From Saprospiraceae bacterium (GTDB lineage: Bacteria; Bacteroidota; Bacteroidia; Chitinophagales; Saprospiraceae), in contig JAHDGU010000008.1 of NCBI GenBank assembly GCA_020627535.1, forward strand, positions 62,001-126,000: DNA of 64,000 nucleotides. The letters are read 5' to 3'. Shown in pieces: positions 1-64,000 of the stretch. A model generated the notes under the pieces. That model was not told the DNA's origin. It was given only the letters and a program-made list of their open reading frames with translations, and made no database searches. Each line of letters begins with the position of its first letter. Position 1 is the stretch's first letter. Both the position numbers and the translations under genes were made by a program.

Positions 1-447
1 GAGATTGCCAGTGAGCGCGAGGTCGATAGGATTATTTTGCTGTCAAGCATCAAATCTAGGGCGGAGATGCCATGGATCTTTCGCAATGCTCGCCGACTTG
101 GATTGACACATCTCTTCAATCGCGGATTGTCGCTGAGTACCTTCAGGTTTTGGGCTGTCAGGCATGGCTTTCGCCAAAATGAACAGCAAGAGCTCTTCCG
201 AAGTATGCTACAGAGACAGAGCAATCACTATCTGAAGTGGGCGCTCAAGTCTCTCGCTTGCTGGAGGGCTCCCAGTATTCCTGCGGGCACGGAGCTAATC
301 CAAATCCATGGTACAGACGATCTCACATTCCCTATCTCTAAAATCTCACATTGTCAGTACAAGATTCCTGATGGCACACACTTCATGGTCTACAATCTGG
401 CCGAGCACATTTCCACCATCTTGAACGAGTACCTAGAAGTTCATTAA
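1..447 (+). CDS. alpha/beta hydrolase, C-terminal part (5' end outside window)
   Basis: The frame is open from base 1, so this is the last 148 codons of a gene that starts outside the window; the ATG at 37 is probably internal. The end of an alpha/beta hydrolase fold is visible: cap helices rich in Arg and Trp, an acid loop (IHGTDDLTFPI) and a histidine loop (GTHFMV) give two residues of the usual Ser-Asp-His triad. The nucleophile elbow must lie upstream. Substrate cannot be told. It converges with the next gene, leaving 2 bp between stop codons. A copy of the dispersed hairpin motif at 166-180 encodes GFRQNE. Confidence 0.75.
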   Translation, partial: EIASEREVDRIILLSSIKSRAEMPWIFRNARRLGLTHLFNRGLSLSTFRFWAVRHGFRQNEQQELFRSMLQRQSNHYLKWALKSLACWRAPSIPAGTELIQIHGTDDLTFPISKISHCQYKIPDGTHFMVYNLAEHISTILNEYLEVH

Positions 448-449
448 GC

Positions 450-1334
450 TTAGTTCTGAAGTGCGAGTTTGTCAAGATCAGTAATGTCTCTTTGGCCGGG
501 CAAGATCCCTGAGTGAAGAAATTCTACGACTGTGGTGATGATACTTTCATCACGTAGCTTGTGACCAAGCCCCTTGGTGCTGAGTAGATGGGCGTCTGGC
601 AGTATTTCATTGAGCACTTCAGATGCTCTGTGCGGTGTGCTTTCGTCTCCTTGATCATGGATTAGCAGACTTGTACTCTGTAGATTTTGAGCAAATCTGT
701 CAATGCTAAAGTAGTCCACCACATTTCCCACATAAGCTGTAAAGTAATCTTCAAGGGACTTGATAGCGCGCTGATTGAGTCCTAGCGTCTTTTGGTAAAA
801 ATCAAAGAAAGATCTCACGTCCATCGGCGGTGCAAGCGAGACAAGCTGTCTCGGTTGGTGATTATTCTTGAAGAGATAGTAAAGGACAGAAAAACTGCCG
901 ATGGAGTGCCCCACGAAGGCGTCAAATTGCCCGACTTTACGCTCGATAGCGCGGATCGACTTCTCATAGAGCGGAACATTGCAGATGCGATTTCCAGAGT
1001 TGCCATGACCCGGTGCGTCAAATGCATAGACCGAGTAGCGCTTAAGATCTATCTTCTCGATGTAGCTCTTCCAGCGATAAGCATTGCTCTGCCATCCATG
1101 GACAAATAACACTTGTTCTTTTCCACTCCCCCAACGATATAGCCTGACAGGGATACGATCTACCGCGATCGTCTCTGAGTCTGCGGTGTCAAGGAAACTC
1201 TGTTGATCCGCCTTCAACTTGGCCTTGAAGGGATAGCAGAAAAATAAGAATCCCTGCTTTCCAGCAAGTTTCGGTGCCAAGAGTGAGAGGAAGTTGAGAT
1301 AAGCTCCAATGATTTTGGCGATGAATTTCTGCAT
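450..1334 (-). CDS. alpha/beta hydrolase controlled by TetR neighbour
   Basis: A 294-aa alpha/beta hydrolase. An oxyanion strand ends in FVHGW (about residues 77-81), the nucleophile elbow GHSIGS puts the catalytic Ser near 144, the acid is likely in HDQGDEST and the His in GLGHKL near the C terminus. The first 30 residues are hydrophobic (YLNFLSLLAPKL) and may act as a membrane anchor. It lies 47 bp downstream of the TetR gene on the same strand, and the gap holds a 16-bp operator (1350-1365) also present in front of tetR, so repression by that regulator is likely. An esterase or lipase role is inferred from the fold only. Confidence 0.85.
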   Translation of the reverse strand: MQKFIAKIIGAYLNFLSLLAPKLAGKQGFLFFCYPFKAKLKADQQSFLDTADSETIAVDRIPVRLYRWGSGKEQVLFVHGWQSNAYRWKSYIEKIDLKRYSVYAFDAPGHGNSGNRICNVPLYEKSIRAIERKVGQFDAFVGHSIGSFSVLYYLFKNNHQPRQLVSLAPPMDVRSFFDFYQKTLGLNQRAIKSLEDYFTAYVGNVVDYFSIDRFAQNLQSTSLLIHDQGDESTPHRASEVLNEILPDAHLLSTKGLGHKLRDESIITTVVEFLHSGILPGQRDITDLDKLALQN

Positions 1335-1349
1335 GATCCTGATATTTTG

Positions 1350-1365
1350 GATACCAATCGGTATC
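1350..1365. promoter_or_regulatory. TetR operator copy 1 (GATACC-N4-GGTATC)
   Basis: GATACCAATCGGTATC, a 6-bp inverted repeat with 4-bp spacer, lies between the tetR stop and the hydrolase start. The reverse complement of the same 16 bases occurs at 1984-1999 in the tetR promoter. Two identical sites flanking one TetR gene is the usual picture of an autoregulated local repressor. Confidence 0.7.
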
Positions 1366-1381
1366 TTTTAAAACAAATTTT

Positions 1382-1975
1382 TTAGATGACCGTGATTCTA
1401 TCGAGTTCAGCCTTGAGATAGCTCAAACTTGCATTGAGATGATCTGGGCTGTCTGTGACTTTGAGCATCATGACGCCGCCTTCCAGTGCATTGATCATGA
1501 AGGAGGCAATCATGTCTTTTTCGATGTCTGCTCGGATTTGCCCATGCTTGATCCCATTGTTGAGGATGCGAACGATGCTGCTATGAAACTCATCGAAGAT
1601 ATTGATGACCACAGCTTTGAGCGATGGATTGGTGTCATCAGCCTCAATGGCGGCATTCATCACAGGACATCCGTAGGCGAAGGGTGCTTTGATTGCATAT
1701 TGCTCAAAGTACTGAATCACAGCCTCCAGCTTCGCTCTGGCATTGCCCTTCTCTCTGATTCTTTGACTGATGCTGCCCATCATCTTGTGGCATAAGAAGA
1801 GCAGTGCTTCTTTCTCGAGCTCAGACTTGTCCTTGAAGTGCTTGTAGATCGCACCTTTGGTCAGGGGTAGCTCACTCGTGATATCGCTGATAGACGTCGC
1901 TTTGTAGCCCTGCTTATTGAAGAGTTGGCTAGCCGTCTTCAGGATACTGAGTCTCGTCTGGTCCGGATCTCTCAC
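1382..1975 (-). CDS. TetR/AcrR family transcriptional regulator
   Basis: Repressor with an N-terminal TetR helix-turn-helix (SISDITSELPLTKGAIYKHF) and an all-helical ligand-binding C-terminal domain. The frame is open to an ATG at 2032, but I place the start at the GTG at 1973-1975. The longer version would translate through the operator and promoter, and the GTG start gives the usual short TetR N terminus (MRDPDQTRLSILKTAS), 197 aa. The -7 box ends 4 nt before this GTG, so the mRNA would be leaderless. It probably represses itself and the hydrolase downstream. The ligand is unknown. Confidence 0.88.
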   Translation of the reverse strand: MRDPDQTRLSILKTASQLFNKQGYKATSISDITSELPLTKGAIYKHFKDKSELEKEALLFLCHKMMGSISQRIREKGNARAKLEAVIQYFEQYAIKAPFAYGCPVMNAAIEADDTNPSLKAVVINIFDEFHSSIVRILNNGIKHGQIRADIEKDMIASFMINALEGGVMMLKVTDSPDHLNASLSYLKAELDRITVI

Positions 1976-1979
1976 TGCA

Positions 1980-2010
1980 CAAAGATACCGATTGGTATCT
2001 ATATTGTCAA
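1980..2010 (-). promoter_or_regulatory. tetR promoter with embedded operator copy 2
   Basis: On the minus strand TTGACA (2010-2005) is followed, 20 bp after its TTG, by TATCTTTG (1987-1980), a full match to the Bacteroidota TAnnTTTG -7 element. The operator GATACC-N4-GGTATC (1984-1999) fills the space between the two elements, so bound repressor would block polymerase directly. Confidence 0.72.
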
Positions 2011-2070
2011 GACTCAACCCACAGTTAAGCATGAGGAATGGCCAATCATCATATATTAGCCCATCCTCTT

Positions 2071-3819
2071 ATGTCAAGTTATTTCAAATCAAAGCATCAA
2101 AATGTCCTTTGGATCTTCTGTTTCTCTCTTGTGACTCTAACCGGTCTGAGTGCTCAAATAAACCAAAGCCTTAAAGGCATGGAACTTCTCTTGGCCCAAA
2201 AGCTCAGCCTTCTTGAGAATGGAGATGTACTTGTCACTGGTCAAACAGGGCATTTTCCTAGTTATCCAGACTTTAGACCTTTTTTGGCTTGCTACTCACC
2301 TAGAGGAGAGCTGAGATGGCAGCAGATATACGGAACTGAATTTTTCGAGTATCAGGCAGTAAGTGAGCTGATTCAGGATAAGATTACCAAGGATATTCTT
2401 TTTTCTTTTAAGGGAGAAGGATGTGACTACGAGGGCTCACATTTCTTGGTTCGGACGGATTCGCTAGGTGATAGCTTAAAGATTCTGGACTTGTTTGGCT
2501 ATCCAATGGGTGTACAAGACTTTGTCCAGCTTCAAGACGGAACTTGGCTGGTTGTGGTGTGTGAATCCTACGAGTGGTTTGTCGCAGGATTTAACAATGA
2601 CTTTTCGGAGTTGCTCTATCTTACTGAGTCAGTAGAGGCCTGTTCTAGACAGTTGCAACTTACCCAAACTGAAGGTGACACGGTCTTCGCCCTTCTCGAT
2701 AGGTCAATCCGAATGATCTATCCTCGCTTTGGCGAAGCGATCTCAGTATCTGAGAGTGTAGAGATAGACTGGCATCGTGACCTAGGAATCTTGCTTCTTC
2801 AGGATGATAGATTAGAGACCTATACTTCCTCACTTGACTTTGTAAGAGCTGTGGATCTCAATGAATTTGGCAAGCTGACACATATGGATGCACGCGATTC
2901 CACCTTATACATCACTTCCTTCCATGTTGATAGCCCTATGGTCTATCACGTCCTGGATCTGGATCTCAATGTGCGGACATCACACAGCTTTCAAGATCCA
3001 TATCTTTTGATTAGAGACATGGCTGCCTTGGATGATAGCACTTTAATAAGCTGCGGCTATGAACGTAGGAAGCTTAATTCATTTCATCGGAGATCAGAAT
3101 TGGCTCGGGAGCCCGGACAAGTTGGAAGACAATCTTTCTTGCGCACTGATTGTGTTGGGCAAGCAAATCAATCTCCCGTGGATATTGGTCTGGATAGAGT
3201 TTTCAGCTATCAACTTGAAGTCGATGAATTCCAGTGCTTTGAACGCCCATGGACTAGCTTACAGTTGACTGATGTTGAGTTTCGCGTTGAAAATCTTGGG
3301 AGAGATACTATTAATTCTCTTTCGATAAACGTTGATTATAGGCCATGTGACATTTTCTGTTTGAGGTATCGCACAGCGAGGCGCAGATTCGAAAATCTCG
3401 GCATTGCGCCAGGACGCGATACAGTGCTTGTTGCATCACCGATGAATTTTGTCATGGAAGGAAGTCTTGATTCTGTGGAGATCTGCTTTTATCTGGATGA
3501 TCGAGGAGGATTGCTGGATGTAAACCATGAAAGCAACCAGATCTGCTCGCGCGAGATCTTGGTTTCAACACAAGAACTGCCTCTACCCGAGGCGCCACAA
3601 TTATTTCCCAATCCGGCGCAGACAGAAGTGTTCAGCACTTACAAGATATCAAATATCTCTTTTGAGATTTATGGAATACAAGGCGATCTGGTTGCACAGG
3701 GCTTAACAGAATCTGATGGCGCCATAAATATTGCCGCCCTACCATCTGGCCTCTATTTCGTTGTTCTTCATCATGAAAACGAAAGCAGCACACACAAACT
3801 AGTGATAGCTGGTAACTAG
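2071..3819 (+). CDS. secreted protein with type IX C-terminal sorting domain
   Basis: About 582 aa. I chose the ATG at 2071 because it gives a compact signal peptide (short charged start, hydrophobic run WIFCFSLVTLTGL, then SAQ); an in-frame ATG at 2038 is the alternative. The middle resembles repeated beta-propeller-like or quinoprotein-like strands (LLENGDVLVTG, LQDGTWLVVV) but no family is certain. Residues near 400-480 look like a CARDB-type beta-sandwich (VEFRVENLGRDTINSL). The last 75 residues are a T9SS type A sorting domain: LFPNPAQTE, then FEIYGIQGDLV, then LPSGLYFVVL and a final Lys-rich strand. The protein is expected to be exported by the Gld/Por system encoded at 44-50 kb and held on or released from the cell surface. 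Confidence 0.85.
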   Translation: MSSYFKSKHQNVLWIFCFSLVTLTGLSAQINQSLKGMELLLAQKLSLLENGDVLVTGQTGHFPSYPDFRPFLACYSPRGELRWQQIYGTEFFEYQAVSELIQDKITKDILFSFKGEGCDYEGSHFLVRTDSLGDSLKILDLFGYPMGVQDFVQLQDGTWLVVVCESYEWFVAGFNNDFSELLYLTESVEACSRQLQLTQTEGDTVFALLDRSIRMIYPRFGEAISVSESVEIDWHRDLGILLLQDDRLETYTSSLDFVRAVDLNEFGKLTHMDARDSTLYITSFHVDSPMVYHVLDLDLNVRTSHSFQDPYLLIRDMAALDDSTLISCGYERRKLNSFHRRSELAREPGQVGRQSFLRTDCVGQANQSPVDIGLDRVFSYQLEVDEFQCFERPWTSLQLTDVEFRVENLGRDTINSLSINVDYRPCDIFCLRYRTARRRFENLGIAPGRDTVLVASPMNFVMEGSLDSVEICFYLDDRGGLLDVNHESNQICSREILVSTQELPLPEAPQLFPNPAQTEVFSTYKISNISFEIYGIQGDLVAQGLTESDGAINIAALPSGLYFVVLHHENESSTHKLVIAGN

Positions 3820-3824
3820 CTCTC

Positions 3825-3841
3825 CATTTGGGCGAAAGCTC
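3825..3841 (+). repeat. dispersed GNRA-hairpin motif, intergenic copy
   Basis: CATTT, then GGGC-GAAA-GCTC (one G-T pair), just after the T9SS-substrate gene. The first arm also pairs with GCCCAAAT at 3850-3857, so two alternative foldings are possible. See the finding on the 24-copy family. Confidence 0.6.
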
Positions 3842-3935
3842 CCAACCCTGCCCAAATCTGCTGCACTGCATGCACTTCCATCCCAAAACCAAGGCTCTAC
3901 GTCGAGAAATCAGGCGGTTTCGGGCTGATTTGTCG

Positions 3936-3952
3936 AAATTTGCAGCAAATTT
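3936..3952. promoter_or_regulatory. 17-bp perfect palindrome before M16 operon
   Basis: AAATTTGC-A-GCAAATTT, an 8-bp perfect inverted repeat about one central base, ends 17 bp before the ATG of the first M16 gene. It is operator-like, but no regulator is visible nearby, so its role is unproven. Confidence 0.5.
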
Positions 3953-3969
3953 TAAAATCAAACTACACC

Positions 3970-5295
3970 ATGCAGAAGATTCTAAGCCTTTGCTTGCTAT
4001 CGCTCTGCTTCGTCGTCAGTCTGTTTGCTCAGCGCACACAGATCGAGTTCGAAGAATATGACTTGGACAATGGTCTTCATGTCATATTGCACCAGGACAA
4101 TAGCACGCCAGTCGTAGCCGTCAGCGTACTTTATCACGTTGGTTCCAAAAACGAAAATCCTGATCGCACAGGTTTTGCCCACTTTTTTGAGCATCTGCTC
4201 TTTGAGGGAAGTAAGAATATCGGTCGAGGAGAGTACACCAAGTATGTAGAAAATGCTGGCGGTACGCTCAATGCCAACACCTCTTGGGACCGCACCTTCT
4301 ACTTTGAAATTCTCCCATCCAATCAGCTTGAGCTTGGTCTATGGCTAGAGTCAGAGCGTATGCTACATGCGGTCGTCGACGACAAAGGAATTGAGACTCA
4401 GAGAGAGGTCGTCAAAGAAGAAAGACGTCAGCGTGTGGATAATCAGCCATACGGTTCTGTCCTAGAAGAGACGATGAAGCGCGCTTTCAAAGAGCATCCA
4501 TACAAATGGCCGATCATCGGATCTATGGATCACTTGGAGGCGGCCGTGGAGCAAGACTATGTAGACTTCTACAAGACTTTCTATGTGCCAAACAATGCCA
4601 CACTGAGCATCGCTGGAGATATAGATATGGCTGACGCCAAAAAATGGGTGGCAGAATACTTCGGACAGATCCCAAAAGGTACTGGCGTCATCCCTAGACC
4701 TAGCATCGTCGAGCCACCACTCACTGGTGAGATCAGAGATACTGTCTATGACAATATCCAGCTGCCAGCAGTGATCCATACCTATCGTATCCCTAAGCAG
4801 GGGACAGAGGATTTCTATGCTGTGAGTCTACTAGGTCAGCTGCTCAGTCAGGGTAACAGCTCTAGACTCTACCGCACGATGGTAGATGAGCAGCAGAAAG
4901 CTGTATTTGTCGGAACCTTTCCACTATCTATGGAAGATCCTGGTGCCAACATTGCTTTTGGTATTGCCAATATTGGAACACCACTAGAAGACCTAGAGGC
5001 TGCCATCGATATGGAGATGGAGAAAGTACGTAGTGAAGTGATTACTGATCGCGAGTATGACAAATTGCGCAATCAGTTGGAGAATGACTTCGCCAGCACA
5101 GCGGCTTCCATATCTCGGATCTCTGAGAATCTCGCCAACTACCACACCTATTTTGGAGATGCCAATCTGATCAATACAGAACTTGATCGCTATCTGGCAG
5201 TCACCAAAGAGGACATCATGCGTGTGGCACAGAAGTACTTCGTACCTGAAAACCGCGTCACACTTTACTATCTCCCCAAGCCCAACAAATCCTAA
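3970..5295 (+). CDS. M16 family zinc metalloprotease (active subunit)
   Basis: A 441-aa insulinase/pitrilysin-family peptidase. The start at 3970 gives a clean signal peptide (MQKILSLCLLSLCFVVSLFAQ), which the in-frame ATG at 3940 would bury. The inverted zinc motif HFFEH is at residues 71-75 (two His ligands, catalytic Glu74), and the third ligand Glu lies about 75 residues later in REVVKEERR. The second M16 lobe follows. About 440 residues is the single-unit size that works as a dimer with a second subunit. Its partner is the next gene, 12 bp downstream. The protein is likely periplasmic and degrades peptides. Confidence 0.93.
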   Translation: MQKILSLCLLSLCFVVSLFAQRTQIEFEEYDLDNGLHVILHQDNSTPVVAVSVLYHVGSKNENPDRTGFAHFFEHLLFEGSKNIGRGEYTKYVENAGGTLNANTSWDRTFYFEILPSNQLELGLWLESERMLHAVVDDKGIETQREVVKEERRQRVDNQPYGSVLEETMKRAFKEHPYKWPIIGSMDHLEAAVEQDYVDFYKTFYVPNNATLSIAGDIDMADAKKWVAEYFGQIPKGTGVIPRPSIVEPPLTGEIRDTVYDNIQLPAVIHTYRIPKQGTEDFYAVSLLGQLLSQGNSSRLYRTMVDEQQKAVFVGTFPLSMEDPGANIAFGIANIGTPLEDLEAAIDMEMEKVRSEVITDREYDKLRNQLENDFASTAASISRISENLANYHTYFGDANLINTELDRYLAVTKEDIMRVAQKYFVPENRVTLYYLPKPNKS

Positions 5296-5307
5296 TCTAA
5301 AGACACA

Positions 5308-7476
5308 ATGAAGATGAAAAATATATTTCTAGCATTTTTTGCTTTCGCTGTGCTCATCGCCTGTGATACGACCAACAAGGCGGTGGATACTGGCATGGAG
5401 AAGGCAGATGATAAGATGGCAGAGGTCAAAGAAGAGGTGATGGAAGAGACGAGCTTTCGCTCAAAAGCTCCAGCACCTGGACCCGCCAGAAGTATCAATC
5501 TCGGCGAGTACGAAACATTTAAACTTGACAATGGACTGCAAGTCATCGTCGTAGAAAACCACAAAGTGCCACGTGTATCTTGGCAGCTATCTCTCGATCG
5601 TGACCCGATCGTAGAAGGCAAGAGAGCGGGATATGTAAGTTTTGCAGGTGATATGATGAGCAAGGGAACCACCACCAAGTCAAAGGCTGAGATCGACGAT
5701 GCTGTAGACTTCATGGGTGCATCACTCAGCTCTAGTTCAACTGGCATGTTTGCCAGCTCTCTCACCAAGCACAAGGAATCTCTTCTCGAAATCATGACGG
5801 ATGTTCTTTACAATCCAGCTTTCCCAGAGGAAGAGCTCGAGAAGATCAGACGTCAGAGCCTGTCAGGCCTCGCACAGAGTAAAGAGAACCCAGATGCCAT
5901 CTCGGCAAATGTGACCAATGCACTTCGCTATGGCTTGGAGCATCCATATGGTGAGATGATGACAGAAGAGACAGTCAATTCCATTACGATTGACGATGTC
6001 AAGGAGTACTACAATACGTACTACAAGCCAAATATTGCTTACTTGGTAGTAGTAGGAGATATCGTGCCAGCAGATGCGAAGATGCTTGCAGAAAAGTACT
6101 TTGGATCTTGGGAGTCAGGCGATGTACCAGAACTCAGTTATGACTTTCCACAGCAACCAAGTAATGGTCCTGTCGTGGCTATGGTCAATCGTGATGGTGC
6201 CGTGCAGTCTGTGGTCAAAGTAACCAATGTCATCGACTACACACCAGACAGTCCAGATCGTATCAAAGCTCGTGTCATGAATGCCATCCTTGGTGGAGGT
6301 GTCTTCTCTGGAAGGCTCATGCAAAATCTGCGTGAGGACAAGGGATATACCTATGGTGCTCGTAGTCAGCTTGCTGATGATGATCTTGTAGGGTTCTTCA
6401 ATGCCGGTGCAGCAGTGAGAAATGAAGTCACAGACAGCTCTGTTCATGAGTTCCTCTATGAAGTCAACAAGATCAGGGATGAACCTGTCTCGGCAGACGA
6501 GCTATCTCTGGTCAAGAATGTACTAGCAGGAAGCTTTGCAAGATCACTGGAAAGTCCTCAGACCATCGCGCGTATGGCCCTCAATACGGTCAAGTACGGA
6601 TTGCCATCGGACTACTACCAAAACTATCTCAAGGATCTAGAAGCTGTCTCAATCGCTGATGTCCAAGCTATGGCACAGAAGTATATCAGACCTGAAAATA
6701 TGATCGTGACAGTCGTAGGAAGCAGGGATGATGTGGCAGAAAAGCTCGCAAGATTTTCCGGATCAGGCAAGGTCATGCACTATGACACCTATGCCAATGA
6801 GATCAAGATGGAGGACCAACAAGTCTCAAGTGATATCACAGCGGAGACGATCCATGAGGACTATTTCACTGCTCTAGGAGGAAGAGATAAGTTGGAGGCT
6901 GTAAAAAGCTATTCTACAGTCGCATCTGGGAATATGATGGGACAAAATATCACTATGACCATGAAGGTCATCAAGCCAAGCAAGGTCTACATGAAGATGG
7001 GATCTGATATGATGACATTTGTAGAGCAGAAGTACAATGGAGTACGCGCGGTGATGAGTGGTATGCAGACTGGTGGACAAGAGGTAGAGATCGAAGAAGA
7101 GGACATGGGGCAGATCAAGGAGATGGGCCAAATCTTTCCAGAACTGGGATATGCTGATAGAGGCATTGAGTCAGAGTTTATAGGCCTCGAATCAGAAGGC
7201 GGTGTGAACTACTACAAGATCAAGTATAATATGCCCAATGGAGTCACTGTTGTCAGCTACTTTGACCAAGAGACAAGTCTCAAGGCAAAGTCAGTCGTGA
7301 CATCTGAGCAAGGCTCTATGACCTTTGAGCAGAAAGACTATCAAGAGGTAGATGGAATCATGTTCCCATTCAAATCGGTCACGTCAGGTGGTGGCATTCC
7401 AGTACCAATGACCATGACAGTGGATGAGCTACTGGTCAATCCAGACATTCCAATGACCACTTTCTTGATTGAATAG
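5308..7476 (+). CDS. M16 family lipoprotein, non-catalytic partner subunit with extra C-terminal domain
   Basis: A 722-aa lipoprotein: MKMKNIFLAFFAFAVLIAC ends in a lipobox Cys. After a short acidic helix comes an M16 fold (about residues 55-480) that lacks the HxxEH zinc motif. It keeps the LREDKGYTYGARS segment, whose Arg/Tyr pair completes the active site of the zinc subunit in two-subunit M16 enzymes. Residues from about 505 form an extra domain (beta-rich, MTMKVIKPSKVYMKM, ending PVPMTMTVDELLVN) resembling the LolA/outer-membrane lipoprotein sorting fold. It is translated directly after the active subunit, so an envelope-bound heterodimer is the simplest reading. A hairpin-motif copy lies at 5451-5466. 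Confidence 0.9.
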   Translation: MKMKNIFLAFFAFAVLIACDTTNKAVDTGMEKADDKMAEVKEEVMEETSFRSKAPAPGPARSINLGEYETFKLDNGLQVIVVENHKVPRVSWQLSLDRDPIVEGKRAGYVSFAGDMMSKGTTTKSKAEIDDAVDFMGASLSSSSTGMFASSLTKHKESLLEIMTDVLYNPAFPEEELEKIRRQSLSGLAQSKENPDAISANVTNALRYGLEHPYGEMMTEETVNSITIDDVKEYYNTYYKPNIAYLVVVGDIVPADAKMLAEKYFGSWESGDVPELSYDFPQQPSNGPVVAMVNRDGAVQSVVKVTNVIDYTPDSPDRIKARVMNAILGGGVFSGRLMQNLREDKGYTYGARSQLADDDLVGFFNAGAAVRNEVTDSSVHEFLYEVNKIRDEPVSADELSLVKNVLAGSFARSLESPQTIARMALNTVKYGLPSDYYQNYLKDLEAVSIADVQAMAQKYIRPENMIVTVVGSRDDVAEKLARFSGSGKVMHYDTYANEIKMEDQQVSSDITAETIHEDYFTALGGRDKLEAVKSYSTVASGNMMGQNITMTMKVIKPSKVYMKMGSDMMTFVEQKYNGVRAVMSGMQTGGQEVEIEEEDMGQIKEMGQIFPELGYADRGIESEFIGLESEGGVNYYKIKYNMPNGVTVVSYFDQETSLKAKSVVTSEQGSMTFEQKDYQEVDGIMFPFKSVTSGGGIPVPMTMTVDELLVNPDIPMTTFLIE

Positions 7477-7499
7477 AAACAAGATTGTAAAAACAATAG

Positions 7500-7536
7500 A
7501 GAGGGGCATCGCACTGCGACTGTCCCTCTTTTTTTT
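7500..7536 (+). terminator. Rho-independent terminator after M16 operon
   Basis: AGAGGGGCA pairs with TGTCCCTCT (9 bp, one G-U) around a 12-nt loop and is followed by eight T. It follows the second M16 gene by 23 bp and lies before the GNAT start at 7556, which argues against longer versions of that gene starting at 7469. Confidence 0.85.
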
Positions 7537-7555
7537 ACAAGACCAACGCGAGCAT

Positions 7556-8392
7556 ATGAAGCGTCTGAGAAAATACGATTCTGCAAGTGACTTCCTCATG
7601 GCATGCGAACTCGTATTGGAAAGACACGAGTCTTGCAATAGCCTTATGCTGGGATTATGTCGCGAGGTGGACGGGAAAGATGATAATCTATATCTCGCTT
7701 TGTGGACTGGTGCCCGATTAAATTTTGCAGCAGTAAGGATCGATCAAAAAAATCTCATCATATGGGCAGAGTCGACCTTAGAGTCTCAGGATGTGGAAAT
7801 GATATGGAGAGAACTAGAGCATTCCTGCCCTGATCTTCCTGGGCTCATCGGGCCGACCCCTGTTCTTGATCAATTACTCGGAGGTAGGTCGTCCACCATA
7901 GCCATGGACCAGTATGTCTATGAGCTTCGTAAGCTAAAGCCTATCAAGCGGTTTCATGGCGTCATGATCAAAGCTCATCGAGAACATACAGAACTAGCTA
8001 CGAAGTGGATGCACCGATTCCTTCTAGAAGCCATGGAAGTGGATGATCCATATCAAGCTCGAAATACCATCATCTCCAAGATCGAGAAGGAGGAGCTCTA
8101 CTTCTTGCAGCGGGATGAGGAGATCGTGTCTATGGCATGTATGGCTCGACCGACTCGACATGGAATCAGCATCAACTATGTCTACACACCTGCTGAGATG
8201 CGGGGCCAAGGCTATGCCAAGTCACTGGTGTACCTGCTCTCTGTATGCTTGATGAGCGAGAAAGGCTATCAATTTGTGACCTTATTCGCAGTAAAAGCTA
8301 ATTCAGCGGCTAATCATCTATATCAGTCAATCGGCTACGAAATCGTCAATGAGTATCGTGAGCTGAAACTCGAGCTCAGTGATTTATTATAG
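7556..8392 (+). CDS. GNAT family N-acetyltransferase
   Basis: 278 aa from the ATG at 7556, chosen because upstream in-frame codons run through a terminator hairpin. The N-terminal half (to about 130) is a degenerate GNAT-like or family-specific domain. The C-terminal half is a clear GNAT fold: strand ISINYVYTP, then the acetyl-CoA pyrophosphate loop MRGQGYAKSL, then NSAANHLYQSIGYEIV, the Asn/Tyr segment of motif B. It transfers an acetyl group from acetyl-CoA to an unknown amine. It is a single gene with terminators on both sides. Confidence 0.88.
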   Translation: MKRLRKYDSASDFLMACELVLERHESCNSLMLGLCREVDGKDDNLYLALWTGARLNFAAVRIDQKNLIIWAESTLESQDVEMIWRELEHSCPDLPGLIGPTPVLDQLLGGRSSTIAMDQYVYELRKLKPIKRFHGVMIKAHREHTELATKWMHRFLLEAMEVDDPYQARNTIISKIEKEELYFLQRDEEIVSMACMARPTRHGISINYVYTPAEMRGQGYAKSLVYLLSVCLMSEKGYQFVTLFAVKANSAANHLYQSIGYEIVNEYRELKLELSDLL

Positions 8393-8467
8393 AATCTCTG
8401 ATATATGAGGTACTACACAGCGGTGAGTAGTGCTCCCAATTGCAAAGATTTGAGGCTATGCAAAAAC

Positions 8468-8503
8468 AAAAAAAGAGCCCAGCTTTAAGGAAAAGCTGAG
8501 CTC
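8468..8503 (-). terminator. Rho-independent terminator of the MscS-like gene
   Basis: Read on the minus strand: GAGCTCAGCTTT, loop TCCTT, AAAGCTGGGCTC (12-bp stem with one G-U), then a T-run (8474-8468). It lies 41 bp past the stop of the 8545-9726 gene. Confidence 0.85.
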
Positions 8504-8517
8504 TCATAGAATATGTT

Positions 8518-8534
8518 CATTTGCCCGAAAGGGC
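8518..8534 (+). repeat. dispersed GNRA-hairpin motif, intergenic copy
   Basis: CATTT then GCCC-GAAA-GGGC, between the stop of the MscS-like gene and its terminator. The stem is the base-swapped version of the common GGGC/GCCC stem. Confidence 0.6.
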
Positions 8535-8544
8535 GATTATACGC

Positions 8545-9726
8545 TTACTTCTCTCCTCTGACCTTCTTCAAGAAGTGGTCAAAGTGTGTGCCTGCAGCTT
8601 CTCTTCCTCCGAGTCCGAAGGCAAGAGCGAAAGCCACTGCCACAGCACCAAGAGTCAGTCCGAATGCAAGGTTGATGATATTGCCTCCGATGCCCATCGT
8701 ACTTAGACCCATCGCTAGGAATAGTGCGATAATCGCATAGCGCGCTACAGAAGCGATCCAGGCATTTTCCTCAGATGCAGCTAGTGTCCGTGTAGCAACA
8801 TTGGCGATCCAGTTACCAAGGACAAGGATCAATAGACCAAAGAAGATCTTTCCAGTAATGCCCATGACATTGGTAAGGAGCTCAGACACTTGACCAAACT
8901 CAAGTTTGTCTACCGCAGCGATGACACCTGTAAACATGATGAAGAAGAATGCCAAGTTTCCTAGTAGTCTCGATAGGGACGTATTGTCTCCGATGATAGA
9001 GTCTATGCCTAGGGTCTCTGCGTAGCCATCTGTCCCGAGGCTGCGGAGAAGATTGACAAGTAGTTCGATCACATATTTGCCTACGAAGTATGTCACGGCT
9101 AGGATGATTGCAGCTGTAAGGATATTCGGTATTGAGTTGAGCAATGTGCCAAACATCTCTTTGGCTGGATCAGAGATCGCATCCATATTGAGGTAGTCCA
9201 GTGCAGTGACTAGGAGCGGTACGAAAATGATGATGAAGACTACTTGCTTCAAGATCTTGGTGAGGCTCACATTGGCACTCAGATTCATGCGTGCTCCGAA
9301 GCTCTCTATACCTTCAGAAACAAACCCCACACTCTCACTCACCAGTGAAGCGATGAGATAACCCGCAAATCCAATGACACCAGCTCCGATGATATTGGGC
9401 AGGTAGTTAGTAATCTGCGTAAATAGATTTTTGATTGGGTCTAGAGCTGTGGTAAGACCAAGAGCTTCTAGCGCCATGACGAGTGCATAGATGAAGATGA
9501 GATAGTAGACGAGCTTGGCTAGGAACTTGGCAAGATTCATCTTGAGGTCCAACTTGTCTGCTAGCTTCTCGTCAAATGTTGTCTTCTTAAAGAGTGAGAT
9601 GATCACTCTCTTGGCGATACCAGCGACGATCCATCCGATAAGGATGATCAGAATCGCACCAGCATACTTGGAGAATGGTCCAAAGACCGCGGTGATGTCC
9701 GCAACGACGTTTTTTATTTGATCCAT
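8545..9726 (-). CDS. MscS-like integral membrane protein with conserved TM-helix repeats
   Basis: A 393-aa multi-spanning protein with about 10-11 hydrophobic helices and repeats of the conserved TM-helix type found in small-conductance mechanosensitive-channel relatives (ILIGWIVAG, VLGNWIANV, VIGFAGYLIASL). It ends in the pore-helix-like AFGLGGREAAG followed by a short basic tail; AFGLG[GQ] is typical of MscS pore-lining segments. The large cytoplasmic beta-domain of canonical MscS is absent. A role in membrane-tension or ion homeostasis is inferred only. It is monocistronic, with a terminator at 8468-8503 and an upstream palindrome at 9753-9770. Confidence 0.82.
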   Translation of the reverse strand: MDQIKNVVADITAVFGPFSKYAGAILIILIGWIVAGIAKRVIISLFKKTTFDEKLADKLDLKMNLAKFLAKLVYYLIFIYALVMALEALGLTTALDPIKNLFTQITNYLPNIIGAGVIGFAGYLIASLVSESVGFVSEGIESFGARMNLSANVSLTKILKQVVFIIIFVPLLVTALDYLNMDAISDPAKEMFGTLLNSIPNILTAAIILAVTYFVGKYVIELLVNLLRSLGTDGYAETLGIDSIIGDNTSLSRLLGNLAFFFIMFTGVIAAVDKLEFGQVSELLTNVMGITGKIFFGLLILVLGNWIANVATRTLAASEENAWIASVARYAIIALFLAMGLSTMGIGGNIINLAFGLTLGAVAVAFALAFGLGGREAAGTHFDHFLKKVRGEK

Positions 9727-9752
9727 CGTAAGATTGTTTTGATTTAAACTAA

Positions 9753-9770
9753 GTGTAAGAAATATTACAC
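9753..9770. promoter_or_regulatory. GTGTAA-N6-TTACAC palindrome upstream of MscS-like gene
   Basis: A perfect 6-bp inverted repeat with 6-bp spacer, 27 bp upstream of the ATG at 9726, in an AT-rich stretch. The size and symmetry suit a dimeric regulator, but none is identified. Confidence 0.4.
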
Positions 9771-9854
9771 CGTTGAGACTCTAGGCAATCTTGATGGTCA
9801 CAGGATATCTTAGATTTTTCTTAAGAAAATTAGTGGAGAGCTGAATGTGAATCA

Positions 9855-9888
9855 ACAAAAAAAGGGTCAACACACTGTGCTGACCCTT
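9855..9888 (-). terminator. rpsU terminator
   Basis: On the minus strand AAGGGTCA, an inner GTG/CAC-like loop, and TGACCCTT form an 8-bp stem followed by a T-run. It lies 22 bp after the rpsU stop. Confidence 0.85.
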
Positions 9889-9909
9889 CCTATACATGGT
9901 AAATGTATC

Positions 9910-10104
9910 TTAGCTGTCCATCTCGGAGAGCTTCTCATTCTTGTAAACTGCTCCCAGAATTTCATTTCTTCTCTTGACAGAAGGCTTTACAAACTCTCGT
10001 CTTCGACGCATTTCCTTCATCAGACCCACGCGCTGGTGTTTCTTCTTGTATCTGCGGAGCGCTCTGTCGATAGACTCACCTTCTTTTACATCGATAATAA
10101 GCAT
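9910..10104 (-). CDS. rpsU: 30S ribosomal protein S21
   Basis: 64 aa, the normal size of bS21. The sequence has the family signature: MLIIDVKEGESIDRALRRYK, then a strongly basic helix (KEMRRRREFVKPSVKRR). It binds late at the 30S platform near the anti-Shine-Dalgarno region. In Bacteroidota, S21 with S18 and S6 helps hide the 16S tail, which fits the absence of Shine-Dalgarno sites throughout this window. It has its own -7 element (10133-10140) and terminator, with a small unknown gene 46 bp upstream. Confidence 0.97.
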   Translation of the reverse strand: MLIIDVKEGESIDRALRRYKKKHQRVGLMKEMRRRREFVKPSVKRRNEILGAVYKNEKLSEMDS

Positions 10105-10132
10105 AAACTGTCTGTTTTATCTAAATGGATCG

Positions 10133-10140
10133 CAAAGGTA
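10133..10140 (-). promoter_or_regulatory. rpsU -7 promoter element
   Basis: TACCTTTG on the minus strand matches TAnnTTTG exactly and predicts a leader of about 25 nt before rpsU. I do not see a good TTG at the -33 distance. Confidence 0.55.
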
Positions 10141-10150
10141 CTATAAAATC

Positions 10151-10372
10151 TCAATCCTCGGGCATCGGTGGCACCTCAGATTCTTCAAATTTTCTACCGG
10201 TCCATTTTCCTAGCCAGTCGCAGTTCTTTCCTACCTTGACATACTTATAGTATGCCATCACCGCTGCATCTCTCTCCTTGCGATACATGAGGATGTTTTG
10301 CTGTCCAGATTTGAGATGGAAGTAGTACTGGTCTGCTGCCATCTTAAAGTATTTTGATTTTGAAAACGCCAT
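10151..10372 (-). CDS. small protein of unknown function upstream of rpsU
   Basis: A 73-aa soluble protein from the ATG at 10372 (a TTG at 10381 is the only longer option). It is basic and aromatic in the first half (KSKYFKMAADQYYFHLKSGQ, then MYRKERDAAVMAYYKYV), contains one Cys and a tryptophan-rich WLGKWTGRKF segment, and ends in an acidic proline tail (EVPPMPED). I do not recognise the family. Composition and frame integrity suggest a real gene. It precedes rpsU on the same strand but with a separate -7 element between them. Confidence 0.6.
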   Translation of the reverse strand: MAFSKSKYFKMAADQYYFHLKSGQQNILMYRKERDAAVMAYYKYVKVGKNCDWLGKWTGRKFEESEVPPMPED

Positions 10373-10572
10373 ATCATTCAATTTTTGCTCTCACCTGACC
10401 TGTCAGATTCACGCATTATTAGTTCCCACAAAATTTCATTGGATGTGCAAAAGTACGAACTTCTGCTTAATCTGATGTGCATCCGTAGTATACTACACTG
10501 ATAATAAGGGCATTAGTGAATGAGATAGTTCCACTCACGGAAGTCTTTTTGATGGAAATCCGCTTGTCTACT

Positions 10573-11352
10573 TCACTCAAATGCGAGTGTCACGGCTAGG
10601 TTGACTCCAAATTGGCTCTCAATAGATCTGCCAAACAAGTCATGCTGCGTGTTGAGGACTAGGGCAAACTGGTCAGCGAGCTCGATACTGACCCCAGGAT
10701 AGGCAGAGAACTTGTGAGCATCACCGGGTCCTGTCTGGTAGCCAAAGCCTGCAATGAAGAGAATTCGCTCATGGAGGGAGTAGCTTCCAAGCTCAGCAAA
10801 TAGGATCCAGCTGCCTAGTTGTGCATCTGTCCTCTTTAGCCCTGATTGATACTGTATATTGATATCTATCGAGTTGTCATTGTCTATCGCTATGTGGTGT
10901 ATATACCCGAGCTGCCATAGATCAGGTGCGAGAGGGTCTTCGGAGTTCTGACGATACTTCCTCGTGCCCAGATTGAGAGAAACACCAGCCATCAGAGCGA
11001 TTTTATTCTCATTTAGATCAGCTAGATAGAGCTTGGCAGCGAAATTGAGGCTACTAAAGTCAGAGGGTGCAACGATCCCAGCCTCAAGACTCCGCGATAT
11101 GCCGAACGTGGTTCTCCAACAAACCATACTCTGCAGATCAATGGAATCTGCATTTTGGCGTAAGCCATCCTGATCAAATACACTAGCAGATCTTGTCATG
11201 CCAAATGTTGGCTCAAACTCTATCGTGTGAAGCGCGATTGGCTCAGCCGTAATGGCATTGATCTTGGTACCCCACAGACTATTGATTTGACCCGATAGCG
11301 TGTCGCAAGTGATCAAGCCGATCAATAGCAATATGGATGATATTTTCATCAT
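10573..11352 (-). CDS. outer-membrane beta-barrel protein
   Basis: 259 aa with a signal peptide (MMKISSILLLIGLITCDTLSGQ; the Cys is not in a clear lipobox). After it come alternating amphipathic strands typical of a small barrel and a C-terminal strand ending in Phe-Glu. The pattern (TFGISRSLEAGIVAP, KIALMAGVSLNLG, ILFIAGFGYQTGPG, and HDLFGR near the end) resembles the transporter or phenol-degradation MetA-like barrel class, without a specific function. It is the last gene of the DUF3127 / Trp-repeat / barrel operon, 12 bp after the preceding stop. Confidence 0.78.
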   Translation of the reverse strand: MMKISSILLLIGLITCDTLSGQINSLWGTKINAITAEPIALHTIEFEPTFGMTRSASVFDQDGLRQNADSIDLQSMVCWRTTFGISRSLEAGIVAPSDFSSLNFAAKLYLADLNENKIALMAGVSLNLGTRKYRQNSEDPLAPDLWQLGYIHHIAIDNDNSIDINIQYQSGLKRTDAQLGSWILFAELGSYSLHERILFIAGFGYQTGPGDAHKFSAYPGVSIELADQFALVLNTQHDLFGRSIESQFGVNLAVTLAFE

Positions 11353-11364
11353 GTGATGCCTCGA

Positions 11365-11907
11365 CTAAGGGAGGCTATGGTAGATAGCAAGAAAAAGACA
11401 TGCCAGTTTTAAGTCTTCAGGGACAGACTCATCCATCTCATCGGAAATGAGCCAGTCGCGTGGATCTCCTCGGTATGATGCCTCCATCTGGAATACACCC
11501 TCTCGAGAATTGCGAAGCTCCCAGAGATTGGCTGGCTGGGATCTATACTTGGTCCGCCATGTATAGCTACTTTGATCGGTGGTGATGCGCCATTCGCTGA
11601 AGTCATTTTTGAAGGTAGTGCGCATGGTGATGATACCATTGTAGCCTGTGAGTTCCCACAGATTGGGATCATCTTGCCACTTCATCCGGATATCACCGCT
11701 GGCATCTGCGGTCTCATAGCGCCACTCATCCCATCTGCCATCTAGTGGCCAGGCCACGGTGAGGCTTCCTACTGTTTCCTCGAATTCGTCAAGGAGATCC
11801 CACTCTCTGAGATCATCTGAGTAGCGTGATACGACATACTGTGCAATCTGTGCATAGAGACCATGCACTGTCAGGATCATGAGGACGGACAGTACAGTCC
11901 TACACAT
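11365..11907 (-). CDS. secreted protein of six tandem tryptophan repeats, unknown function
   Basis: 180 aa with a signal peptide (MCRTVLSVLMILTVHGLYAQ). The rest is almost entirely about six units of 21-24 residues, each a short beta-strand ending in an aromatic or Arg/Lys segment, then an acidic turn and a Trp-hydrophobic pair: DDLREWDLL, GRWDEWRYE, DPNLWELTG, NDFSEWRIT, PANLWELRN, DPRDWLISD. A short acidic and hydrophobic tail follows. I know no named family for it. The regular spacing suggests a beta-solenoid or small propeller. It lies 2 bp after the DUF3127 stop and 12 bp before a barrel gene, so all three are probably co-expressed. Confidence 0.75.
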   Translation of the reverse strand: MCRTVLSVLMILTVHGLYAQIAQYVVSRYSDDLREWDLLDEFEETVGSLTVAWPLDGRWDEWRYETADASGDIRMKWQDDPNLWELTGYNGIITMRTTFKNDFSEWRITTDQSSYTWRTKYRSQPANLWELRNSREGVFQMEASYRGDPRDWLISDEMDESVPEDLKLACLFLAIYHSLP

Positions 11908-11909
11908 GA

Positions 11910-12299
11910 CTAGAAGGGAAGATCATCCTCTTCCATGGCAGGAAGAGCATCTGTCGCTGGAGGTGCTGCTTCATTGTAGGCACTGTCGGGTGGTCCGTCG
12001 AGGGACTGTGATTGACTTGCTGCCTCGATCTTCCAAGCATTGAGATTGGTGAAAAACTTGTCCTCATTGCTTTTGGGATCGGTCCACTTGTTGCCCCGAA
12101 TATCAAAGAAAACCTTGATCTCGTCACCTTCATTGTGCTGATCCATCAGGCTACAGCGATCTTGGGTGAGCTGAAACTTGATGAACTGAGGATACTGAGA
12201 TGGACTGTGCTCTATGACAAATTCCCTTGCAGAGAAGGTCTGTGTCTTCTGGACTGTATCGTACTTGCGGAATAGCTTTCCTGTAATATCAAATGACAT
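11910..12299 (-). CDS. DUF3127 protein with SSB-like acidic C-terminal tip
   Basis: 129 aa from the ATG at 12299 (MSFDITGKLFRKYDTVQ); a longer frame to 12362 has no supporting features. The core is a DUF3127 domain, an OB-like beta fold (FSAREFVIEHSPSQYPQFIKFQL, GDEIKVFFDIRGNKW, FTNLNAWKIE). A low-complexity linker then leads to the last eight residues MEEDDLPF. This closely resembles the acidic tip by which bacterial SSB recruits repair and replication proteins (consensus DDDIPF). Together with the OB-like fold it suggests a single-stranded-DNA-binding role, which is inference. It is first in a three-gene operon. Confidence 0.9.
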   Translation of the reverse strand: MSFDITGKLFRKYDTVQKTQTFSAREFVIEHSPSQYPQFIKFQLTQDRCSLMDQHNEGDEIKVFFDIRGNKWTDPKSNEDKFFTNLNAWKIEAASQSQSLDGPPDSAYNEAAPPATDALPAMEEDDLPF

Positions 12300-12413
12300 A
12301 TCTGAAAAAATAAATATGAAGCGCAAAGTACGCCAGATGATCTGACAATCACAAGACTCCACTCATGGAGTCAAGCATATTTAGTGGGATACTTGAGAGA
12401 AGACTGGGACTTC

Positions 12414-12914
12414 CTAGCTCTTTTCGCGCTGTGCGATCATCTGGTCTAGCGCACCAGTGAACTCTCCGACAGTCTTGGCATATCCGGTCTTACCGTGTGG
12501 GATGATGCTGTATCTCCCTGCATCATCTTTCTCTAGATCAAAAAGCCATATGGTCGGATAGCCTCTAACCTCAAAGGCTCGTTGCATGCTCTGATTCTGG
12601 GCTTTGAGTTCGTTGGGAAGAGACTTGCGTCTCGGGAAGTCGAGCTCAAGAAGAACGACATTTTCATCAGCCCATTTCTTAAACTCATCATGGACAAAGA
12701 CACTCGCTGTCAGTCTTTTGCACCAGCCACACCAGTCACTGCCAGTGAAGTTGGCCAAGATCGGCTTACCCGTCTTCTGTGATTCTTGGAATGCATCCTC
12801 GACGATGTGCAGCCATCCTTCGTTTTCTGTCTCGTAGTCAGCAAGCGTGGCTTGTGCCACAAGTCCAGACACACCAAAGGCCATGATCAATATCAAAGAA
12901 AAAATAGACTTCAT
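12414..12914 (-). CDS. secreted thioredoxin-fold protein
   Basis: 166 aa with a signal peptide (MKSIFSLILIMAFGVSGLVAQ). The active site WCGWC has its two Cys at 62 and 65, and the cis-Pro loop GYPTIWLFD follows about 60 residues later. It belongs to the thioredoxin_7/DUF255-like group acting as an envelope thiol-disulfide reductase. The start at 12914 is preferred over an ATG at 12956 because the -7 box TACCTTTG (12954-12961) would lie across that upstream codon. Confidence 0.92.
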   Translation of the reverse strand: MKSIFSLILIMAFGVSGLVAQATLADYETENEGWLHIVEDAFQESQKTGKPILANFTGSDWCGWCKRLTASVFVHDEFKKWADENVVLLELDFPRRKSLPNELKAQNQSMQRAFEVRGYPTIWLFDLEKDDAGRYSIIPHGKTGYAKTVGEFTGALDQMIAQREKS

Positions 12915-12953
12915 TTCCGTATTCTTTAGCGAGGCACCATTGCCATGCGTGTA

Positions 12954-12961
12954 CAAAGGTA
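12954..12961 (-). promoter_or_regulatory. -7 promoter element of thioredoxin gene
   Basis: TACCTTTG on the minus strand, an exact TAnnTTTG match, predicts a leader of about 36 nt before the ATG at 12914. No clear -33 TTG is seen. Confidence 0.5.
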
Positions 12962-13037
12962 ATTGTCCCGAGGGTAGATTAAGTGCCGTGGAGAAGTCGT
13001 GTTAACATGAATTAAACATCTTGAAGTCAATACTGAC

Positions 13038-13071
13038 TTGGCAAAGACATTTGATCTGCCCATTACCTTTG
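13038..13071 (+). promoter_or_regulatory. promoter of the 13.1-kb barrel gene
   Basis: TTG (13038-13040), 23 bp, then TACCTTTG (13064-13071). Transcription would start near 13075, which excludes the in-frame ATG at 13021 and supports the start at 13096. Confidence 0.55.
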
Positions 13072-13095
13072 CTACTGTTATTCACCCTCTACACT

Positions 13096-14310
13096 ATGTA
13101 TTTCCTTCAAAAGTTCTTACTATTTATTCTTCTCACCTTCTGCGGAGGTTCTGTGATTGCCCAGACCTATGCTGATCTGATCCTCCAAGACGGTGAAGTG
13201 GTCAAGGATGCCATCGGATTTGGGCAAATCCAATATGCACGGGATCACACCATCGAGTTGCGTGATGGTCGTAGTGTCAATCTCGAGGACATCGAGCGGA
13301 TCAGCTATGATTCCAAATATTGGGAGATTCTTTTCGCTAGTCAGATTCATGACCGGCCTGCTGAGGCTTCATCAAGAGATTTTCTCATCGCCGAGCACGC
13401 ATTGGAAGGTAGTATTGATGTACTTGTCAGCTTGGGCGGGCAGCTTTTGCTGCGGCAAGATGGAGTTGTTCATCTTCTTGATCCGCCGCTGACCGGGGAT
13501 CAGGAAGATATGGTATTCCGAGAGCAGATCAGAGCACTCATAGGTGATTGTGATGCGATAGATCCTGCAAGACTGGAGCGATTGAAATACAGAAGACTGC
13601 CAATCATCAAACTGATCAAGGAGCACAATATCGCTTGTGGTCATCATGAGTACCAACACTCCATTAGACTAAGCTCTGGTTTTGGTGTGTTTGCATCTGG
13701 ACATCTGCTCTCCTATGATTTACCAGAGAATGTTTCTCCATTTTTCACCTATGGTCAGATGGAAGGACAACGATTGAAGTTTGGTATTACCAGCAGACAT
13801 AGGCTCACTGCCAAGCGCTGGACTTTTTCCTTGCAACCAAGTGTTGCTGTGCAGCGTGTCGAGATCATGGATACAATCATCACTGAGAATACACTGTTCT
13901 TTGAACCAGGCAATTCGCAGCGATCCCTAGAGATGGAAGCATGGCAAATCAGTCCTTCTGTCCAGTTTCAGCTCGGTCGAGTATTTGGTGTCTCTGATAA
14001 ATTTGAGCTCTTCATTGGTGCAGGCTTGGTGGGTGATTTCTTGGTCAGTCTATCTGGCCGCAGTGATAGGATTCATATTGATACACCTTTTCCGGCATCG
14101 CCTCGTATGATGGAGTTTGAGCTAGAGGATTTTGAAGATAGAAGGAGTTTTGGAGGTATCGCTGAGATTGGGGTCAGATATGGGCGCTTGATGTTGTCTT
14201 TTGAGCGAGTTGTCAATCCTTCTGGTTTTTTTGAGCTCAAAGAGGAGATTGCAAGATATCATGGGCTGAGACTATCCTATCATATTTTAGCTACGAGAGA
14301 AAAGAGCTAG
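13096..14310 (+). CDS. outer-membrane beta-barrel protein with N-terminal surface-type domain
   Basis: 404 aa. The signal peptide MYFLQKFLLFILLTFCGGSVIAQ fits the start at 13096. Residues about 25-180 are soluble and include a short repeat-like beta segment (DLILQDGEVVKDAIGF, ELRDGRSVNLEDIERISYDSK) as in proteins that anchor to RNA-binding-like Sm folds or small beta-barrels, plus two Cys near the middle. From about 195 come amphipathic strands of a barrel (SIRLSSGFGVF, FSLQPSVAVQ, FELFIGAGLVGDF, IAEIGVRYGRLML). Function unknown. Its stop overlaps the stop of the convergent next gene (shared CTAG, 14307-14310). Confidence 0.75.
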   Translation: MYFLQKFLLFILLTFCGGSVIAQTYADLILQDGEVVKDAIGFGQIQYARDHTIELRDGRSVNLEDIERISYDSKYWEILFASQIHDRPAEASSRDFLIAEHALEGSIDVLVSLGGQLLLRQDGVVHLLDPPLTGDQEDMVFREQIRALIGDCDAIDPARLERLKYRRLPIIKLIKEHNIACGHHEYQHSIRLSSGFGVFASGHLLSYDLPENVSPFFTYGQMEGQRLKFGITSRHRLTAKRWTFSLQPSVAVQRVEIMDTIITENTLFFEPGNSQRSLEMEAWQISPSVQFQLGRVFGVSDKFELFIGAGLVGDFLVSLSGRSDRIHIDTPFPASPRMMEFELEDFEDRRSFGGIAEIGVRYGRLMLSFERVVNPSGFFELKEEIARYHGLRLSYHILATREKS

Positions 14311-15194
14311 CGCAATAGACTCCGCAGTTTTTCACGTAGTGCAGGATGATGTGGACTGTGATTTCCATCTACCTCATGAAGCTGGAGGAGAGGAATTTTT
14401 TGCTTTAAGCTTCGCGAGACTTGGATGGGACAGCATAGATCCAGGCTTCCATGCACGAGATCAATGGATAGGGTATTCAGGCAGTCCAGATTATGATCTT
14501 CATGCTCTGGTGGTAGGAAAAATCCGTGATGGGCATAGTGAAGCTGTAGAGATGCTGCACGTAGTTTGGCGGAGGTCATCTCGGATTTGGCGTAGATGGT
14601 CGCTCGATCAGGTGCTAGGGCAAGACTACTCATCATACTATGCCACAGGGCGGCTAGGGCTGGATCTGGTGATTTGCGCTGGCACAGCGCCTCGTGGAGC
14701 TTCTCCAGATTCTCACGCGGGCTTTCGCCCAAATGCTCCGTGATCAAAGCGGACAATTCGGGATAGCGGGATTGGTAGTAATCTGGGGACAATTGCTCTA
14801 TGACAAAGGACTTTGTGCCAGGAAAGTATCCGCGAAGGATTAGTGCTGTGCAGCGTGAAGGATGCATTTTGGCGAAAGCCAAGCCTAAAGTAGATCCCCA
14901 AGAACCGCCAAAGATCTCAACATGCGCTAATTCACAGAGATTGAGGATCTCGATGTAGTCTTGAATCAATAGGTCTGTACGATTGTCTTGCAGAACCGCT
15001 TCACATCGGCTGCGACCACATCCTCGCTGATCTACAAAGAGTACTTGATGCTTACGCTTATCAAAAAGCTCTTTGTCTTTTTCGGAACAGCCTATACCAG
15101 GTCCTCCATGGATGAATAGCACAGTGCTTTGAGCATCAGGCTGGCCCCAAAGCTCATAGTAGATCTGATGTTGTCCTCGATGCAAGTATGGCAT
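14307..15194 (-). CDS. pip: prolyl aminopeptidase (proline iminopeptidase)
   Basis: 295 aa, slightly shorter than the usual 310-320. The alpha/beta hydrolase family S33 hallmarks are present: oxyanion strand VLFIHGGPGIG, VDQRGCGRS, the nucleophile elbow GGSWGS near residue 97, the acid in LVHGSLDLCCP and the His in DGNHSPHHP. It releases N-terminal proline from peptides in the cytoplasm. It is 2 bp downstream of the class V PLP enzyme, so the two are co-transcribed. Two hairpin-motif copies lie inside the gene (14719-14736 and 14864-14880), giving EHLGESP and AFAKMHP. Confidence 0.93.
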   Translation of the reverse strand: MPYLHRGQHQIYYELWGQPDAQSTVLFIHGGPGIGCSEKDKELFDKRKHQVLFVDQRGCGRSRCEAVLQDNRTDLLIQDYIEILNLCELAHVEIFGGSWGSTLGLAFAKMHPSRCTALILRGYFPGTKSFVIEQLSPDYYQSRYPELSALITEHLGESPRENLEKLHEALCQRKSPDPALAALWHSMMSSLALAPDRATIYAKSEMTSAKLRAASLQLHYAHHGFFLPPEHEDHNLDCLNTLSIDLVHGSLDLCCPIQVSRSLKQKIPLLQLHEVDGNHSPHHPALREKLRSLLR

Positions 15195-15196
15195 GC

Positions 15197-16321
15197 TCAG
15201 CCTTTGGCGTCGTAAATTGTCTGCAGAAGGGCATCAATATCGGCTGTATCATTGAATAGGTGGAGTGAGATTCGCAGATACTCACCTCGCACTGATAGAG
15301 CAATCTTGCGTTCTTGTCTGAGTGATTGAAACTTCTCTGCATCGCAATCCCTGGGAAGCTTGATACCAAAAAGATGATGATAGGATTGGTCCGGATCTAG
15401 GCCGAGATTGTCGTACAGTCTCTGCTTGAGCATTCCGTCATATCTCTGAATATCTGAAGGCTTCCAAGCCTCGAGACACTGTAGAGATGCCAGGAGCATA
15501 GGCATAAGAATGAAGTGACTGGTCTGCCCTACATTGTATCTGCCCGCGGCAGGTGTATATCTGTCAGAGTAGTTCGTCAGGCTAGAAAAATTCTCTGCAT
15601 TGCTTCGATTCATCCAGGTCTCTTCCAGTGGTCGGCCATCATGAAACCGAGGACCATAGTAGCCTAGTGCCATCCCATATGGCCCAAAGAGCCATTTGTA
15701 CGAGGCACAGATCAGAGCATCAATGTGAAGATCATGGACATCAAGATCTACAGCTCCCACATACTGGGTGCCATCTATAATATAGTAGGCATCAACTTCT
15801 TGACATCGCTGTCCGATGGCCTTGAGGTCATAAGTAGCTCCATTCATCCAGTGTATGGCGCTGAGCAAGACCGTTGCGGTATTGGAATTGATTCTTGATA
15901 GTATAGCGTCCGTCCAGTCTGCTTGTTGAGCGGGAGTCTCGATGATGACGAGTTCTGCGTCATGATCCTTACACCATCGGTCTGCCGTGTAGTATTCGCT
16001 GGGAAATTCATCTTGCACTAAAATGATCTCACGACCAGCGCTGGAAGCTACATTCTGCAGCACAGAAGCAAAGCCATAGCTTGTGCTAGGGTGGATGGCA
16101 ATGTCGTCAGGACTTGCACCAATACGCTTTGCAAATAGCTTCCGGACTTCTTCTTGAGTCGTGAAAAAGTCTTGGGCCGACATGGTAGAAGGATCACGAT
16201 CTCTCCGCACGGCATTGACGCCTGTTTGTTCCGAGATTTTGGGGATAGGTCCTTTGTAGGCACAGTTGAGATAGTGTACATCCTCTGGAAGCGAGAAATG
16301 ATGCTTTTGACATGTGATCAT
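15197..16321 (-). CDS. class V aminotransferase-fold PLP enzyme
   Basis: 374 aa from the ATG at 16321. The class V fold is shown by YLNCAYKGPIP near the N terminus, STSYGFASVLQNVA (phosphate-binding loop), SAIHWMNGATYDL, YYIIDGTQYVGA (Asp pairing with the PLP ring N) and the Schiff-base lysine in SYKWLFGPYG. The family covers cysteine desulfurase-like, isopenicillin-N-epimerase-like and kynureninase-like enzymes. None of the specific active-site loops of SufS/IscS is clear, so the substrate is open. A -7 element TATTTTTG (16332-16325) ends 3 nt before the ATG, implying a leaderless transcript. Confidence 0.88.
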   Translation of the reverse strand: MITCQKHHFSLPEDVHYLNCAYKGPIPKISEQTGVNAVRRDRDPSTMSAQDFFTTQEEVRKLFAKRIGASPDDIAIHPSTSYGFASVLQNVASSAGREIILVQDEFPSEYYTADRWCKDHDAELVIIETPAQQADWTDAILSRINSNTATVLLSAIHWMNGATYDLKAIGQRCQEVDAYYIIDGTQYVGAVDLDVHDLHIDALICASYKWLFGPYGMALGYYGPRFHDGRPLEETWMNRSNAENFSSLTNYSDRYTPAAGRYNVGQTSHFILMPMLLASLQCLEAWKPSDIQRYDGMLKQRLYDNLGLDPDQSYHHLFGIKLPRDCDAEKFQSLRQERKIALSVRGEYLRISLHLFNDTADIDALLQTIYDAKG

Positions 16322-16324
16322 GTC

Positions 16325-16332
16325 CAAAAATA
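16325..16332 (-). promoter_or_regulatory. -7 element abutting PLP-enzyme start codon
   Basis: TATTTTTG on the minus strand, an exact TAnnTTTG match, ends 3 nt before the ATG at 16321. Transcription would begin at about the start codon. Confidence 0.5.
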
Positions 16333-16402
16333 GAGAGATCAAGGAGGAAAAATCTGAAAAAGATAATTTTTCATTTACCCTGTATTTATGGGCATGGTAT
16401 TG

Positions 16403-16453
16403 TTTTTAAACGTTTATAAACGCTTACATACGCAAGTAAACGACTAAAGAACG
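16403..16453 (+). promoter_or_regulatory. phased TAAACG-type repeats upstream of ssb
   Basis: Five adjacent units ending in ACG: TTTTTAAACG, TTTATAAACG, CTTACATACG, CAAGTAAACG and ACTAAAGAACG. The CG steps fall at 16411, 16421, 16431 and 16441, exactly 10 bp apart, then at 16452. One unit per helical turn places all CG steps on one face of the DNA, as expected for cooperative protein binding. It lies 100-150 bp upstream of ssb. Confidence 0.6.
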
Positions 16454-16474
16454 ACTATCGCTTGGAGGCCGTCT

Positions 16475-16490
16475 CATCTTTGGGTCATCA
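16475..16490 (+). promoter_or_regulatory. putative ssb -7 element with downstream box
   Basis: CATCTTTG-G-GTCATCA. CATCTTTG differs from TAnnTTTG by one base. Nearly the same 16 bases occur at 24697-24712 before the AhpD-like gene. The implied leader is about 65 nt. Confidence 0.4.
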
Positions 16491-16552
16491 GCAGCAAACG
16501 AGCTACTGATACGATTTTAAAACCTATTATTCATACTTAAATTTTTTGCATC

Positions 16553-16909
16553 ATGAATCGCATGACAAACACTGTATCTCTCGCCGGTAACCTAGGACAA
16601 GCACCAGAACTCAAGACCCTCGCATCTGGTCGTAAAGTATGTAACGCAAGCATTGCCATCTCCGAAAGATATCTCAACAAAGAAGGAGAAACTGTAGAGA
16701 ACACTGACTGGCACAGAATCGTGGCATGGGGAAAGACTGCCGAGATCCTTGCTAGTCAGCCAAAGGGAGCTAGAGTCCTCGTATCAGGTAAGCTCAAGAA
16801 TAGCAGCTACGAGGACAAGGACGGGAATAAGCGATACAATACGGATATCGTGATCAATGAGATCTATGCACTTGCAACAGCTGCCAAGAAAGAGGCGGTA
16901 CCGTTCTAG
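16553..16909 (+). CDS. ssb: single-stranded DNA-binding protein, short form without acidic tail
   Basis: 118 aa, the OB-fold core of bacterial SSB: VSLAGNLGQAPELKTL, ASIAISERY, the hallmark DWHRIVAWGKTAEI, GARVLVSGKLKNSSYEDKDG and TDIVINEI. Bacterial SSBs usually run to 150-180 aa with a flexible linker and a DDDIPF-type tip that recruits partners. Here the protein stops just after the OB fold with KKEAVPF, keeping Pro-Phe but with a basic-neutral lead-in. This may be an accessory SSB paralogue, with the main ssb elsewhere. It is monocistronic with phased upstream repeats and a strong terminator. Confidence 0.93.
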   Translation: MNRMTNTVSLAGNLGQAPELKTLASGRKVCNASIAISERYLNKEGETVENTDWHRIVAWGKTAEILASQPKGARVLVSGKLKNSSYEDKDGNKRYNTDIVINEIYALATAAKKEAVPF

Positions 16910-16941
16910 TCAATCATTGAACTTCACTCATTGATTACACC

Positions 16942-16975
16942 AAAGGAGGCGGCCCCAGGCTAGCCTCCTTTTTTT
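16942..16975 (+). terminator. ssb terminator
   Basis: AAAGGAGGC pairs perfectly with GCCTCCTTT (9 bp, 12-nt loop), followed by a run of T. Confidence 0.9.
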
Positions 16976-16996
16976 GTTTTGAGCTCACCGGAGGAC

Positions 16997-17956
16997 CTAC
17001 TCTTTGATTTTATAGGTCGCTAGTCTCTTTGTTCCGGATTTTGTGAGTAGGCCTTGATCCACGCCAAACTTCAGATCTCTGCTTGCCGTTGCAGTTGAGA
17101 TGTTTTTGAAGATGACGAGGTAGTCTTTTCTGGTAAATTCTTGATGATCGAACCTTGAGATGAAATAGTCCAATCTCTTCTCAGGACGGTTCATGTCACT
17201 CTGGCTCTCGAGTAATTCATCTAGAGAGTCGTTGAGTGCTTTCAGCATAAATTCGATAAAGCTTGTCGATTTCCCTTCTTTATCAGACCTCTCTAATGCC
17301 TTGTAATACTCACTTTGACGCTCCTTAATGATAGTTTCGAAGGGCAAAAACTCAAAGAGTGGATAGGCTTTCATGAGGATGAGACTTTGCCAAAGTCGCC
17401 CAATCCTACCGTTACCGTCAAGAAAGGGATGTATAAATTCTATCTCATAGTGAACTACACAGCTCTTAATCAGCACATGGTCTTTACTAGATTTTAGATA
17501 TTCAAAAAGCTCTTGCATCAGGGACGGAAGATTCTTTGCTGGTGGAGCGACATGCGAGATTTCGTCTCCTCTTATTATCCCAACCGACTTTGATCTTAAT
17601 TGTCCTGCGGAATCTAGGAGGTTTTTCATGAGGATGTGATGGGCTGCAAGAAATGTCTTGAGTGAATCGGGTTGAAGCTGATCGAGTTTCTCATACACTT
17701 CTATAGCATTCATAACTTCAAGAATGTCGTTCTTGGGTCCTGCAATCTTTTTATTGTTGATGATTGCAGTAATATGGTCAATGGACAGAGTATTTCCTTC
17801 AATCTCTAATGAGGCTTGAATGGTCTTCACCCGATTCTTTTTTCTGAGCGCTGGTAAAGGGCGATCAAGATGATGTGCATTGATCTGACCTACCTTTTCC
17901 ATGATACTTGTCATAAGGTTGATGATATCTGTGGTTATGTCATACGGTGGAGTCAT
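16997..17956 (-). CDS. Fic family protein with N-terminal inhibitory motif and C-terminal winged helix
   Basis: 319 aa from the ATG at 17956. The Fic core motif HPFLDGNGRIGR (catalytic His near 176) is complete, so AMP or another nucleotide transfer to a protein hydroxyl is expected. Upstream, SLEIEGN (Ser49 to Gly54) matches the (S/T)xxxE(G/N) inhibitory helix, here on the N-terminal side, so the enzyme should be self-inhibited. The last 60 residues (FTRKDYLVIFKNISTATASRDLKFGVDQGLL) form a winged helix-turn-helix likely to bind DNA. The promoter has two 12-bp direct repeats reaching into the start codon (17955-17979), suggesting autoregulation. Confidence 0.93.
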   Translation of the reverse strand: MTPPYDITTDIINLMTSIMEKVGQINAHHLDRPLPALRKKNRVKTIQASLEIEGNTLSIDHITAIINNKKIAGPKNDILEVMNAIEVYEKLDQLQPDSLKTFLAAHHILMKNLLDSAGQLRSKSVGIIRGDEISHVAPPAKNLPSLMQELFEYLKSSKDHVLIKSCVVHYEIEFIHPFLDGNGRIGRLWQSLILMKAYPLFEFLPFETIIKERQSEYYKALERSDKEGKSTSFIEFMLKALNDSLDELLESQSDMNRPEKRLDYFISRFDHQEFTRKDYLVIFKNISTATASRDLKFGVDQGLLTKSGTKRLATYKIKE

Positions 17957-17987
17957 GATACTATCATATGATACTATCACAAAGCTA
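17955..17987 (-). promoter_or_regulatory. fic -7 element with tandem 12-bp direct repeats
   Basis: On the minus strand TAGCTTTG (17987-17980) is an exact -7 element. Between the predicted transcription start and the ATG lie two copies of a 12-mer (plus strand ATGATACTATCA at 17955-17966 and 17968-17979), period 13 bp, with a perfect 12-bp palindrome TATCATATGATA at their junction. Confidence 0.65.
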
Positions 17988-18094
17988 GATACAGAGCACA
18001 CAATGCAGAAATCGCGCCCAAAACTTTGATCAAGCAATACGGCGGAAGCTCAGCGCTATTAACTCTAATCCCTCAATCGTGGTAGTGAATGACG

Positions 18095-19378
18095 CTAAAA
18101 GTACTGCCCCAGGCCCACCACTATGCCTCTCTGATCCGAGTCAAAGACATCAACACCATAATCCACTCGGAAGATCGCTCCGTAGATCTTATTGTATATG
18201 AGTCGGAAGCCACCACCGACAAATACTCTTCTCTCTTTGAGTCTCACAAAGTCTTTGAACTTTCCACCCGGCTTGCGCCATGTGCCAAGATCTCCAAAGC
18301 CTACCAACTGTGCGGAAAACATCCGACCACTGTACACCGTCTGGCGATACTCTACATTGACAATGGCCTGAGCAGTGCCGCGATCAATCCGATTACCGAT
18401 GCCTCGTATATTGATGTAGCTGTCCGCCACAAAAGGAGCAAAAGCTGACTCGTTATTGGTAGAAAATGCCAGGCGATATCTCATGGCAAGATTGCCTCTG
18501 CCAGATATCTGCTCATACTGCTCGAGCTGCGCTATGATGCTGTGAAACCATGAATGGTCATCTAGATTGAGTACGGCTTGATACCGGACAAATCCATTGA
18601 AGCCATCAAGATAGTGAGCATCATAGTCGACGCGATTGAGATAGAGTTCGTTTTTGATCATCAGTTTGGCGATCCTAAGACTTGCTGGCCCTGGGAGTAC
18701 CTCGACTTGCTGACCCTGAGATTTTCGGTAATTCTCTACGAAAAAGCTTCCCCCAAGGCTCAGCTGCAGTGTCTGACTGAGCTGGTAGATTCCATCGGCA
18801 GCAAGTCCATTGTTGTCATAGTCATAGAGCACTGTCTGTCCTGGAAAGAATAGTGGTTCCCGTGAGGACCACTTGTTGGCGATAAGCTGGTAGCCCCATC
18901 GGGATGACAGTCGCGGCGGACGTTGATAGAAGAAGTTGAAGGAGTGCCGTCTGTCACTGTATTGATAAAGGAGCTTGGCGGTCTTGTTTTTGCCCTCCAG
19001 ATTGATATCAGATACGCCAAGTTGGAACCAAGTATTGCCTTGTATGCCACCAAGATTGACGATCGGTACCCGAGTCCTCACTTCTTCAAGCTCATACACT
19101 AGCTTCACCCGATTCTTCTCTAGTGGATCTAGACGATACTGCGCATCTCCTATACTGACAAGATTCTTGAGGCGCTGGACATCCTTTTCGATTTCTACAA
19201 TCACTAGTGTATCTCCTGGTCGACTCTTAATGAAGTCAAAAACGTAAGTCGAGTCTGTTCGCTCTAGTCCTTCTAAAGCTACCTCATGCACTATAGGTGC
19301 CGATTGACCTAGAGCCATCAATGGGCACAGGCAGAGGGCGACCAGTAAATACTTGATATAGTGGCTAGTATCCTTCAC
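18095..19378 (-). CDS. Omp85/BamA-superfamily outer-membrane protein, single POTRA
   Basis: 427 aa, GTG start at 19378. A signal peptide (LLVALCLCPLMALGQ) is followed by one POTRA-like domain (about residues 27-110: IVHEVALEGLERTDSTYVFD, then VQRLKNLVSIGDAQYRL). Next come strands of a 16-stranded barrel ending in a C-terminal aromatic (GLGQYF). The segment INIRGIGNRIDRGTAQAIVNVEYR matches the conserved VRGF/Y-type loop and following strand. BamA itself has five POTRAs, so this is a small relative (TamA/FhaC/surface-antigen type) whose substrate is unknown. The gene stands alone. Confidence 0.85.
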   Translation of the reverse strand: MKDTSHYIKYLLVALCLCPLMALGQSAPIVHEVALEGLERTDSTYVFDFIKSRPGDTLVIVEIEKDVQRLKNLVSIGDAQYRLDPLEKNRVKLVYELEEVRTRVPIVNLGGIQGNTWFQLGVSDINLEGKNKTAKLLYQYSDRRHSFNFFYQRPPRLSSRWGYQLIANKWSSREPLFFPGQTVLYDYDNNGLAADGIYQLSQTLQLSLGGSFFVENYRKSQGQQVEVLPGPASLRIAKLMIKNELYLNRVDYDAHYLDGFNGFVRYQAVLNLDDHSWFHSIIAQLEQYEQISGRGNLAMRYRLAFSTNNESAFAPFVADSYINIRGIGNRIDRGTAQAIVNVEYRQTVYSGRMFSAQLVGFGDLGTWRKPGGKFKDFVRLKERRVFVGGGFRLIYNKIYGAIFRVDYGVDVFDSDQRGIVVGLGQYF

Positions 19379-19483
19379 AGATCAGTGTCTAGGCCTTATG
19401 GGGCAAAGTAGTTTAACTAAGATTCGAAGATAGAGTTGTCTCACAGTTTAGCCATGCATCACTACTGTGAAGGAGCCGACATG

Positions 19484-19960
19484 TCACAGCACCATGCTCT
19501 GCCAGTCCTCATAGCTCATCACACCCAGATCTGGTCTCGCCGGCCCATCAAGTTTGCCGATGAACTCCAGGTAATGTCCATCGGGGTCATGGAAGTAAAT
19601 CGCGATCGCCGGTACCCAAGAGAAGACCATCGGGCGATCAGTATCATCATTGAGAAAGTTCCAGTAGCTCAGTCCACGCTCCTTCAAAAATGGAATGGAC
19701 TTGTCTAGTATCCACTGTGCATCACACTCAAAGGCGAAGTGTCTCAAGTCAATCTGATCCTTGGGTGTTTCCCAGATGCCAAGCATAGACTGCTTTGGCT
19801 GACCGATCCAAAAGAATGAGACCTTACGTGCAGCCACATGATGACATAGCTCGAGCCCCATCACATCCCGATAAAACTCCTCGGACCGCTTCAGATCCGA
19901 GACAAAGAGGTGTGTCTCATACAGAGACTGGATAGGTGGGACTGGTTTATCTTGCTTCAT
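19484..19960 (-). CDS. VOC (glyoxalase/dioxygenase) superfamily protein
   Basis: 158 aa, two beta-alpha-beta-beta-beta units. Likely metal ligands are His17 (YETHLFV), His74 (LRHFAFE) and Glu132 (HYLEFIG), arranged as in FosB/FosX and related single-domain VOC enzymes. It is similar in size to fosfomycin-resistance thioltransferases but the substrate cannot be assigned. Its ATG overlaps the stop of the upstream GNAT gene by 4 nt (ATGA), so the two are translationally coupled and perhaps act on the same compound. Confidence 0.88.
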   Translation of the reverse strand: MKQDKPVPPIQSLYETHLFVSDLKRSEEFYRDVMGLELCHHVAARKVSFFWIGQPKQSMLGIWETPKDQIDLRHFAFECDAQWILDKSIPFLKERGLSYWNFLNDDTDRPMVFSWVPAIAIYFHDPDGHYLEFIGKLDGPARPDLGVMSYEDWQSMVL

Positions 19961-20790
19961 ATGGCCATCGACATTTGATACTGTGTGACACCGATTTTCA
20001 TCCCCACTGCTTCCATAGCTGCACGTCGATCACCATGAGCTTCATTGACATTGACGATGTGTAGCTCAGAATGCCATGTCGCAATTTGCTCCATGATCAC
20101 TTTGAGATTTGCACCGTAGCTTTCGACTTGTGCGATTCGATGATTTTTGGGATTGTGAATGTAGTATGCTATGACTTGATCATGATCGTCTAGGACCTGG
20201 TAATAGTCATAGTGATCGACCTTACTGATACCAGCTGCACAAAAATCCCATGAGTAATTCTCCTGTCTTGTTAGCATCAAATCAGATAACTCTTCTAGCG
20301 AAGACTCAATTTTGCGAAAGCCATGATCAATACCACTGACTGCTCCGCCATAGCTGATGTATGACGCACTGATTTTAAACCCGATTCGCTCATAAACTCT
20401 GATCGCACGTGCATTGTCCTGCAAGACTTCGAGTGTGCATAGCGAGACATCATTTGCGCGAAAGCGCGGCAAGAGAAAATCATACATCTGATCCACCAGT
20501 GCTAGGCCTCTATGACTGGGTAGAACTCCAGTCCCAGTATTGAATACAGCCTGCTGACCTTCCCATTCATCTCTGCCCTGCCAGGCAAATGCCACGAGCT
20601 GATCGCCTTCATAGACGCCTGCAGATAAATCACCTCGATAGCGCGCCTTATCAAATCGCCCTTGCCAGTAGGCGCGGTCAGAAGGAAATGGCAGTGAGTA
20701 ATCAGCAAATGATCGGTGAAAGCACTCGATCAGTTCATCCACTGCGCGCGATGGCAAAGTCCTTATCTGCAGGTCAGACTTGATAGTCAT
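19957..20790 (-). CDS. GNAT family N-acetyltransferase
   Basis: 277 aa from the ATG at 20790 (MTIKSDLQIRTLPSRAV). The N-terminal half is a full GNAT domain: FAWQGRDEWEGQQAVFNTGTGVLPSHRGLALVDQ holds the beta4 and pyrophosphate-loop region, and LEVLQDNARAIRVYERIGFKI is motif B. The C-terminal 120 residues form a second, degenerate GNAT-like half (VIAYYIHNPKNHRIAQVES). The substrate is unknown. Coupled to the VOC gene by a 4-nt overlap. A hairpin-motif copy (20451-20467) encodes RFRAND. Confidence 0.88.
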   Translation of the reverse strand: MTIKSDLQIRTLPSRAVDELIECFHRSFADYSLPFPSDRAYWQGRFDKARYRGDLSAGVYEGDQLVAFAWQGRDEWEGQQAVFNTGTGVLPSHRGLALVDQMYDFLLPRFRANDVSLCTLEVLQDNARAIRVYERIGFKISASYISYGGAVSGIDHGFRKIESSLEELSDLMLTRQENYSWDFCAAGISKVDHYDYYQVLDDHDQVIAYYIHNPKNHRIAQVESYGANLKVIMEQIATWHSELHIVNVNEAHGDRRAAMEAVGMKIGVTQYQMSMAI

Positions 20791-20853
20791 CCAATAAATA
20801 TCGTTGCAAATACTCAATCGAAGTTGTAGCCCGTTCCCGACGACCTGGAGCAA

Positions 20854-21033
20854 AAATCAAAAATCTCAAATTTTGCCGCGAATCAAGGGAGGAGTATGAG
20901 CTTTCCATTTCAAGGAGGGTTTAGGAGGGTTCCGATGCGTTCAAACTTAGGTCAGTTGATGCTTGAATTTTCTAATTCGTGTCACATTGGCTGACCTTAG
21001 AAATCTCAAATCAAAAATCTGAAATCAAAAATC
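20854..21033 (+). repeat. three copies of AAATCAAAAATC in a 294-bp gene-free gap
   Basis: The longest gap of the window (20791-21084) holds no ORF. The 12-mer AAATCAAAAATC occurs at 20854-20865, 21008-21019 and 21022-21033, the last two 14 bp apart. It is low-complexity DNA. A TATCTTGG near 21060 is a weak -7 candidate for iorA. Confidence 0.45.
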
Positions 21034-21084
21034 ACTCCCTCATTCAGTCGCTCACTTTTCCTATCTTGGCACAAAGCTTCTATC

Positions 21085-21540
21085 ATGCCTCAATATACTC
21101 TCCAGGTCAACGGCCAGTCTCGACAAGTGGACGCCGATGCAGATACACCTCTCTTATGGGTCTTGCGAGATGAGTTGCATCTTGTAGGGACTAAATATGG
21201 ATGTGGTATCGCTCAGTGCGGTGCTTGCACGATACATGTGGACGGGAGTCCTATGCGGTCCTGTTCATTTCCAGTATCTCGTGTCGGTGACAAAAAGATA
21301 ACGACGATCGAGGGGCTCTCTGCCGATGCCTCACATCCACTGCAACAAGCCTGGCGCGAGCACGACGTGCCGCAGTGTGGATACTGTCAAGCTGGACAGA
21401 TCATGACCGCTGCTGCCTTGCTTGCAGATACGCCTCGTCCAAGTGATGAAGACATTGCATCAGCGATGCACGGCAATATATGTCGCTGCGGAAGCTATCC
21501 CAAAATCAAGCAGGCTATCAAGGCTGCCGCCAAAAAATAA
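21085..21540 (+). CDS. (2Fe-2S)-binding small subunit of a molybdenum hydroxylase (IorA-like)
   Basis: 151 aa, the typical size of isoquinoline 1-oxidoreductase alpha-type subunits. The plant-ferredoxin-type cluster uses Cys40, Cys45, Cys48 and Cys60 ([12 protein letters not shown]). The second, helical cluster uses Cys98, Cys101, Cys133 and Cys135 ([18 protein letters not shown]). It passes electrons from the molybdopterin centre in the next gene product, which starts 4 bp after this stop. No FAD subunit or cytochrome c is next to them, so the electron acceptor is unclear. Confidence 0.93.
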
Positions 21541-21544
21541 GATC

Positions 21545-23677
21545 ATGACATCCAATCGAAGAGAGTTTATCAAGTTGTCGGCCCTAGCAGGTGGTGGAGC
21601 GATATTTGGATTTCAAGTACTGGTGTCTTGTAAGACGGATAGCTCTTCCAAGATGATTGAAGCAGCACTGCCAGATCCTGATCAGTGGTTTGATCTGAGC
21701 GCCTACGTCAAGATCGGTGATACTGGCCTCGTCACCATCATGTCGCCCAATCCTGAGATCGGTCAAAATGTCAAGACTTCCATGCCGATGATCATTGCTG
21801 AAGAGCTGGATGTTGCATGGAAGGATGTCGTCGTAGAACAAGCTGGTCTAGATACAGACAATTTTACTCGTCAAGTTGCTGGAGGAAGTCAGTCCATCAG
21901 ATTTGGATGGAAGTCTCTGCGCGAGGCTGGTGCCAAGATCAAGCATATGTTGATGCAGGCTGCCGCCAAAAGGTGGGACGCTGATATCGCAAGCTTGCAA
22001 GTGAGCGATGGCATCATCACCAATAGCGCAGGAGAGACTCTGAGCTATGGAGAACTGGCCGCAGAGGCCGTAGATATGGAAGTCCCTGAGACAGTAGATC
22101 TCAAGGATCCCAAGGACTACAAGATCATCGGCCAAGGGAAGACCAATGTCGATATGGAAGGCATCATCACGGGGCAGCCGCTTTTTGGTCTGGACTTCGC
22201 TAGGGATGGCATGGTCTACGCAGCGATGAAGCGCCCTGACGCTTTTGGCATGAGCCTAAAAGACTATGATGACTCCGCTACGCGTGCGGTCAACGGCGTG
22301 ATAGATGTCGTCAAGATCGGAGATAAGATCGCTGTCATTGGAAAAAATACCTGGGCCGTCATCAAAGGAAAAAAGGCGCTACAAGCGACATACGTCAAAA
22401 GTGCATCGCTAGAGAGCTCCGATGATCTGAGCAAGAAAATGCAGGAGGCGCTCGACCAGTTGAGCGATGAACCAAAACGAAATGATGGTGATGTCGTAGC
22501 TCGGATGGATGAGGCCGATCAAGTCTTTGAGCGTAGCTATGAAGCCCCATTTCTCCCGCACAATACGCTGGAACCAATGAATTTCTTTGCCGATGTCACA
22601 GACGATAAGGTAGAGCTTATCGGCCCTATACAGACACCGCAGTGGCAGCGCAGCAATGTAGCTGAAGCGCTAGGCCGCGAGGAGAGTGAGATATCGATCA
22701 TGATGACCCGTCAAGGTGGAGGATTTGGGAGGAGACTCTATGGCAACTTCGTCGTCGAAGCTGCTGAGATATCCAATGCCATTCGCAAGCCGACCAAACT
22801 CATCTGGACGCGAGAGGATGATATGACATTTGGTCCATTCAGACCCTCGTCGGCCTACAAGTTCAAAGCAGCTCTCAAGGACGGTAAGATTACTGGGTAC
22901 CATCTTACAGGTGCCGGTGTGAAGATGCGCAATGCCTGTCGAGAAGGATTTTTCCCTGCTGGATGTCTGGCCGATTTGCGCATTGATTCGCACAGTATTG
23001 ATAGCAATATACCGACCGGCGCTTGGAGAGCACCGGTGACCAACTTCCTTGCCTATGCAGAGCAAGCCTTTTTTGATGAGCTTGCGGCAGAACTTGGTAA
23101 GGACCCCGTAGATCTGAGATTGGAACTGCTGGCTTCCGCCCAAAAGGGTCTCGTCGGTGAAGTCGAATATGATACTGACAAGATGATCCGCATGATAGAG
23201 GTAGCTAGAGAAAAATCTGACTGGGACAATCGTGGCGATAAGCATCTAGGATTCTCGGCATACTTCTGTCACAATACCTATGTCGCGGAGGTGGCGGAGG
23301 TAGAATTGACAGAAGATGGCCCCCGCGTAAAGAAAGTGGATTGTGTCGTAGACTGTGGTCTCGTGATCAATCCCAAAGGAGCGATCAATCAGATCGAGGG
23401 CGGTATCATAGATGGTATAGGTCATGCGATGTATGGCGACTATGCTTTTGAGGCTGGTAAGGGAAGTATGAACAACTTCAATCAATATCGCCTCATCCGT
23501 ATGATGGAAGTGCCTGAGATCAATATCCACTTTATCGAGTCACATGATGATCCCACGGGTCTTGGGGAGCCGACCTTGCCACCAGCAGGAGGCGCTGTGG
23601 CCAATGCCTTGCACTCAGCAACTGGTAAACGACTATACCGCCAGCCGTTCGTCAAGGAGCTAGAAGTCTTAGGATAG
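21545..23677 (+). CDS. molybdopterin-binding large subunit (IorB-like, Tat-exported)
   Basis: 710 aa from the ATG at 21545; longer in-frame versions overlap the alpha subunit and lack the export signal. The N terminus is a Tat signal (SNRREFIKLSALAGGGAIFGF) followed by a Cys. Xanthine-oxidase-family landmarks: TRQGGGFGRRLYGNF (cofactor-binding Gly loop), GAWRAPVTNF, and near the end GLGEPTLPPAGGAV with the catalytic Glu. It hydroxylates an aromatic heterocycle or oxidises an aldehyde in the periplasm; the substrate is not predictable. Partner of the upstream iron-sulfur subunit, carried out by the same Tat signal. Confidence 0.92.
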   Translation: MTSNRREFIKLSALAGGGAIFGFQVLVSCKTDSSSKMIEAALPDPDQWFDLSAYVKIGDTGLVTIMSPNPEIGQNVKTSMPMIIAEELDVAWKDVVVEQAGLDTDNFTRQVAGGSQSIRFGWKSLREAGAKIKHMLMQAAAKRWDADIASLQVSDGIITNSAGETLSYGELAAEAVDMEVPETVDLKDPKDYKIIGQGKTNVDMEGIITGQPLFGLDFARDGMVYAAMKRPDAFGMSLKDYDDSATRAVNGVIDVVKIGDKIAVIGKNTWAVIKGKKALQATYVKSASLESSDDLSKKMQEALDQLSDEPKRNDGDVVARMDEADQVFERSYEAPFLPHNTLEPMNFFADVTDDKVELIGPIQTPQWQRSNVAEALGREESEISIMMTRQGGGFGRRLYGNFVVEAAEISNAIRKPTKLIWTREDDMTFGPFRPSSAYKFKAALKDGKITGYHLTGAGVKMRNACREGFFPAGCLADLRIDSHSIDSNIPTGAWRAPVTNFLAYAEQAFFDELAAELGKDPVDLRLELLASAQKGLVGEVEYDTDKMIRMIEVAREKSDWDNRGDKHLGFSAYFCHNTYVAEVAEVELTEDGPRVKKVDCVVDCGLVINPKGAINQIEGGIIDGIGHAMYGDYAFEAGKGSMNNFNQYRLIRMMEVPEINIHFIESHDDPTGLGEPTLPPAGGAVANALHSATGKRLYRQPFVKELEVLG

Positions 23678-23773
23678 TCGGCTAGACAACCTAATGGCAA
23701 TCTACTGATCTTGTCAACACAACATCAGAGGTGAAGATCTCTTTCTAAGTTCTGATCAAGAACAGAACAAAAG

Positions 23774-24598
23774 ATGGAATATAAAGGGCCGATAGGAGAG
23801 TACTTTTCGATGAACAGTGGACATGGGATCAGCCAATGGCTGAATGATGGACGCGACGACGCGCTCACAGTACTCTGGTTTCTAGAAAATGGCAACGAAT
23901 TGGAGATCGACGGAGTGAAGCAATCACTTGGAGAAAACTCAGTACTCACCCTCATTCCACAAAACCAAGTGAGAATTTCGAAGGCAGGAGCCTGTAAAGT
24001 CCTCCGATTCAATAAAGATTTTTTCTGCATCATCAACCACGATAGTGAAGTTGGGTGCAAAGGATTACTCTTCTACGGATCAAGAGTGGTACCGGTCTTG
24101 AGGCCATCGTCGGATGAGCTCGAGATCTATCAGGCGGTCTGGAAGATGATGGAATATGAGCTCAAGTCTAGTGATCAGTTGCAGCAGGAGATGTTGCAGA
24201 CTGTCCTCAAGAGATGGCTGCTACTCTGTGCCAGAACGTACAAGCGTCAATCCAAGATGGATCAAGTAGATCATGGGCAGGTAGATCTGGTCCGTGAGTA
24301 TAATTTCCTCGTCGAGCAGCACTTCAAGGACAAGCATGCAGTCTCTGACTATGCAGAGCTGCTCAATAAGTCTCCAAAGACACTGAGCAATACCTTCAAA
24401 AAGCTGAATCAAGACAGCCCACTGCAGATCATACGCAACCGTATTGCCATAGAAGCCAAGCGTCTCTTGAGATACACAGAGCAAAATGTATCTGAAATAG
24501 CCTATGAGCTCGGCTTCAATGATCTGCAGAGCTTCTCGCGATTCTTCAAAAAACAGGTCAATCTTTCACCAAGTGACTTCCGAGTCGAAGGTGTCTAG
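23774..24598 (+). CDS. AraC family transcriptional regulator
   Basis: 274 aa: an N-terminal cupin-like sensing domain (about 1-130) and a C-terminal AraC/XylS DNA-binding domain with two helix-turn-helix units (AVSDYAELLNKSPKTLSNTF, then QNVSEIAYELGFNDLQSFSRFFKK). It lies 152 bp upstream of an AhpD-like gene whose promoter region carries an 11-bp direct repeat spaced 21 bp, the arrangement AraC proteins bind. That gene is therefore the probable target. Confidence 0.93.
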   Translation: MEYKGPIGEYFSMNSGHGISQWLNDGRDDALTVLWFLENGNELEIDGVKQSLGENSVLTLIPQNQVRISKAGACKVLRFNKDFFCIINHDSEVGCKGLLFYGSRVVPVLRPSSDELEIYQAVWKMMEYELKSSDQLQQEMLQTVLKRWLLLCARTYKRQSKMDQVDHGQVDLVREYNFLVEQHFKDKHAVSDYAELLNKSPKTLSNTFKKLNQDSPLQIIRNRIAIEAKRLLRYTEQNVSEIAYELGFNDLQSFSRFFKKQVNLSPSDFRVEGV

Positions 24599-24639
24599 GA
24601 AGTATTGACAAAGCTGTGGGCAAAATCGACAAGCCCTCA

Positions 24640-24671
24640 GGAAAAACTGAATATCTCTAGGGAAATACTGA
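24640..24671 (+). promoter_or_regulatory. direct repeat, likely AraC-regulator binding site
   Basis: GGAAAAACTGA (24640-24650) and GGAAATACTGA (24661-24671), 10 of 11 bases identical and 21 bp apart (two helical turns). They end 25 bp before the putative -7 box CATCTTTG (24697), so a bound activator would touch polymerase near -33. A perfect palindrome ATGAGCTCAT follows at 24678-24687. Confidence 0.6.
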
Positions 24672-24696
24672 TAAGGGATGAGCTCATAGCTCGGGC

Positions 24697-24712
24697 CATC
24701 TTTGAGTCATCA
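24697..24712 (+). promoter_or_regulatory. putative -7 element of AhpD-like gene
   Basis: CATCTTTG-A-GTCATCA, a one-base departure from TAnnTTTG. It shares 15 of 16 bases with the element before ssb. No -33 TTG is present, as expected if the promoter needs an activator. Confidence 0.4.
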
Positions 24713-24749
24713 ATAATCAATTAAACAACAACACAAAAAATTGAATATC

Positions 24750-25304
24750 ATGACAGCTTTATCAGTTCCAACAAGAGATCAAGTTACAGAAGGTAACCAA
24801 GCAATCTTCGATCAGCTACAAGGAGCACTCGGATTTGTCCCTAATCTATATGCTTACTACGCAAAAAATGAAAATTCGCTTGGTGCTTACCTATCTTTTG
24901 CGAATCGCAAGAGTACACTCAGTAAAAAGACCAAAGAGGCCATCAACCTTGTAGTCAGCGAGGTCAATGGATGTGACTACTGCCTATCGGCTCACACAGT
25001 ACTCGGTAAGATGAATGGATTCTCAGATGATGAAATCCTGGAGATCAGATCAGGTAGTGCAAGTTTTGACGCAAGGCTTGATGGTCTTGTGAGATTTGCC
25101 AAAGAGGTGGCAAGTCACAATGGACAAATCAGTGAAAGCAGTCGGACTGATTTTTTTGAGAGTGGATGGAGCGAAGCGGATCTCGTAGAAGTCGTAGTGA
25201 GTATTGGAGAAAAAACAATCTCCAATTACTTGCACAATATCACACAGATTGATATCGACTTCCCAGTCGCATCTCCTCTAGAAGAAGCGCTCGTCAACGC
25301 ATAA
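24750..25304 (+). CDS. carboxymuconolactone decarboxylase/AhpD-like protein
   Basis: 184 aa from the ATG at 24750. The all-helical AhpD fold carries the redox motif Cys75-x-x-Cys78 and His82 (NGCDYCLSAH) with an upstream Glu, the set used for peroxide or alkylhydroperoxide reduction. Members of this size next to AraC regulators are often induced by electrophiles or oxidants. It is a single gene closed by a strong terminator and probably activated by the AraC protein upstream. Confidence 0.9.
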   Translation: MTALSVPTRDQVTEGNQAIFDQLQGALGFVPNLYAYYAKNENSLGAYLSFANRKSTLSKKTKEAINLVVSEVNGCDYCLSAHTVLGKMNGFSDDEILEIRSGSASFDARLDGLVRFAKEVASHNGQISESSRTDFFESGWSEADLVEVVVSIGEKTISNYLHNITQIDIDFPVASPLEEALVNA

Positions 25305-25334
25305 ATAAGTCAAGGTTTTGGAGTTTGGTTCAGA

Positions 25335-25374
25335 TGGTGGTCAGGAAGGATTGTATTCCTGATCACCACTTTTT
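25335..25374 (+). terminator. terminator of AhpD-like gene
   Basis: TGGTGGTCAGGAA pairs with TTCCTGATCACCA (13 bp, one G-U, 8-nt loop), followed by CTTTTT. Confidence 0.9.
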
Positions 25375-25496
25375 CACGAGCTCAAAGAAATGTTACAATT
25401 CTGTGATTTATTTTAAGAATTAATGCATAGTCCTTTGTAGTGCTCAATCGTTTTTGCCAAACAAGATTTCCTGTCGTCCATTAAAAACTATCAAAG

Positions 25497-26180
25497 ATGA
25501 AAACCAAATTTCCAATATTCCTTTCAGCTCTGATTCTACTATCCGCATGTGTTGGGGATGATTTCATAGAAGACTTTGTAGAAGAAGAGTTTCAAATCAC
25601 GAGCAATGTTGATTCTCTTCAAGTAGCTTCGAGCATACAGCTCTTCACGGTATTCAGAAACAACATCGGTCAACAAGAAGATGTCAATGTCGACTGGCTC
25701 AGTTCGGATGATGATGTAATCCGTGTAGAGCAAGATGGTACAGTCACGGCCATTGCAGAAGGTGAGGTGAGTATCGTGGCGCGAATCCAGAGACCTGAGC
25801 AAGAGCTCAGTGATACGATCCATATTGTATCCACGGCGATAGAAGTATCTGAGCCTGACTTGCAGACTACCACGGGAACCATCCAGACGACAACCTTCTA
25901 TGTCCTTGAGGGAAGTTTTGAGTATACAGAGACAGACTCTGGTGTACGGATAGATATAGCAGATGACTATGAAGCCTCATCTCGACTCCCCGGACTATAT
26001 CTATACTTGAGTAATAATCCAAACTCCATCGCTGGAGCTCATGAAGTCTCTGAGGTAACGACTTTCACAGGTGAGCATTCTTATGAGGTCGAAGGAGTCG
26101 GATTTAGTGATTATAGCTATCTTTTGTACTACTGCAAGCCATTCAATGTCAAAGTCGGTGACGGAAAAATCCAAGATTAA
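25497..26180 (+). CDS. lipoprotein with Big-2-like and DM13-like domains
   Basis: 227 aa. The signal peptide ends in LLSAC, a lipobox. Residues about 33-110 form an Ig-like Big_2 domain (DWLSSDDDVIRVEQDGTVTAIAEGEVSIVARI). Residues about 120-225 resemble DM13 (LYLYLSNNPNSIAGAHEVSE, then SYLLYYCKPFNVKVGDGKI with the family's single Cys), a domain linked to redox or electron transfer in cell-surface proteins. It is 20 bp upstream of a beta-barrel gene, so the pair may form an outer-membrane complex. Confidence 0.75.
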   Translation: MKTKFPIFLSALILLSACVGDDFIEDFVEEEFQITSNVDSLQVASSIQLFTVFRNNIGQQEDVNVDWLSSDDDVIRVEQDGTVTAIAEGEVSIVARIQRPEQELSDTIHIVSTAIEVSEPDLQTTTGTIQTTTFYVLEGSFEYTETDSGVRIDIADDYEASSRLPGLYLYLSNNPNSIAGAHEVSEVTTFTGEHSYEVEGVGFSDYSYLLYYCKPFNVKVGDGKIQD

Positions 26181-26200
26181 ACCAGACAAAATCCAAAATC

Positions 26201-27064
26201 ATGAAAAATATAATTATCGCCATACTTCTCATTGCAGTAAGTGGTCCCATAAGTGCCCAAAGTCCTTGGGTCAAGAAAAAAGGAGAAGCTTATGTGAAGC
26301 TTTCTGAATGGTGGACAGTTTTTGATCAGCACTATACGGACAAGGGAGACATCGACCCCAATGTGACGACAGGTATTTACAATACATTTTTGTATGCTGA
26401 GTATGGTGTCAGTGATCGATTCACCGCTGTGTTCAATGGTGCTATTTTCTCGAGAAATGTCATGAACAATCTGAGATCTGCGACTACCGGAGATATTATT
26501 GTAGAAGGAGAAGGACTGAATACTATTGGAGATCTAGAGTTTGCTCTTCGATATGGCATCTTCTCACAGGACAGTCCATGGAAATTGTCAGCAACACTAT
26601 CACTTGGGCTGCCTACAGGTACGGTAGCTGGTGGAAAAGGACAAAATCTACAAACTGGTGATGGTGAATTCAATCAACAGCTGTCAGTAAGTGCCGGGAA
26701 GTCTATAGGTAATCAGGAATTTCCAGCATATTTTTCACTTTATGCAGCTGTGAATAATCGTACCCAAGGATTTTCTGACGAATTCCGCTGGGGGGCAGAG
26801 TTGGGTTTTCAGCCCATCAACAAGCTATGGGTGACGACACGACTTCAGTCAGTGGAGTCACTGCAAAATGGCGATGCAAGTGATCTTAATACCGCCTCAA
26901 GCATATTTGCTAATAATTCTGAGTTTTTGTCTGTGGGTGCTGAGCTCAGCTATTACCTGACTGATAAGCTTGGCTTATCGGTAGGAGCCGCCACTGCCGT
27001 CAGAGGCGAAATCATAGCAGCTGCTCCATCATATAACGTTGGTGTCTTTCTGGACCTTCAATAA
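26201..27064 (+). CDS. outer-membrane beta-barrel protein paired with DM13 lipoprotein
   Basis: 287 aa. Signal peptide MKNIIIAILLIAVSGPISAQ, then about 12 amphipathic strands separated by short turns (EAYVKLSEWWTVF, LYAEYGVSDRFTAVFNGAIF, WKLSATLSLGLPTG, GAELGFQPINKLWVTTRLQS) and a hydrophobic last strand NVGVFLDLQ. It resembles the MetA/transporter-type barrels for hydrophobic compounds. It follows the DM13 lipoprotein by 20 bp and converges with the next gene over a 12-bp gap. Confidence 0.8.
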   Translation: MKNIIIAILLIAVSGPISAQSPWVKKKGEAYVKLSEWWTVFDQHYTDKGDIDPNVTTGIYNTFLYAEYGVSDRFTAVFNGAIFSRNVMNNLRSATTGDIIVEGEGLNTIGDLEFALRYGIFSQDSPWKLSATLSLGLPTGTVAGGKGQNLQTGDGEFNQQLSVSAGKSIGNQEFPAYFSLYAAVNNRTQGFSDEFRWGAELGFQPINKLWVTTRLQSVESLQNGDASDLNTASSIFANNSEFLSVGAELSYYLTDKLGLSVGAATAVRGEIIAAAPSYNVGVFLDLQ

Positions 27065-27076
27065 AATCAAGGAGTA

Positions 27077-28273
27077 TTACTCGACGGTCAACGGGAGCTC
27101 TGCCTCCTGTTGGCCGTCATCGATTTTGATCAGATATTCACCTGGTGCGAGTATAAGCTTTTTTCTGTCGTATGGATCTTTGAGTTCTATACGATCGGCC
27201 GCTACTCCTGATTTTTCTTCTGCAAAGTAAGCACTAACAATAACGGGGTAGTTAAGATCAATTTCAGTCGATGGAATATTGACAGCTTGATGCTCATCTG
27301 TAAAATAAAGCCATTGTGGTCGTCCAGATATATAGTGAGTCACCGGATGCATGACTTCGATATCGACATTGGCTGTAGGCTTCACGACATGCCCCCTTGT
27401 ATCTACCAAGACAGACGGCGCTTCTACATTTTTACTGTGGACTAGTGGATGTGAGTCATACTGTACTTTCTCTGTGAAGTTGTCTTGATAGATCGTCAGT
27501 GGATCGATTCCTGTACTGTCCTTTAGGAGTTTTGCCATCCAGTAATTTCTACCTCGTTTGAGGATGCTTGATTCTACCACGTGATGAAATCCACATAGGA
27601 TGACCACTTTTTCTTGAGGATGGTCATGGAGATAGGTGACGATGTGATTTGCTTGTATTTCATCTCTGTCGAGGCCATTAATTTTTTCTCGTCGCTCATA
27701 GGCGAATAGCCGATAGTCCAGATCCAGTGCCTCGCGGACAAGATGGGCCATAGCGGGCTCCATGGTATATGTACCTGTGAGCGGATTGTCAAGGGGATAG
27801 CCACGCTCATGTAGATCTTTGTCCATGAGTTCATACCCATTTTGGGGACTGGCTAATGTCTCCATCCCGAGATGCCGGTATCCAAGTGCAGAAAGACCAG
27901 TCAGCAACTCTCTAGCGAATAATCGATGCTGAGGTCTCAGATGATTTTCGCTAATGATGACAATCTGATGATCTTCTGCTTCCTGCAAGATATGACTCAG
28001 AGCATCGACGGTGCGGTAGCTTGAGAGATCAAGCGTGTCTACTCCCCAAGATACCGGAATATCTGTAAGACTGATCGAGCGATGATATTCTCCGATGAAA
28101 GAATACAATAGAGCTGCACGAGATGTACGGATCTCTCCAGACTTGAGAGATGCTTCAATCTCTGCAGATGTCTTTACCACATATGGATGCTGAGCTTGCA
28201 GGTCAGATATGTCGATTGCATAAGTGGAGAGCAAGCAGAGCGTCATGAGTATTTTACGATATCTACTCTTCAT
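27077..28273 (-). CDS. secreted ChaN/EreA-like (TraB-type fold) protein
   Basis: 398 aa from the ATG at 28273, giving a signal peptide (RKILMTLCLLSTYAI). The core resembles the haem-binding ChaN / erythromycin-esterase-like superfamily: IVIISENHLRPQHRLFARELL (Glu-Asn-His), a Glu in RHLGMETL, and HHVVESS after the strand VVILCGF. A C-terminal beta domain ends EYLIKIDDGQQEAELPL. The His and Glu residues suggest metal binding and hydrolysis, which is inference. It starts 1 bp after the epimerase stop and is likely in an operon with it and the flavoprotein. Confidence 0.72.
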   Translation of the reverse strand: MKSRYRKILMTLCLLSTYAIDISDLQAQHPYVVKTSAEIEASLKSGEIRTSRAALLYSFIGEYHRSISLTDIPVSWGVDTLDLSSYRTVDALSHILQEAEDHQIVIISENHLRPQHRLFARELLTGLSALGYRHLGMETLASPQNGYELMDKDLHERGYPLDNPLTGTYTMEPAMAHLVREALDLDYRLFAYERREKINGLDRDEIQANHIVTYLHDHPQEKVVILCGFHHVVESSILKRGRNYWMAKLLKDSTGIDPLTIYQDNFTEKVQYDSHPLVHSKNVEAPSVLVDTRGHVVKPTANVDIEVMHPVTHYISGRPQWLYFTDEHQAVNIPSTEIDLNYPVIVSAYFAEEKSGVAADRIELKDPYDRKKLILAPGEYLIKIDDGQQEAELPLTVE

Positions 28274-28274
28274 G

Positions 28275-29309
28275 TCAAATGGTATGAAAACTTGACGATA
28301 CTGTATCATGGATTTCTGCAGCCAAGCCAGGGCCATTTCCGTAGCGAACTGATTTTTTTTGCATCATGGCACCTTCCGCAATATCATTTGCGATCAGCAC
28401 ATTGCTATCCATATCGAGGTATTTCATGTCACTACATACTTGTGCAAGATGACTGATGCCGATGGATGATTCCATCATACAGCCTCCCATGACAAACATT
28501 CCTTCTTTTTGGGCGAGTTCCATCATTTCTAGTGCTTTTCGATATCCACCGACTTTCATCAACTTGATATTGATACCGTGATAGCCACCGAGGCAGGCCT
28601 TGAGATCATCCATATTGCAACAGCTTTCGTCGGCGACTATTGGGATGGGAATGTCTTCAAGGACATCTTTCGTTTCTTGTGATTTTTCTCTTCCGAGAGG
28701 CTCCTCTATGAATAGCACATTCAATTCGGCCAGTCTTTGGGTAAATGCTAGCAGCTGATTTTTTGTCCATGAACAGTTGGCATCGATACAGAATGCTGAT
28801 GAAGTGACATCCCGTAGAGCACTTATCGTCTCAATGACTTTGTCATTTCCAAGTTTTATTTTATACAGTGGCCACGGATGAGCGATGATGTCTTGCTGCA
28901 TCTTTTTGATCCCATCCATGCCTATGGTATACATCGTATTCGCTTGAGTCGCTTGCTTTATTTTGAGTAGTTGCGCGATGGATATATTCTTCGTCTTAGC
29001 TTCTAGATCATGTGCAGCTGTATCTAGTGCACTTAATAAAAATGGATGAAGGTGCTGAGCACTTATTGCTTCGAGAAACTGGGCAGCGGAGGTGAATGTC
29101 AAGGGGAAATTGTCTCGAAGGCTTTTCAATTGGTCAAGTTGCGCATTGATATCTGACTTGTAGTAAGGATGCTCAGATAATTCTCCATATCCGTGCTGTC
29201 CGTCCGCTGAGATTCTGACGACCAAGATTTCTCTTTGACTATAGGCGTCTCTCGAGATGCGAAAGAGTGTCTTTGTCTTGAGGATTGTCCTGTGATACGC
29301 GATTTCCAT
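28275..29309 (-). CDS. dipeptide epimerase (enolase superfamily)
   Basis: 344 aa from the ATG at 29309. Muconate-lactonizing subgroup residues are in place: Lys150-x-Lys152 (YKIKLG), metal ligands Asp176 (CIDANCSW), Glu202 (IEEPLG) and Asp227 (VADESC), and Lys249 on the opposite face (NIKLMKVGG). This is the L-Ala-D/L-Glu epimerase pattern, which recycles cell-wall peptides, though specificity within the family varies. It begins 7 bp after the flavoprotein stop. Confidence 0.9.
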   Translation of the reverse strand: MEIAYHRTILKTKTLFRISRDAYSQREILVVRISADGQHGYGELSEHPYYKSDINAQLDQLKSLRDNFPLTFTSAAQFLEAISAQHLHPFLLSALDTAAHDLEAKTKNISIAQLLKIKQATQANTMYTIGMDGIKKMQQDIIAHPWPLYKIKLGNDKVIETISALRDVTSSAFCIDANCSWTKNQLLAFTQRLAELNVLFIEEPLGREKSQETKDVLEDIPIPIVADESCCNMDDLKACLGGYHGINIKLMKVGGYRKALEMMELAQKEGMFVMGGCMMESSIGISHLAQVCSDMKYLDMDSNVLIANDIAEGAMMQKKSVRYGNGPGLAAEIHDTVSSSFHTI

Positions 29310-29316
29310 TTTGAAG

Positions 29317-30522
29317 CTATTGAAGTTGCGCAGCGATATAGGCCGTCGTCCAGGCCGCTTGAAAATTAAATCCTCCAGTGATGCCGTCGATGTCGAGGAC
29401 CTCACCTGCAAAGTACAGTCCTTGAATGGCCTTGCTTTGCATAGTCTGATGATCTATCCCATCGAGACTAATGCCACCACAAGTGACGAACTCTTCTTTG
29501 AAAGTTGTCTTTCCGTGCACCTCGTACGCATCATTACTCAGAGTATGTGCGAGCCTGTTGAGATCTTTTTTGGAAAGTTCTGCACAGATTTTATGTTCAG
29601 GAATCTGAGCACGATCTAGGAGGTATTCCCACATACGCTGGGGAAATTCATGGAAAGAAATATTGGTAATTTTTTTCTTTGGCTGTCGCCCAAATATGTC
29701 TTGCAGCTGCCCGAAGACGACTTCTTGTCTGACTTCATGACTCCAGCTCATCAAGATGTCAAATCGGTAGTTTGTGATTGCAAGATCTCTAGCTGCTATG
29801 GCGGACAACTTGAGGATGGCAGGTCCACTGAGCCCCCAATGTGTGATGAGTGCAGGACCCTCGTTGCTGAGCTTGAGACTGGGTATTCTGCAAACGACCT
29901 TAGCTACGCTCAGACCCATAAGCTTGTGCAAATGAGTATCTGGAATATTGAAGGTAAATAGACTTGGCACCGGATCCACGATCTCATGTCCGAGGTCTTC
30001 TAGCCATAGTAAGCCAGATTTTTTGGGAGAGCCGCCCGTACAGACAATGACCTTGTCATAGACTTTCCGATCATCTGAGAAGTGAAGAACGATTTTATCT
30101 GTGGCTGGCTCGAGTCTGTCCACGCGCATTTTGCAGAGGAGTCTGACACCTAGACTCTTGGCTTCTTGAATGAGACAGTTGGCAATACTCTCGCTGTTGT
30201 CACTGGTGGGAAACATCCGTTGATCTTCTTGTGCATAGATGTCTACTCCTCGATTTTCAAACCACTGGATCGTGTCTTGATTATTCCAGCGCTTCAAGAG
30301 TTTTTTCATGAGGTTTTTACCACGGGGATAGGCTTTAGCAAAGGTGCTTTGAGATGATTCCGCATTGGTGACATTGCATCTTCCACCGCCAGAAATCAAT
30401 ACCTTGCTGAGTACCTTATTGGTTTTTTCAAGAATATCAACCTCCGCATTTGGGAAGTTGTGCTTCACCTGAATCGCAGCGAAATACCCAGCTGCCCCTG
30501 CTCCTATGACTGCTACTTTCAC
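29317..30522 (-). CDS. HI0933/YhiN-type FAD-dependent oxidoreductase
   Basis: 401 aa, GTG start. An N-terminal Rossmann dinucleotide motif (VAVIGAGAAGYFAA) is followed by the family-specific KVLISGGGRCNVTNA segment, a mid-protein TGGSPKK loop, THWGLSGPAILKLSA, and a C-terminal FAD motif GLYFAGEVLDIDGITGGFNFQ. The family binds FAD, but its substrate is not established. It is 4 bp downstream of the receptor-channel gene and upstream of the epimerase on the same strand. A hairpin-motif copy with a GACA loop lies at 29681-29697. Confidence 0.92.
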   Translation of the reverse strand: MKVAVIGAGAAGYFAAIQVKHNFPNAEVDILEKTNKVLSKVLISGGGRCNVTNAESSQSTFAKAYPRGKNLMKKLLKRWNNQDTIQWFENRGVDIYAQEDQRMFPTSDNSESIANCLIQEAKSLGVRLLCKMRVDRLEPATDKIVLHFSDDRKVYDKVIVCTGGSPKKSGLLWLEDLGHEIVDPVPSLFTFNIPDTHLHKLMGLSVAKVVCRIPSLKLSNEGPALITHWGLSGPAILKLSAIAARDLAITNYRFDILMSWSHEVRQEVVFGQLQDIFGRQPKKKITNISFHEFPQRMWEYLLDRAQIPEHKICAELSKKDLNRLAHTLSNDAYEVHGKTTFKEEFVTCGGISLDGIDHQTMQSKAIQGLYFAGEVLDIDGITGGFNFQAAWTTAYIAAQLQ

Positions 30523-30526
30523 TACT

Positions 30527-31597
30527 CTAGTCTAAGTCACCACAGCCATATTCGTTGAGAGCTGTGTACCAATCTCTGCTATCAATGACATCCAATATGG
30601 CATGATTGATCTCATTCATCAGTGAGTCGCGACCATGTGGCATCCCAAAGGCATAGAACTGCACCTTGAATTTATAGTCTAGAATTTCGATATTGGCATA
30701 TTCGTCGTATTCGCTGGTATAGTATTGCAGAATTGGTTCGTCGTAGACAAAAGCATCAATACGATGTCCCTTGAGATCATCTAGTCCTTTTTGCACATTG
30801 GAGTATGATCTGACTTTTCTGAAAAAATTACTGCGAAGAAAATCATTGGAACTTGAGTTACTCACGGTGCCGACCTTTTGATTTTGCAGCTCATTCAACT
30901 TCGTGCTGTCAAAGGCGATGCGATCTACTGTCAAAGAAGATGCTATGGTCGCGGTCAATCCAGAGATAAATAGTAAGCCGCTAAACATCCAAATGAGCGC
31001 TGTGATTTTGCCTCCCCGGGTTTTTGGGGCTTTGTCGCCATAGCCTACTGTCGTCATAGTGACGACCGACCACCATATACCATCCCAAATCCCTTTATGA
31101 CCTTTGCGGAAGTGGCTAGACTCGTGATTTCGCTCAAAGAGCCAAGTAAGAAATCCAAAGGTGAAAATTAAAAAACTCAGCACTAAAAAGGTCGAGAGGA
31201 AATTGCTAGAGAATATACTAGAAAGAAGACTTTTGAATCGCATCCAAGCTGGTATGTGGTGCTTGGCAACCACACTATGCGAAGCATAAAAGGGGTAAGT
31301 AAAGTCAAAATTTTGGTATCTGTCTTGCGTCATTGTCAGAGGATTGATGACGAGATCTATTTCTCCAGATTCAAGTGCGTTGAGAAGTTCGGGAAAGCTC
31401 TTTTCTTCAAGTTTGTAGTCGATATTGAGATCACGTGCGATCTCTTGCCAAAGGAATATGGATATACCATGTACAGTCTCATCTTCCAGGATGAATGGCG
31501 GTGCGCTAGCATAGCCGACCTTGAGCTCCTCAGTAGCATCTGCTGTAAAGCAGTTGAGTAGGGCAAGTACTACTATATACAAGAGCTTCTTGATCAT
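30527..31597 (-). CDS. prokaryotic ionotropic glutamate-receptor-like potassium channel
   Basis: 356 aa. A signal peptide (to about 22) is followed by the first lobe of a periplasmic amino-acid-binding domain (KVGYASAPPFILEDE, GEIDLVINPLTMTQDR). A TM helix (about 134-153), a pore loop with the K+ selectivity filter TTVGYGD (182-188), and a second TM helix ending FISGLTATIASSLT come next, where animal receptors have SYTANLAAF. The second binding lobe follows (KVGTVSNSSSNDFL, AFVYDEPILQYY). This is the GluR0 architecture: an extracytoplasmic ligand opening a K+ pore. The ligand is probably an amino acid, by family only. Confidence 0.93.
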   Translation of the reverse strand: MIKKLLYIVVLALLNCFTADATEELKVGYASAPPFILEDETVHGISIFLWQEIARDLNIDYKLEEKSFPELLNALESGEIDLVINPLTMTQDRYQNFDFTYPFYASHSVVAKHHIPAWMRFKSLLSSIFSSNFLSTFLVLSFLIFTFGFLTWLFERNHESSHFRKGHKGIWDGIWWSVVTMTTVGYGDKAPKTRGGKITALIWMFSGLLFISGLTATIASSLTVDRIAFDSTKLNELQNQKVGTVSNSSSNDFLRSNFFRKVRSYSNVQKGLDDLKGHRIDAFVYDEPILQYYTSEYDEYANIEILDYKFKVQFYAFGMPHGRDSLMNEINHAILDVIDSRDWYTALNEYGCGDLD

Positions 31598-31600
31598 TGA

Positions 31601-33118
31601 TTATTCAGGCTTAGTGCTGAGCAAGGAATAGATGGTCTTAGCACCATCAAAGTAATTGCCGATTCTCAAATTTTCATTGGGGCTGTGCTGGTTATTATCA
31701 CTATTGACCAGTGGGACGATGACAGCCGGCACAGCGAGTGTACTGATAAATGGTGAGGTAGGCAATGTGCCACCCATAGTTCTGATTCGTACAGGCTCGG
31801 TCCCAAATTCTCTTTTGATGCACTCATAGGTCCATATGCCGAGCGGGCTATCCATATCGGTACGGAAAGCTCTTGTGACACCTCGCTCGGAGATCTGGCA
31901 GATCTTTGGATGTTGTAGTCTCTCAAGATTGCTTGGCGACTCAGTCATAAGATGATAGCCTTGGGATTGAATATATTCCTTGACGAGAGATTTGAGTGTG
32001 TCACCATCTGCTTCGACCACTAGCCTGAGGTCTATTTCGGCGACAGCCGTTGCAGGCACGATCGTTCGTACCTCTTCACCTACCCAAGCACTCGACATGC
32101 CTCGGATGTTAAGCGACGGATACTGCAGTGCTTCTTGGTAATTCGCGCCGACTTGATCGATCTCACCGATGCCGATTTTGAGCCTGATCTGTTGCTCATC
32201 ATCAGGTACTGCAGCGAGAATCTTTTTGGTCTCTTCGTCCAATGTGATTCCGTCGTAGTAACCAGGGATTGAGACACGACCATTGTCGTCTTTCATCCCG
32301 GCCAGCAGCTTGCTGAGCCGGAGAGCTGGATTGGGAGCATAGTTGCCATAGTGTCCTGAGTGAAGAGGCAACTTAGGACCAAATGTCTTGATCGTGAGCG
32401 TGGTGATGCCTCGGGCCCCATAGCTGATGGTCGGTACATTGCTCAGATGCTTAGGGCCGTCAAAAATGATGAGATAATCTGATTGAAGGACCGCCTTGTT
32501 TTCTTCCACGGCCTTGGCGAGTCTAGGACTACCTTTCTCTTCTTCGAAGTCCAAGATGACCTTCAGGTTGTAGGGAAGCGATTTTTCATTTTGCCGAAAG
32601 GCATCTAAGGCAGCTAAAAACATGACGAAGGGAGACTTGTCATCAGATGCGGACCTGGCGAAAATCCGCCACTCCGCATCAGGCTCACCCTCATACAACT
32701 TATCAAGATCCATATCTACCCATCCTTGTGCAGGGACTTGTTTCTTGAGGCTTGCGATGTAAGGATCTTCTTGAAACCAAAACTGCGGATCCACTGGCTG
32801 CCCGTCAATATGAAAGTAGAAGAGCACAGTGGGCTTTTCTTTGTCTACATGCTTTGGTAGCGCGAGTAGCAGGGGGACAGTAGCTGTTTCTAGACGTTGG
32901 GTGTCAAATTCACGCTCACCAAGCACGGACTCGCACCAGAGCACATTTTTCTCGATGTCACTTGGATGGTTGGCGTCATTGGGTATGGCGAGGAGCTCTA
33001 CGAGACCAGGTAACCACTGCTTGGCACTTTGATAGCTTGGGTGAGCCCTGTCTATATCTTGTGCTATCAAGTGTGAGAACACCAGAAACAGCATGCCTAA
33101 GGAGGCTATTTTTTTCAT
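31601..33118 (-). CDS. secreted M20 family metallopeptidase/dipeptidase
   Basis: 505 aa from the ATG at 33118 (signal peptide KKIASLGMLFLVFSHLIAQ). M20 landmarks: metal-ligand region FYFHIDGQPVDPQFW, catalytic or bridging DFEEEKGSP, the lid domain with LHSGHYGNYAPNPA, and the C-terminal metal-loop region GGTLPTSPF. A dipeptidase-like activity in the periplasm is likely. It is 3 bp upstream of the receptor-channel gene, so an amino-acid-releasing enzyme and an amino-acid-gated channel share an operon. A hairpin-motif copy (32587-32602) encodes AFRQNE, echoing FRQNE in the first gene of the window. Confidence 0.9.
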   Translation of the reverse strand: MKKIASLGMLFLVFSHLIAQDIDRAHPSYQSAKQWLPGLVELLAIPNDANHPSDIEKNVLWCESVLGEREFDTQRLETATVPLLLALPKHVDKEKPTVLFYFHIDGQPVDPQFWFQEDPYIASLKKQVPAQGWVDMDLDKLYEGEPDAEWRIFARSASDDKSPFVMFLAALDAFRQNEKSLPYNLKVILDFEEEKGSPRLAKAVEENKAVLQSDYLIIFDGPKHLSNVPTISYGARGITTLTIKTFGPKLPLHSGHYGNYAPNPALRLSKLLAGMKDDNGRVSIPGYYDGITLDEETKKILAAVPDDEQQIRLKIGIGEIDQVGANYQEALQYPSLNIRGMSSAWVGEEVRTIVPATAVAEIDLRLVVEADGDTLKSLVKEYIQSQGYHLMTESPSNLERLQHPKICQISERGVTRAFRTDMDSPLGIWTYECIKREFGTEPVRIRTMGGTLPTSPFISTLAVPAVIVPLVNSDNNQHSPNENLRIGNYFDGAKTIYSLLSTKPE

Positions 33119-33171
33119 TGTCGTCTGCTTTGCTCTAAGGTACAAATCTCAATAGAGACAAAAACTCCGAC

Positions 33172-34998
33172 CTAAGAATAGATCAGTATGTCAAGGGATT
33201 CACTCCTCCCCTTGAGTAGCGCACTCTCTGCGACGATCGACATGTCTGTCGAGTTGTCATCCAGGAGCTCATGCATGGCCTGTGTGATGATGAGCGAACT
33301 ATTGTACTTTTTGTTCAACTGTTCGAGACGAGCAGCAGTGATGACCGCATTCCCAGTGACAGAAAACTGTTTACGATTTTCATTGCCGACATTTCCTGTG
33401 ACGATATCTCCAGCCTGGATTCCAATCCGCACTTCAGTGGGTGGTATATCACTATTCTGATTGAGCTCCTTGAGTTTTCTGAGTATCTCTAGGGCAGCAT
33501 CGTAAGCATGTTGGGCATCATTTCCATGAGAGATCGGTGCGCCAAAACTGGCCATGAAGCCATCGCCCAGGAGCTGATTGACGACTCCACGATGAGACTC
33601 TATGATATCCATGATGTAGCCAAAGACTTGGTTTTGGTATGCGATGAGCTCCTTGGCATCCATTTCTTGAGCTATGGGCGTAAAGCCTGCGATATCAAGA
33701 AACATGATGGCAGCAAAGCTTGCCTGTCCATCGGCCAGATTACCCTCTGCGAGCAGGGCAGATGCAACATCACTCGACACTTGCTGTTCAAGGAGTTTCT
33801 TGATTCTTGCCTCAGCACTCTCTAGTTGACCTTTGGTCTCTTCAAGCTGTGTATATGCCTTTTGCTTGACCCGATAGAAGTAAAATATCACCATCAGCGT
33901 GCCTAAGACGAGTCCGGTGAGCAAGGTGAAAATATTTTTGATGCGCTTTTGCTTTTCTTCTTCGGATCGTGCGGCCAGAAGCTCATATTCGGTCAGCTTT
34001 TTCTCTTGCTCGAGTGTCTGGATTGCTCGCTGTCTATCCTTTTCGATCTCCGCAGCTCGTACAGAGTCTTGGAAGATGCGTTGACTCAGACTTTGATACT
34101 CTTTGAAGTAGTTGATGGCACTGACTGCGTCATTCTCTCGGATTGCCTTGTCAGAAAGATCTTTGAGTCTTTCTTGTTGATTGCGTGATTGTGCTATGGA
34201 TTTTTCAAGTGTCGCTAGCTCAGCAGTATCTGCCTGATCCAAGACAACAGGATTTAGAATTGTCGGTGGGATATACTCAGTTTGGATCGAATCAATGACT
34301 TTGGATACATCAGATGATATGGACAGGCTATCCTCTAGAGATGCTATAGATGCGCTGATTTCTGTGATACGATCATCACGGCCCTTGTCTTTGAGCATCT
34401 CAATGGCTGTCTCATAGTCCTCGATGGCCTCAGCATATTCTTTGTTCGTCTCATGAGTACGTGCTTTGGAGAGCTGGGACTCGATGGTGACATCCTTACG
34501 TGTTTCGCGCACCGCTTCCCCGATTCGGATTTTATTTGCTGTCTTCTTGAAGATATTGTCCTTCACTTCACCTCTTGCGATCCGCTCTCTGATATCTTGC
34601 GTGAGAGGATCTATCTGAGATCTGAGATCATCAAGAGCGTATGTGATGGCTAGATTGCGTGCTTGTTCTAGCGCATCACGAGCCAGGATATAGTCTTCTC
34701 TCTTATGATATGCTCTGCCCAGTTGCCAGTAGGACTCGGTATGTGCATGCTGTGCGGCACTGTCTGTGACCGTCACATTATCGTAGAGATTTTCGCTGAG
34801 ATCAGTGGCTTGCCTAGCGTACCTAAGAGCTTTGCGCGGTGATAAATCATGGTATCGATCACTGAGCTCATTGAGTACTATGAGTCGATCGTATCCATGC
34901 AGAGTTTTGGCATCTTGTTCGAGCTGGGCGAGACTCAGGTCTTGCGCCATTATCATACTTCCGATGATCAGACATATGCAGAGTAGGCAGTGTCGCAC
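33172..34998 (-). CDS. TPR and class III nucleotidyl cyclase sensor protein
   Basis: 608 aa. Signal peptide (MRHCLLCICLIIGSMIMAQ), TPR-like helices (about 30-245), a long coiled coil (about 260-355), one TM helix (IFTLLTGLVLGTLMVIFYFY), a second coiled coil and a C-terminal class III cyclase domain (about 420-608). The two metal Asp are present (FLDIAGFT near 435, LGDGFMASF near 479) and so is the transition-state Arg. The usual Asn of VNxAxR is replaced (GNAVITAARLE has Ile there), so activity may be weak or altered. The likely role is an envelope sensor that makes, or once made, cAMP or cGMP. Confidence 0.9.
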   Translation of the reverse strand: MRHCLLCICLIIGSMIMAQDLSLAQLEQDAKTLHGYDRLIVLNELSDRYHDLSPRKALRYARQATDLSENLYDNVTVTDSAAQHAHTESYWQLGRAYHKREDYILARDALEQARNLAITYALDDLRSQIDPLTQDIRERIARGEVKDNIFKKTANKIRIGEAVRETRKDVTIESQLSKARTHETNKEYAEAIEDYETAIEMLKDKGRDDRITEISASIASLEDSLSISSDVSKVIDSIQTEYIPPTILNPVVLDQADTAELATLEKSIAQSRNQQERLKDLSDKAIRENDAVSAINYFKEYQSLSQRIFQDSVRAAEIEKDRQRAIQTLEQEKKLTEYELLAARSEEEKQKRIKNIFTLLTGLVLGTLMVIFYFYRVKQKAYTQLEETKGQLESAEARIKKLLEQQVSSDVASALLAEGNLADGQASFAAIMFLDIAGFTPIAQEMDAKELIAYQNQVFGYIMDIIESHRGVVNQLLGDGFMASFGAPISHGNDAQHAYDAALEILRKLKELNQNSDIPPTEVRIGIQAGDIVTGNVGNENRKQFSVTGNAVITAARLEQLNKKYNSSLIITQAMHELLDDNSTDMSIVAESALLKGRSESLDILIYS

Positions 34999-35031
34999 GA
35001 TCAGAAATATAGGATTTTTAGTTGGAGTGCC

Positions 35032-35556
35032 CTATGTAGTGAGGGTGCTGACCTCAATGGATGTAGCCTGCCATGCCTCGATGATATCTCCGAGTTGATG
35101 GATCATGTAGTGCGATTCAATCTGCATGTCAAAGGCTCGGGATTGGCCATATCCGTGAAATTCTATCCTGTTTCTACTAGGTCGACCCGCGATCTCATTC
35201 TTGATATCACTGAGGTCATCGTGTTGCAGACCATATTTTGTCTCTACCAGAATCTGCTCGTATTGCTGGACTTCCAGTGTCTCCACGATCTTTTTTCCTT
35301 TTTGGATTTGTATGAGCTTAGGGGTGATGATAATACTACTTTGATTGGTCAAGGACTTGATCATCAGACCCGATCGGTACATGACATATCCGAGTATGGC
35401 TGCAATCGCCAGGACTGACCACAAGAGCCAGCCTTTCAGCTCTAGGAAGTTGATGGCTACACCAATCGGTATCACAAGGACAAGTGTAGCCATGAGTTGC
35501 TTCCTCCTCAGGTCATAGTAGTGGTCCTCGTCGATCAGCTTCGCCTTGAATGTCAT
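35032..35556 (-). CDS. two-TM membrane protein with PH-like domain, unknown function
   Basis: 174 aa from the ATG at 35556 (a TTG at 35565 is the other option). Two adjacent hydrophobic helices (LMATLVLVIPIGVAINFL and GWLLWSVLAIAAILGYVMY) are followed by a soluble beta-rich domain (SSIIITPKLIQIQKGKKIVETLEVQQYEQILVE) that looks like the bacterial PH/YcxB-type fold. No function is known to me. It lies 11 bp after the icmF stop on the same strand. Confidence 0.68.
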   Translation of the reverse strand: MTFKAKLIDEDHYYDLRRKQLMATLVLVIPIGVAINFLELKGWLLWSVLAIAAILGYVMYRSGLMIKSLTNQSSIIITPKLIQIQKGKKIVETLEVQQYEQILVETKYGLQHDDLSDIKNEIAGRPSRNRIEFHGYGQSRAFDMQIESHYMIHQLGDIIEAWQATSIEVSTLTT

Positions 35557-35576
35557 AGAGCTCAATCTCTTTATCT

Positions 35577-38500
35577 CTACATATTCCGTCTATATTGCCC
35601 TCCGACTTCATAGAGGGCATGGGTGATCTGCCCGAGAGAACAGCTTTTCACTGTAGTCATGAGTTCCTCAAAGAGATTTTCATTTTTCAAAGCTTTCTGT
35701 TTGAGTTGGAGAAGAGCTGATTTTCTAGTCTCTTCATTGGCTTGATGCAGTCTGCCAAGCTCATCTATTTGGCTGATCTTTTCATCCTTGGTGGATCGGA
35801 TGACCTCTTGTGGAAGTACAGTGGGTGATCCGTCTTTGGACAAAAATGTATTGACACCGATGATCGGGTATTCTCCCGTATGCTTGAGCATCTCATAGTG
35901 CAGACTCTCTTCTTGGATCTTGCCTCGCTGGTACATGGTCTCCATGGCACCTAGGACTCCACCACGATCTGTGATCCTGTCAAATTCAGATAGCACGGCT
36001 TCTTCTACGAGATCGGTGAGCTCCTCTATGATGAAGGAGCCTTGGAGCGGATTTTCGTTTTTGGCCAGACCGAGTTCGTGATTGATGATCATCTGGATCG
36101 CGACTGCTCGTCTCACGCTTTCTTCCGTGGGTGTAGTGATAGCCTCGTCATAGGCATTGGTATGCAGAGAGTTACAATTGTCATAGATAGCATAGAGTGC
36201 TTGCAGGGTGGTACGGATGTCATTGAATGAGATCTCCTGAGCGTGCAGGGATCTACCTGAGGTCTGGATGTGGTACTTGAGTTTTTGTGATCTTTCTCCA
36301 GCCTCATACTTGTATTTGAGGGCTTTCGCCCAAATGCGCCGTGCCACACGGCCTATCACCGCGTACTCAGGATCCACACCATTGCTAAAGAAGAAACTCA
36401 GATTGGGCGCAAATGCGTCGATGTCCATACCTCTGCTGAGGTAGTACTCGACAAAGGTGAAGCCATTGGCCAGGGTAAAGGCGAGCTGCGTGATAGGATT
36501 AGCTCCCGCTTCTGCAATGTGATAGCCGCTGATCGACACCGAATAGAAATTTCTGACACCTTGATCGATGAAGTACTGCTGCATATCACCCATGAGACTG
36601 AGTGAAAACTCTGTAGAGAAAATGCAAGTGTTCTGTGCCTGATCTTCTTTGAGGATATCAGCTTGTACAGTGCCACGCACCGCTTTGAGTGCTCGTTCTT
36701 TCATTTGCGCGTAAGCGCTCTCGTCTAGCACCTCATCTCCTGTGATGCCTAGTAGCACTGTGCCAAGACCATCATTGCCTTTGGGGAGATCACCACGATA
36801 TACAGGACGAGCGATGCCGCGGTCGTCATACTTGCGCTTGAGAGCTGCTTCTACACGATCTTCCAGCTGATGCTCTCGGATGTAGCGTTCGCACTGTTGA
36901 TCGATGGCAGCATTGAGGAAAAATGCGGTGATCGTGGCAGCGGGACCATTAATGGTCATGGATACTGAGGTCTTTGGATCGCAGAGGTCAAAGCCAGAAT
37001 AAAGCCTCTTGGCATCGTCTAGCGACGATATGCTGACACCGCTATTGCCGATTTTCCCGTAGATATCGGGCCTGTGATCTGGATCTTCGCCATAGAGCGT
37101 CACGCTATCAAAGGCTGTGGAAAGTCTTGCCGCCGGCATATCAGAGGCGAGGTAATGAAAGCGCTTGTTGGTGCGCTCTGGATTGCCCTCTCCGGCAAAC
37201 ATCCTGGTCGGATCTTCACCCTTGCGCTTGAAGGGAAATACACCAGCCGTGAAGGGAAATTGGCCAGGAACGTTTTCTTGCATACGCCATCTGAGAATCT
37301 CTCCGTAGTCGCGATATCTCGGTAAGGAGATTCGCGGTATCTTATTGTGACTTAGTGATGTCGTGTAGGTCTGCACTTTGATATCGCGTGACCTGACTTT
37401 GTACACATACTCGTCTTCCTTGTAGGCGTCACGTAGGCTTGGCCATGATTCAATGAGCTCTAGGCTCTCACGATCCAGATCTTGTCTGAGCTCTTCGCGC
37501 TTGGCATCCAAGAGTGCCTGTGCCGTTTGGTCCTCGATGAGCTGCAGGCTGTTTTCGATACTATAAAGCTGAGTAGCGATCTTGCTTTGCTTTTCTGCCC
37601 GCTGATCGTAGCTGCGATTGTTCTCTGCGATCTCCGAGAGATAGCGTACCCGACTTGGCGGTATGATGTAGATCTTTTCAGACTCACCCGTGCGAAGATT
37701 GATCTCTGAGCTTTCGCCAAAATGTGTTTTTTCTTGAAGAATGCCCATTAAGCTTTTGTAGAGCTGATTGGTGCCGGGATCGCTAAACTGCGAGGCAATG
37801 GTGCCTACCACAGGAATCTTCTCATCAGCAAGATCCCAAGCATTGTGGTTCCGGACATATTGCTTTTTGACATCTCTGAGGGCATCCAGAGCGCCTCGCT
37901 TGTCAAATTTATTGATGGCTATGAGGTCTGCAAAGTCGAGCATATCGATTTTCTCGAGCTGGCTTGCAGCACCGTATTCTGGTGTCATCACGTACATCGA
38001 GATGTCTGAATGATCGACGATCTCAGTATCTGACTGACCGATGCCTGATGTCTCTAGGATGATCAGGTCAAAGCCAAAAGCCTTGAGGATTTCAAGCGCT
38101 GATTTGATATGCTTGGAAAGTGCCAGATTGGCTTGTCTGGTGGCGAGGCTACGCATGTATACCCGTTCATTGCTGATCGCATTCATCCTGATCCGATCGC
38201 CCAATAGAGCCCCGCCGGTCTTTCTCTTGGTCGGATCGATAGAGAGGACCGCAAGATTGAGCTCTGGGAAGTCGAGCAGAAAACGTCTGATGACCTCATC
38301 GACCAGACTAGACTTACCCGCACCACCTGTACCTGTGATTCCTAGCACAGGAGCTTGCTTCTTTGCACTTTGAGACTTGATCTGTGATATCAGAGACTCT
38401 GCTTGCTCTGGATAGTTTTCTACATGTGAGATGAGTCGGGCGATGGCATGATGCTGAGTGGGCTCAAGGCTTTTGAGTTCACCATTGAGCTTGGCTCCGA

Positions 38501-38951
38501 TGGCAAAGTCGCAGTGCTGGATCACATCATTGATCATGCCTTGGAGCCCCATCTCTCGACCGTCATCTGGACTGTAGATGCGCGTAATCCCGTAGTCCTG
38601 TAGTTCTTTGATCTCTGCGGGTAGGATCGTGCCACCACCGCCTGCGAATATCTTGATATGACCACAGCCTGCCTTCTGAAGGAGGTCATACATGTATTTG
38701 AGATATTCTACATGACCACCTTGGTAAGAGGTGATGGCGATGCCTTGCACATCTTCTTGGATCGCGCATTCTACGATTTCTTGTACAGAGCGATTGTGTC
38801 CGAGATGGATGATCTCCGCTCCCGTGCGCTGCATGATGCGACGCATGATATTGATGGCTGCGTCATGCCCATCAAAGAGTGATGCAGCTGTGACGATTCT
38901 GATCTTATGTGTCGCCTCATAGGGCGCGGCTTGAGCTGGATGCATGGTCAT
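35577..38951 (-). CDS. icmF: fused isobutyryl-CoA mutase / G-protein chaperone
   Basis: 1124 aa from the ATG at 38951 (another ATG at 38945). Domain order is that of IcmF: an N-terminal B12-binding domain (about 15-150, with [10 protein letters not shown] where the cobalt-ligating His lies), a MeaB-like GTPase (Walker [11 protein letters not shown]), a linker, then the mutase barrel (about 570-1120; TIDG-like loops and [14 protein letters not shown]). It interconverts isobutyryl-CoA and n-butyryl-CoA or a related acyl-CoA using adenosylcobalamin, with the built-in GTPase guarding the cofactor. Two hairpin-motif copies are inside (36320-36337 and 37709-37723). Confidence 0.95.
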
Positions 38952-38954
38952 ACA

Positions 38955-38966
38955 GTGTTTAAACAC
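38955..38966. promoter_or_regulatory. GTGTTTAAACAC palindrome just upstream of icmF
   Basis: A 12-bp perfect palindrome, 3 bp from the ATG at 38951. It supports starting the gene at 38951 or 38945 rather than at the TTG at 38972, which would translate it. Confidence 0.35.
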
Positions 38967-39017
38967 GAGCAAGGCTCATGAGTTTGGTTTCCACGACCAC
39001 AAAGTTACGGGCAAGGG

Positions 39018-39632
39018 CTATCGCAAAAGCTGTCTAAATTCTTGCAAGATCATACTGGTCGCACCCCAGATGATATCACCGTGGTGGACAAATGACGGCA
39101 CTTTGATTTTCATATGGCCGGCGGTGACTGTCGATCTCGTGATATCCATATCGATCAAGTCTTTGACGGGCAGCTGTATGATACGATCGACTTCTGATCG
39201 ATCGGGCTCAAAGTTGATAGGCATTTTCGCGAAAGCGACATATGCCGCTACTAGGAATCCAGAGACAGGTATGTAGATATCTGTGAGTCTTCCCAGGAGC
39301 TCAAGCGTTTGTGCATCTACACCCATCTCTTCGCAGAACTCACGTCGAGCCGTGTGCTCGAGATCGAGATCAGTGTCTTCGTACTTGCCACCGGGTAAGC
39401 TGATCTGGCCGCTGTGACGATCCTGGTCATGCGTATTGCGCTGCATGAGGACAATGTGCTCTTCACCATCTTTGGGATAGAGACAGATCATGACGGCTGC
39501 TTTTTTGGCGGAAGCCAGATCCTCTGAGGCATAGGATATAGGTCTACCACTTGGTGCCAGAACCCAATGTGCCGCAGCACCTGGTAGCGGCTGAGAGAGT
39601 CTTTGGATGAGTTGCTGCCTGTGGGACTGGAT
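39018..39632 (-). CDS. NUDIX hydrolase, CoA-pyrophosphatase type; start codon non-standard or lost
   Basis: The Nudix box is GGKYEDTDLDLEHTARREFCEEMGV split by the usual loop (GK...REFCEEMGV), giving diphosphate hydrolysis, probably of CoA-like substrates. The first ATG is at 39491, but it would remove a conserved N terminus. The frame stays open upstream for 47 more codons, and these read like the N terminus of this family (LIQRLSQPLPGAA, then VLAPSGRP, then AKKAAVMICLYP). The stretch ends one codon (TAC) after the TAG stop of hemD, in the same frame, with no ATG, GTG or TTG. I give the first ATC (39632) as the nominal start. An unusual start codon, readthrough from hemD, or a broken gene are the options. 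Confidence 0.8.
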   Translation of the reverse strand: MQSHRQQLIQRLSQPLPGAAAHWVLAPSGRPISYASEDLASAKKAAVMICLYPKDGEEHIVLMQRNTHDQDRHSGQISLPGGKYEDTDLDLEHTARREFCEEMGVDAQTLELLGRLTDIYIPVSGFLVAAYVAFAKMPINFEPDRSEVDRIIQLPVKDLIDMDITRSTVTAGHMKIKVPSFVHHGDIIWGATSMILQEFRQLLR

Positions 39633-39635
39633 GTA

Positions 39636-40415
39636 CTAGCCTTTATTGGAGACCTGAATGTACTTCTCCAGAGCCATAGTCATACTAGTGATGCCTGGTG
39701 CAGGAGCCTTGATATTGATGTGAAGACCTTTTTCCTCCACAGCTTTTGACGTGCTATTGCCGAAGATGGCCAAGCGAGTCTCATTTTGCTTGAAGTCTGG
39801 AAAGTTCTCGTACAAACTCTGGATGCCTAGTGGGCTGAAGAAGACTAGAATGTCATAGGTGATGTCCGCAAGATCAGAAAGATCACTACTTACCGTCTTG
39901 TACATCATCGCTTCTTTCCAGTCAAATTCTTTTTCAGTCAAGAACTTAGTGATAGGAAGTGCACCGAGATTAGAGCAAGGAAGTAGAAACTTCTCTTTCG
40001 TACGGTGTTTCATGAGCGCCGTCTCGAGATCCTCGATATTTCTCTTACCGACAAAGACCTTTCTCTTGCGATATACGATGAACTTCTGGAGGTAGTTTGC
40101 GATCGCCTCTGTAAGACAGAAGTACTTCATCTCGCTACTCACCTTGATGCGCATTTCTTCGCACATCCTGAAGTAGTTTTCGATAGCATGATTGCTCGAA
40201 AATATGACCGCCGAATACTCATCCGGTCTCAAACGTGCTTTGCGAAATTCCTTCTCTGTGACCGACTCTACGTGAATGAATGGTCTCCAATCAATCTGAA
40301 GTCCATACTTCTGCTCAAGTCTATAGTAGGGTGATCTTACTGGCTTTGGTTGAGAGACGAGGATTGTCTTTACCTTTTTATACGTCTCTTTGACAACAGT
40401 CTTAGCTTCCTGCAT
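39636..40415 (-). CDS. hemD: uroporphyrinogen-III synthase
   Basis: 259 aa, two-domain HemD fold with low sequence conservation but recognisable stretches: TILVSQPKPVRSPYYRL at the start, YSAVIFSSNHAIENYF, LLPCSNLGALPI, and DILVFFSPLGIQSLYENF near the second domain. It closes the linear tetrapyrrole hydroxymethylbilane into uroporphyrinogen III for haem and B12. It sits 32 bp downstream of a DUF4271 gene and directly before the NUDIX frame. A DUF4271-hemD pair is a familiar Bacteroidota arrangement. Confidence 0.9.
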   Translation of the reverse strand: MQEAKTVVKETYKKVKTILVSQPKPVRSPYYRLEQKYGLQIDWRPFIHVESVTEKEFRKARLRPDEYSAVIFSSNHAIENYFRMCEEMRIKVSSEMKYFCLTEAIANYLQKFIVYRKRKVFVGKRNIEDLETALMKHRTKEKFLLPCSNLGALPITKFLTEKEFDWKEAMMYKTVSSDLSDLADITYDILVFFSPLGIQSLYENFPDFKQNETRLAIFGNSTSKAVEEKGLHINIKAPAPGITSMTMALEKYIQVSNKG

Positions 40416-40447
40416 CCAAAATGGCTTTGCTCAAGTTGTAAATCTGC

Positions 40448-41917
40448 CTAGGACACTGCTTTCCAAAGCACTGCTAGAGGCATCAATTCCACGGTGCAAA
40501 GGTATAACATAAAATGAAAACCTGATCTGCTCGCGATGGGCCATGCCATGAGAGTATTGCGGAGATTGCGCAAGATATAAAATAATATGAAGATCCCAAA
40601 TCCAGCGATCATCGACCATTTTGCCAGGTCGGCTTGACCAAATGCCATGAAGAAGTTGATAGGTAACAAGAGAAGGCCACCGACCACATTGAAGACGATG
40701 ATTGAGAAGCTGTAACTTTTCATCATCCGCTCCAAAGGAAAAACCCAGCCTAGTGCTAAGAGCACAAAATGCTTGAGCAAATAGATACCCGTGACTCCGG
40801 CAATGGCATAGACCAAATAGAGGTATCCCGGCAACTTGATATAGTGCTGTAGACTCAAGTAAATGAAGACTCCTGCATTGAGAAAGAAAAGTACATAGAG
40901 TGCTGAGTAGACGATATTGGTATTGGAGTTTCGCTTTCGAAACATCAGGTCAAGTAGATTGTGATTGTTGATCGACTTGAAAAGATTGGCGATGAGGCTG
41001 CGCTCCAAGTAGATAAACATGCTGCCGATGAGAGATACGAGCAGTAGGATCCAGAAGAGGATCAATTTATTGGGTGCGCTTTTGATATTGTCATTGGTGA
41101 CAATCAATTTCTCGATGTCCGACCCAGAAAATACTTCGGTGACACGACGGTCACCAGCTGTTGCGTCCTCCTCTAGAGCTGATGATGCAGGGCTCGTACT
41201 GAGTCCAGCACTACTTGCATTTTCTCCATCCTCAAGAGTGCTTGGCTCTGCATCTTGTCCGGGTGGGGAGTCAGTGATGGCTTGTGAAGCTGGTTTCTCA
41301 GTACGCTTCTCTGGGCTATCGCTAGGTTCGGCTGCACTGTTTGGAACTTTAGAATTTGGTTTCTTGATGCGCGCTTTGGGTCTAGACCTCGCAGCAGCGA
41401 TAGATTCATCACTCGCCTTGGGTACCATATCAAAGGGATTATCAAACTCCTTCGCTCTCTCAGGCCGGTATCTTGGGAGTTCATCACTGATTTCTAGTCG
41501 GGCTCCGGGAGTAGTCATAGCTGCGCCAGGATTGCGATCAGTGCTAGCTTTCTCAGTTTCGGAAGGTATGGCTTCTACTCTTAGCTCTTCAGCTACTGGA
41601 GGGAGCAAGGCTTCCTCTTTTTTTTCTTCTTCTTCAGGTAGGATGTCACTAGTGACTTCTGCTCTGACTGTCTCTGAGCTTGTCGTGATGGGAGAAATTG
41701 GGGAGGAGCTACCCGCTTCTTCAATGACCGCGGTAGTTGCTGATGACTCTTCGACTGTGGTGATATCTGCTTTGATTTGTTCTGCTGCCCTGATTTCCTC
41801 AAGCTGCTCCTTGTTGAGCTTATGCTTAAGGTCAAAGGGATTCTGTGCCATGAGCCCGAGGGACATGACGAATAGAGAAAAGGATAAGGTAGCACGATAC
41901 AACAAGCAAAATCGCAT
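40448..41917 (-). CDS. DUF4271 membrane protein with long Ser/Pro/Glu-rich linker
   Basis: 489 aa. A signal peptide (YRATLSFSLFVMSLGLMAQ) is followed by a short conserved segment (NPFDLKHKLNKEQL) and a disordered, repetitive linker of about 230 residues rich in Ser, Glu, Pro and Thr, with a second copy-like motif DNPFDMVPKA. The C-terminal 210 residues have six to seven TM helices of DUF4271 (LILFWILLLVSLIGSMFIYL through FGIFILFYILRNL). The role is unknown. It precedes hemD on the same strand. Confidence 0.88.
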   Translation of the reverse strand: MRFCLLYRATLSFSLFVMSLGLMAQNPFDLKHKLNKEQLEEIRAAEQIKADITTVEESSATTAVIEEAGSSSPISPITTSSETVRAEVTSDILPEEEEKKEEALLPPVAEELRVEAIPSETEKASTDRNPGAAMTTPGARLEISDELPRYRPERAKEFDNPFDMVPKASDESIAAARSRPKARIKKPNSKVPNSAAEPSDSPEKRTEKPASQAITDSPPGQDAEPSTLEDGENASSAGLSTSPASSALEEDATAGDRRVTEVFSGSDIEKLIVTNDNIKSAPNKLILFWILLLVSLIGSMFIYLERSLIANLFKSINNHNLLDLMFRKRNSNTNIVYSALYVLFFLNAGVFIYLSLQHYIKLPGYLYLVYAIAGVTGIYLLKHFVLLALGWVFPLERMMKSYSFSIIVFNVVGGLLLLPINFFMAFGQADLAKWSMIAGFGIFILFYILRNLRNTLMAWPIASRSGFHFMLYLCTVELMPLAVLWKAVS

Positions 41918-41960
41918 TAGAGGAAATAAATATATGTCAATTCTCTATGTGTATGTGTCT

Positions 41961-41976
41961 GCCTTTCGGCAAAATG
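41961..41976 (-). repeat. dispersed GNRA-hairpin motif, intergenic copy
   Basis: On the minus strand GCATTTT then GCC-GAAA-GGC, in the short gap between the DUF4271 gene and the stop of the MuiA-like gene. Confidence 0.6.
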
Positions 41977-41978
41977 CA

Positions 41979-43904
41979 CTACAGCTTGAGTCTCATATGT
42001 TTTGGATACTTGACCTCAAAGCGCATCTCTCTGGATACTTCTTCTGACGGAGCTAGATTGATAGTCCATGTGAGTTCGCCCGTGTCTTCGTTGATTTCAG
42101 CACCTGCGGCGGTATAGTCTATGACGATCTCTTTTTCTGTGCTCACGGGAATCTGATCATGAAGGATCAGCCGAGAGGTGGATGAGCGGCGATTGCGAAT
42201 CTTGTATTCATAGGCACGCTTTGCCACACGCTTTCCTGTCAAAAATGTGTTGCGATTTTTCAGGGCAATCGGATTGCGCTGGACGACTACATTTTCATCT
42301 CTACCCAGCGAGATTTTTATACTATCTGATGTCTCTGCGCTGAAGTTGAGATAGGAGCTGCCGACATATCCACCTTCTAGATAGAGATTCGTCTTTCCAT
42401 CTGGGAATGAGTACTGGTCCCAGTCCGTCATCAGTGCTATGAGATAGACATTGGGATCTAGTTTTGGCGTGGCATGATGCTCGTAGCTCGTCTCTAGCTG
42501 ATGTTTTGCGACAGTCACATTTTTGTCATCATCGCCTGACTGCACGGTGACGGGCACATCAATGAGATACTCGACGCTAGTGCTCCGCTGTATTTCCGTG
42601 CTGAGGACATTTCCGGCTTGTATGAGATCGTCAGATACTCGTACTCCATCTACATAGTAGTTAGCTCTTTCAGATTTTGATCCTCGAATACCTGATAGCT
42701 TGCCTGTTACGACTAATTCATCTAGCATTAATCCCTCTTGTAGCGATAAGTCCATTTGAGAAGCGAAAATGTTGAGTTCGATTGGTTTGAAACCTACATA
42801 GCTTACCCTTATGCGCCGAGCACCTACAGGTACTTTCATGCGATAGCTCCCATCTACATCCGTGCTTGTTCCGACTGGATGACCTACAAACTCTACAGTC
42901 GCTGCAATGAGCGGTTCACCACTGCGATCAGTGATGATTCCCCTGATCTCACGTACAGCAGGATTGTAAGGAAGGTGCTCATATCTTCTATCTTCTGCGT
43001 CATAGTCTCGCTGACGAAATTCTTGTCGAGACAGCCACCACGGCTTGAGTGCCGGATGAGAAGCGGAGGCGGTAGGCTGTGCTGTGCTCAAGGACACTTG
43101 GACATCGTCCCAGTTTACGCCAGTGTTTTGCCAGATTTGTGCTTTGTGTATCAAGGTGATCCCGTCTGCGAGATCATCCACCTTGAGATCATAGTGACTG
43201 GACCAGCCAGCTCCTGCTACCATGTAGTCTATGGTCAGCTCCACTGACTGCGCTCTTGTATTGATGATTTCTACTGCGACGCTTTTTGTGGCAGAAGTGC
43301 TTACTGGTTGTCTGAGATCAGTGATTTGTTCTTGGAGCTGAGACATCTCCGCAGATAGACCAGTAATCTCTGCATCGATGTCTAGCTTTCGATGCTCGAT
43401 GGCCTCGAGTCGTTCTCGATAGTACTGTGCAGTAGCCTTGAGTTGATCAAGATCTGAGCCTTGCTGACCAGCTTCTAGGACTCGATTGGCCACAAGCAGA
43501 TTGTACTCCTCTGTCAGTACTCGCTTTGAGGCTTCGAGCTTCTTGATACGAAGACTCAGCTCGGTATTCTTTGCTATCAACGTCTCTATCTCCGAGGAGT
43601 AATCTATACGGTCACCATAGTCTGTGAGGACCTTGACGGACAAAAGCTGGAAGTCGCCTGTGCTCGATACGCGCACAGATTCCTCCAGCAGATAGGGTGA
43701 GAGTCCTGAGATGACAATCATCTTTTGGTCAGTATCCAGTGAGATGCGTCCTTGTCTTTGGATCTGTGCTGTGGTCTCATAGACTTTGACTGCGGAGATA
43801 GGAATCTTGTCTTCTGTGATGTAGCAGTCTCTCGCAACTGCCGCAATTAGGAGAGAGTTGCAGAGAAGCAGCATGACAGTTGTTCGTAGTGTGATTGCTT
43901 GCAT
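41979..43904 (-). CDS. MuiA-like DUF4139 protein with inserted carboxypeptidase-regulatory domain
   Basis: 641 aa from the ATG at 43904 (signal peptide QAITLRTTVMLLLCNSLLIAAVA). The N-terminal part is DUF4140-like (ISAVKVYETTAQIQRQG), followed by a coiled coil (about 100-205) and the start of DUF4139 (VELTIDYMVAGAGWSSHYDL). After about residue 320 a carboxypeptidase-D regulatory-like domain is inserted (IRGIITDRSGEPLIAATVEF) plus a TonB-receptor-plug-like tail (LDELVVTGKLSGIRG, then YYVDGVRV). DUF4139 then resumes to the C terminus (SVEYLIDVPVTVQSGD onwards). The MuiA family is named after a mucoidy inhibitor; the function here is unknown. Confidence 0.88.
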   Translation of the reverse strand: MQAITLRTTVMLLLCNSLLIAAVARDCYITEDKIPISAVKVYETTAQIQRQGRISLDTDQKMIVISGLSPYLLEESVRVSSTGDFQLLSVKVLTDYGDRIDYSSEIETLIAKNTELSLRIKKLEASKRVLTEEYNLLVANRVLEAGQQGSDLDQLKATAQYYRERLEAIEHRKLDIDAEITGLSAEMSQLQEQITDLRQPVSTSATKSVAVEIINTRAQSVELTIDYMVAGAGWSSHYDLKVDDLADGITLIHKAQIWQNTGVNWDDVQVSLSTAQPTASASHPALKPWWLSRQEFRQRDYDAEDRRYEHLPYNPAVREIRGIITDRSGEPLIAATVEFVGHPVGTSTDVDGSYRMKVPVGARRIRVSYVGFKPIELNIFASQMDLSLQEGLMLDELVVTGKLSGIRGSKSERANYYVDGVRVSDDLIQAGNVLSTEIQRSTSVEYLIDVPVTVQSGDDDKNVTVAKHQLETSYEHHATPKLDPNVYLIALMTDWDQYSFPDGKTNLYLEGGYVGSSYLNFSAETSDSIKISLGRDENVVVQRNPIALKNRNTFLTGKRVAKRAYEYKIRNRRSSTSRLILHDQIPVSTEKEIVIDYTAAGAEINEDTGELTWTINLAPSEEVSREMRFEVKYPKHMRLKL

Positions 43905-44086
43905 AGGAGAAAGCTTTAGAGATGAGTCTGACTCAAAGGAATTTGTAATCAAATACAGTAGTAATATAGACGTCAATAATCGTTCGCTGGTGAGGTCTTT
44001 GATAGATCACAGCGATCCAAAAGTCCTTGACAACTCAACGACACCTATATTCGTTGATCTACATGGTGACCTTGCTTGATGACAAT

Positions 44087-45091
44087 ATGAATTTGACGAG
44101 ATCTCAGAGATTTTGCACTCGGAGCAAGTTTATAGTACTCATCGTCTTATTTGTCATAGGTACATCGAGTTGGGCACAGCAAGCTCCTCAATATAGTCTT
44201 ACCGCCTTCAATCCTTATCAGGCCAATTTTGCCTACGCAGGATTTGATGGCACACTTACTGGTGCTGCGGTTTACAGGAGTCAGTGGAATGGACTTGCAG
44301 GCAGCCCTGAGTCTCAGTGGATCACTGGACATGCCCCAGTTTATCGTCTGCGAGGTGCCCTAGGTGCGTCCCTTCACAATGAAAGCCTAGGGGTAGAGCA
44401 AAATCTGAGACTCTCATTGAGCTATAATCACGTCCGCGAGATGGAGTTTGGTTACCTATCAGCTGGTATCCAACTTGGTGCATTCCAAAAGACATTTGAC
44501 GGAAGTCTGCTCAGAGCCCGTGAAGGAATATACAGGGATGGAAGCTTTTCACACAATGATCCAGCCTTAGTAGAATCCCAGATTGCGAGCTTCACCCCAT
44601 TTGCAGGCGTCGCGTTCTATGTCATCACTGATCTCCTAGAGGGTGGCATACAGTGGAGTAATCTTCTAGCTGGGCCGTTGACGGATAATAGCAGTAACAT
44701 CGCCATCGATCAGGTATCCGACCTTCAGATATTCCTGCAGTCACAGTATGAATTCAGTCAGGATCTTGTAGCTCGAGCAGCGATCCAGCTCAAGTCAGAT
44801 CTGGTCATGTGGCAGAGCGAACTCCATGCTTGGGCTGTCTACAGAGACATGTATGGTGCAGGACTAGGGTATCGCGGTATCAATGGGCCAAATGCCGATG
44901 CGATAGTGCTCTTGGCCACGCTCAGACTAGGCGAGCGATGGGTGGCGAACTATGCTTATGACCTGGGCTTGAGTAGTCTAAACTCGGTCCACTCCGGCTC
45001 CCATGAGATCATGGTGGTCTACAATTTGGGCCGTCGTATCGGAGAGGCGCAAAGAGTTCCCGTGATCCACAATCCTAGGTTTTTGGACTAG
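44087..45091 (+). CDS. porP: PorP/SprF family type IX secretion outer-membrane protein
   Basis: 334 aa from the ATG at 44087 (signal peptide FIVLIVLFVIGTSSWAQ). PorP/SprF signature: QAPQYSLTAFNPYQANFAYAG near the N terminus, YRSQWNGLAGSPESQ, then about 14 amphipathic strands and a final NLGRRIG strand. Some members of this family bind C-terminal signals or anchor the PorE lipoprotein. It lies 180 bp upstream of gldK, in the order seen in T9SS core clusters. Confidence 0.9.
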   Translation: MNLTRSQRFCTRSKFIVLIVLFVIGTSSWAQQAPQYSLTAFNPYQANFAYAGFDGTLTGAAVYRSQWNGLAGSPESQWITGHAPVYRLRGALGASLHNESLGVEQNLRLSLSYNHVREMEFGYLSAGIQLGAFQKTFDGSLLRAREGIYRDGSFSHNDPALVESQIASFTPFAGVAFYVITDLLEGGIQWSNLLAGPLTDNSSNIAIDQVSDLQIFLQSQYEFSQDLVARAAIQLKSDLVMWQSELHAWAVYRDMYGAGLGYRGINGPNADAIVLLATLRLGERWVANYAYDLGLSSLNSVHSGSHEIMVVYNLGRRIGEAQRVPVIHNPRFLD

Positions 45092-45095
45092 TATC

Positions 45096-45110
45096 GGCTT
45101 TCGCCAAAAT
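45096..45110 (-). repeat. dispersed GNRA-hairpin motif, intergenic copy
   Basis: On the minus strand ATTTT then GGC-GAAA-GCC, 5 bp after the porP stop. Confidence 0.6.
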
Positions 45111-45193
45111 AATCTGCTCCACTACTGCGTTTGCATCTGTCAGGGGAAGACTTTATCCTTACAGAGGGGCAAGTCTAACAACAGATTAATTTA

Positions 45194-45223
45194 TTGTGAA
45201 TGTTTGTCAATGTATTATCTTTG
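45194..45223 (+). promoter_or_regulatory. promoter of the gldKLMN operon
   Basis: TTG (45194-45196), exactly 19 bp, then TATCTTTG (45216-45223): a full Bacteroidota -33/-7 promoter. It predicts a leader of about 44 nt and excludes the upstream in-frame start at 45196. Confidence 0.75.
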
Positions 45224-45270
45224 GCTGCCTTAAGCAGGGACAGCTTACAGTTATTACTAACTCGACTACG

Positions 45271-46512
45271 ATGAAAAAACTTGATTATTTACTTCGAGGT
45301 ATTGCTGCAACCTTCGTTGTAATATTGATGGCATCCTGTGGGTCCTCCGGAGATTATGGAGAGCTCATAGGCGTGGAGGATCGACCGAAATATGGAGGGA
45401 TCAACCCTTATGGAATGGTATACGTGCCATCCGGAACACTTCATATCGGACAGAGCGATCAAGACATGTTCAGTACCAACATTCAGCGACCGAAGAGCAT
45501 TTCGATCGTCGGATTTTGGATGGACGACACAGAAATCACAAACAATGAGTATCGTCAATTCGTCCATTACGTCAGAGACTCAATCGGCCATGTGATCATG
45601 GGCGACTTTATCGAAGATGACTTCGGTAATGAGAAGATCGACTGGGAATGGGAACTCGACTGGGACAGCGAAGAGCTGGACGAGATGTTTTACCAGGACG
45701 AAGAAGCGATCAATGGTAGAGAGCTTGACGATAGAAAGCTCAACTACTACTACGAGTGGAGAGATTGGCAGGCTGCGGCGCGAGGGGTATCTCGCGCAGA
45801 GCAGATAGAGTCAGAAGAGGTGAATATCTATCCAGACGAACTATGCTGGATCAGAGACTTCGGGTACTCTTACAATGAGCCGATGACTCGAAACTACTTT
45901 AATCACCCAGCTTTCGACGACTATCCAGTTGTCGGTGTTGATTGGCAACAAGCCAAGGCATTCTGTAACTGGAGAACGCAGTTGTGGAATGAGTACAAGG
46001 GTGATGAAGCTCCCAACACAGAGGACTTCAGGCTTCCTACTGAGTATGAGTGGGAATATGCCTCTAGAGGTGGCCAAGACTTGGCGCCATATCCGTGGGG
46101 AGCATACTATGTCAGAAATGCCAAAGGATGTCTTCTAGCCAACTTTAAACCTGGCAGAGGTAACTATCCTGAAGATGGTGGATTCCATACTGTGAAAGCC
46201 GATGCATACTTTACCAACAACTATGGTCTTTACAATATGGCCGGTAACGTAGCAGAATGGACGATCACGGCATATGATCCCAATCTCAGTGCATTTGTGC
46301 ACGACATGAATCCTGACTACAGATATGATGCAGCACCAGATGATCCTCCAGCGCTCAAGCGCAAGGTGATCAGAGGTGGATCATGGAAGGATGTCTATTA
46401 CTACCTCCATACGGGTACACGTACTTGGGAGTATCAAGACACCAATAAGTCGTACATCGGATTCAGATGTGTACTTACTTTCTTGGGACGATCTATCAAC
46501 GACTTTAAGTAA
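45271..46512 (+). CDS. gldK: type IX secretion/gliding lipoprotein GldK (PorK)
   Basis: 413 aa. Lipoprotein signal MKKLDYLLRGIAATFVVILMASC. The rest is a formylglycine-generating-enzyme (SUMF1) fold: GMVYVPSGTLHIGQSDQD, FWMDDTEITNNEYRQFV, YPVVGVDWQQAKAFCNWR, LPTEYEWEYASRGG, NMAGNVAEW, VIRGGSWKD and YIGFRC. With GldN it forms the periplasmic ring under the outer membrane. The length matches GldK, and the following gldL, gldM and gldN confirm the identity. Confidence 0.96.
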   Translation: MKKLDYLLRGIAATFVVILMASCGSSGDYGELIGVEDRPKYGGINPYGMVYVPSGTLHIGQSDQDMFSTNIQRPKSISIVGFWMDDTEITNNEYRQFVHYVRDSIGHVIMGDFIEDDFGNEKIDWEWELDWDSEELDEMFYQDEEAINGRELDDRKLNYYYEWRDWQAAARGVSRAEQIESEEVNIYPDELCWIRDFGYSYNEPMTRNYFNHPAFDDYPVVGVDWQQAKAFCNWRTQLWNEYKGDEAPNTEDFRLPTEYEWEYASRGGQDLAPYPWGAYYVRNAKGCLLANFKPGRGNYPEDGGFHTVKADAYFTNNYGLYNMAGNVAEWTITAYDPNLSAFVHDMNPDYRYDAAPDDPPALKRKVIRGGSWKDVYYYLHTGTRTWEYQDTNKSYIGFRCVLTFLGRSINDFK

Positions 46513-46664
46513 GCCGGTGGGATCTTCACAAGGAATGCCTACCCCTTGTAAATTCATGCAACAACCCTAGCACCAATTGACGATATCATCATGTCAATGG
46601 GCAGGATGTGATTGTCATGGATTCAAAGTCATTAACCATATTCAACATTAAATAGAAAGCAAAA

Positions 46665-47270
46665 ATGAGTTTCGTAAAGTCTAAAGGATTCAAATACCTG
46701 AAAAACCTTGTCATTGGAGTTGGAGCAGCACTTGTAATGCTCGGAGCACTCTACAAGATTAATTCTTGGCCTATGCCTTCTATCGGCGGTGCCAGTATCA
46801 ATTTGCTTTCAGTTGGATTGATTACAGAGGCTATTCTATTCTTGTTTCTAGGAGTCATCGGACCAGAAAAGGATTACTACTGGGAGAAACTATACCCAGG
46901 ATTGGATAAGTATGAGTCAAAAATTGCGCCGCTAGGTGCTGGCGAAGTTGGTGACACTGGTCGTCCTATCAATGGAGAGATCGTTGAGAATCAGCTTGGA
47001 GGAATGCTCACTGAGCTTCAGACCATGTCTAAGAGCTTAGGTTCGCTCAAAGCCCTACAAGAGATAGACTTTACCGAGACAGGTGAACAAGTCAAGACTC
47101 TAGGTAACTTCTATGGTAAACTCAATGAAGCTATGACCAACCTAGCTGGAACAATCGACGATACACAGAAGTACAAAGAGCAAATGACAGCGCTCAATGA
47201 CAACTTGAGCTCGCTCAATGGCGTATACGGTAACGTACTTACGGCCATGACTGGAAGAAATAATGCATAA
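46665..47270 (+). CDS. gldL: type IX secretion motor protein GldL (PorL)
   Basis: 201 aa. Two N-terminal TM helices (about 14-31 and 45-66) and a cytoplasmic coiled-coil tail. The second helix holds Glu55 (GLITEAILFLFLG), the probable proton-pathway residue of the rotary motor. Five GldL surround two GldM in the inner membrane and use the proton gradient to power secretion and gliding. It lies 152 bp after gldK and 47 bp before gldM. Confidence 0.97.
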   Translation: MSFVKSKGFKYLKNLVIGVGAALVMLGALYKINSWPMPSIGGASINLLSVGLITEAILFLFLGVIGPEKDYYWEKLYPGLDKYESKIAPLGAGEVGDTGRPINGEIVENQLGGMLTELQTMSKSLGSLKALQEIDFTETGEQVKTLGNFYGKLNEAMTNLAGTIDDTQKYKEQMTALNDNLSSLNGVYGNVLTAMTGRNNA

Positions 47271-47317
47271 TGCCCCCTTGGGATTTTGATTTTTTCAACA
47301 AACTAAAAACGTAAAAA

Positions 47318-48916
47318 ATGTCAATACCTAAGGAACCCAGGCAGCTGATGATCAACATCATGTACCTGGTGCTTACTGCCCTCCTTGCATTGAACGTATC
47401 GGCTGAGGTATTTAACGCTTTCAAAGTCGTTGACAAAGGACTGATCAAGTCCAATTCTGCTCTAGATCAATCCAACGCGGCTCTTCCGGATGCAATCCGT
47501 ACAGGTGCGAAGAAAAAAGAATCGCTAGCGAAGTATGCGGAGCTTATCGAGCCAGGTCGAAATCTAGGAGCTGAGATGAATCAATACATTCAGCAACTCA
47601 AGGACGATATGATCGCGGATAAAGGATATGTCGTGGATAAAGAGACTGGGAAGGAAACAGATGAGCTTGTGGGTAAGAAGGATTTCGATGTTACCACAAG
47701 AATCCTTGTTGATGGACCTAATCAAGATGGGAATGGTAAAGGAGCTGAGCTCAAACAAAAGCTTGATGCCTATAAAAAAGCCATGCTTGATTTGGTTGAA
47801 GATGATCCGGACACAGAGGTGAACGAAAAAGAGGAATTCAACAAAGCGATAGCCCTAAAACTCGATGATGAGACGTGGAAAAAGAAAGGAAAGCCAAGCT
47901 GGCATCATATGAATTTCTCTCACATGCCTCTTCAGGCTGTACTCCCGCTTTTGACTAAATATCAGAATGATGTGAAGTCAACGGAAGCAGCCTTCTTGAG
48001 TTATTTGGCTGGTAAAGTAGGTACGACTACTGATGTGGTTATTGACAAGTATACAGTAGTATCTGCCGCAGAGAATTCATACATCATCAAAGGTGATCCT
48101 TACAAGGCTGAGGTATTTTTGAGTGCGGCGGCATCTGCAGACAGTAAGACTGGTATCACAGTATCTGTAGATGGAAGATCACTTCCGACCAACTCAGAAG
48201 GAATCGCTACTTACACAACGACTCCTAGTTCTGTAGGAAAGAAAAGCTACACAGCAACGGCCACCATTACCAATCCAACTACCGGTGAGACACAGTCCTT
48301 CAAAAAGACCTTCAACTATGAAGTAGGTGAGCGTGGTGTATCTGTGTCAGCTACCAAGATGAATGTTTTCTACATTGGCGTGCCCAATCCTGTATCTGTC
48401 ACAGCTGCAGGTGTACCGTCCAATCAGATTAAAGTATCTATGTCAGGTGCTGGTGGTGGCAAAATTGTCCCTAAAAACGGCAACTACGAAGTCACAGCGA
48501 CGAAACCGACTAAGAGTGGAGAATTTGCTTACGTCAATGTATCTGGTCCTGGACTTAATGAGAAAAGAGAATTCCGCGTGAAGCGTATTCCTGATCCAGT
48601 GGCAAAGCTTGGTGGTAAAGCAGGGGGACTGATGGATCCTGGTACATTCCGTGTACAGCTCGGTATTGGAGCATTCCTTGACGGATTTGACTTTGATGCC
48701 AAGTGCTCTATCAAAGGCTATAGAATGCTCTATGTCCCGAAGAGGGAGGATGCAATTCCTGTACTTAATGTAGGGGCGAGATTTGGGGCAGATGCCAAGA
48801 AGTATATCGGGCAGGCAAAGCCAGGTGATACGTTCAACTTTATCGATGTAAAAGCACAGTGTCCTGGTGACATTGCAGCTAGGGAGATCAACTCTTTGGT
48901 CTTCAGTATTAAATAA
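47318..48916 (+). CDS. gldM: type IX secretion motor protein GldM (PorM)
   Basis: 532 aa, the usual length. The N terminus (MSIPKEPRQLMINIMYLVL) carries one TM helix preceded by Arg8, thought to pair with the GldL glutamate. Four periplasmic domains D1-D4 follow, the last two Ig-like (TVSVDGRSLPTN region, then VSATKMNVFYIGVPNPVSV). GldM spans the periplasm and passes torque from GldL to the GldK/GldN ring. Confidence 0.97.
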   Translation: MSIPKEPRQLMINIMYLVLTALLALNVSAEVFNAFKVVDKGLIKSNSALDQSNAALPDAIRTGAKKKESLAKYAELIEPGRNLGAEMNQYIQQLKDDMIADKGYVVDKETGKETDELVGKKDFDVTTRILVDGPNQDGNGKGAELKQKLDAYKKAMLDLVEDDPDTEVNEKEEFNKAIALKLDDETWKKKGKPSWHHMNFSHMPLQAVLPLLTKYQNDVKSTEAAFLSYLAGKVGTTTDVVIDKYTVVSAAENSYIIKGDPYKAEVFLSAAASADSKTGITVSVDGRSLPTNSEGIATYTTTPSSVGKKSYTATATITNPTTGETQSFKKTFNYEVGERGVSVSATKMNVFYIGVPNPVSVTAAGVPSNQIKVSMSGAGGGKIVPKNGNYEVTATKPTKSGEFAYVNVSGPGLNEKREFRVKRIPDPVAKLGGKAGGLMDPGTFRVQLGIGAFLDGFDFDAKCSIKGYRMLYVPKREDAIPVLNVGARFGADAKKYIGQAKPGDTFNFIDVKAQCPGDIAAREINSLVFSIK

Positions 48917-48943
48917 GAAACTACGCAGTAAATTCACAGTATC

Positions 48944-49819
48944 ATGAAATCAATGAAGCTATTTTCAGGATTGCTGGCCCTCATGTTTTTCGCCACGGCA
49001 GTCTCCGCACAGAGAGATGCTGAGCTCGATGATATCATCACCGAGTCAAGTGCGCCGAGCGAAGATCTATTTCTCGATGATATCGTGGAGCGCACCCTCG
49101 TATATGAGAGTAAGGTGCTTCCCTACGAGTCCCTAAGAGAGGCGGATATTCCTTGGCAAAAGAGAATCTGGAGAGTCATTGATACGCGTGAAAAATTGAA
49201 TCTGCACTTCCAAAACGAAAAAGAGCCATTCTTTAACATCATCAAGGATGCTGCGATCAATGGTGAGATCACGGTATTCAAGGGTGATGACAAGAATTTT
49301 TCTCAGCCGATGTTCGGAAGTGAGGTAGAGAAAATGCTCAAGAGACAGGATACCATCCAGGTACCAGATCCCGAGACATTTGACCTCGTGACGACGATCA
49401 GAACTCTTGAGATCTTCGCTTCGAGCATTCAGACGTACAGAGTGAAAGAAGTGTGGTACTTCAACAAGGAGGAATCTGTAGTGAAGTGCCGAATTCTAGG
49501 AATTGCTCCTATCTATCAGGAGTTTGATCCTGATAGTGGTGTATTCTTGGCAGAATATCCACTCTTTTGGGTCTACTACCCACAAGCCAGAGAGATTCTT
49601 GCCAGACATAAGGTCTTCAATGCTAACAACGATGCAGCACCGCTTACATGGTATGACATCTTTGAGCAGCGGCAGTTTTCAAGCTTTATCTGGAAGCAGA
49701 GCAATGAGCTAGATGCTCACCTCAGTGCTCTAGGCTACGAAGGTGTGGATCTCCTTATGGAATCAGAAAAGATCAAAGCGGAGTTGTTTAATTTTGAGCA
49801 CGATCTCTGGTCTTACTAG
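48944..49819 (+). CDS. gldN: type IX secretion/gliding protein GldN (PorN)
   Basis: 291 aa, signal peptide MKSMKLFSGLLALMFFATAVSAQ. GldN landmarks: ADIPWQKRIWRVIDTREKLN, ITVFKGDDKNFSQPM, VKEVWYFNKEESVVKCRILGIAP and PLFWVYYPQAR. It partners GldK in the outer-membrane-associated ring. It is the last gene of the operon, 27 bp after gldM, with a terminator at 49865. Confidence 0.97.
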   Translation: MKSMKLFSGLLALMFFATAVSAQRDAELDDIITESSAPSEDLFLDDIVERTLVYESKVLPYESLREADIPWQKRIWRVIDTREKLNLHFQNEKEPFFNIIKDAAINGEITVFKGDDKNFSQPMFGSEVEKMLKRQDTIQVPDPETFDLVTTIRTLEIFASSIQTYRVKEVWYFNKEESVVKCRILGIAPIYQEFDPDSGVFLAEYPLFWVYYPQAREILARHKVFNANNDAAPLTWYDIFEQRQFSSFIWKQSNELDAHLSALGYEGVDLLMESEKIKAELFNFEHDLWSY

Positions 49820-49864
49820 AACCAGATCGAGATATACCCGGGCCCAGCGGGCCAATTGAAAATC

Positions 49865-49907
49865 GAAGCCGTCACCCTTTCTTAGGTTGACGGCTTCATC
49901 ATTTTTA
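49865..49907 (+). terminator. terminator of the gldKLMN operon
   Basis: GAAGCCGTCA pairs with TGACGGCTTC (10 bp, 13-nt loop), followed shortly by a T-run (ATCATTTTTA). It follows the gldN stop by 45 bp. Confidence 0.8.
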
Positions 49908-49914
49908 GTCCAGT

Positions 49915-50544
49915 ATGATCCAGAGTAGTGTTCGATTCCTTTTGACCGTCTTACTGTGCTCACTTGCTCAAGCATTACCGGCCCAAGACCAGTTTATCGA
50001 TCCTAGGGATGGTCAGATTTATGAACTGATCGAGGTGGATGGCAAGATGTGGTTTGACAGCAATCTTAGATTTCGTAGCCAAGATTCCTATTGCAATCAG
50101 AAACGAAGCAAAAAAGTGCTTTGTGAGCAAGGTAACTACTATCGTCATACGGAGCTTGATTCTGTCTGTCCTACAGGGACGCATCTGCTGACTAGTGGCG
50201 AATGGCTGGAGCTATTTGGCAAACTCTTTGAAGAGGCTGAAGTGACGGCTCAGGACATAGAAATAAGGAGCTCTTACCAGTCACCTTATCTCTATGTCAA
50301 GGAAAAAAAGGAGGAGATGGACATTTTCAAGTCTCGACTCATCAATCTATATCCCACAGGATGGATCCAAGGTAAGAAGTGGCATCTCAATAAGACTGCG
50401 CTTCACTATTGGGTACAGCACCCAGATAAGAAGATGCATTTGCACATCGGGAAATATGGATTTAATCGGCATACGCATAAGCATCATATTGAGGATGTGC
50501 CGCGCAAAAACAGAAGATTTGCTGTAAGGTGTATCTTAGACTGA
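49915..50544 (+). CDS. secreted FISUMP-domain protein
   Basis: 209 aa with a signal peptide (SVRFLLTVLLCSLAQALPAQ). The domain matches the Fibrobacter succinogenes major-paralogue (FISUMP) pattern: FIDPRDGQIYELIEVDGKMW, then CEQGNYYRHTEL, then SVCPTGTHLLTSGEWLELF, ending FAVRCILD, with four Cys likely to form disulfides. The usual YTW and LPSGYR-type segments are degenerate and the C-terminal part is His-rich. The function of the family is not established; it is a surface or secreted protein next to the secretion genes. No sorting domain is present. Confidence 0.78.
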   Translation: MIQSSVRFLLTVLLCSLAQALPAQDQFIDPRDGQIYELIEVDGKMWFDSNLRFRSQDSYCNQKRSKKVLCEQGNYYRHTELDSVCPTGTHLLTSGEWLELFGKLFEEAEVTAQDIEIRSSYQSPYLYVKEKKEEMDIFKSRLINLYPTGWIQGKKWHLNKTALHYWVQHPDKKMHLHIGKYGFNRHTHKHHIEDVPRKNRRFAVRCILD

Positions 50545-50562
50545 GATCAAGCTTAGCACGAC

Positions 50563-50847
50563 ATGATTGACGACTCCAAGATCCTTACACTTCATCCGCA
50601 AGGCAAGAAAGGAACAAATATCTCAAGAGCCAAATACGACTTAATCAAGGAATATATCCTGAAGCGTCTGGGCGAGTGTCAGGATATGGCCTTTCAAGAT
50701 CTTTTTGATGGAGCCATAGAGGAGCTAAGTGCTGACTTTGACGGAAAGGTCGGCTGGTATGTCGTGACGGTGAAGTTGGATCTTGAGGCACGCAAGATCA
50801 TAGAGCGCGTGCCAAGGACTAGCCCGCATAGCTTGAGGATGATCTAG
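50563..50847 (+). CDS. small conserved protein of unknown function (DUF6958-like)
   Basis: 94 aa. The N terminus reads ILTLHPQGKKGTNISRAKYD, followed by helices and a WYVVTVKLDLEARKIIERVP segment near the end. This looks like the DUF6958 pattern of small Bacteroidota proteins with a winged-helix-like fold; that name is from memory. Neighbours share its strand with 18- and 10-bp gaps. Confidence 0.7.
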   Translation: MIDDSKILTLHPQGKKGTNISRAKYDLIKEYILKRLGECQDMAFQDLFDGAIEELSADFDGKVGWYVVTVKLDLEARKIIERVPRTSPHSLRMI

Positions 50848-50866
50848 CTCACCTACAATGAAAGGT

Positions 50867-51670
50867 ATGAGGATCAGATTGAAACTAGCGGTTATAGCTT
50901 CTATTTTTCTTCTAGCCAGTAGTTGCTCCAAGCGAATGAACTCAGATAGTATTGAGGCTTTTACTTTGTCTTATAGATCGATAGTCCAAAATATGACTCA
51001 AGATCAACGTAAATATTTCAACTCTGATTTAAATCTCATTCTGCTAGAAGATATCCTGAGGGATCCCAATCCTGAAAGAAGTATTGCATTTATGAATGAA
51101 GATTTAGTGGATAGTATACTTCTTGAGAATCACATCAGTCGCGTTGACGCTTTTACGCTTGGTGATATCCGCTATCACGCTGAAGAGGCAAAGAGGAGAT
51201 ACAAGAACTTGTATCGACAAAGAAAGGATACCTTACTGCGTCAAAACTCAGAGCTTGATAGCCTAGAAATCATTGATCATTCATATCGCCCTGCTTCGAA
51301 TGATAGTGATGCTTTCCTGTCAGTGGTCGTGTTGAATAAGTACATTGATGAGCTTGATGAACTAAAATTCAACTTAGAAATCAGCAATGACTTCACGGTG
51401 TTTGTCCAAGCCGACATTGAGCTAAGCTTGGAGGAGAGTCTCAAAATGAATGAACGTAGGCAATTAGATATTAATTTGACGAAGGAACCTGACTTGAGAG
51501 CTTCAAACCTTCGCTTAGACGGTAGATCCGAAGTGATGATTACAGCCTTTAGATCAGTTCAAAGAGGATATATTCGGAGATCGGAGTTGCAAATGCTAGA
51601 CTTGAGTTCATTGTTGGAAGCTCTGACTTATGATTCTGACCTCATGATTGAGGCGTTGAGATTGAAATAG
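50867..51670 (+). CDS. lipoprotein of unknown function
   Basis: 267 aa from the ATG at 50867; an ATG at 50858 adds three residues. Signal peptide LKLAVIASIFLLASSC ends in a lipobox Cys. The remainder is hydrophilic and helical with no recognised motif: many Asp-Ser-Leu and Glu-Glu-Ser segments and two basic patches (EEAKRRYKNLYRQRKD and QRGYIRRSEL). It is noticeably more AT-rich than its neighbours. It converges with the glycosyltransferase operon. Confidence 0.68.
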   Translation: MRIRLKLAVIASIFLLASSCSKRMNSDSIEAFTLSYRSIVQNMTQDQRKYFNSDLNLILLEDILRDPNPERSIAFMNEDLVDSILLENHISRVDAFTLGDIRYHAEEAKRRYKNLYRQRKDTLLRQNSELDSLEIIDHSYRPASNDSDAFLSVVVLNKYIDELDELKFNLEISNDFTVFVQADIELSLEESLKMNERRQLDINLTKEPDLRASNLRLDGRSEVMITAFRSVQRGYIRRSELQMLDLSSLLEALTYDSDLMIEALRLK

Positions 51671-51696
51671 CTCGAGGTCAAGCTGAACTGCTTTTA

Positions 51697-53082
51697 TCAC
51701 TGATTCTCTACTAGCTCTCTGCTTTCCACCTTAGGATCCTCATCCATCAGCCATGGAAAGATCGAGCAATCCCTCAGCCACTCCCACAAAAAGGCAATGA
51801 AGACCATGCTGTATTCGAGTACAATCCATGCGTACTTTTCACTAGCATCACCTTGATAGTAGTGAGAGTAACTCAGGACCACCAGAATACTCCAGAGAAT
51901 CGGAAATCGAAATCTCGTGAAGATGCTCAAGAAGATGGGCACACTCAGATACCAAGGATGTACCGTCGTGCTCAAGAATAGATAAATGCAATAGGCCCAG
52001 AGCATCAGGGATATGATCCGGTACCAGTCTAGTCGCTTTCGACCTGCTAGACTATTGAGTGTGATGATGATCAGGCTTACAATCCCAAGTAGAGGTCCTA
52101 TCCATGCGATCAAATTGTAGCCTTTGAAGGCATAGCCGATCTTACGCACGAGATAATAGACGCTCGCATTAAATTCAAATGACCTGAAGTACAAATCAAT
52201 GCTGTCAAGGAACTTGGCACCAGCGATGGACCATACGCAAGGTGTCAGAATGATTCCACTCAGGAGCGCTGTCAAGATCAACATTCCCACAAGTGGTCTG
52301 CGCTGCTCGACACGCCGCCAGAGTAGAGGTAGTAGGATCAGTGGCGTGAGCTTCACACCGATGGCCACAGCCCATCCCATAGCGGACTTCCAAAGTGGTC
52401 CTTTGATACAGAAATAAAGTCCCACACTGAGGCCGCTCAGCACCAAGACTTCCATGTGAAGGTTCCCAGATAGCTCTATGATGATCAGAGGATTGAGAGC
52501 GTAGAGGAAAATCCGCTCCACTCGTTGCTGAAGTAAGCGTAATATCTTGAGACCAAAGAACACGGTGAGGCTTTCACCCAACAGAATGATCAATTTCAAA
52601 ATGATGGTAAATCCTACGATGCTTTTTGGCGAAAGCCAAGCACCGATCGAAAATACTAGCTGACTGATCGTAGGATAGACGGAGTAGTAATCTGGACTGT
52701 TGAGAGAGGCATATAGATCCTCGCTCAAGTACTCAAATCCAGATTGACCGATGATCTCACTCGGCAAATGATGAAAGGGATTGGCACCATTGATGACCAG
52801 TAAGCCATCCCAATAAAACCGATATACATCATCGGAGAGGAGTGGGCTTGCGCCCAAAAGAATTAGGCGCGCAATCAGAGCCACAATGAGCCAATATCGT
52901 ATCTGCTTGATCGTGAATTTCCTTGGTTTGAGATAGAGTATGATCACGGCAGCAAATGCCGCGGCATATCCCAGTACAAGAGGTACGAACTGCTCCTGGG
53001 TCGGTACATATCCCAAGAAGCCAATGGCCGTCAAGAAGACGGCTGTCAATATTCCATATTGGACTCGATCTCTGAGGGCCAT
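51697..53082 (-). CDS. integral-membrane GT-C type glycosyltransferase
   Basis: 461 aa, about 11-12 TM helices. The first periplasmic loop carries the acidic LLSDDVYRFYWDGLL motif, as in the GT87/MptB-like polyprenol-phosphate-mannose-dependent family, where the Asp pair is catalytic. It would use a lipid-linked sugar on the outer face of the inner membrane. The lipid-linked donor is likely made by the DPM-like protein encoded two genes upstream. Last gene of a four-gene minus-strand operon, 10 bp after the CesA-like gene. Two hairpin-motif copies are inside (52621-52637 and 52844-52859). Confidence 0.88.
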   Translation of the reverse strand: MALRDRVQYGILTAVFLTAIGFLGYVPTQEQFVPLVLGYAAAFAAVIILYLKPRKFTIKQIRYWLIVALIARLILLGASPLLSDDVYRFYWDGLLVINGANPFHHLPSEIIGQSGFEYLSEDLYASLNSPDYYSVYPTISQLVFSIGAWLSPKSIVGFTIILKLIILLGESLTVFFGLKILRLLQQRVERIFLYALNPLIIIELSGNLHMEVLVLSGLSVGLYFCIKGPLWKSAMGWAVAIGVKLTPLILLPLLWRRVEQRRPLVGMLILTALLSGIILTPCVWSIAGAKFLDSIDLYFRSFEFNASVYYLVRKIGYAFKGYNLIAWIGPLLGIVSLIIITLNSLAGRKRLDWYRIISLMLWAYCIYLFLSTTVHPWYLSVPIFLSIFTRFRFPILWSILVVLSYSHYYQGDASEKYAWIVLEYSMVFIAFLWEWLRDCSIFPWLMDEDPKVESRELVENQ

Positions 53083-53092
53083 GAAGAAAATG

Positions 53093-54580
53093 CTATCTCA
53101 ATCTAAAGTGTCTGACTGAAAAGTAAAAGATCGTAGTGAATCCAAGGGCAAGCATGCTATGGAAAAAAACAAATGTCCATTCCTCTCGCACAAAGGCCAT
53201 GACCACAGCCATGATAAAGTAGAGGGCCATCAAGCCTTCCAGGTAAGTGGTCATCGGGAGCTTCACTGCGAGGTAATTGGCATTTTTGAAGCTATCCTTC
53301 AGAGTTTTGATGTCAAACTTGGGCGTACGGATGAAAGCTGATTTCTTGCCGAGATAACCCTGCAAGACCGCAATGCTATTGTGCAAGGACAAGCCCATGG
53401 ATAGAGCGAGAAACAATGGAAAGAGGACCAAAAATTTCAACACTGTCTTTGCGCTTGGATCCTGTATCATCTGGGCGCGATAGTTGCCCACAAAATAGAC
53501 AGCGATCAGACTCAAGAATCCCAGCAAAAACAAGCCGAATATCGTACTGTCAAAGCCAAGGAAATTGGTCAAGAAGATCAGTGGTACACTGAAGATGCCT
53601 GTCAGAAAGATCACCAAGAAGATCCCACTGGAGAGGAGATGAATCGTTGCGTGAAACTTCTTAGAAAATGGTAAGTCGCTCTTCCATACTGTAGGCAATA
53701 CCTTGACCGCGGTCTCAGCGCCACCTTTCATCCAGCGAAACTGCTGACTCTTGAGGCCATTCATCTCTGCGGGTAGCTCTGCGGGCGAGCCGAGTTCCTC
53801 AAGATATACGATCTCCCAGCCCTTGAGCTGTGCGCGATAACTGAGATCTAGATCTTCGGTCAGGGTATCAGCTTCCCAGCCACCAGCATCTTCGATCGTC
53901 TTGGTGCGCCAGACTCCTGCCGTACCATTGAACTGAAGCATATAGTTGCCGGCTTTGCGACCGACTTGTTCTACCGTGAAGTGAACATTGAGCTGGAATG
54001 CCTGCAGGCGAGTGATGATCGAGTAGTCCTCATTGATATGTTCCCAGCGAGATTGTACCACTCCGACCCGATCATTGATCAAGAAGTGGGGGATGGTCTT
54101 GCGCAAAAACTCCTTGCGCGGCAAGAAGTCGGCATCGAAGATCGCGATGAATTCACCTTTTACATATTGCATGCCATACTTGAGGGCTCCTGCCTTGTAC
54201 CCGCTACGATCTGTCCGTGTTACCAGCTCGATGTCGTAGCCTTTGGCGCGATATTCATCCACCTTGGCTTGGCTCAGATCTACCGTCACGTCACTGCTAT
54301 CATCGAGGATCTGGATTTGCATCTTTTCCTTCGGGTAGTCAAGTTCGCAGATACAGTCTATCAGACGTTCCACCACGTACTGTTCATTGTACAGAGGCAA
54401 TTGGATCGTGACGATCGGGAGATGTCCATTGAGCTCTGGTTGAGGCTTCGGGTGGAGGCGATCATGCTTGATCTTCTTCTGGTAGTTGTACAAGAGATGA
54501 AACTGCATGAGGCAAAAGAGCGTGATATAGCTCAGCGCTATGAGATACAGTCCGATGAGGATATATGCGATGATGACCAA
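53093..54580 (-). CDS. membrane processive glycosyltransferase family 2 (cellulose-synthase-like)
   Basis: 495 aa, TTG start. One N-terminal TM helix, a cytoplasmic GT-A domain and four to five C-terminal TM helices. Catalytic motifs of processive GT2 enzymes: VTIQLPLYNE, QILDDSSD (first Asp), IFDADFLP (DxD), LTEDLDLSYR (base Asp) and QQFRWMKGGAE (Q/RxxRW). It probably polymerises or transfers a beta-linked hexose across the membrane. It is 3 bp after the DPM-like gene. Confidence 0.93.
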   Translation of the reverse strand: MVIIAYILIGLYLIALSYITLFCLMQFHLLYNYQKKIKHDRLHPKPQPELNGHLPIVTIQLPLYNEQYVVERLIDCICELDYPKEKMQIQILDDSSDVTVDLSQAKVDEYRAKGYDIELVTRTDRSGYKAGALKYGMQYVKGEFIAIFDADFLPRKEFLRKTIPHFLINDRVGVVQSRWEHINEDYSIITRLQAFQLNVHFTVEQVGRKAGNYMLQFNGTAGVWRTKTIEDAGGWEADTLTEDLDLSYRAQLKGWEIVYLEELGSPAELPAEMNGLKSQQFRWMKGGAETAVKVLPTVWKSDLPFSKKFHATIHLLSSGIFLVIFLTGIFSVPLIFLTNFLGFDSTIFGLFLLGFLSLIAVYFVGNYRAQMIQDPSAKTVLKFLVLFPLFLALSMGLSLHNSIAVLQGYLGKKSAFIRTPKFDIKTLKDSFKNANYLAVKLPMTTYLEGLMALYFIMAVVMAFVREEWTFVFFHSMLALGFTTIFYFSVRHFRLR

Positions 54581-54583
54581 GGC

Positions 54584-55279
54584 CTACAAATATTTAAAGA
54601 TTGTCCATAAGATTTTGTGTCCGGCAAGGATCGTTCCCTTCACAGTGCCAGACACTTTTGACGTGCCGATCCGATTGCGATAGTCCACTGCCACCTCAGA
54701 GCAGGCCATACCTTGCTTAGCCGCCTTGACTTGCATCTCCACAGTCCATCCGTACGTGCGATCCTGCATCTCTAGTTTCATCAGACTGTCGTAGCGCACA
54801 GCTCTGAAAGGACCTAGGTCCGAAAACTCGTAGCGGTAAAAGAGTTTGATCAACGTCGTCGCTAGCCAGTTACCAAAGATCTGCTGAGGTTTCATCGATC
54901 CTCGTTCAAGCTCTCCCAAGGCTCGTGAGCCGATGACTAGGTCTTGACTTTCGTCAAAAAGCTTGGACGTTAATAATGGCATCTGCTCAGGATAGTCAGA
55001 GTGATCTCCATCAAGGAAGACAATCGCATCTGGCAATGGGTCTAGTTTTGCCACGTGCGCCATGCCTGCGAGACATGCATTGCCATAGCCTGGAGTAGGA
55101 GCGTCGACGACTGTAGCGCCAGCCTCAGATGCGACCTTGGCCGTGTCATCAGTGCTAGCATTATTGCATACGAGTATATGTCGCACAAGGTCTTTGGGAA
55201 TCTCTTCGACCACCTTGTGGATCGACTTCTCTTCGTTGAATGCAGGAATGATGACGTCTATGACTCGGGATGTGCTCAT
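54584..55279 (-). CDS. family 2 glycosyltransferase, polyprenyl-phosphate sugar synthase-like
   Basis: 231 aa, a GT-A domain without C-terminal TM helices: DVIIPAFNEEKSI, VCNNASTDDTAKVA, AIVFLDGDHSDYPEQ (DxD) and DLGPFRAVRYDSL. This is the dolichyl-phosphate-mannose-synthase-like group that loads a sugar on a polyprenyl phosphate. It would supply the donor for the GT-C enzyme in the same operon. A hairpin-motif copy (54946-54960) encodes LFDESQ. Confidence 0.9.
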   Translation of the reverse strand: MSTSRVIDVIIPAFNEEKSIHKVVEEIPKDLVRHILVCNNASTDDTAKVASEAGATVVDAPTPGYGNACLAGMAHVAKLDPLPDAIVFLDGDHSDYPEQMPLLTSKLFDESQDLVIGSRALGELERGSMKPQQIFGNWLATTLIKLFYRYEFSDLGPFRAVRYDSLMKLEMQDRTYGWTVEMQVKAAKQGMACSEVAVDYRNRIGTSKVSGTVKGTILAGHKILWTIFKYL

Positions 55280-55307
55280 CGGGCGTGTGCAAAGCTAGTA
55301 GATGTAG

Positions 55308-55325
55308 GCGCTGTCGCGCAAATGC
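55308..55325 (-). repeat. dispersed hairpin motif, intergenic copy with GACA loop
   Basis: On the minus strand GCATTT then GCGC-GACA-GCGC, between the MFS transporter stop and the next glycosyltransferase start. The stem is kept, but the loop is one of two GACA variants in the set. Confidence 0.55.
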
Positions 55326-55335
55326 ATTGCCAGAT

Positions 55336-56643
55336 CTACGTGCCCAAGACAGTTTTGTCAGTCTTTTGCAAATTGACTGTCATCAAGATCAGCGCTCCGA
55401 TGATAAAAAGGCCACCAAGAGCCAAAATGCTATACCTCATGCTACCCGTCTGCTGTGACAGCATACCGAAGATGAATGTTCCCATCATCGTGGAGACGTA
55501 GTACATGATATTGTAAAAGCTGAAGAATGAGGCTGACTCATCTTTCTTGTCTTCTATGAGCTTGCTGTAGGTTGCCCTGGAAAGAGCTTGTATACCGCCC
55601 ATAGTAAGTCCCACCAAAAATGCCAAGATATAAAACTTGCTCTTCTCTTCGGTCAAGAAAGCAAATCCACAGACAGATGTCCATAGGATGATGAGCGCCA
55701 TCAATGTGAGCTTGTTTCCTATCCGCTCAGAAATCTTGGCAAATAGATAGGCTCCCAGCGCACCGCAAAGCTGCAGCACAAGTATGAGATAGATGAGTTC
55801 GTCAGAGGCAAAGTCTAATTCCTTCTCTGCGAAGGTCCCCGCGAGATACAATACGGTCTGAACGCCAGCATTATAAAAGAGAAAACTAAAAAGAAAGCGC
55901 TTGGTCTGCACCATAGACTTCAGTTGGTGCAATACGCCTTTGAGTTCTTGGAGTCCTTTACGTACCAAGCCAGAAGTGTCTTCAACACGGTCTTCTTTGG
56001 GCAGTCGCCTAAAGGTTAATTGTGCCCAAGCAATCCACCACACACCTACCAAAAAGAAGGAGATCCTGGCAGGGATGCTCAGATTATTGGCGCTCCACAT
56101 CTCTCCAGTCAAAATCAGGACCAAGCATACTACGAGCAGTATTACGCTACCCACATATCCCAGTACAAATCCCTTCGCACTCAGAGCGTCCATCTCGTGC
56201 TGATCGGCGATGATCGGTAGGAATGAGTTGTAAAATACCAAGCCACCACCAAATCCGATATTGGCAAGTGCAAAGCACGCCAGGCCTAGCCAAAGCAAAC
56301 TGTGTCCTTCAAAGAAAAACATGAGCATGCATGCGATTCCACCGATATAGGTGAAGAGTTTCATGAAACTTTTGCGCCTTCCACCACTATCAGCCATTCC
56401 CGATAGGAGAGGAACAGCAATGATCAGCACAAAGTAGGCAAAGGTGATGGAATAGCTGTAGATCGAGTCATCAGTAAAGTCAATGCCCGCAAAGCTGAAT
56501 TGATCGTCTGCCTGTGAGGAGAAGTACGCCGGGAAGACGGCTGCACTGATGACAAGGGCAAAGGCACTATTGGCCCAGTCAAACATCGCCCAACCATTGT
56601 GTACCTTTTTTCTCGAATAGACCTTACCACTTGATGATTCCAC
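55336..56643 (-). CDS. MFS transporter, UMF1 (Atg22-like) family
   Basis: 435 aa, GTG start, twelve TM helices. The N terminus KKVHNGWAMFDWANSAFALVI is the UMF1 signature, and the loop MADSGGRRKSFMKLF between TM2 and TM3 matches the MFS motif A region. Members are thought to export amino acids or other small solutes. It is the first gene of the minus-strand operon with three glycosyltransferases, 56 bp before the next start; a functional link is uncertain. Divergent from tag. Confidence 0.92.
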   Translation of the reverse strand: MESSSGKVYSRKKVHNGWAMFDWANSAFALVISAAVFPAYFSSQADDQFSFAGIDFTDDSIYSYSITFAYFVLIIAVPLLSGMADSGGRRKSFMKLFTYIGGIACMLMFFFEGHSLLWLGLACFALANIGFGGGLVFYNSFLPIIADQHEMDALSAKGFVLGYVGSVILLVVCLVLILTGEMWSANNLSIPARISFFLVGVWWIAWAQLTFRRLPKEDRVEDTSGLVRKGLQELKGVLHQLKSMVQTKRFLFSFLFYNAGVQTVLYLAGTFAEKELDFASDELIYLILVLQLCGALGAYLFAKISERIGNKLTLMALIILWTSVCGFAFLTEEKSKFYILAFLVGLTMGGIQALSRATYSKLIEDKKDESASFFSFYNIMYYVSTMMGTFIFGMLSQQTGSMRYSILALGGLFIIGALILMTVNLQKTDKTVLGT

Positions 56644-56679
56644 GTGTGCAAAATAGAGAAATTATCAAGAATGCCACTG

Positions 56680-56687
56680 TAGATTTG
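56680..56687 (+). promoter_or_regulatory. -7 element abutting tag start codon
   Basis: TAGATTTG, an exact TAnnTTTG match, ends 4 nt before the ATG at 56692, implying a leaderless transcript. Confidence 0.5.
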
Positions 56688-56691
56688 TCCT

Positions 56692-57243
56692 ATGGCGATT
56701 TCGCACTCATACTGCAAGGCATGTCTGGAAGGTAAGCTATCTGAGTTGCATATGGATTATCACAAGGAGACTTACGGCTTCCCAGCGGCCGATGACAATG
56801 AGCTCCTTGGTCGTATGATATACGAGATCAGTCAAGCAGGTCTCTCTTGGGACACAATCCTCAAGAAGAGAGACAGCATCCGAGTGGCATACGCAGACTT
56901 TGATGTCAATGCGGTAGCACATTTTAGCGAAAGCGATATCCTCAGACTGCTTGACGATACAGGGATCATCCGTATGCGCCGGAAGATCGAAGCAGCCATC
57001 CACAATGCTCAGGTGATTCTCAGCTTGCAAACACAGCACGGCAGTCTAGCGCAGTGGTTGGTCGATCAATCACCGATGGACTTACCCGACTGGCAAAAGC
57101 TCTTCAAGAAGACTTTTCGCTTCATGGGCAATGAGATCACTAAGGAGTTTCTCATGGGTACTGGTACGATTGCTGGAGCTCACGATCCAGAGTGTCCTGT
57201 GCTCAAAGATATCGTACCGCTGGAGCCGCTTTGGACTCGGTAA
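56692..57243 (+). CDS. tag: DNA-3-methyladenine glycosylase I
   Basis: 183 aa. The HhH-fold Tag family is clear: SYCKACLEG, YHKETYGFPAADDNELLGRMIYEIS, QAGLSWDTILKKRDSIR and the C-terminal GAHDPECPV. The zinc snap Cys8, His24, His164 and Cys168 has the family spacing. It removes 3-methyladenine from alkylated DNA. The stop is 34 bp before the rimK ATG. An imperfect hairpin-motif relative lies at 56920-56934. Confidence 0.95.
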   Translation: MAISHSYCKACLEGKLSELHMDYHKETYGFPAADDNELLGRMIYEISQAGLSWDTILKKRDSIRVAYADFDVNAVAHFSESDILRLLDDTGIIRMRRKIEAAIHNAQVILSLQTQHGSLAQWLVDQSPMDLPDWQKLFKKTFRFMGNEITKEFLMGTGTIAGAHDPECPVLKDIVPLEPLWTR

Positions 57244-57277
57244 TTTCTTCACTAGATTTACAGGAAATGCTGCACTT

Positions 57278-58171
57278 ATGAATCTGATCATCCTATCGCG
57301 AAATGCAGCCCTTTACTCGACCAATAGCATCTTCACTGCAGCGAGACGGCGTGGGCATGATGTCCTGATTCTGGACCACATGCTGTGTGAGTTGCACGTA
57401 GGACCCAAGGGACTAGAACTTTACTACTTGGATCAGCCCGTCGGAGGAGCCCACGCGGTCATCCCGCGGATCGGTGCAAGTGCCACGAGCTATGGTGCAG
57501 CGGTGATCAGGCAGTTTGAGCTCAAAGGGATCTACACCTCACTGAGCGCTAGTGCTCTCATGAGAAGCCGAGATAAATTTCACTGCCTGCAGATCTTGGC
57601 CGCCAATGGTATTCCAGTACCTCTCACTGCAATGCAGCATCACTATCAGGAACCTGGTCCCATGCTAGATCGTCTTGATCAAGAAAAGTCTGTGATCAAG
57701 CTGCTTGCCAGCACACAGGGAGCAGGGGTAGTGCTCAGTGACTCGAGATTAAATGCCGAGTCTGTGATCGAAGCTTTCCAGAAGACAAGAAATAAGGTGC
57801 TGGTGCAAGAGTATATCGCAGAAAGCAAAGGCTCAGACGTCCGCATCTTCGTTGTCAATGGAGAGGTAGTCGCCACCATGAAGCGAACAGCCGCAGAAGG
57901 TGATTTTCGATCAAATTTTCATCGGGGAGGGAGCACAGAGACGGTCAAGATCACTGACGATGAGCGGAAGCATGCATTGAGAGCATGTAAGGTGCTTGGG
58001 CTAGAGATCGCTGGTGTCGATGTCCTGCGTAGCGATCAAGGGCCGATGATCATAGAGGTCAATGCCTCACCAGGACTCGAAGGCATCGAGACAACAACGG
58101 GCATTGATATCTCCGAGAAAATCATACAATACATAGAGCGTAAGATGCAAAAGAGAAATAGAGGATTTTGA
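57278..58171 (+). CDS. rimK: RimK family ATP-grasp ligase
   Basis: 297 aa from the ATG at 57278; upstream in-frame codons overlap tag. The ATP-grasp features are VIKLLASTQGAGVVL (phosphate-binding), VQEYIAESKGSDVRIFVVNGEVVATMKR, and MIIEVNASPGLEGIE with the Mg-binding Glu and Asn. RimK adds glutamates to the C terminus of ribosomal protein S6. One bp separates it from the next gene, an AstE/AspA-like hydrolase often found beside rimK. Confidence 0.94.
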   Translation: MNLIILSRNAALYSTNSIFTAARRRGHDVLILDHMLCELHVGPKGLELYYLDQPVGGAHAVIPRIGASATSYGAAVIRQFELKGIYTSLSASALMRSRDKFHCLQILAANGIPVPLTAMQHHYQEPGPMLDRLDQEKSVIKLLASTQGAGVVLSDSRLNAESVIEAFQKTRNKVLVQEYIAESKGSDVRIFVVNGEVVATMKRTAAEGDFRSNFHRGGSTETVKITDDERKHALRACKVLGLEIAGVDVLRSDQGPMIIEVNASPGLEGIETTTGIDISEKIIQYIERKMQKRNRGF

Positions 58172-58172
58172 T

Positions 58173-59126
58173 ATGATAGAAGATTGGAAGATTAATTCTC
58201 ATACCGTAGCTGCAGGTGAAACTAAGGAACTCAGACTCAATGTCGGTCGCCTCCCCTCCGATAGTGCGATCTATATACATGCTCTGATTCACCGTTCGAC
58301 AAATCCAGGACCGACGGTACTGATACTTGGTGGAGTGCATGGAGATGAGATATGTGGCATTGAGATCGTGCGACAATGTCTCACAGAAGGGCTATTTGAT
58401 GATCTCTTGATCGGCAATGTCATCGCCATACCCTTACTCAATATTTACGGATTCATCAACTTCTCGAGGGAGGTGCCTGACGGGAAGGATGTCAATAGGA
58501 GTTTCCCAGGTAACAGTCGAGGTTCACTGGCAAGCAGGGTAGCTCGTACGCTGACAAGAAGGATCTTGCCCTTGACGGATATTGCCATGGATTTTCATAC
58601 TGGTGGTGCCTCGAGGTACAATTATCCTCAAGTGCGCTATAGTGTCAAAGACTCGGAGAGTAAGCGACTTGCAGAGATCTTCGCGGCTCCCTACACCATT
58701 GGCAAAGCAGAGATCAAAGGCTCGCTGAGACGTGAGACGATCAAGCGGGGTATACCCACTCTGGTGTACGAGGGCGGAGAGGCACTGCGACTTGATGGCT
58801 TTGCCATAGATCGTGGGAAGGCCGGAATCAAGCGTGTCTTGCACGATCTAGGAATGATCAAGGAGCCAAGGAGTCTATTTCCAGCTCGTACACAGCATGT
58901 CAAGGCCAGTGGATGGGTGCGGGCCAGCGAAGCAGGAATCTTTACGTGGTCCAAGCAGTCCGGAGAAAAAGTCAAAAAATCGGAACCACTAGGCTATATC
59001 CATGATCCCTACGGATCCAAACGGGTCGCTGTCCTGTCCAATACGGATGGCCATATCATAGGACACAACAATGCGCCTGTTGTCAATGTGGGTGACGCTC
59101 TTTTTCACATTGCTACCGGGATATGA
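58173..59126 (+). CDS. succinylglutamate desuccinylase/aspartoacylase family zinc hydrolase
   Basis: 317 aa of the M14-like AstE/AspA family. Zinc ligands are GGVHGDEICG (His, Glu) and AMDFHTGG (His); VPDGKDVNRSFPG provides substrate-binding Arg and Asn. The last 90 residues form the beta-rich lid domain (GIFTWSKQSGEKVKKSEPLGYI). It cleaves an amide bond on an acidic amino acid or a short acidic tail. Its place directly after rimK suggests it trims or counters the ligase's product (inference). Its stop overlaps the dacB ATG by 4 nt. Confidence 0.92.
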   Translation: MIEDWKINSHTVAAGETKELRLNVGRLPSDSAIYIHALIHRSTNPGPTVLILGGVHGDEICGIEIVRQCLTEGLFDDLLIGNVIAIPLLNIYGFINFSREVPDGKDVNRSFPGNSRGSLASRVARTLTRRILPLTDIAMDFHTGGASRYNYPQVRYSVKDSESKRLAEIFAAPYTIGKAEIKGSLRRETIKRGIPTLVYEGGEALRLDGFAIDRGKAGIKRVLHDLGMIKEPRSLFPARTQHVKASGWVRASEAGIFTWSKQSGEKVKKSEPLGYIHDPYGSKRVAVLSNTDGHIIGHNNAPVVNVGDALFHIATGI

Positions 59127-60517
59127 GGCTGGTAGTCTTACTACTTTCGATTCTCGTCTCACTCTCCTTGCTTTCGCAAAAAGGGCTGGTCGAACTTTCT
59201 ACATCCTCCTGGTTGGAGACTGCTCAAGTGAGCTTTTGCGCCATGGATCTATCTAGTGGGGAGATATTGCTTGATGAGCACGCTCAGCGCAATGCAGTGC
59301 CCGCATCTGTCACCAAGCTTGTCTCGGGTCTTTGGGCCTACGAGACTCTAGGACCGAATTATAAATTTGAAACCACTCTGTCCTATAGCGGGCATATCGA
59401 TGATCAGGGCGTCTTACACGGTGACTTGATCTGGCTCGGAAGCGGTGATCCATCGCTTGCTAGTGAATATGCCCAGCGCGCACATCAACTACCCAGCATT
59501 TGGGCGAAAGCCCTCAAACTCCTAGGAGAAGCAGGCATACAGCGGATCGAAGGAGATGTGGTCGTATATCTAGGAAGCAGCGATTACAAGGCCATTGGAG
59601 ACTACTGGCCATACCAGGACATCGGCAACTACTACGGTGCGGGTGCATATGGTCTCAATGTACTGGATAACAGCTATCGCCTTGTCCTTCAACAAAATAC
59701 GAGTATCGGACAAGTTGTAGAGATCAAGGGGACAGTACCAACTCTCCCACTTCGGTGGATCAATCGACTCGTTTCTGGTCCGGCGGGCAGTGGAGATCAA
59801 GCCTACATATACGGTACAGATTTTAGCGAGGACCGAGCGCTTGTAGGTACGATACCCATTGGTACAGGCAGCTTTGAGATCAAAGGAGCTCTACCCAATC
59901 CTCCGGAGTACTTTGTACGAGCGTCGGCACTTGCGCTCGAGCAAGCGGGTATCTCAAGCTGTGGATGGGGCGTGCAGGTGACTCCCTTATCTCATGATAC
60001 ACTGCAGCCACTAATGGTCCTACAATCAGCAAATCTAGCTTCACTCTTGAAGCACAGCCTGCATGAGAGTGACAATCTCTATGCACAAGCGCTGAGCAAT
60101 ATGGCAGGCAGAAGTTCCAATAAGACGCTGGATGAATATGTCTCCGAGGTGCTAGAGCAAAAGGGAGCACATCGATTCTACGATGGCAATGGGCTCAGCG
60201 CCAACAATGCGATATCTGCCAAGTCTCTCTGCCGACTGCTGCAGTATGCACATCAGCGGATGCCAAATTACCTAGGTATACTCCCGACGACACAAGATGC
60301 CTCTTCTCTGAGATCCTACTGTAAATCCATACCAGCGGAGGCCATTCGTGCAAAGACTGGAGCCATATCGGGAGTGCGGGCTGTCAGTGGTGTGCTCAAG
60401 AGTAAATCTGACATGGACATCGCCTTTGCCTTCTTGGTGAATCACTATGATGGTAGCTCCTCTGAGGTCTACCGCAGGGTCAATGCACTTTTGAAAGAGC
60501 TATATTTATCTCGCTAA
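59123..60517 (+). CDS. dacB: D-alanyl-D-alanine carboxypeptidase/endopeptidase (PBP4 type)
   Basis: 464 aa, signal peptide MRLVVLLLSILVSLSLLSQ. Penicillin-binding motifs of family S13: Ser62-x-x-Lys65 (PASVTKL), HESDNLYAQ (SxN) and AKTGAISG (KTG). The inserted domain II between the first two motifs is typical of PBP4. It acts in the periplasm on peptidoglycan cross-links. The ATG overlaps the preceding stop (ATGA). Two hairpin-motif copies: 59168-59182 in the signal-peptide region and 59496-59513 encoding IWAKALK. Confidence 0.95.
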   Translation: MRLVVLLLSILVSLSLLSQKGLVELSTSSWLETAQVSFCAMDLSSGEILLDEHAQRNAVPASVTKLVSGLWAYETLGPNYKFETTLSYSGHIDDQGVLHGDLIWLGSGDPSLASEYAQRAHQLPSIWAKALKLLGEAGIQRIEGDVVVYLGSSDYKAIGDYWPYQDIGNYYGAGAYGLNVLDNSYRLVLQQNTSIGQVVEIKGTVPTLPLRWINRLVSGPAGSGDQAYIYGTDFSEDRALVGTIPIGTGSFEIKGALPNPPEYFVRASALALEQAGISSCGWGVQVTPLSHDTLQPLMVLQSANLASLLKHSLHESDNLYAQALSNMAGRSSNKTLDEYVSEVLEQKGAHRFYDGNGLSANNAISAKSLCRLLQYAHQRMPNYLGILPTTQDASSLRSYCKSIPAEAIRAKTGAISGVRAVSGVLKSKSDMDIAFAFLVNHYDGSSSEVYRRVNALLKELYLSR

Positions 60518-60540
60518 TCCAAATCCATGTCAAAGACTCC

Positions 60541-61254
60541 ATGAGGAGACCATTGATCATCTTACTCGTCCTCATGATGTCCTGTGAGGCTGTTCAAGAC
60601 CAGAGTGCTGCTAGTGCTACCGCTGCAGATACTATGGTGAGCCCAATGACAGAGATCACAGACCCTCTCAGTACCAATTTGCCCTTAGGTTTTGAAGAGC
60701 TCGTCGAGTACTTTGAAAATACTGAGCGTGAAGAGTGGCAGCGACCAGAGATGATCTTGGATTACTTCGGATCAGTCGAGGGCAAGACGATCGCGGATAT
60801 CGGAGCAGGATCTGGATACTTCAGTTATCGATTGCTGGATCGTGGAGCCAATGTCATAGCGACTGAGATCGATGAGCGATTTATCAAGTGGCTCGATGAC
60901 CATGTACTAGAGTTTGACGAAGAGGCTCAAGGACGATTTGAGACAAGGCTTGCGACAGCCAGTGATATGCGGCTAGAAGATGCGGAACTGGATGGAGCTC
61001 TGCTGATCAATACCATCTCATACATAGCTGATCAAAGGAGATATCTCAGAGGATTGCGTAGTAAAATCAAGCCAGGTGGCAAACTGATTATCGTCGACTT
61101 TAAGTCCAAGCGCATTCCTGTACCTGCACCGGAGCTCAAGAATCGGAGCGTACTCGGGAAGGTGGAAGCCGACCTGATTGAGGATGGCTACAAGAATCTC
61201 CGCGTAGAAGACTGTGGCCTCGAGTTCCAGTGGATCTTGATCGCCGAGCCATAG
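60541..61254 (+). CDS. SAM-dependent methyltransferase with lipoprotein signal
   Basis: 237 aa. The N terminus MRRPLIILLVLMMSC is a lipoprotein signal followed by a Ser/Ala/Thr-rich linker. The rest is a class I Rossmann methyltransferase: motif I TIADIGAGSGYFSYRLL, IATEIDERFIKWL, ASDMRLEDAELDGALLINTISY and KPGGKLIIVDF. If the signal is real the enzyme lies outside the cytoplasm, where SAM is not expected, so either SAM-like ligand supply or an alternative fate must be assumed. It is 23 bp after dacB and 53 bp before lgt. Confidence 0.85.
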   Translation: MRRPLIILLVLMMSCEAVQDQSAASATAADTMVSPMTEITDPLSTNLPLGFEELVEYFENTEREEWQRPEMILDYFGSVEGKTIADIGAGSGYFSYRLLDRGANVIATEIDERFIKWLDDHVLEFDEEAQGRFETRLATASDMRLEDAELDGALLINTISYIADQRRYLRGLRSKIKPGGKLIIVDFKSKRIPVPAPELKNRSVLGKVEADLIEDGYKNLRVEDCGLEFQWILIAEP

Positions 61255-61307
61255 TGATCCGTGGAGCGTATGAAAAAACCGAGCTTTGAGTCTCTTAAAC
61301 TGACCTT

Positions 61308-62129
61308 ATGATTCTTGACTGGGATCTTAATCCTGTGATCTTTAAGATCGGCTCATTTGAGCTGAGATATTATGGCGTGCTCTTCGTGACTGGTCTCGCA
61401 CTAGGGTATCAAGTCGTGAAGAATATGTACAAGCGGGAGAAGCTCTCCATGGAGAAGCTTGATACCTTGGCATTTTATATCTTCTTGGCCACGATCTTAG
61501 GTGCCCGCCTCGGTCATTGCCTTTTCTATGAGCCGGAGTACTTTTTGAAGCATCCCTTAGAGATGATCTTGCCGGTCAGATTTGGTGAAGGGGGCATCCG
61601 CTTCGTAGGATACAGAGGACTGGCGAGTCATGGTGGCATTCTCGGTGTCTTCATTGCGATCTGCCTATTTTGCTGGAAGCACAAGGAGCCACTGTTTCAG
61701 ATACTTGATAAAGTGGCCGTCGGTGGCTCACTGACAGCTGTGTTTATCAGGCTGTCCAATTTTTTCAATAGTGAGATCATTGGCAAGCCGACCAATGGTA
61801 ATTATGGTGTGATCTTCCGATCTACTGACGACGTGCCCAGGCATCCTGGACAGCTATATGAGTCACTTGCTTATTTGCTGATTTTCATCACACTGTATTG
61901 GCTTTATCGCAAGGAGCACATACAGAAGCGCCATGGTTTCATCTTTGGACTCTTCTTTGTCCTACTCTTCATCTCAAGATTTGTGATAGAGTTTTTCAAA
62001 GAAAACCAGGTGGCCTTTGAAGAAGGAATGAACTACAACATGGGGCAGCTTCTGAGTATTCCTTTCATTCTTGGTGGGCTCTTCGCTATGTACTGGAGTA
62101 GCAAGAAGGCCAAGGCTAGTCAGTCATAG
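61308..62129 (+). CDS. lgt: prolipoprotein diacylglyceryl transferase
   Basis: 273 aa with seven TM helices. Lgt signature: GARLGHCLFYEPEYF, GLASHGGILGVF (HGGL-like), RLSNFFNSEIIGKPT and RHPGQLYESL. It transfers diacylglycerol from phosphatidylglycerol to the lipobox Cys of prolipoproteins, the first step of lipoprotein maturation. Several lipoproteins are encoded in this window (gldK, the M16 partner, the DM13 protein, the methyltransferase just upstream). Confidence 0.97.
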   Translation: MILDWDLNPVIFKIGSFELRYYGVLFVTGLALGYQVVKNMYKREKLSMEKLDTLAFYIFLATILGARLGHCLFYEPEYFLKHPLEMILPVRFGEGGIRFVGYRGLASHGGILGVFIAICLFCWKHKEPLFQILDKVAVGGSLTAVFIRLSNFFNSEIIGKPTNGNYGVIFRSTDDVPRHPGQLYESLAYLLIFITLYWLYRKEHIQKRHGFIFGLFFVLLFISRFVIEFFKENQVAFEEGMNYNMGQLLSIPFILGGLFAMYWSSKKAKASQS

Positions 62130-62151
62130 AGGAAAGTCTAGCCCCACCGGC

Positions 62152-62694
62152 TTAGTCAATCTTGCGTCCTTTTGCTACACGGCTATTGACATCGCGGTCT
62201 TTTGTCTTCTTGAGATCTACGAGTAACCTTGCTGCTTGATCATTGGAGAATATGGTGAATTCTCGACCATCATAAATGACTTTTCCCCGTCCACGAGACC
62301 AGTCCTTGGCGAGGACGACATACTGATTTCCAGTCTTTGGATTGGGCCCAAATCTGATGTATGCTTCGTCATTATTGGATTCGAATCCTATCATGAATCT
62401 GTCTTCTCGGGGCATATCTAGGAGCACGCCTGGTGTGCCTTTCGGGATGACGACCCGCTCTATACGTCGGCCATCGCGCATGATGATCTTTCCGCTCGTG
62501 ATCTTGGTATCACCATCCCTTAGCTGTCGTTCCAGGACGAGATCTTCGCTGACATAAAACTGGATGGATTCCAACTCAGATTTGGACCAAGCGTTTTCGT
62601 CATATAGACGCTGTGTGAACGGTGTCAGATTGGAGCAGGAGCTGAGAGCGAGCGTCAGCAGCAATGTAAGGGAGACTAGTGAAGTAATTTTCAT
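62152..62694 (-). CDS. lipoprotein of unknown function
   Basis: 180 aa from the ATG at 62694. The signal MKITSLVSLTLLLTLALSSC ends in a lipobox. The mature part is conserved-looking (LTPFTQRLYDENAWSKSELE, IQFYVSEDLVLERQL, GKIIMRDGRRIERVVIPKGTPG, FMIGFESNNDEAYIRFGPN) and beta-rich, ending in a basic segment. I recall similar proteins as hypothetical in Bacteroidota, with no function. It converges with lgt. Confidence 0.75.
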   Translation of the reverse strand: MKITSLVSLTLLLTLALSSCSNLTPFTQRLYDENAWSKSELESIQFYVSEDLVLERQLRDGDTKITSGKIIMRDGRRIERVVIPKGTPGVLLDMPREDRFMIGFESNNDEAYIRFGPNPKTGNQYVVLAKDWSRGRGKVIYDGREFTIFSNDQAARLLVDLKKTKDRDVNSRVAKGRKID

Positions 62695-62732
62695 GAGCAG
62701 ATTCTTTGTGGTTTTAAAAATAGACCTCATGT

Positions 62733-62749
62733 CATTTGGACGAAAGTCC
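62733..62749 (+). repeat. dispersed GNRA-hairpin motif, intergenic copy
   Basis: CATTT then GGAC-GAAA-GTCC, upstream of the lipoprotein gene. The A-T pair in the third position is matched by T in the opposite arm, one of the clearest cases of kept pairing. Confidence 0.6.
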
Positions 62750-62834
62750 CTTGACAGGAGTTTAACAGCATTAACGAGGTATTAATATGGTAGATGCTCT
62801 TGCTAGGACATGGTTTGTGTGTCCCTTCATGGAG

Positions 62835-63230
62835 CTAGTTTATGGCACGGGTTAAGCTTGATTTGGTGAGTTCCGATCCGATTTCCCTGATAGTTGCCTG
62901 AATCTTTAAGATTTGTTTTTCTCCAGGATATTTGATCCCGCGTGCATACTGTCTTAAGAGACTGGGATTTATACCACTCCTTTCGGCAAGTTTACTGATG
63001 TTGATATAGTCATTGAGCTCAAAGAACTCTCTAATGTCAAAGACGAACTCGAAGATCAAAGGCTCTGGTATGTCGTTGTTAGTTTCGCCAAAGTAGAGTT
63101 GGAGCGCTTCCTTGGCATTCTTTTTCAATTCTTCTAGCGTTTCGCCATGTGTAAATACTCCTTCGTACTCTTGGATCTGGGCCCAAAAGCCATCTTTGTT
63201 CTCCTCTATGATTAATGTCACTCGACTCAT
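62835..63230 (-). CDS. hicB: HicB family antitoxin
   Basis: 131 aa. The N-terminal HicB fold (VTLIIEENKDGFWAQIQEYEGVFTHGETLEEL) neutralises HicA, and a C-terminal helix-turn-helix (NISKLAERSGINPSLLRQYARG) would bind the operator. The ATG overlaps the hicA stop by 4 nt. The toxin-first order is normal for HicAB. A palindrome upstream of hicA (63422-63437) is the likely operator. Confidence 0.93.
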   Translation of the reverse strand: MSRVTLIIEENKDGFWAQIQEYEGVFTHGETLEELKKNAKEALQLYFGETNNDIPEPLIFEFVFDIREFFELNDYINISKLAERSGINPSLLRQYARGIKYPGEKQILKIQATIREIGSELTKSSLTRAIN

Positions 63231-63412
63231 TTTAATCCAGCTTGCTTGAGAATTTTCTGTGCCATACCAGTTGGGACTTCTTTCCCTCGGTGATATGGTA
63301 ACACGATCGTGTTTTCGTTTTCTCTATGTCTTAAAATTTTGTGGCTGCCTTTCTGTCTCATTTCGAACCAATGGCTCTTTTTAAGGAGTCTGAGAAGCGC
63401 ATCACATTTCAC
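63227..63412 (-). CDS. hicA: HicA family mRNA-interferase toxin
   Basis: 61 aa, GTG start at 63412. The dsRBD-like HicA fold is seen in LLRLLKKSHWFEMRQKGSHKIL, with catalytic His24 in the GSH motif, and LPYHRGKEVPTGMAQKILKQAG. It cleaves mRNA in the absence of HicB. An ATG two bases upstream is out of frame and followed at once by TGA. Confidence 0.93.
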   Translation of the reverse strand: MKCDALLRLLKKSHWFEMRQKGSHKILRHRENENTIVLPYHRGKEVPTGMAQKILKQAGLK

Positions 63413-63421
63413 ATGTTGAAG

Positions 63422-63437
63422 GTAACAAAAATGTTAC
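63422..63437. promoter_or_regulatory. putative HicB operator (GTAACA-AAAA-TGTTAC)
   Basis: A perfect 6-bp inverted repeat with 4-bp spacer, 9 bp upstream of the hicA start. HicB has a DNA-binding domain, so autoregulation at this site is likely. Confidence 0.6.
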
Positions 63438-63491
63438 TATTTCTCAAGGCTTATCGTCCTACATGTGGCTTGAGCATTTCATACATGATAT

Positions 63492-63956
63492 CTAACCATT
63501 GACTGAGCGCCTTTCGGCAAAAAAACTTTGGAGGATGTGCTTGCACTGGTCATGCAATATGCCAAACTCGAGCTTGGTTTTGGGATGGATCATCGCTTTT
63601 CCATAGTTCATGAATCCTTGCTTCTCGTCACCAGCACCATAGATCAATCTGTCAAACCTCGCATGACGGATCGCACCGGCACACATAGGACATGGCTCTA
63701 AGCTCACATAAAGGGCACATTCATCCAGAAACTTGGCTCCAAGATGATTGGCCGCGGCGGTGATCGCAAGGATCTCGGCATGAGCTGTGACATCCGTGAG
63801 CATTTCAACCTGGTTGTGCGCCTTGGCAATGACTTGATTGTTGTAGACCACCACTGCACCTACTGGCACTTCGCCTTGGTCATAGGCTTTCTGTGCTTCG
63901 CGGAGTGCGAGCTTCATGAAGTGGTCATCTGAGTGTACAGAGAGTCTTGTTTCCAT
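63492..63956 (-). CDS. tadA: tRNA-specific adenosine deaminase
   Basis: 154 aa from the ATG at 63956. Zinc-deaminase motifs: His59-Ala-Glu61 (TAHAEILA) and PCPMCAGAIRHAR with Cys89 and Cys92. RLIYGAGDEKQG and YGKAMIHPK follow as in TadA. It converts A34 to inosine in tRNA-Arg(ACG). The in-frame ATG at 63977 is less likely because a -7 box TACATTTG (63970-63963) lies between the two, leaving a leaderless or nearly leaderless mRNA. A hairpin-motif copy at 63509-63525 encodes FAERR at the 3' end. Confidence 0.93.
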   Translation of the reverse strand: METRLSVHSDDHFMKLALREAQKAYDQGEVPVGAVVVYNNQVIAKAHNQVEMLTDVTAHAEILAITAAANHLGAKFLDECALYVSLEPCPMCAGAIRHARFDRLIYGAGDEKQGFMNYGKAMIHPKTKLEFGILHDQCKHILQSFFAERRSVNG

Positions 63957-63962
63957 CGATTG

Positions 63963-63970
63963 CAAATGTA
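63963..63970 (-). promoter_or_regulatory. -7 element abutting tadA start codon
   Basis: TACATTTG on the minus strand, an exact TAnnTTTG match, ends 6 nt before the ATG at 63956. Confidence 0.5.
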
Positions 63971-64000
63971 AAGTCATGTGGATTTGTAGTGAGCATCTTA

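Follow-up and report, generated by a model that had tools for sequence, protein, structure and literature searches.

A NUDIX hydrolase gene without an ordinary start codon directly behind hemD in Saprospiraceae, and a candidate restart on near-cognate codons

A NUDIX hydrolase gene lies directly behind hemD in the window (the whole 64,000-nucleotide stretch of Saprospiraceae DNA analysed here) and has no ordinary start codon. Start-less versions of the gene occupy the same place in seven other genera, which suggests that the case is no one-off and that translation may restart on a substitute codon. Here, we document the sequence of the junction, the homology of the gene, the position of the candidate codon, its recurrence among orthologues, and the contrast with control genes.

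Results

The hemD-NUDIX junction

In the window, hemD occupies 39636..40415 on the minus strand and encodes a 259-aa uroporphyrinogen-III synthase (PF02602, 96.3 bits against a cut-off of 27.5), ending in the TAG at 39638-39636. The NUDIX frame runs from 39635 to 39018 on the same strand, with 205 open codons between the hemD TAG and its own stop, and the two frames are in register across the TAG with no further stop between them. The initial annotation had described this frame as devoid of ATG, GTG, and TTG as far back as the hemD stop, and our reading of the open frame confirms it. The first such codon is the ATG at 39491 (39489..39491, minus strand), 48 codons past the TAG and 47 past the ATC at 39632, and its use as a start would delete the first 47 codons, including the conserved LPG codons at 39579..39587 (minus strand). 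None of the three codons begins anywhere from 39676 to 39581 in any of the three minus-strand frames, a stretch flanked by an ATG at 39677 (inside hemD) and a GTG at 39580. When 359 kb of this genome were scanned for coding potential, a procedure that flags long leads and yields no rate of ATH starts, 219 gene-like frames were returned and 16 flagged; among the flagged frames, the NUDIX gene had the longest start-less open lead (48 codons, the next being 31).

The proposed initiation codon, ATC at 39630..39632 (minus strand), would give a gene of 39018..39632. It lies 3 nt past the hemD TAG on the same strand, which is a spacing typical of termination-reinitiation coupled pairs, and the junction departs from such pairs in that the downstream start is not ATG, GTG, or TTG. 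A putative weak Shine-Dalgarno-like run, AAAGG (39640..39644, minus strand), can be read 7 nt before the ATC; it is missing in the same-genus relative and is a minor feature.

Identity of the gene and its coding leader

The product scores 55 bits against PF00293 (NUDIX; cut-off 21.1) and is thus a member of that family. Its best NCBIfam model is the CoA pyrophosphatase NF007980, at 74.9 bits and hence under the equivalog cut-off of 134, and its best match among solved structures is the CoA pyrophosphatase 1nqy (E 2.8e-11). The product is best explained as a CoA-pyrophosphatase-like NUDIX hydrolase, the substrate being a prediction.

The alignment to 1nqy begins at residue 21, the ATG coming 28 residues later, at residue 49, and the same-genus orthologue aligns at 48% identity over query residues 8-205; the conserved LPG occupies residues 17-19 of the NUDIX frame. 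Because both alignments start well before the ATG at 39491, the stretch that precedes it is, by homology, coding. Neither a broken frame nor a shortened alignment, as expected of a decayed gene, was found: the 205-codon frame is open and the alignment reaches residue 205.

Directly downstream of the NUDIX gene lies icmF (window 35577-38972), which encodes a fused isobutyryl-CoA mutase/GTPase (1786 bits against a cut-off of 1500), and the two genes possibly form a CoA-related neighbourhood. An open frame of 110 codons on the plus strand (window 38944-39276), antisense to the NUDIX gene, is probably due to chance.

Position of the ATC relative to orthologue starts

The initial annotation had proposed a comparison with sister species. 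In the same-genus orthologue, the hemD TAG is followed at once by an ATG that lies 17 codons ahead of the LPG glycine, and the ATC at 39632 stands at exactly that distance, i.e., at the position of the sister ATG. Seventeen codons is also the commonest distance from ATG to LPG among ATG orthologues without a tightly adjacent hemD (47 of 160 loci), followed by 18 (38 of 160), the ATG nearest 18 having been taken where a frame had several. A second ATC (39608) is only 9 codons from the LPG, and the shortest ATG distance among the 160 loci is 11. On this comparative basis, the position of the sister ATG favours the earlier suggestion that the ATC at 39632 serves as a start by coupling to hemD termination.

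Recurrence among orthologues

A NUDIX match was present in 369 of 398 genomes of the family, roughly half of which were read. After removal of duplicates and five filler stretches (L113-L117), there were 222 distinct orthologous frames, of which two without an LPG anchor and two cut by a contig end were also dropped before counting (220 anchored, 218 readable). Many of the relatives are fragmented assemblies, hemD was recognised in them by a C-terminal motif rather than a profile, and the patterns for the LPG anchor and the hemD motif were widened during the analysis, whereby a few older loci became readable.

The 218 readable orthologues comprised 177 with ATG, 27 with only GTG or TTG (a few of these calls are perhaps false, the sole codon lying inside hemD or near the LPG, e.g., in G062, G107, and G322), and 14 with none of the three. 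These 14 span nine genera (g1, g18, g27, g61, g82, g105, g106, g110, and g134), and in 12 of them the hemD stop lies no more than 30 nt from the expected (modal) start. At the 47 loci with hemD this tight, a limit chosen after first looks at the data, there were 17 ATG, 18 GTG/TTG, and 12 start-less genes, vs 160, 9, and 2, respectively, at the other 171 loci. By genus, start-less genes occurred in 8 of 14 with tight hemD and in 1 of 88 otherwise. The initial annotation had also raised a recent loss of the start codon, an account that is too narrow for a start-less state found in nine genera, eight of them with the NUDIX gene directly behind hemD.

These final counts include genus-targeted loci, the targets being mostly genera with a member in which hemD is next to the NUDIX gene. 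In the sample that preceded targeting, starts other than ATG were found at 7 of 13 tight loci vs 9 of 157 others (p=2e-5), and none of the three codons at 2 of 13 vs 2 of 157 (p=0.03). This sample excludes the window's genome (G000) and four genomes chosen for early query coverage (G111, G083, G135, and G372), and retains G313 (ATG, not tight), which was chosen for the same reason.

On a FastTree phylogeny of the part from the LPG onward, the start-less states require 11 changes and the non-ATG states 21. Six independent pairs on supported branches differ in spacing; start class follows spacing in about three of these and opposes it in none (median p 0.25), and the start-less state alone follows it in about one of six (p 1), in a test that is underpowered. 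Given so few informative pairs and a median p of 0.25, the link between hemD spacing and start class is not established independently of kinship.

In two NUDIX orthologues of g27 (L019 and L088), a CTG stands 19 codons from the LPG in a frame with no ATG, GTG, or TTG, and hemD ends more than 200 nt upstream, consistent with a non-canonical start that does not abut hemD. In G037, from another family of the order, the NUDIX gene (L026/L099) follows a different gene through TAA CCA ATA ATC and its sole ordinary start codon is a TTG ten codons before the LPG; this locus is perhaps another case of a near-cognate start, with an unrelated gene as the coupling partner.

Near-cognate codons at the hemD stop

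All 12 coupled start-less genes have an ATC, ATA, ATT, or CTG in the NUDIX frame at -4..+9 nt of the hemD stop, whereas the two remaining frames have one at 6 and 3 of these loci, respectively, and codon use predicts 4.6 loci; the -4..+9 stretch was set after looking, five of the 12 loci come from one genus (g106), and the candidate codon is ambiguous at some (e.g., in G111 and G083). In four genomes (G195, G111, G083, and G162; loci L093, L103, L104, and L225), an ATA shares bases with the hemD stop, giving ATAA or ATAG in the place that ATGA occupies in ordinary coupled pairs, and one G-to-A substitution would make ATAA out of ATGA, with a change to both the stop and the start. Three species of g106 carry a CTG 20 codons before the LPG. 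The NUDIX gene is out of frame with hemD at 9 of the 12 loci and in frame at 3, including the window. A local duplication of the hemD tail was considered as the source of TACATC and rejected, since 638 of 2000 codon-shuffled heads did as well as the best match.

Control genes

Four control genes were read in overlapping sets of 30 genomes each, mostly with the NUDIX gene tight behind hemD (G037, G027, and G225 were included although theirs is not, and G268 and G196 entered the coaE/ruvX set only). All readable starts were ATG in hisF (18 of 18, 15 tight; 1 of 19 loci without a readable anchor) and hisA (17 of 17, 15 tight; 1 of 18 without). For coaE, 21 starts were ATG and 2 GTG/TTG among 23 (11 tight, all ATG; 4 of 27 without an anchor), and for ruvX, 21 were ATG and 1 TTG among 22 (none tight; 6 of 28 without an anchor, and that of L369 doubtful). 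In total, 92 control loci, 12 of them without an anchor, gave 80 readable starts: 77 ATG, 3 GTG/TTG, and no start-less gene. We therefore rejected a general laxity of starts in these genomes. Since tight hisF, hisA, and coaE keep ATG in 41 of 41 readable cases from the overlapping 30-genome sets, the laxity looks gene-specific, with coaE as the only control that is both weakly expressed and tightly coupled. Of the 30 genomes, only 19 had a hisF match above the cut-off and only 16 a hisA match (19 hisF and 18 hisA loci were examined and weaker matches left out), so that several start-less genomes, such as G195 and G083, have no his control.

A further candidate, infC, was rejected as a control for ATH starts because its frame in the window's genome offers a TTG. 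At this locus (L057), no ATG precedes the conserved N terminus, and the start is likely a TTG, the sixth codon counted from the in-frame stop upstream.

Discussion

We consider it probable that ribosomes, once they have completed hemD, initiate again on a near-cognate codon (the ATC at 39632 in the window), a reading favoured by the link between spacing and start class and by the positions of the codons. After termination at the hemD stop, they would start anew no more than a few nucleotides away, on ATC in the window and on ATA, ATT, CTG, TTG, GTG, or ATG in relatives. With hemD delivering the ribosomes, selection on the start codon to remain ATG would be weaker, and a weak codon may even hold the enzyme at a low dose. 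We infer all three of its elements, namely initiation at ATC, dependence on hemD translation, and a low level of product. Set against re-initiation are the 17 of 47 tight loci that keep ATG, the two start-less g27 genes that are not close behind hemD, the choice of both the 30-nt limit and the -4..+9 stretch after first looks, and a spacing link that, on the tree, is not separated from kinship.

How efficient such a restart might be can be gauged from other systems. In Escherichia coli, AUA in an aUAA junction failed as a coupled start, and with active ribosome recycling factor (RRF) a UAAua junction gave 0.4% vs 24.7% for UAAUG, rising to 17% after RRF inactivation, when all three frames were read at 12-17% (PMC9955659). 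For ATT, a value near 0.3% of that of ATG is cited (PMC10666635), and excess IF3 lowers re-initiation (PMC2268962). On the other hand, there is proteomic evidence that E. coli, in rare cases, starts at ATC and ATT (PMC13245402), Shine-Dalgarno sequences occur in about 10% of overlapping pairs in Bacteroidetes (PMC6728339), and the classic coupled pair galT/galK has the same +3 spacing as the window junction (PMC12548453). Given the E. coli figures for UAAua and ATT, a near-cognate codon alone would yield little protein; hence either traces of the enzyme are sufficient, or this lineage differs in its initiation or recycling. The window's genome carries genes for both IF3 and RRF (frr).

Several other explanations have to be weighed against re-initiation. 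The in-register arrangement of the window, with no stop but the TAG between the two frames, would permit readthrough into a HemD-NUDIX fusion, as the initial annotation had proposed, and the same holds for two more of the 12 start-less coupled loci. Because the remaining nine are out of frame with hemD, readthrough fails as a general mechanism; the same-genus relative, moreover, has a TAG followed by an ATG. Nor did the search for fused orthologues yield any, the longest open frame among the listed matches at E <= 1e-20 being 317 aa, too short for a fusion (one weak match of the NUDIX search, E 4e-4, sits in a 652-aa frame). We regard readthrough as very improbable, although for the window taken alone, with its two frames in register, it may still occur. 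We hold a base-call error at the start codon to be just as remote a prospect: the junction is known from one assembly only, with no second genome of the species found and a genus search that gave one other species, but this genome is 99.67% complete in 25 contigs, and the start is likewise missing in assemblies of eight other genera.

AUC is a poor start codon in E. coli. This, and the fact that the first canonical start in the frame is the ATG at 39491, would fit a gene that has lost its start and is either unexpressed or translated as a truncated enzyme from that ATG. Such a loss seems quite unlikely, however, for a gene whose leader and LPG are conserved as in ATG orthologues, whose alignment to 1nqy starts at residue 21, whose frame is intact to its stop, and whose start-less state recurs in nine genera. 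It is also conceivable that poorly recycled ribosomes at the hemD stop resume in a nearby frame regardless of any start codon, which would account for the free drift of the codon and has a parallel in the reading of UAAua in all frames, at 12-17%, by RRF-inactivated E. coli (PMC9955659). Yet a codon-blind mechanism does not predict an enrichment of near-cognates confined to the NUDIX frame (12 of 12 vs 6 and 3), frr is present in the window's genome, and the tight hisF, hisA, and coaE genes retain ATG throughout; we therefore judge this explanation unlikely as well.

Returning to re-initiation on near-cognate codons, one may speculate, tentatively, that in many genera of the family the identity of the start codon has ceased to matter for the NUDIX gene behind hemD, such that any near-cognate codon at the stop (or none) would serve, with ATAA or ATAG replacing ATGA in a coupling specific to this gene. 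The junction also hints that the dose of the enzyme, a possible consumer of CoA, is controlled at the level of translation. More broadly, annotation-based surveys of overlapping genes presuppose a G as the last base of the start codon (PMC10666635), so junctions of the hemD-NUDIX kind are easily truncated or misplaced. The family offers a natural series of ATG, GTG, TTG, CTG, ATA, ATC, and ATT at one homologous junction, together with tight ATG controls from overlapping genomes, which makes it testable how far the delivery of ribosomes from upstream can replace recognition of the start codon. A literature search by title and opening of the abstract found no paper on starts other than ATG, GTG, or TTG, either at hemD-NUDIX junctions or among this phylum's coupled genes, which does not prove that none exists.

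Among known systems, the CoA pyrophosphatases (NF007980 and 1nqy) are the closest relatives of the product by profile and structure, although it falls below the NCBIfam cut-off and its substrate is predicted. Weak natural AUU starts, fixed in E. coli, are found in infC and pcnB. As in those genes, a low-efficiency codon may limit the dosage of the NUDIX enzyme; unlike them, the NUDIX gene abuts hemD and its codon differs from genus to genus. The unscheduled translation that follows failed recycling (PMC9955659) likewise restarts near a stop without AUG, but in E. coli it depends on RRF being inactive and extends to all frames, whereas the hemD-NUDIX junction is enriched for near-cognates in one. 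A further parallel is with termination-reinitiation coupled pairs, which, as described in three studies (PMC6728339; PMC10666635; PMC12548453), share with the window a start placed from -4 to a few nucleotides from the stop, an SD-poor phylum, and a common strand. Their common spacings use starts ending in TG (NTGA and TAATG), and rare -5 overlaps might use ATT (PMC10666635); the hemD-NUDIX junction differs in presenting ATC, ATA, ATT, or CTG at one and the same gene pair in eight genera.
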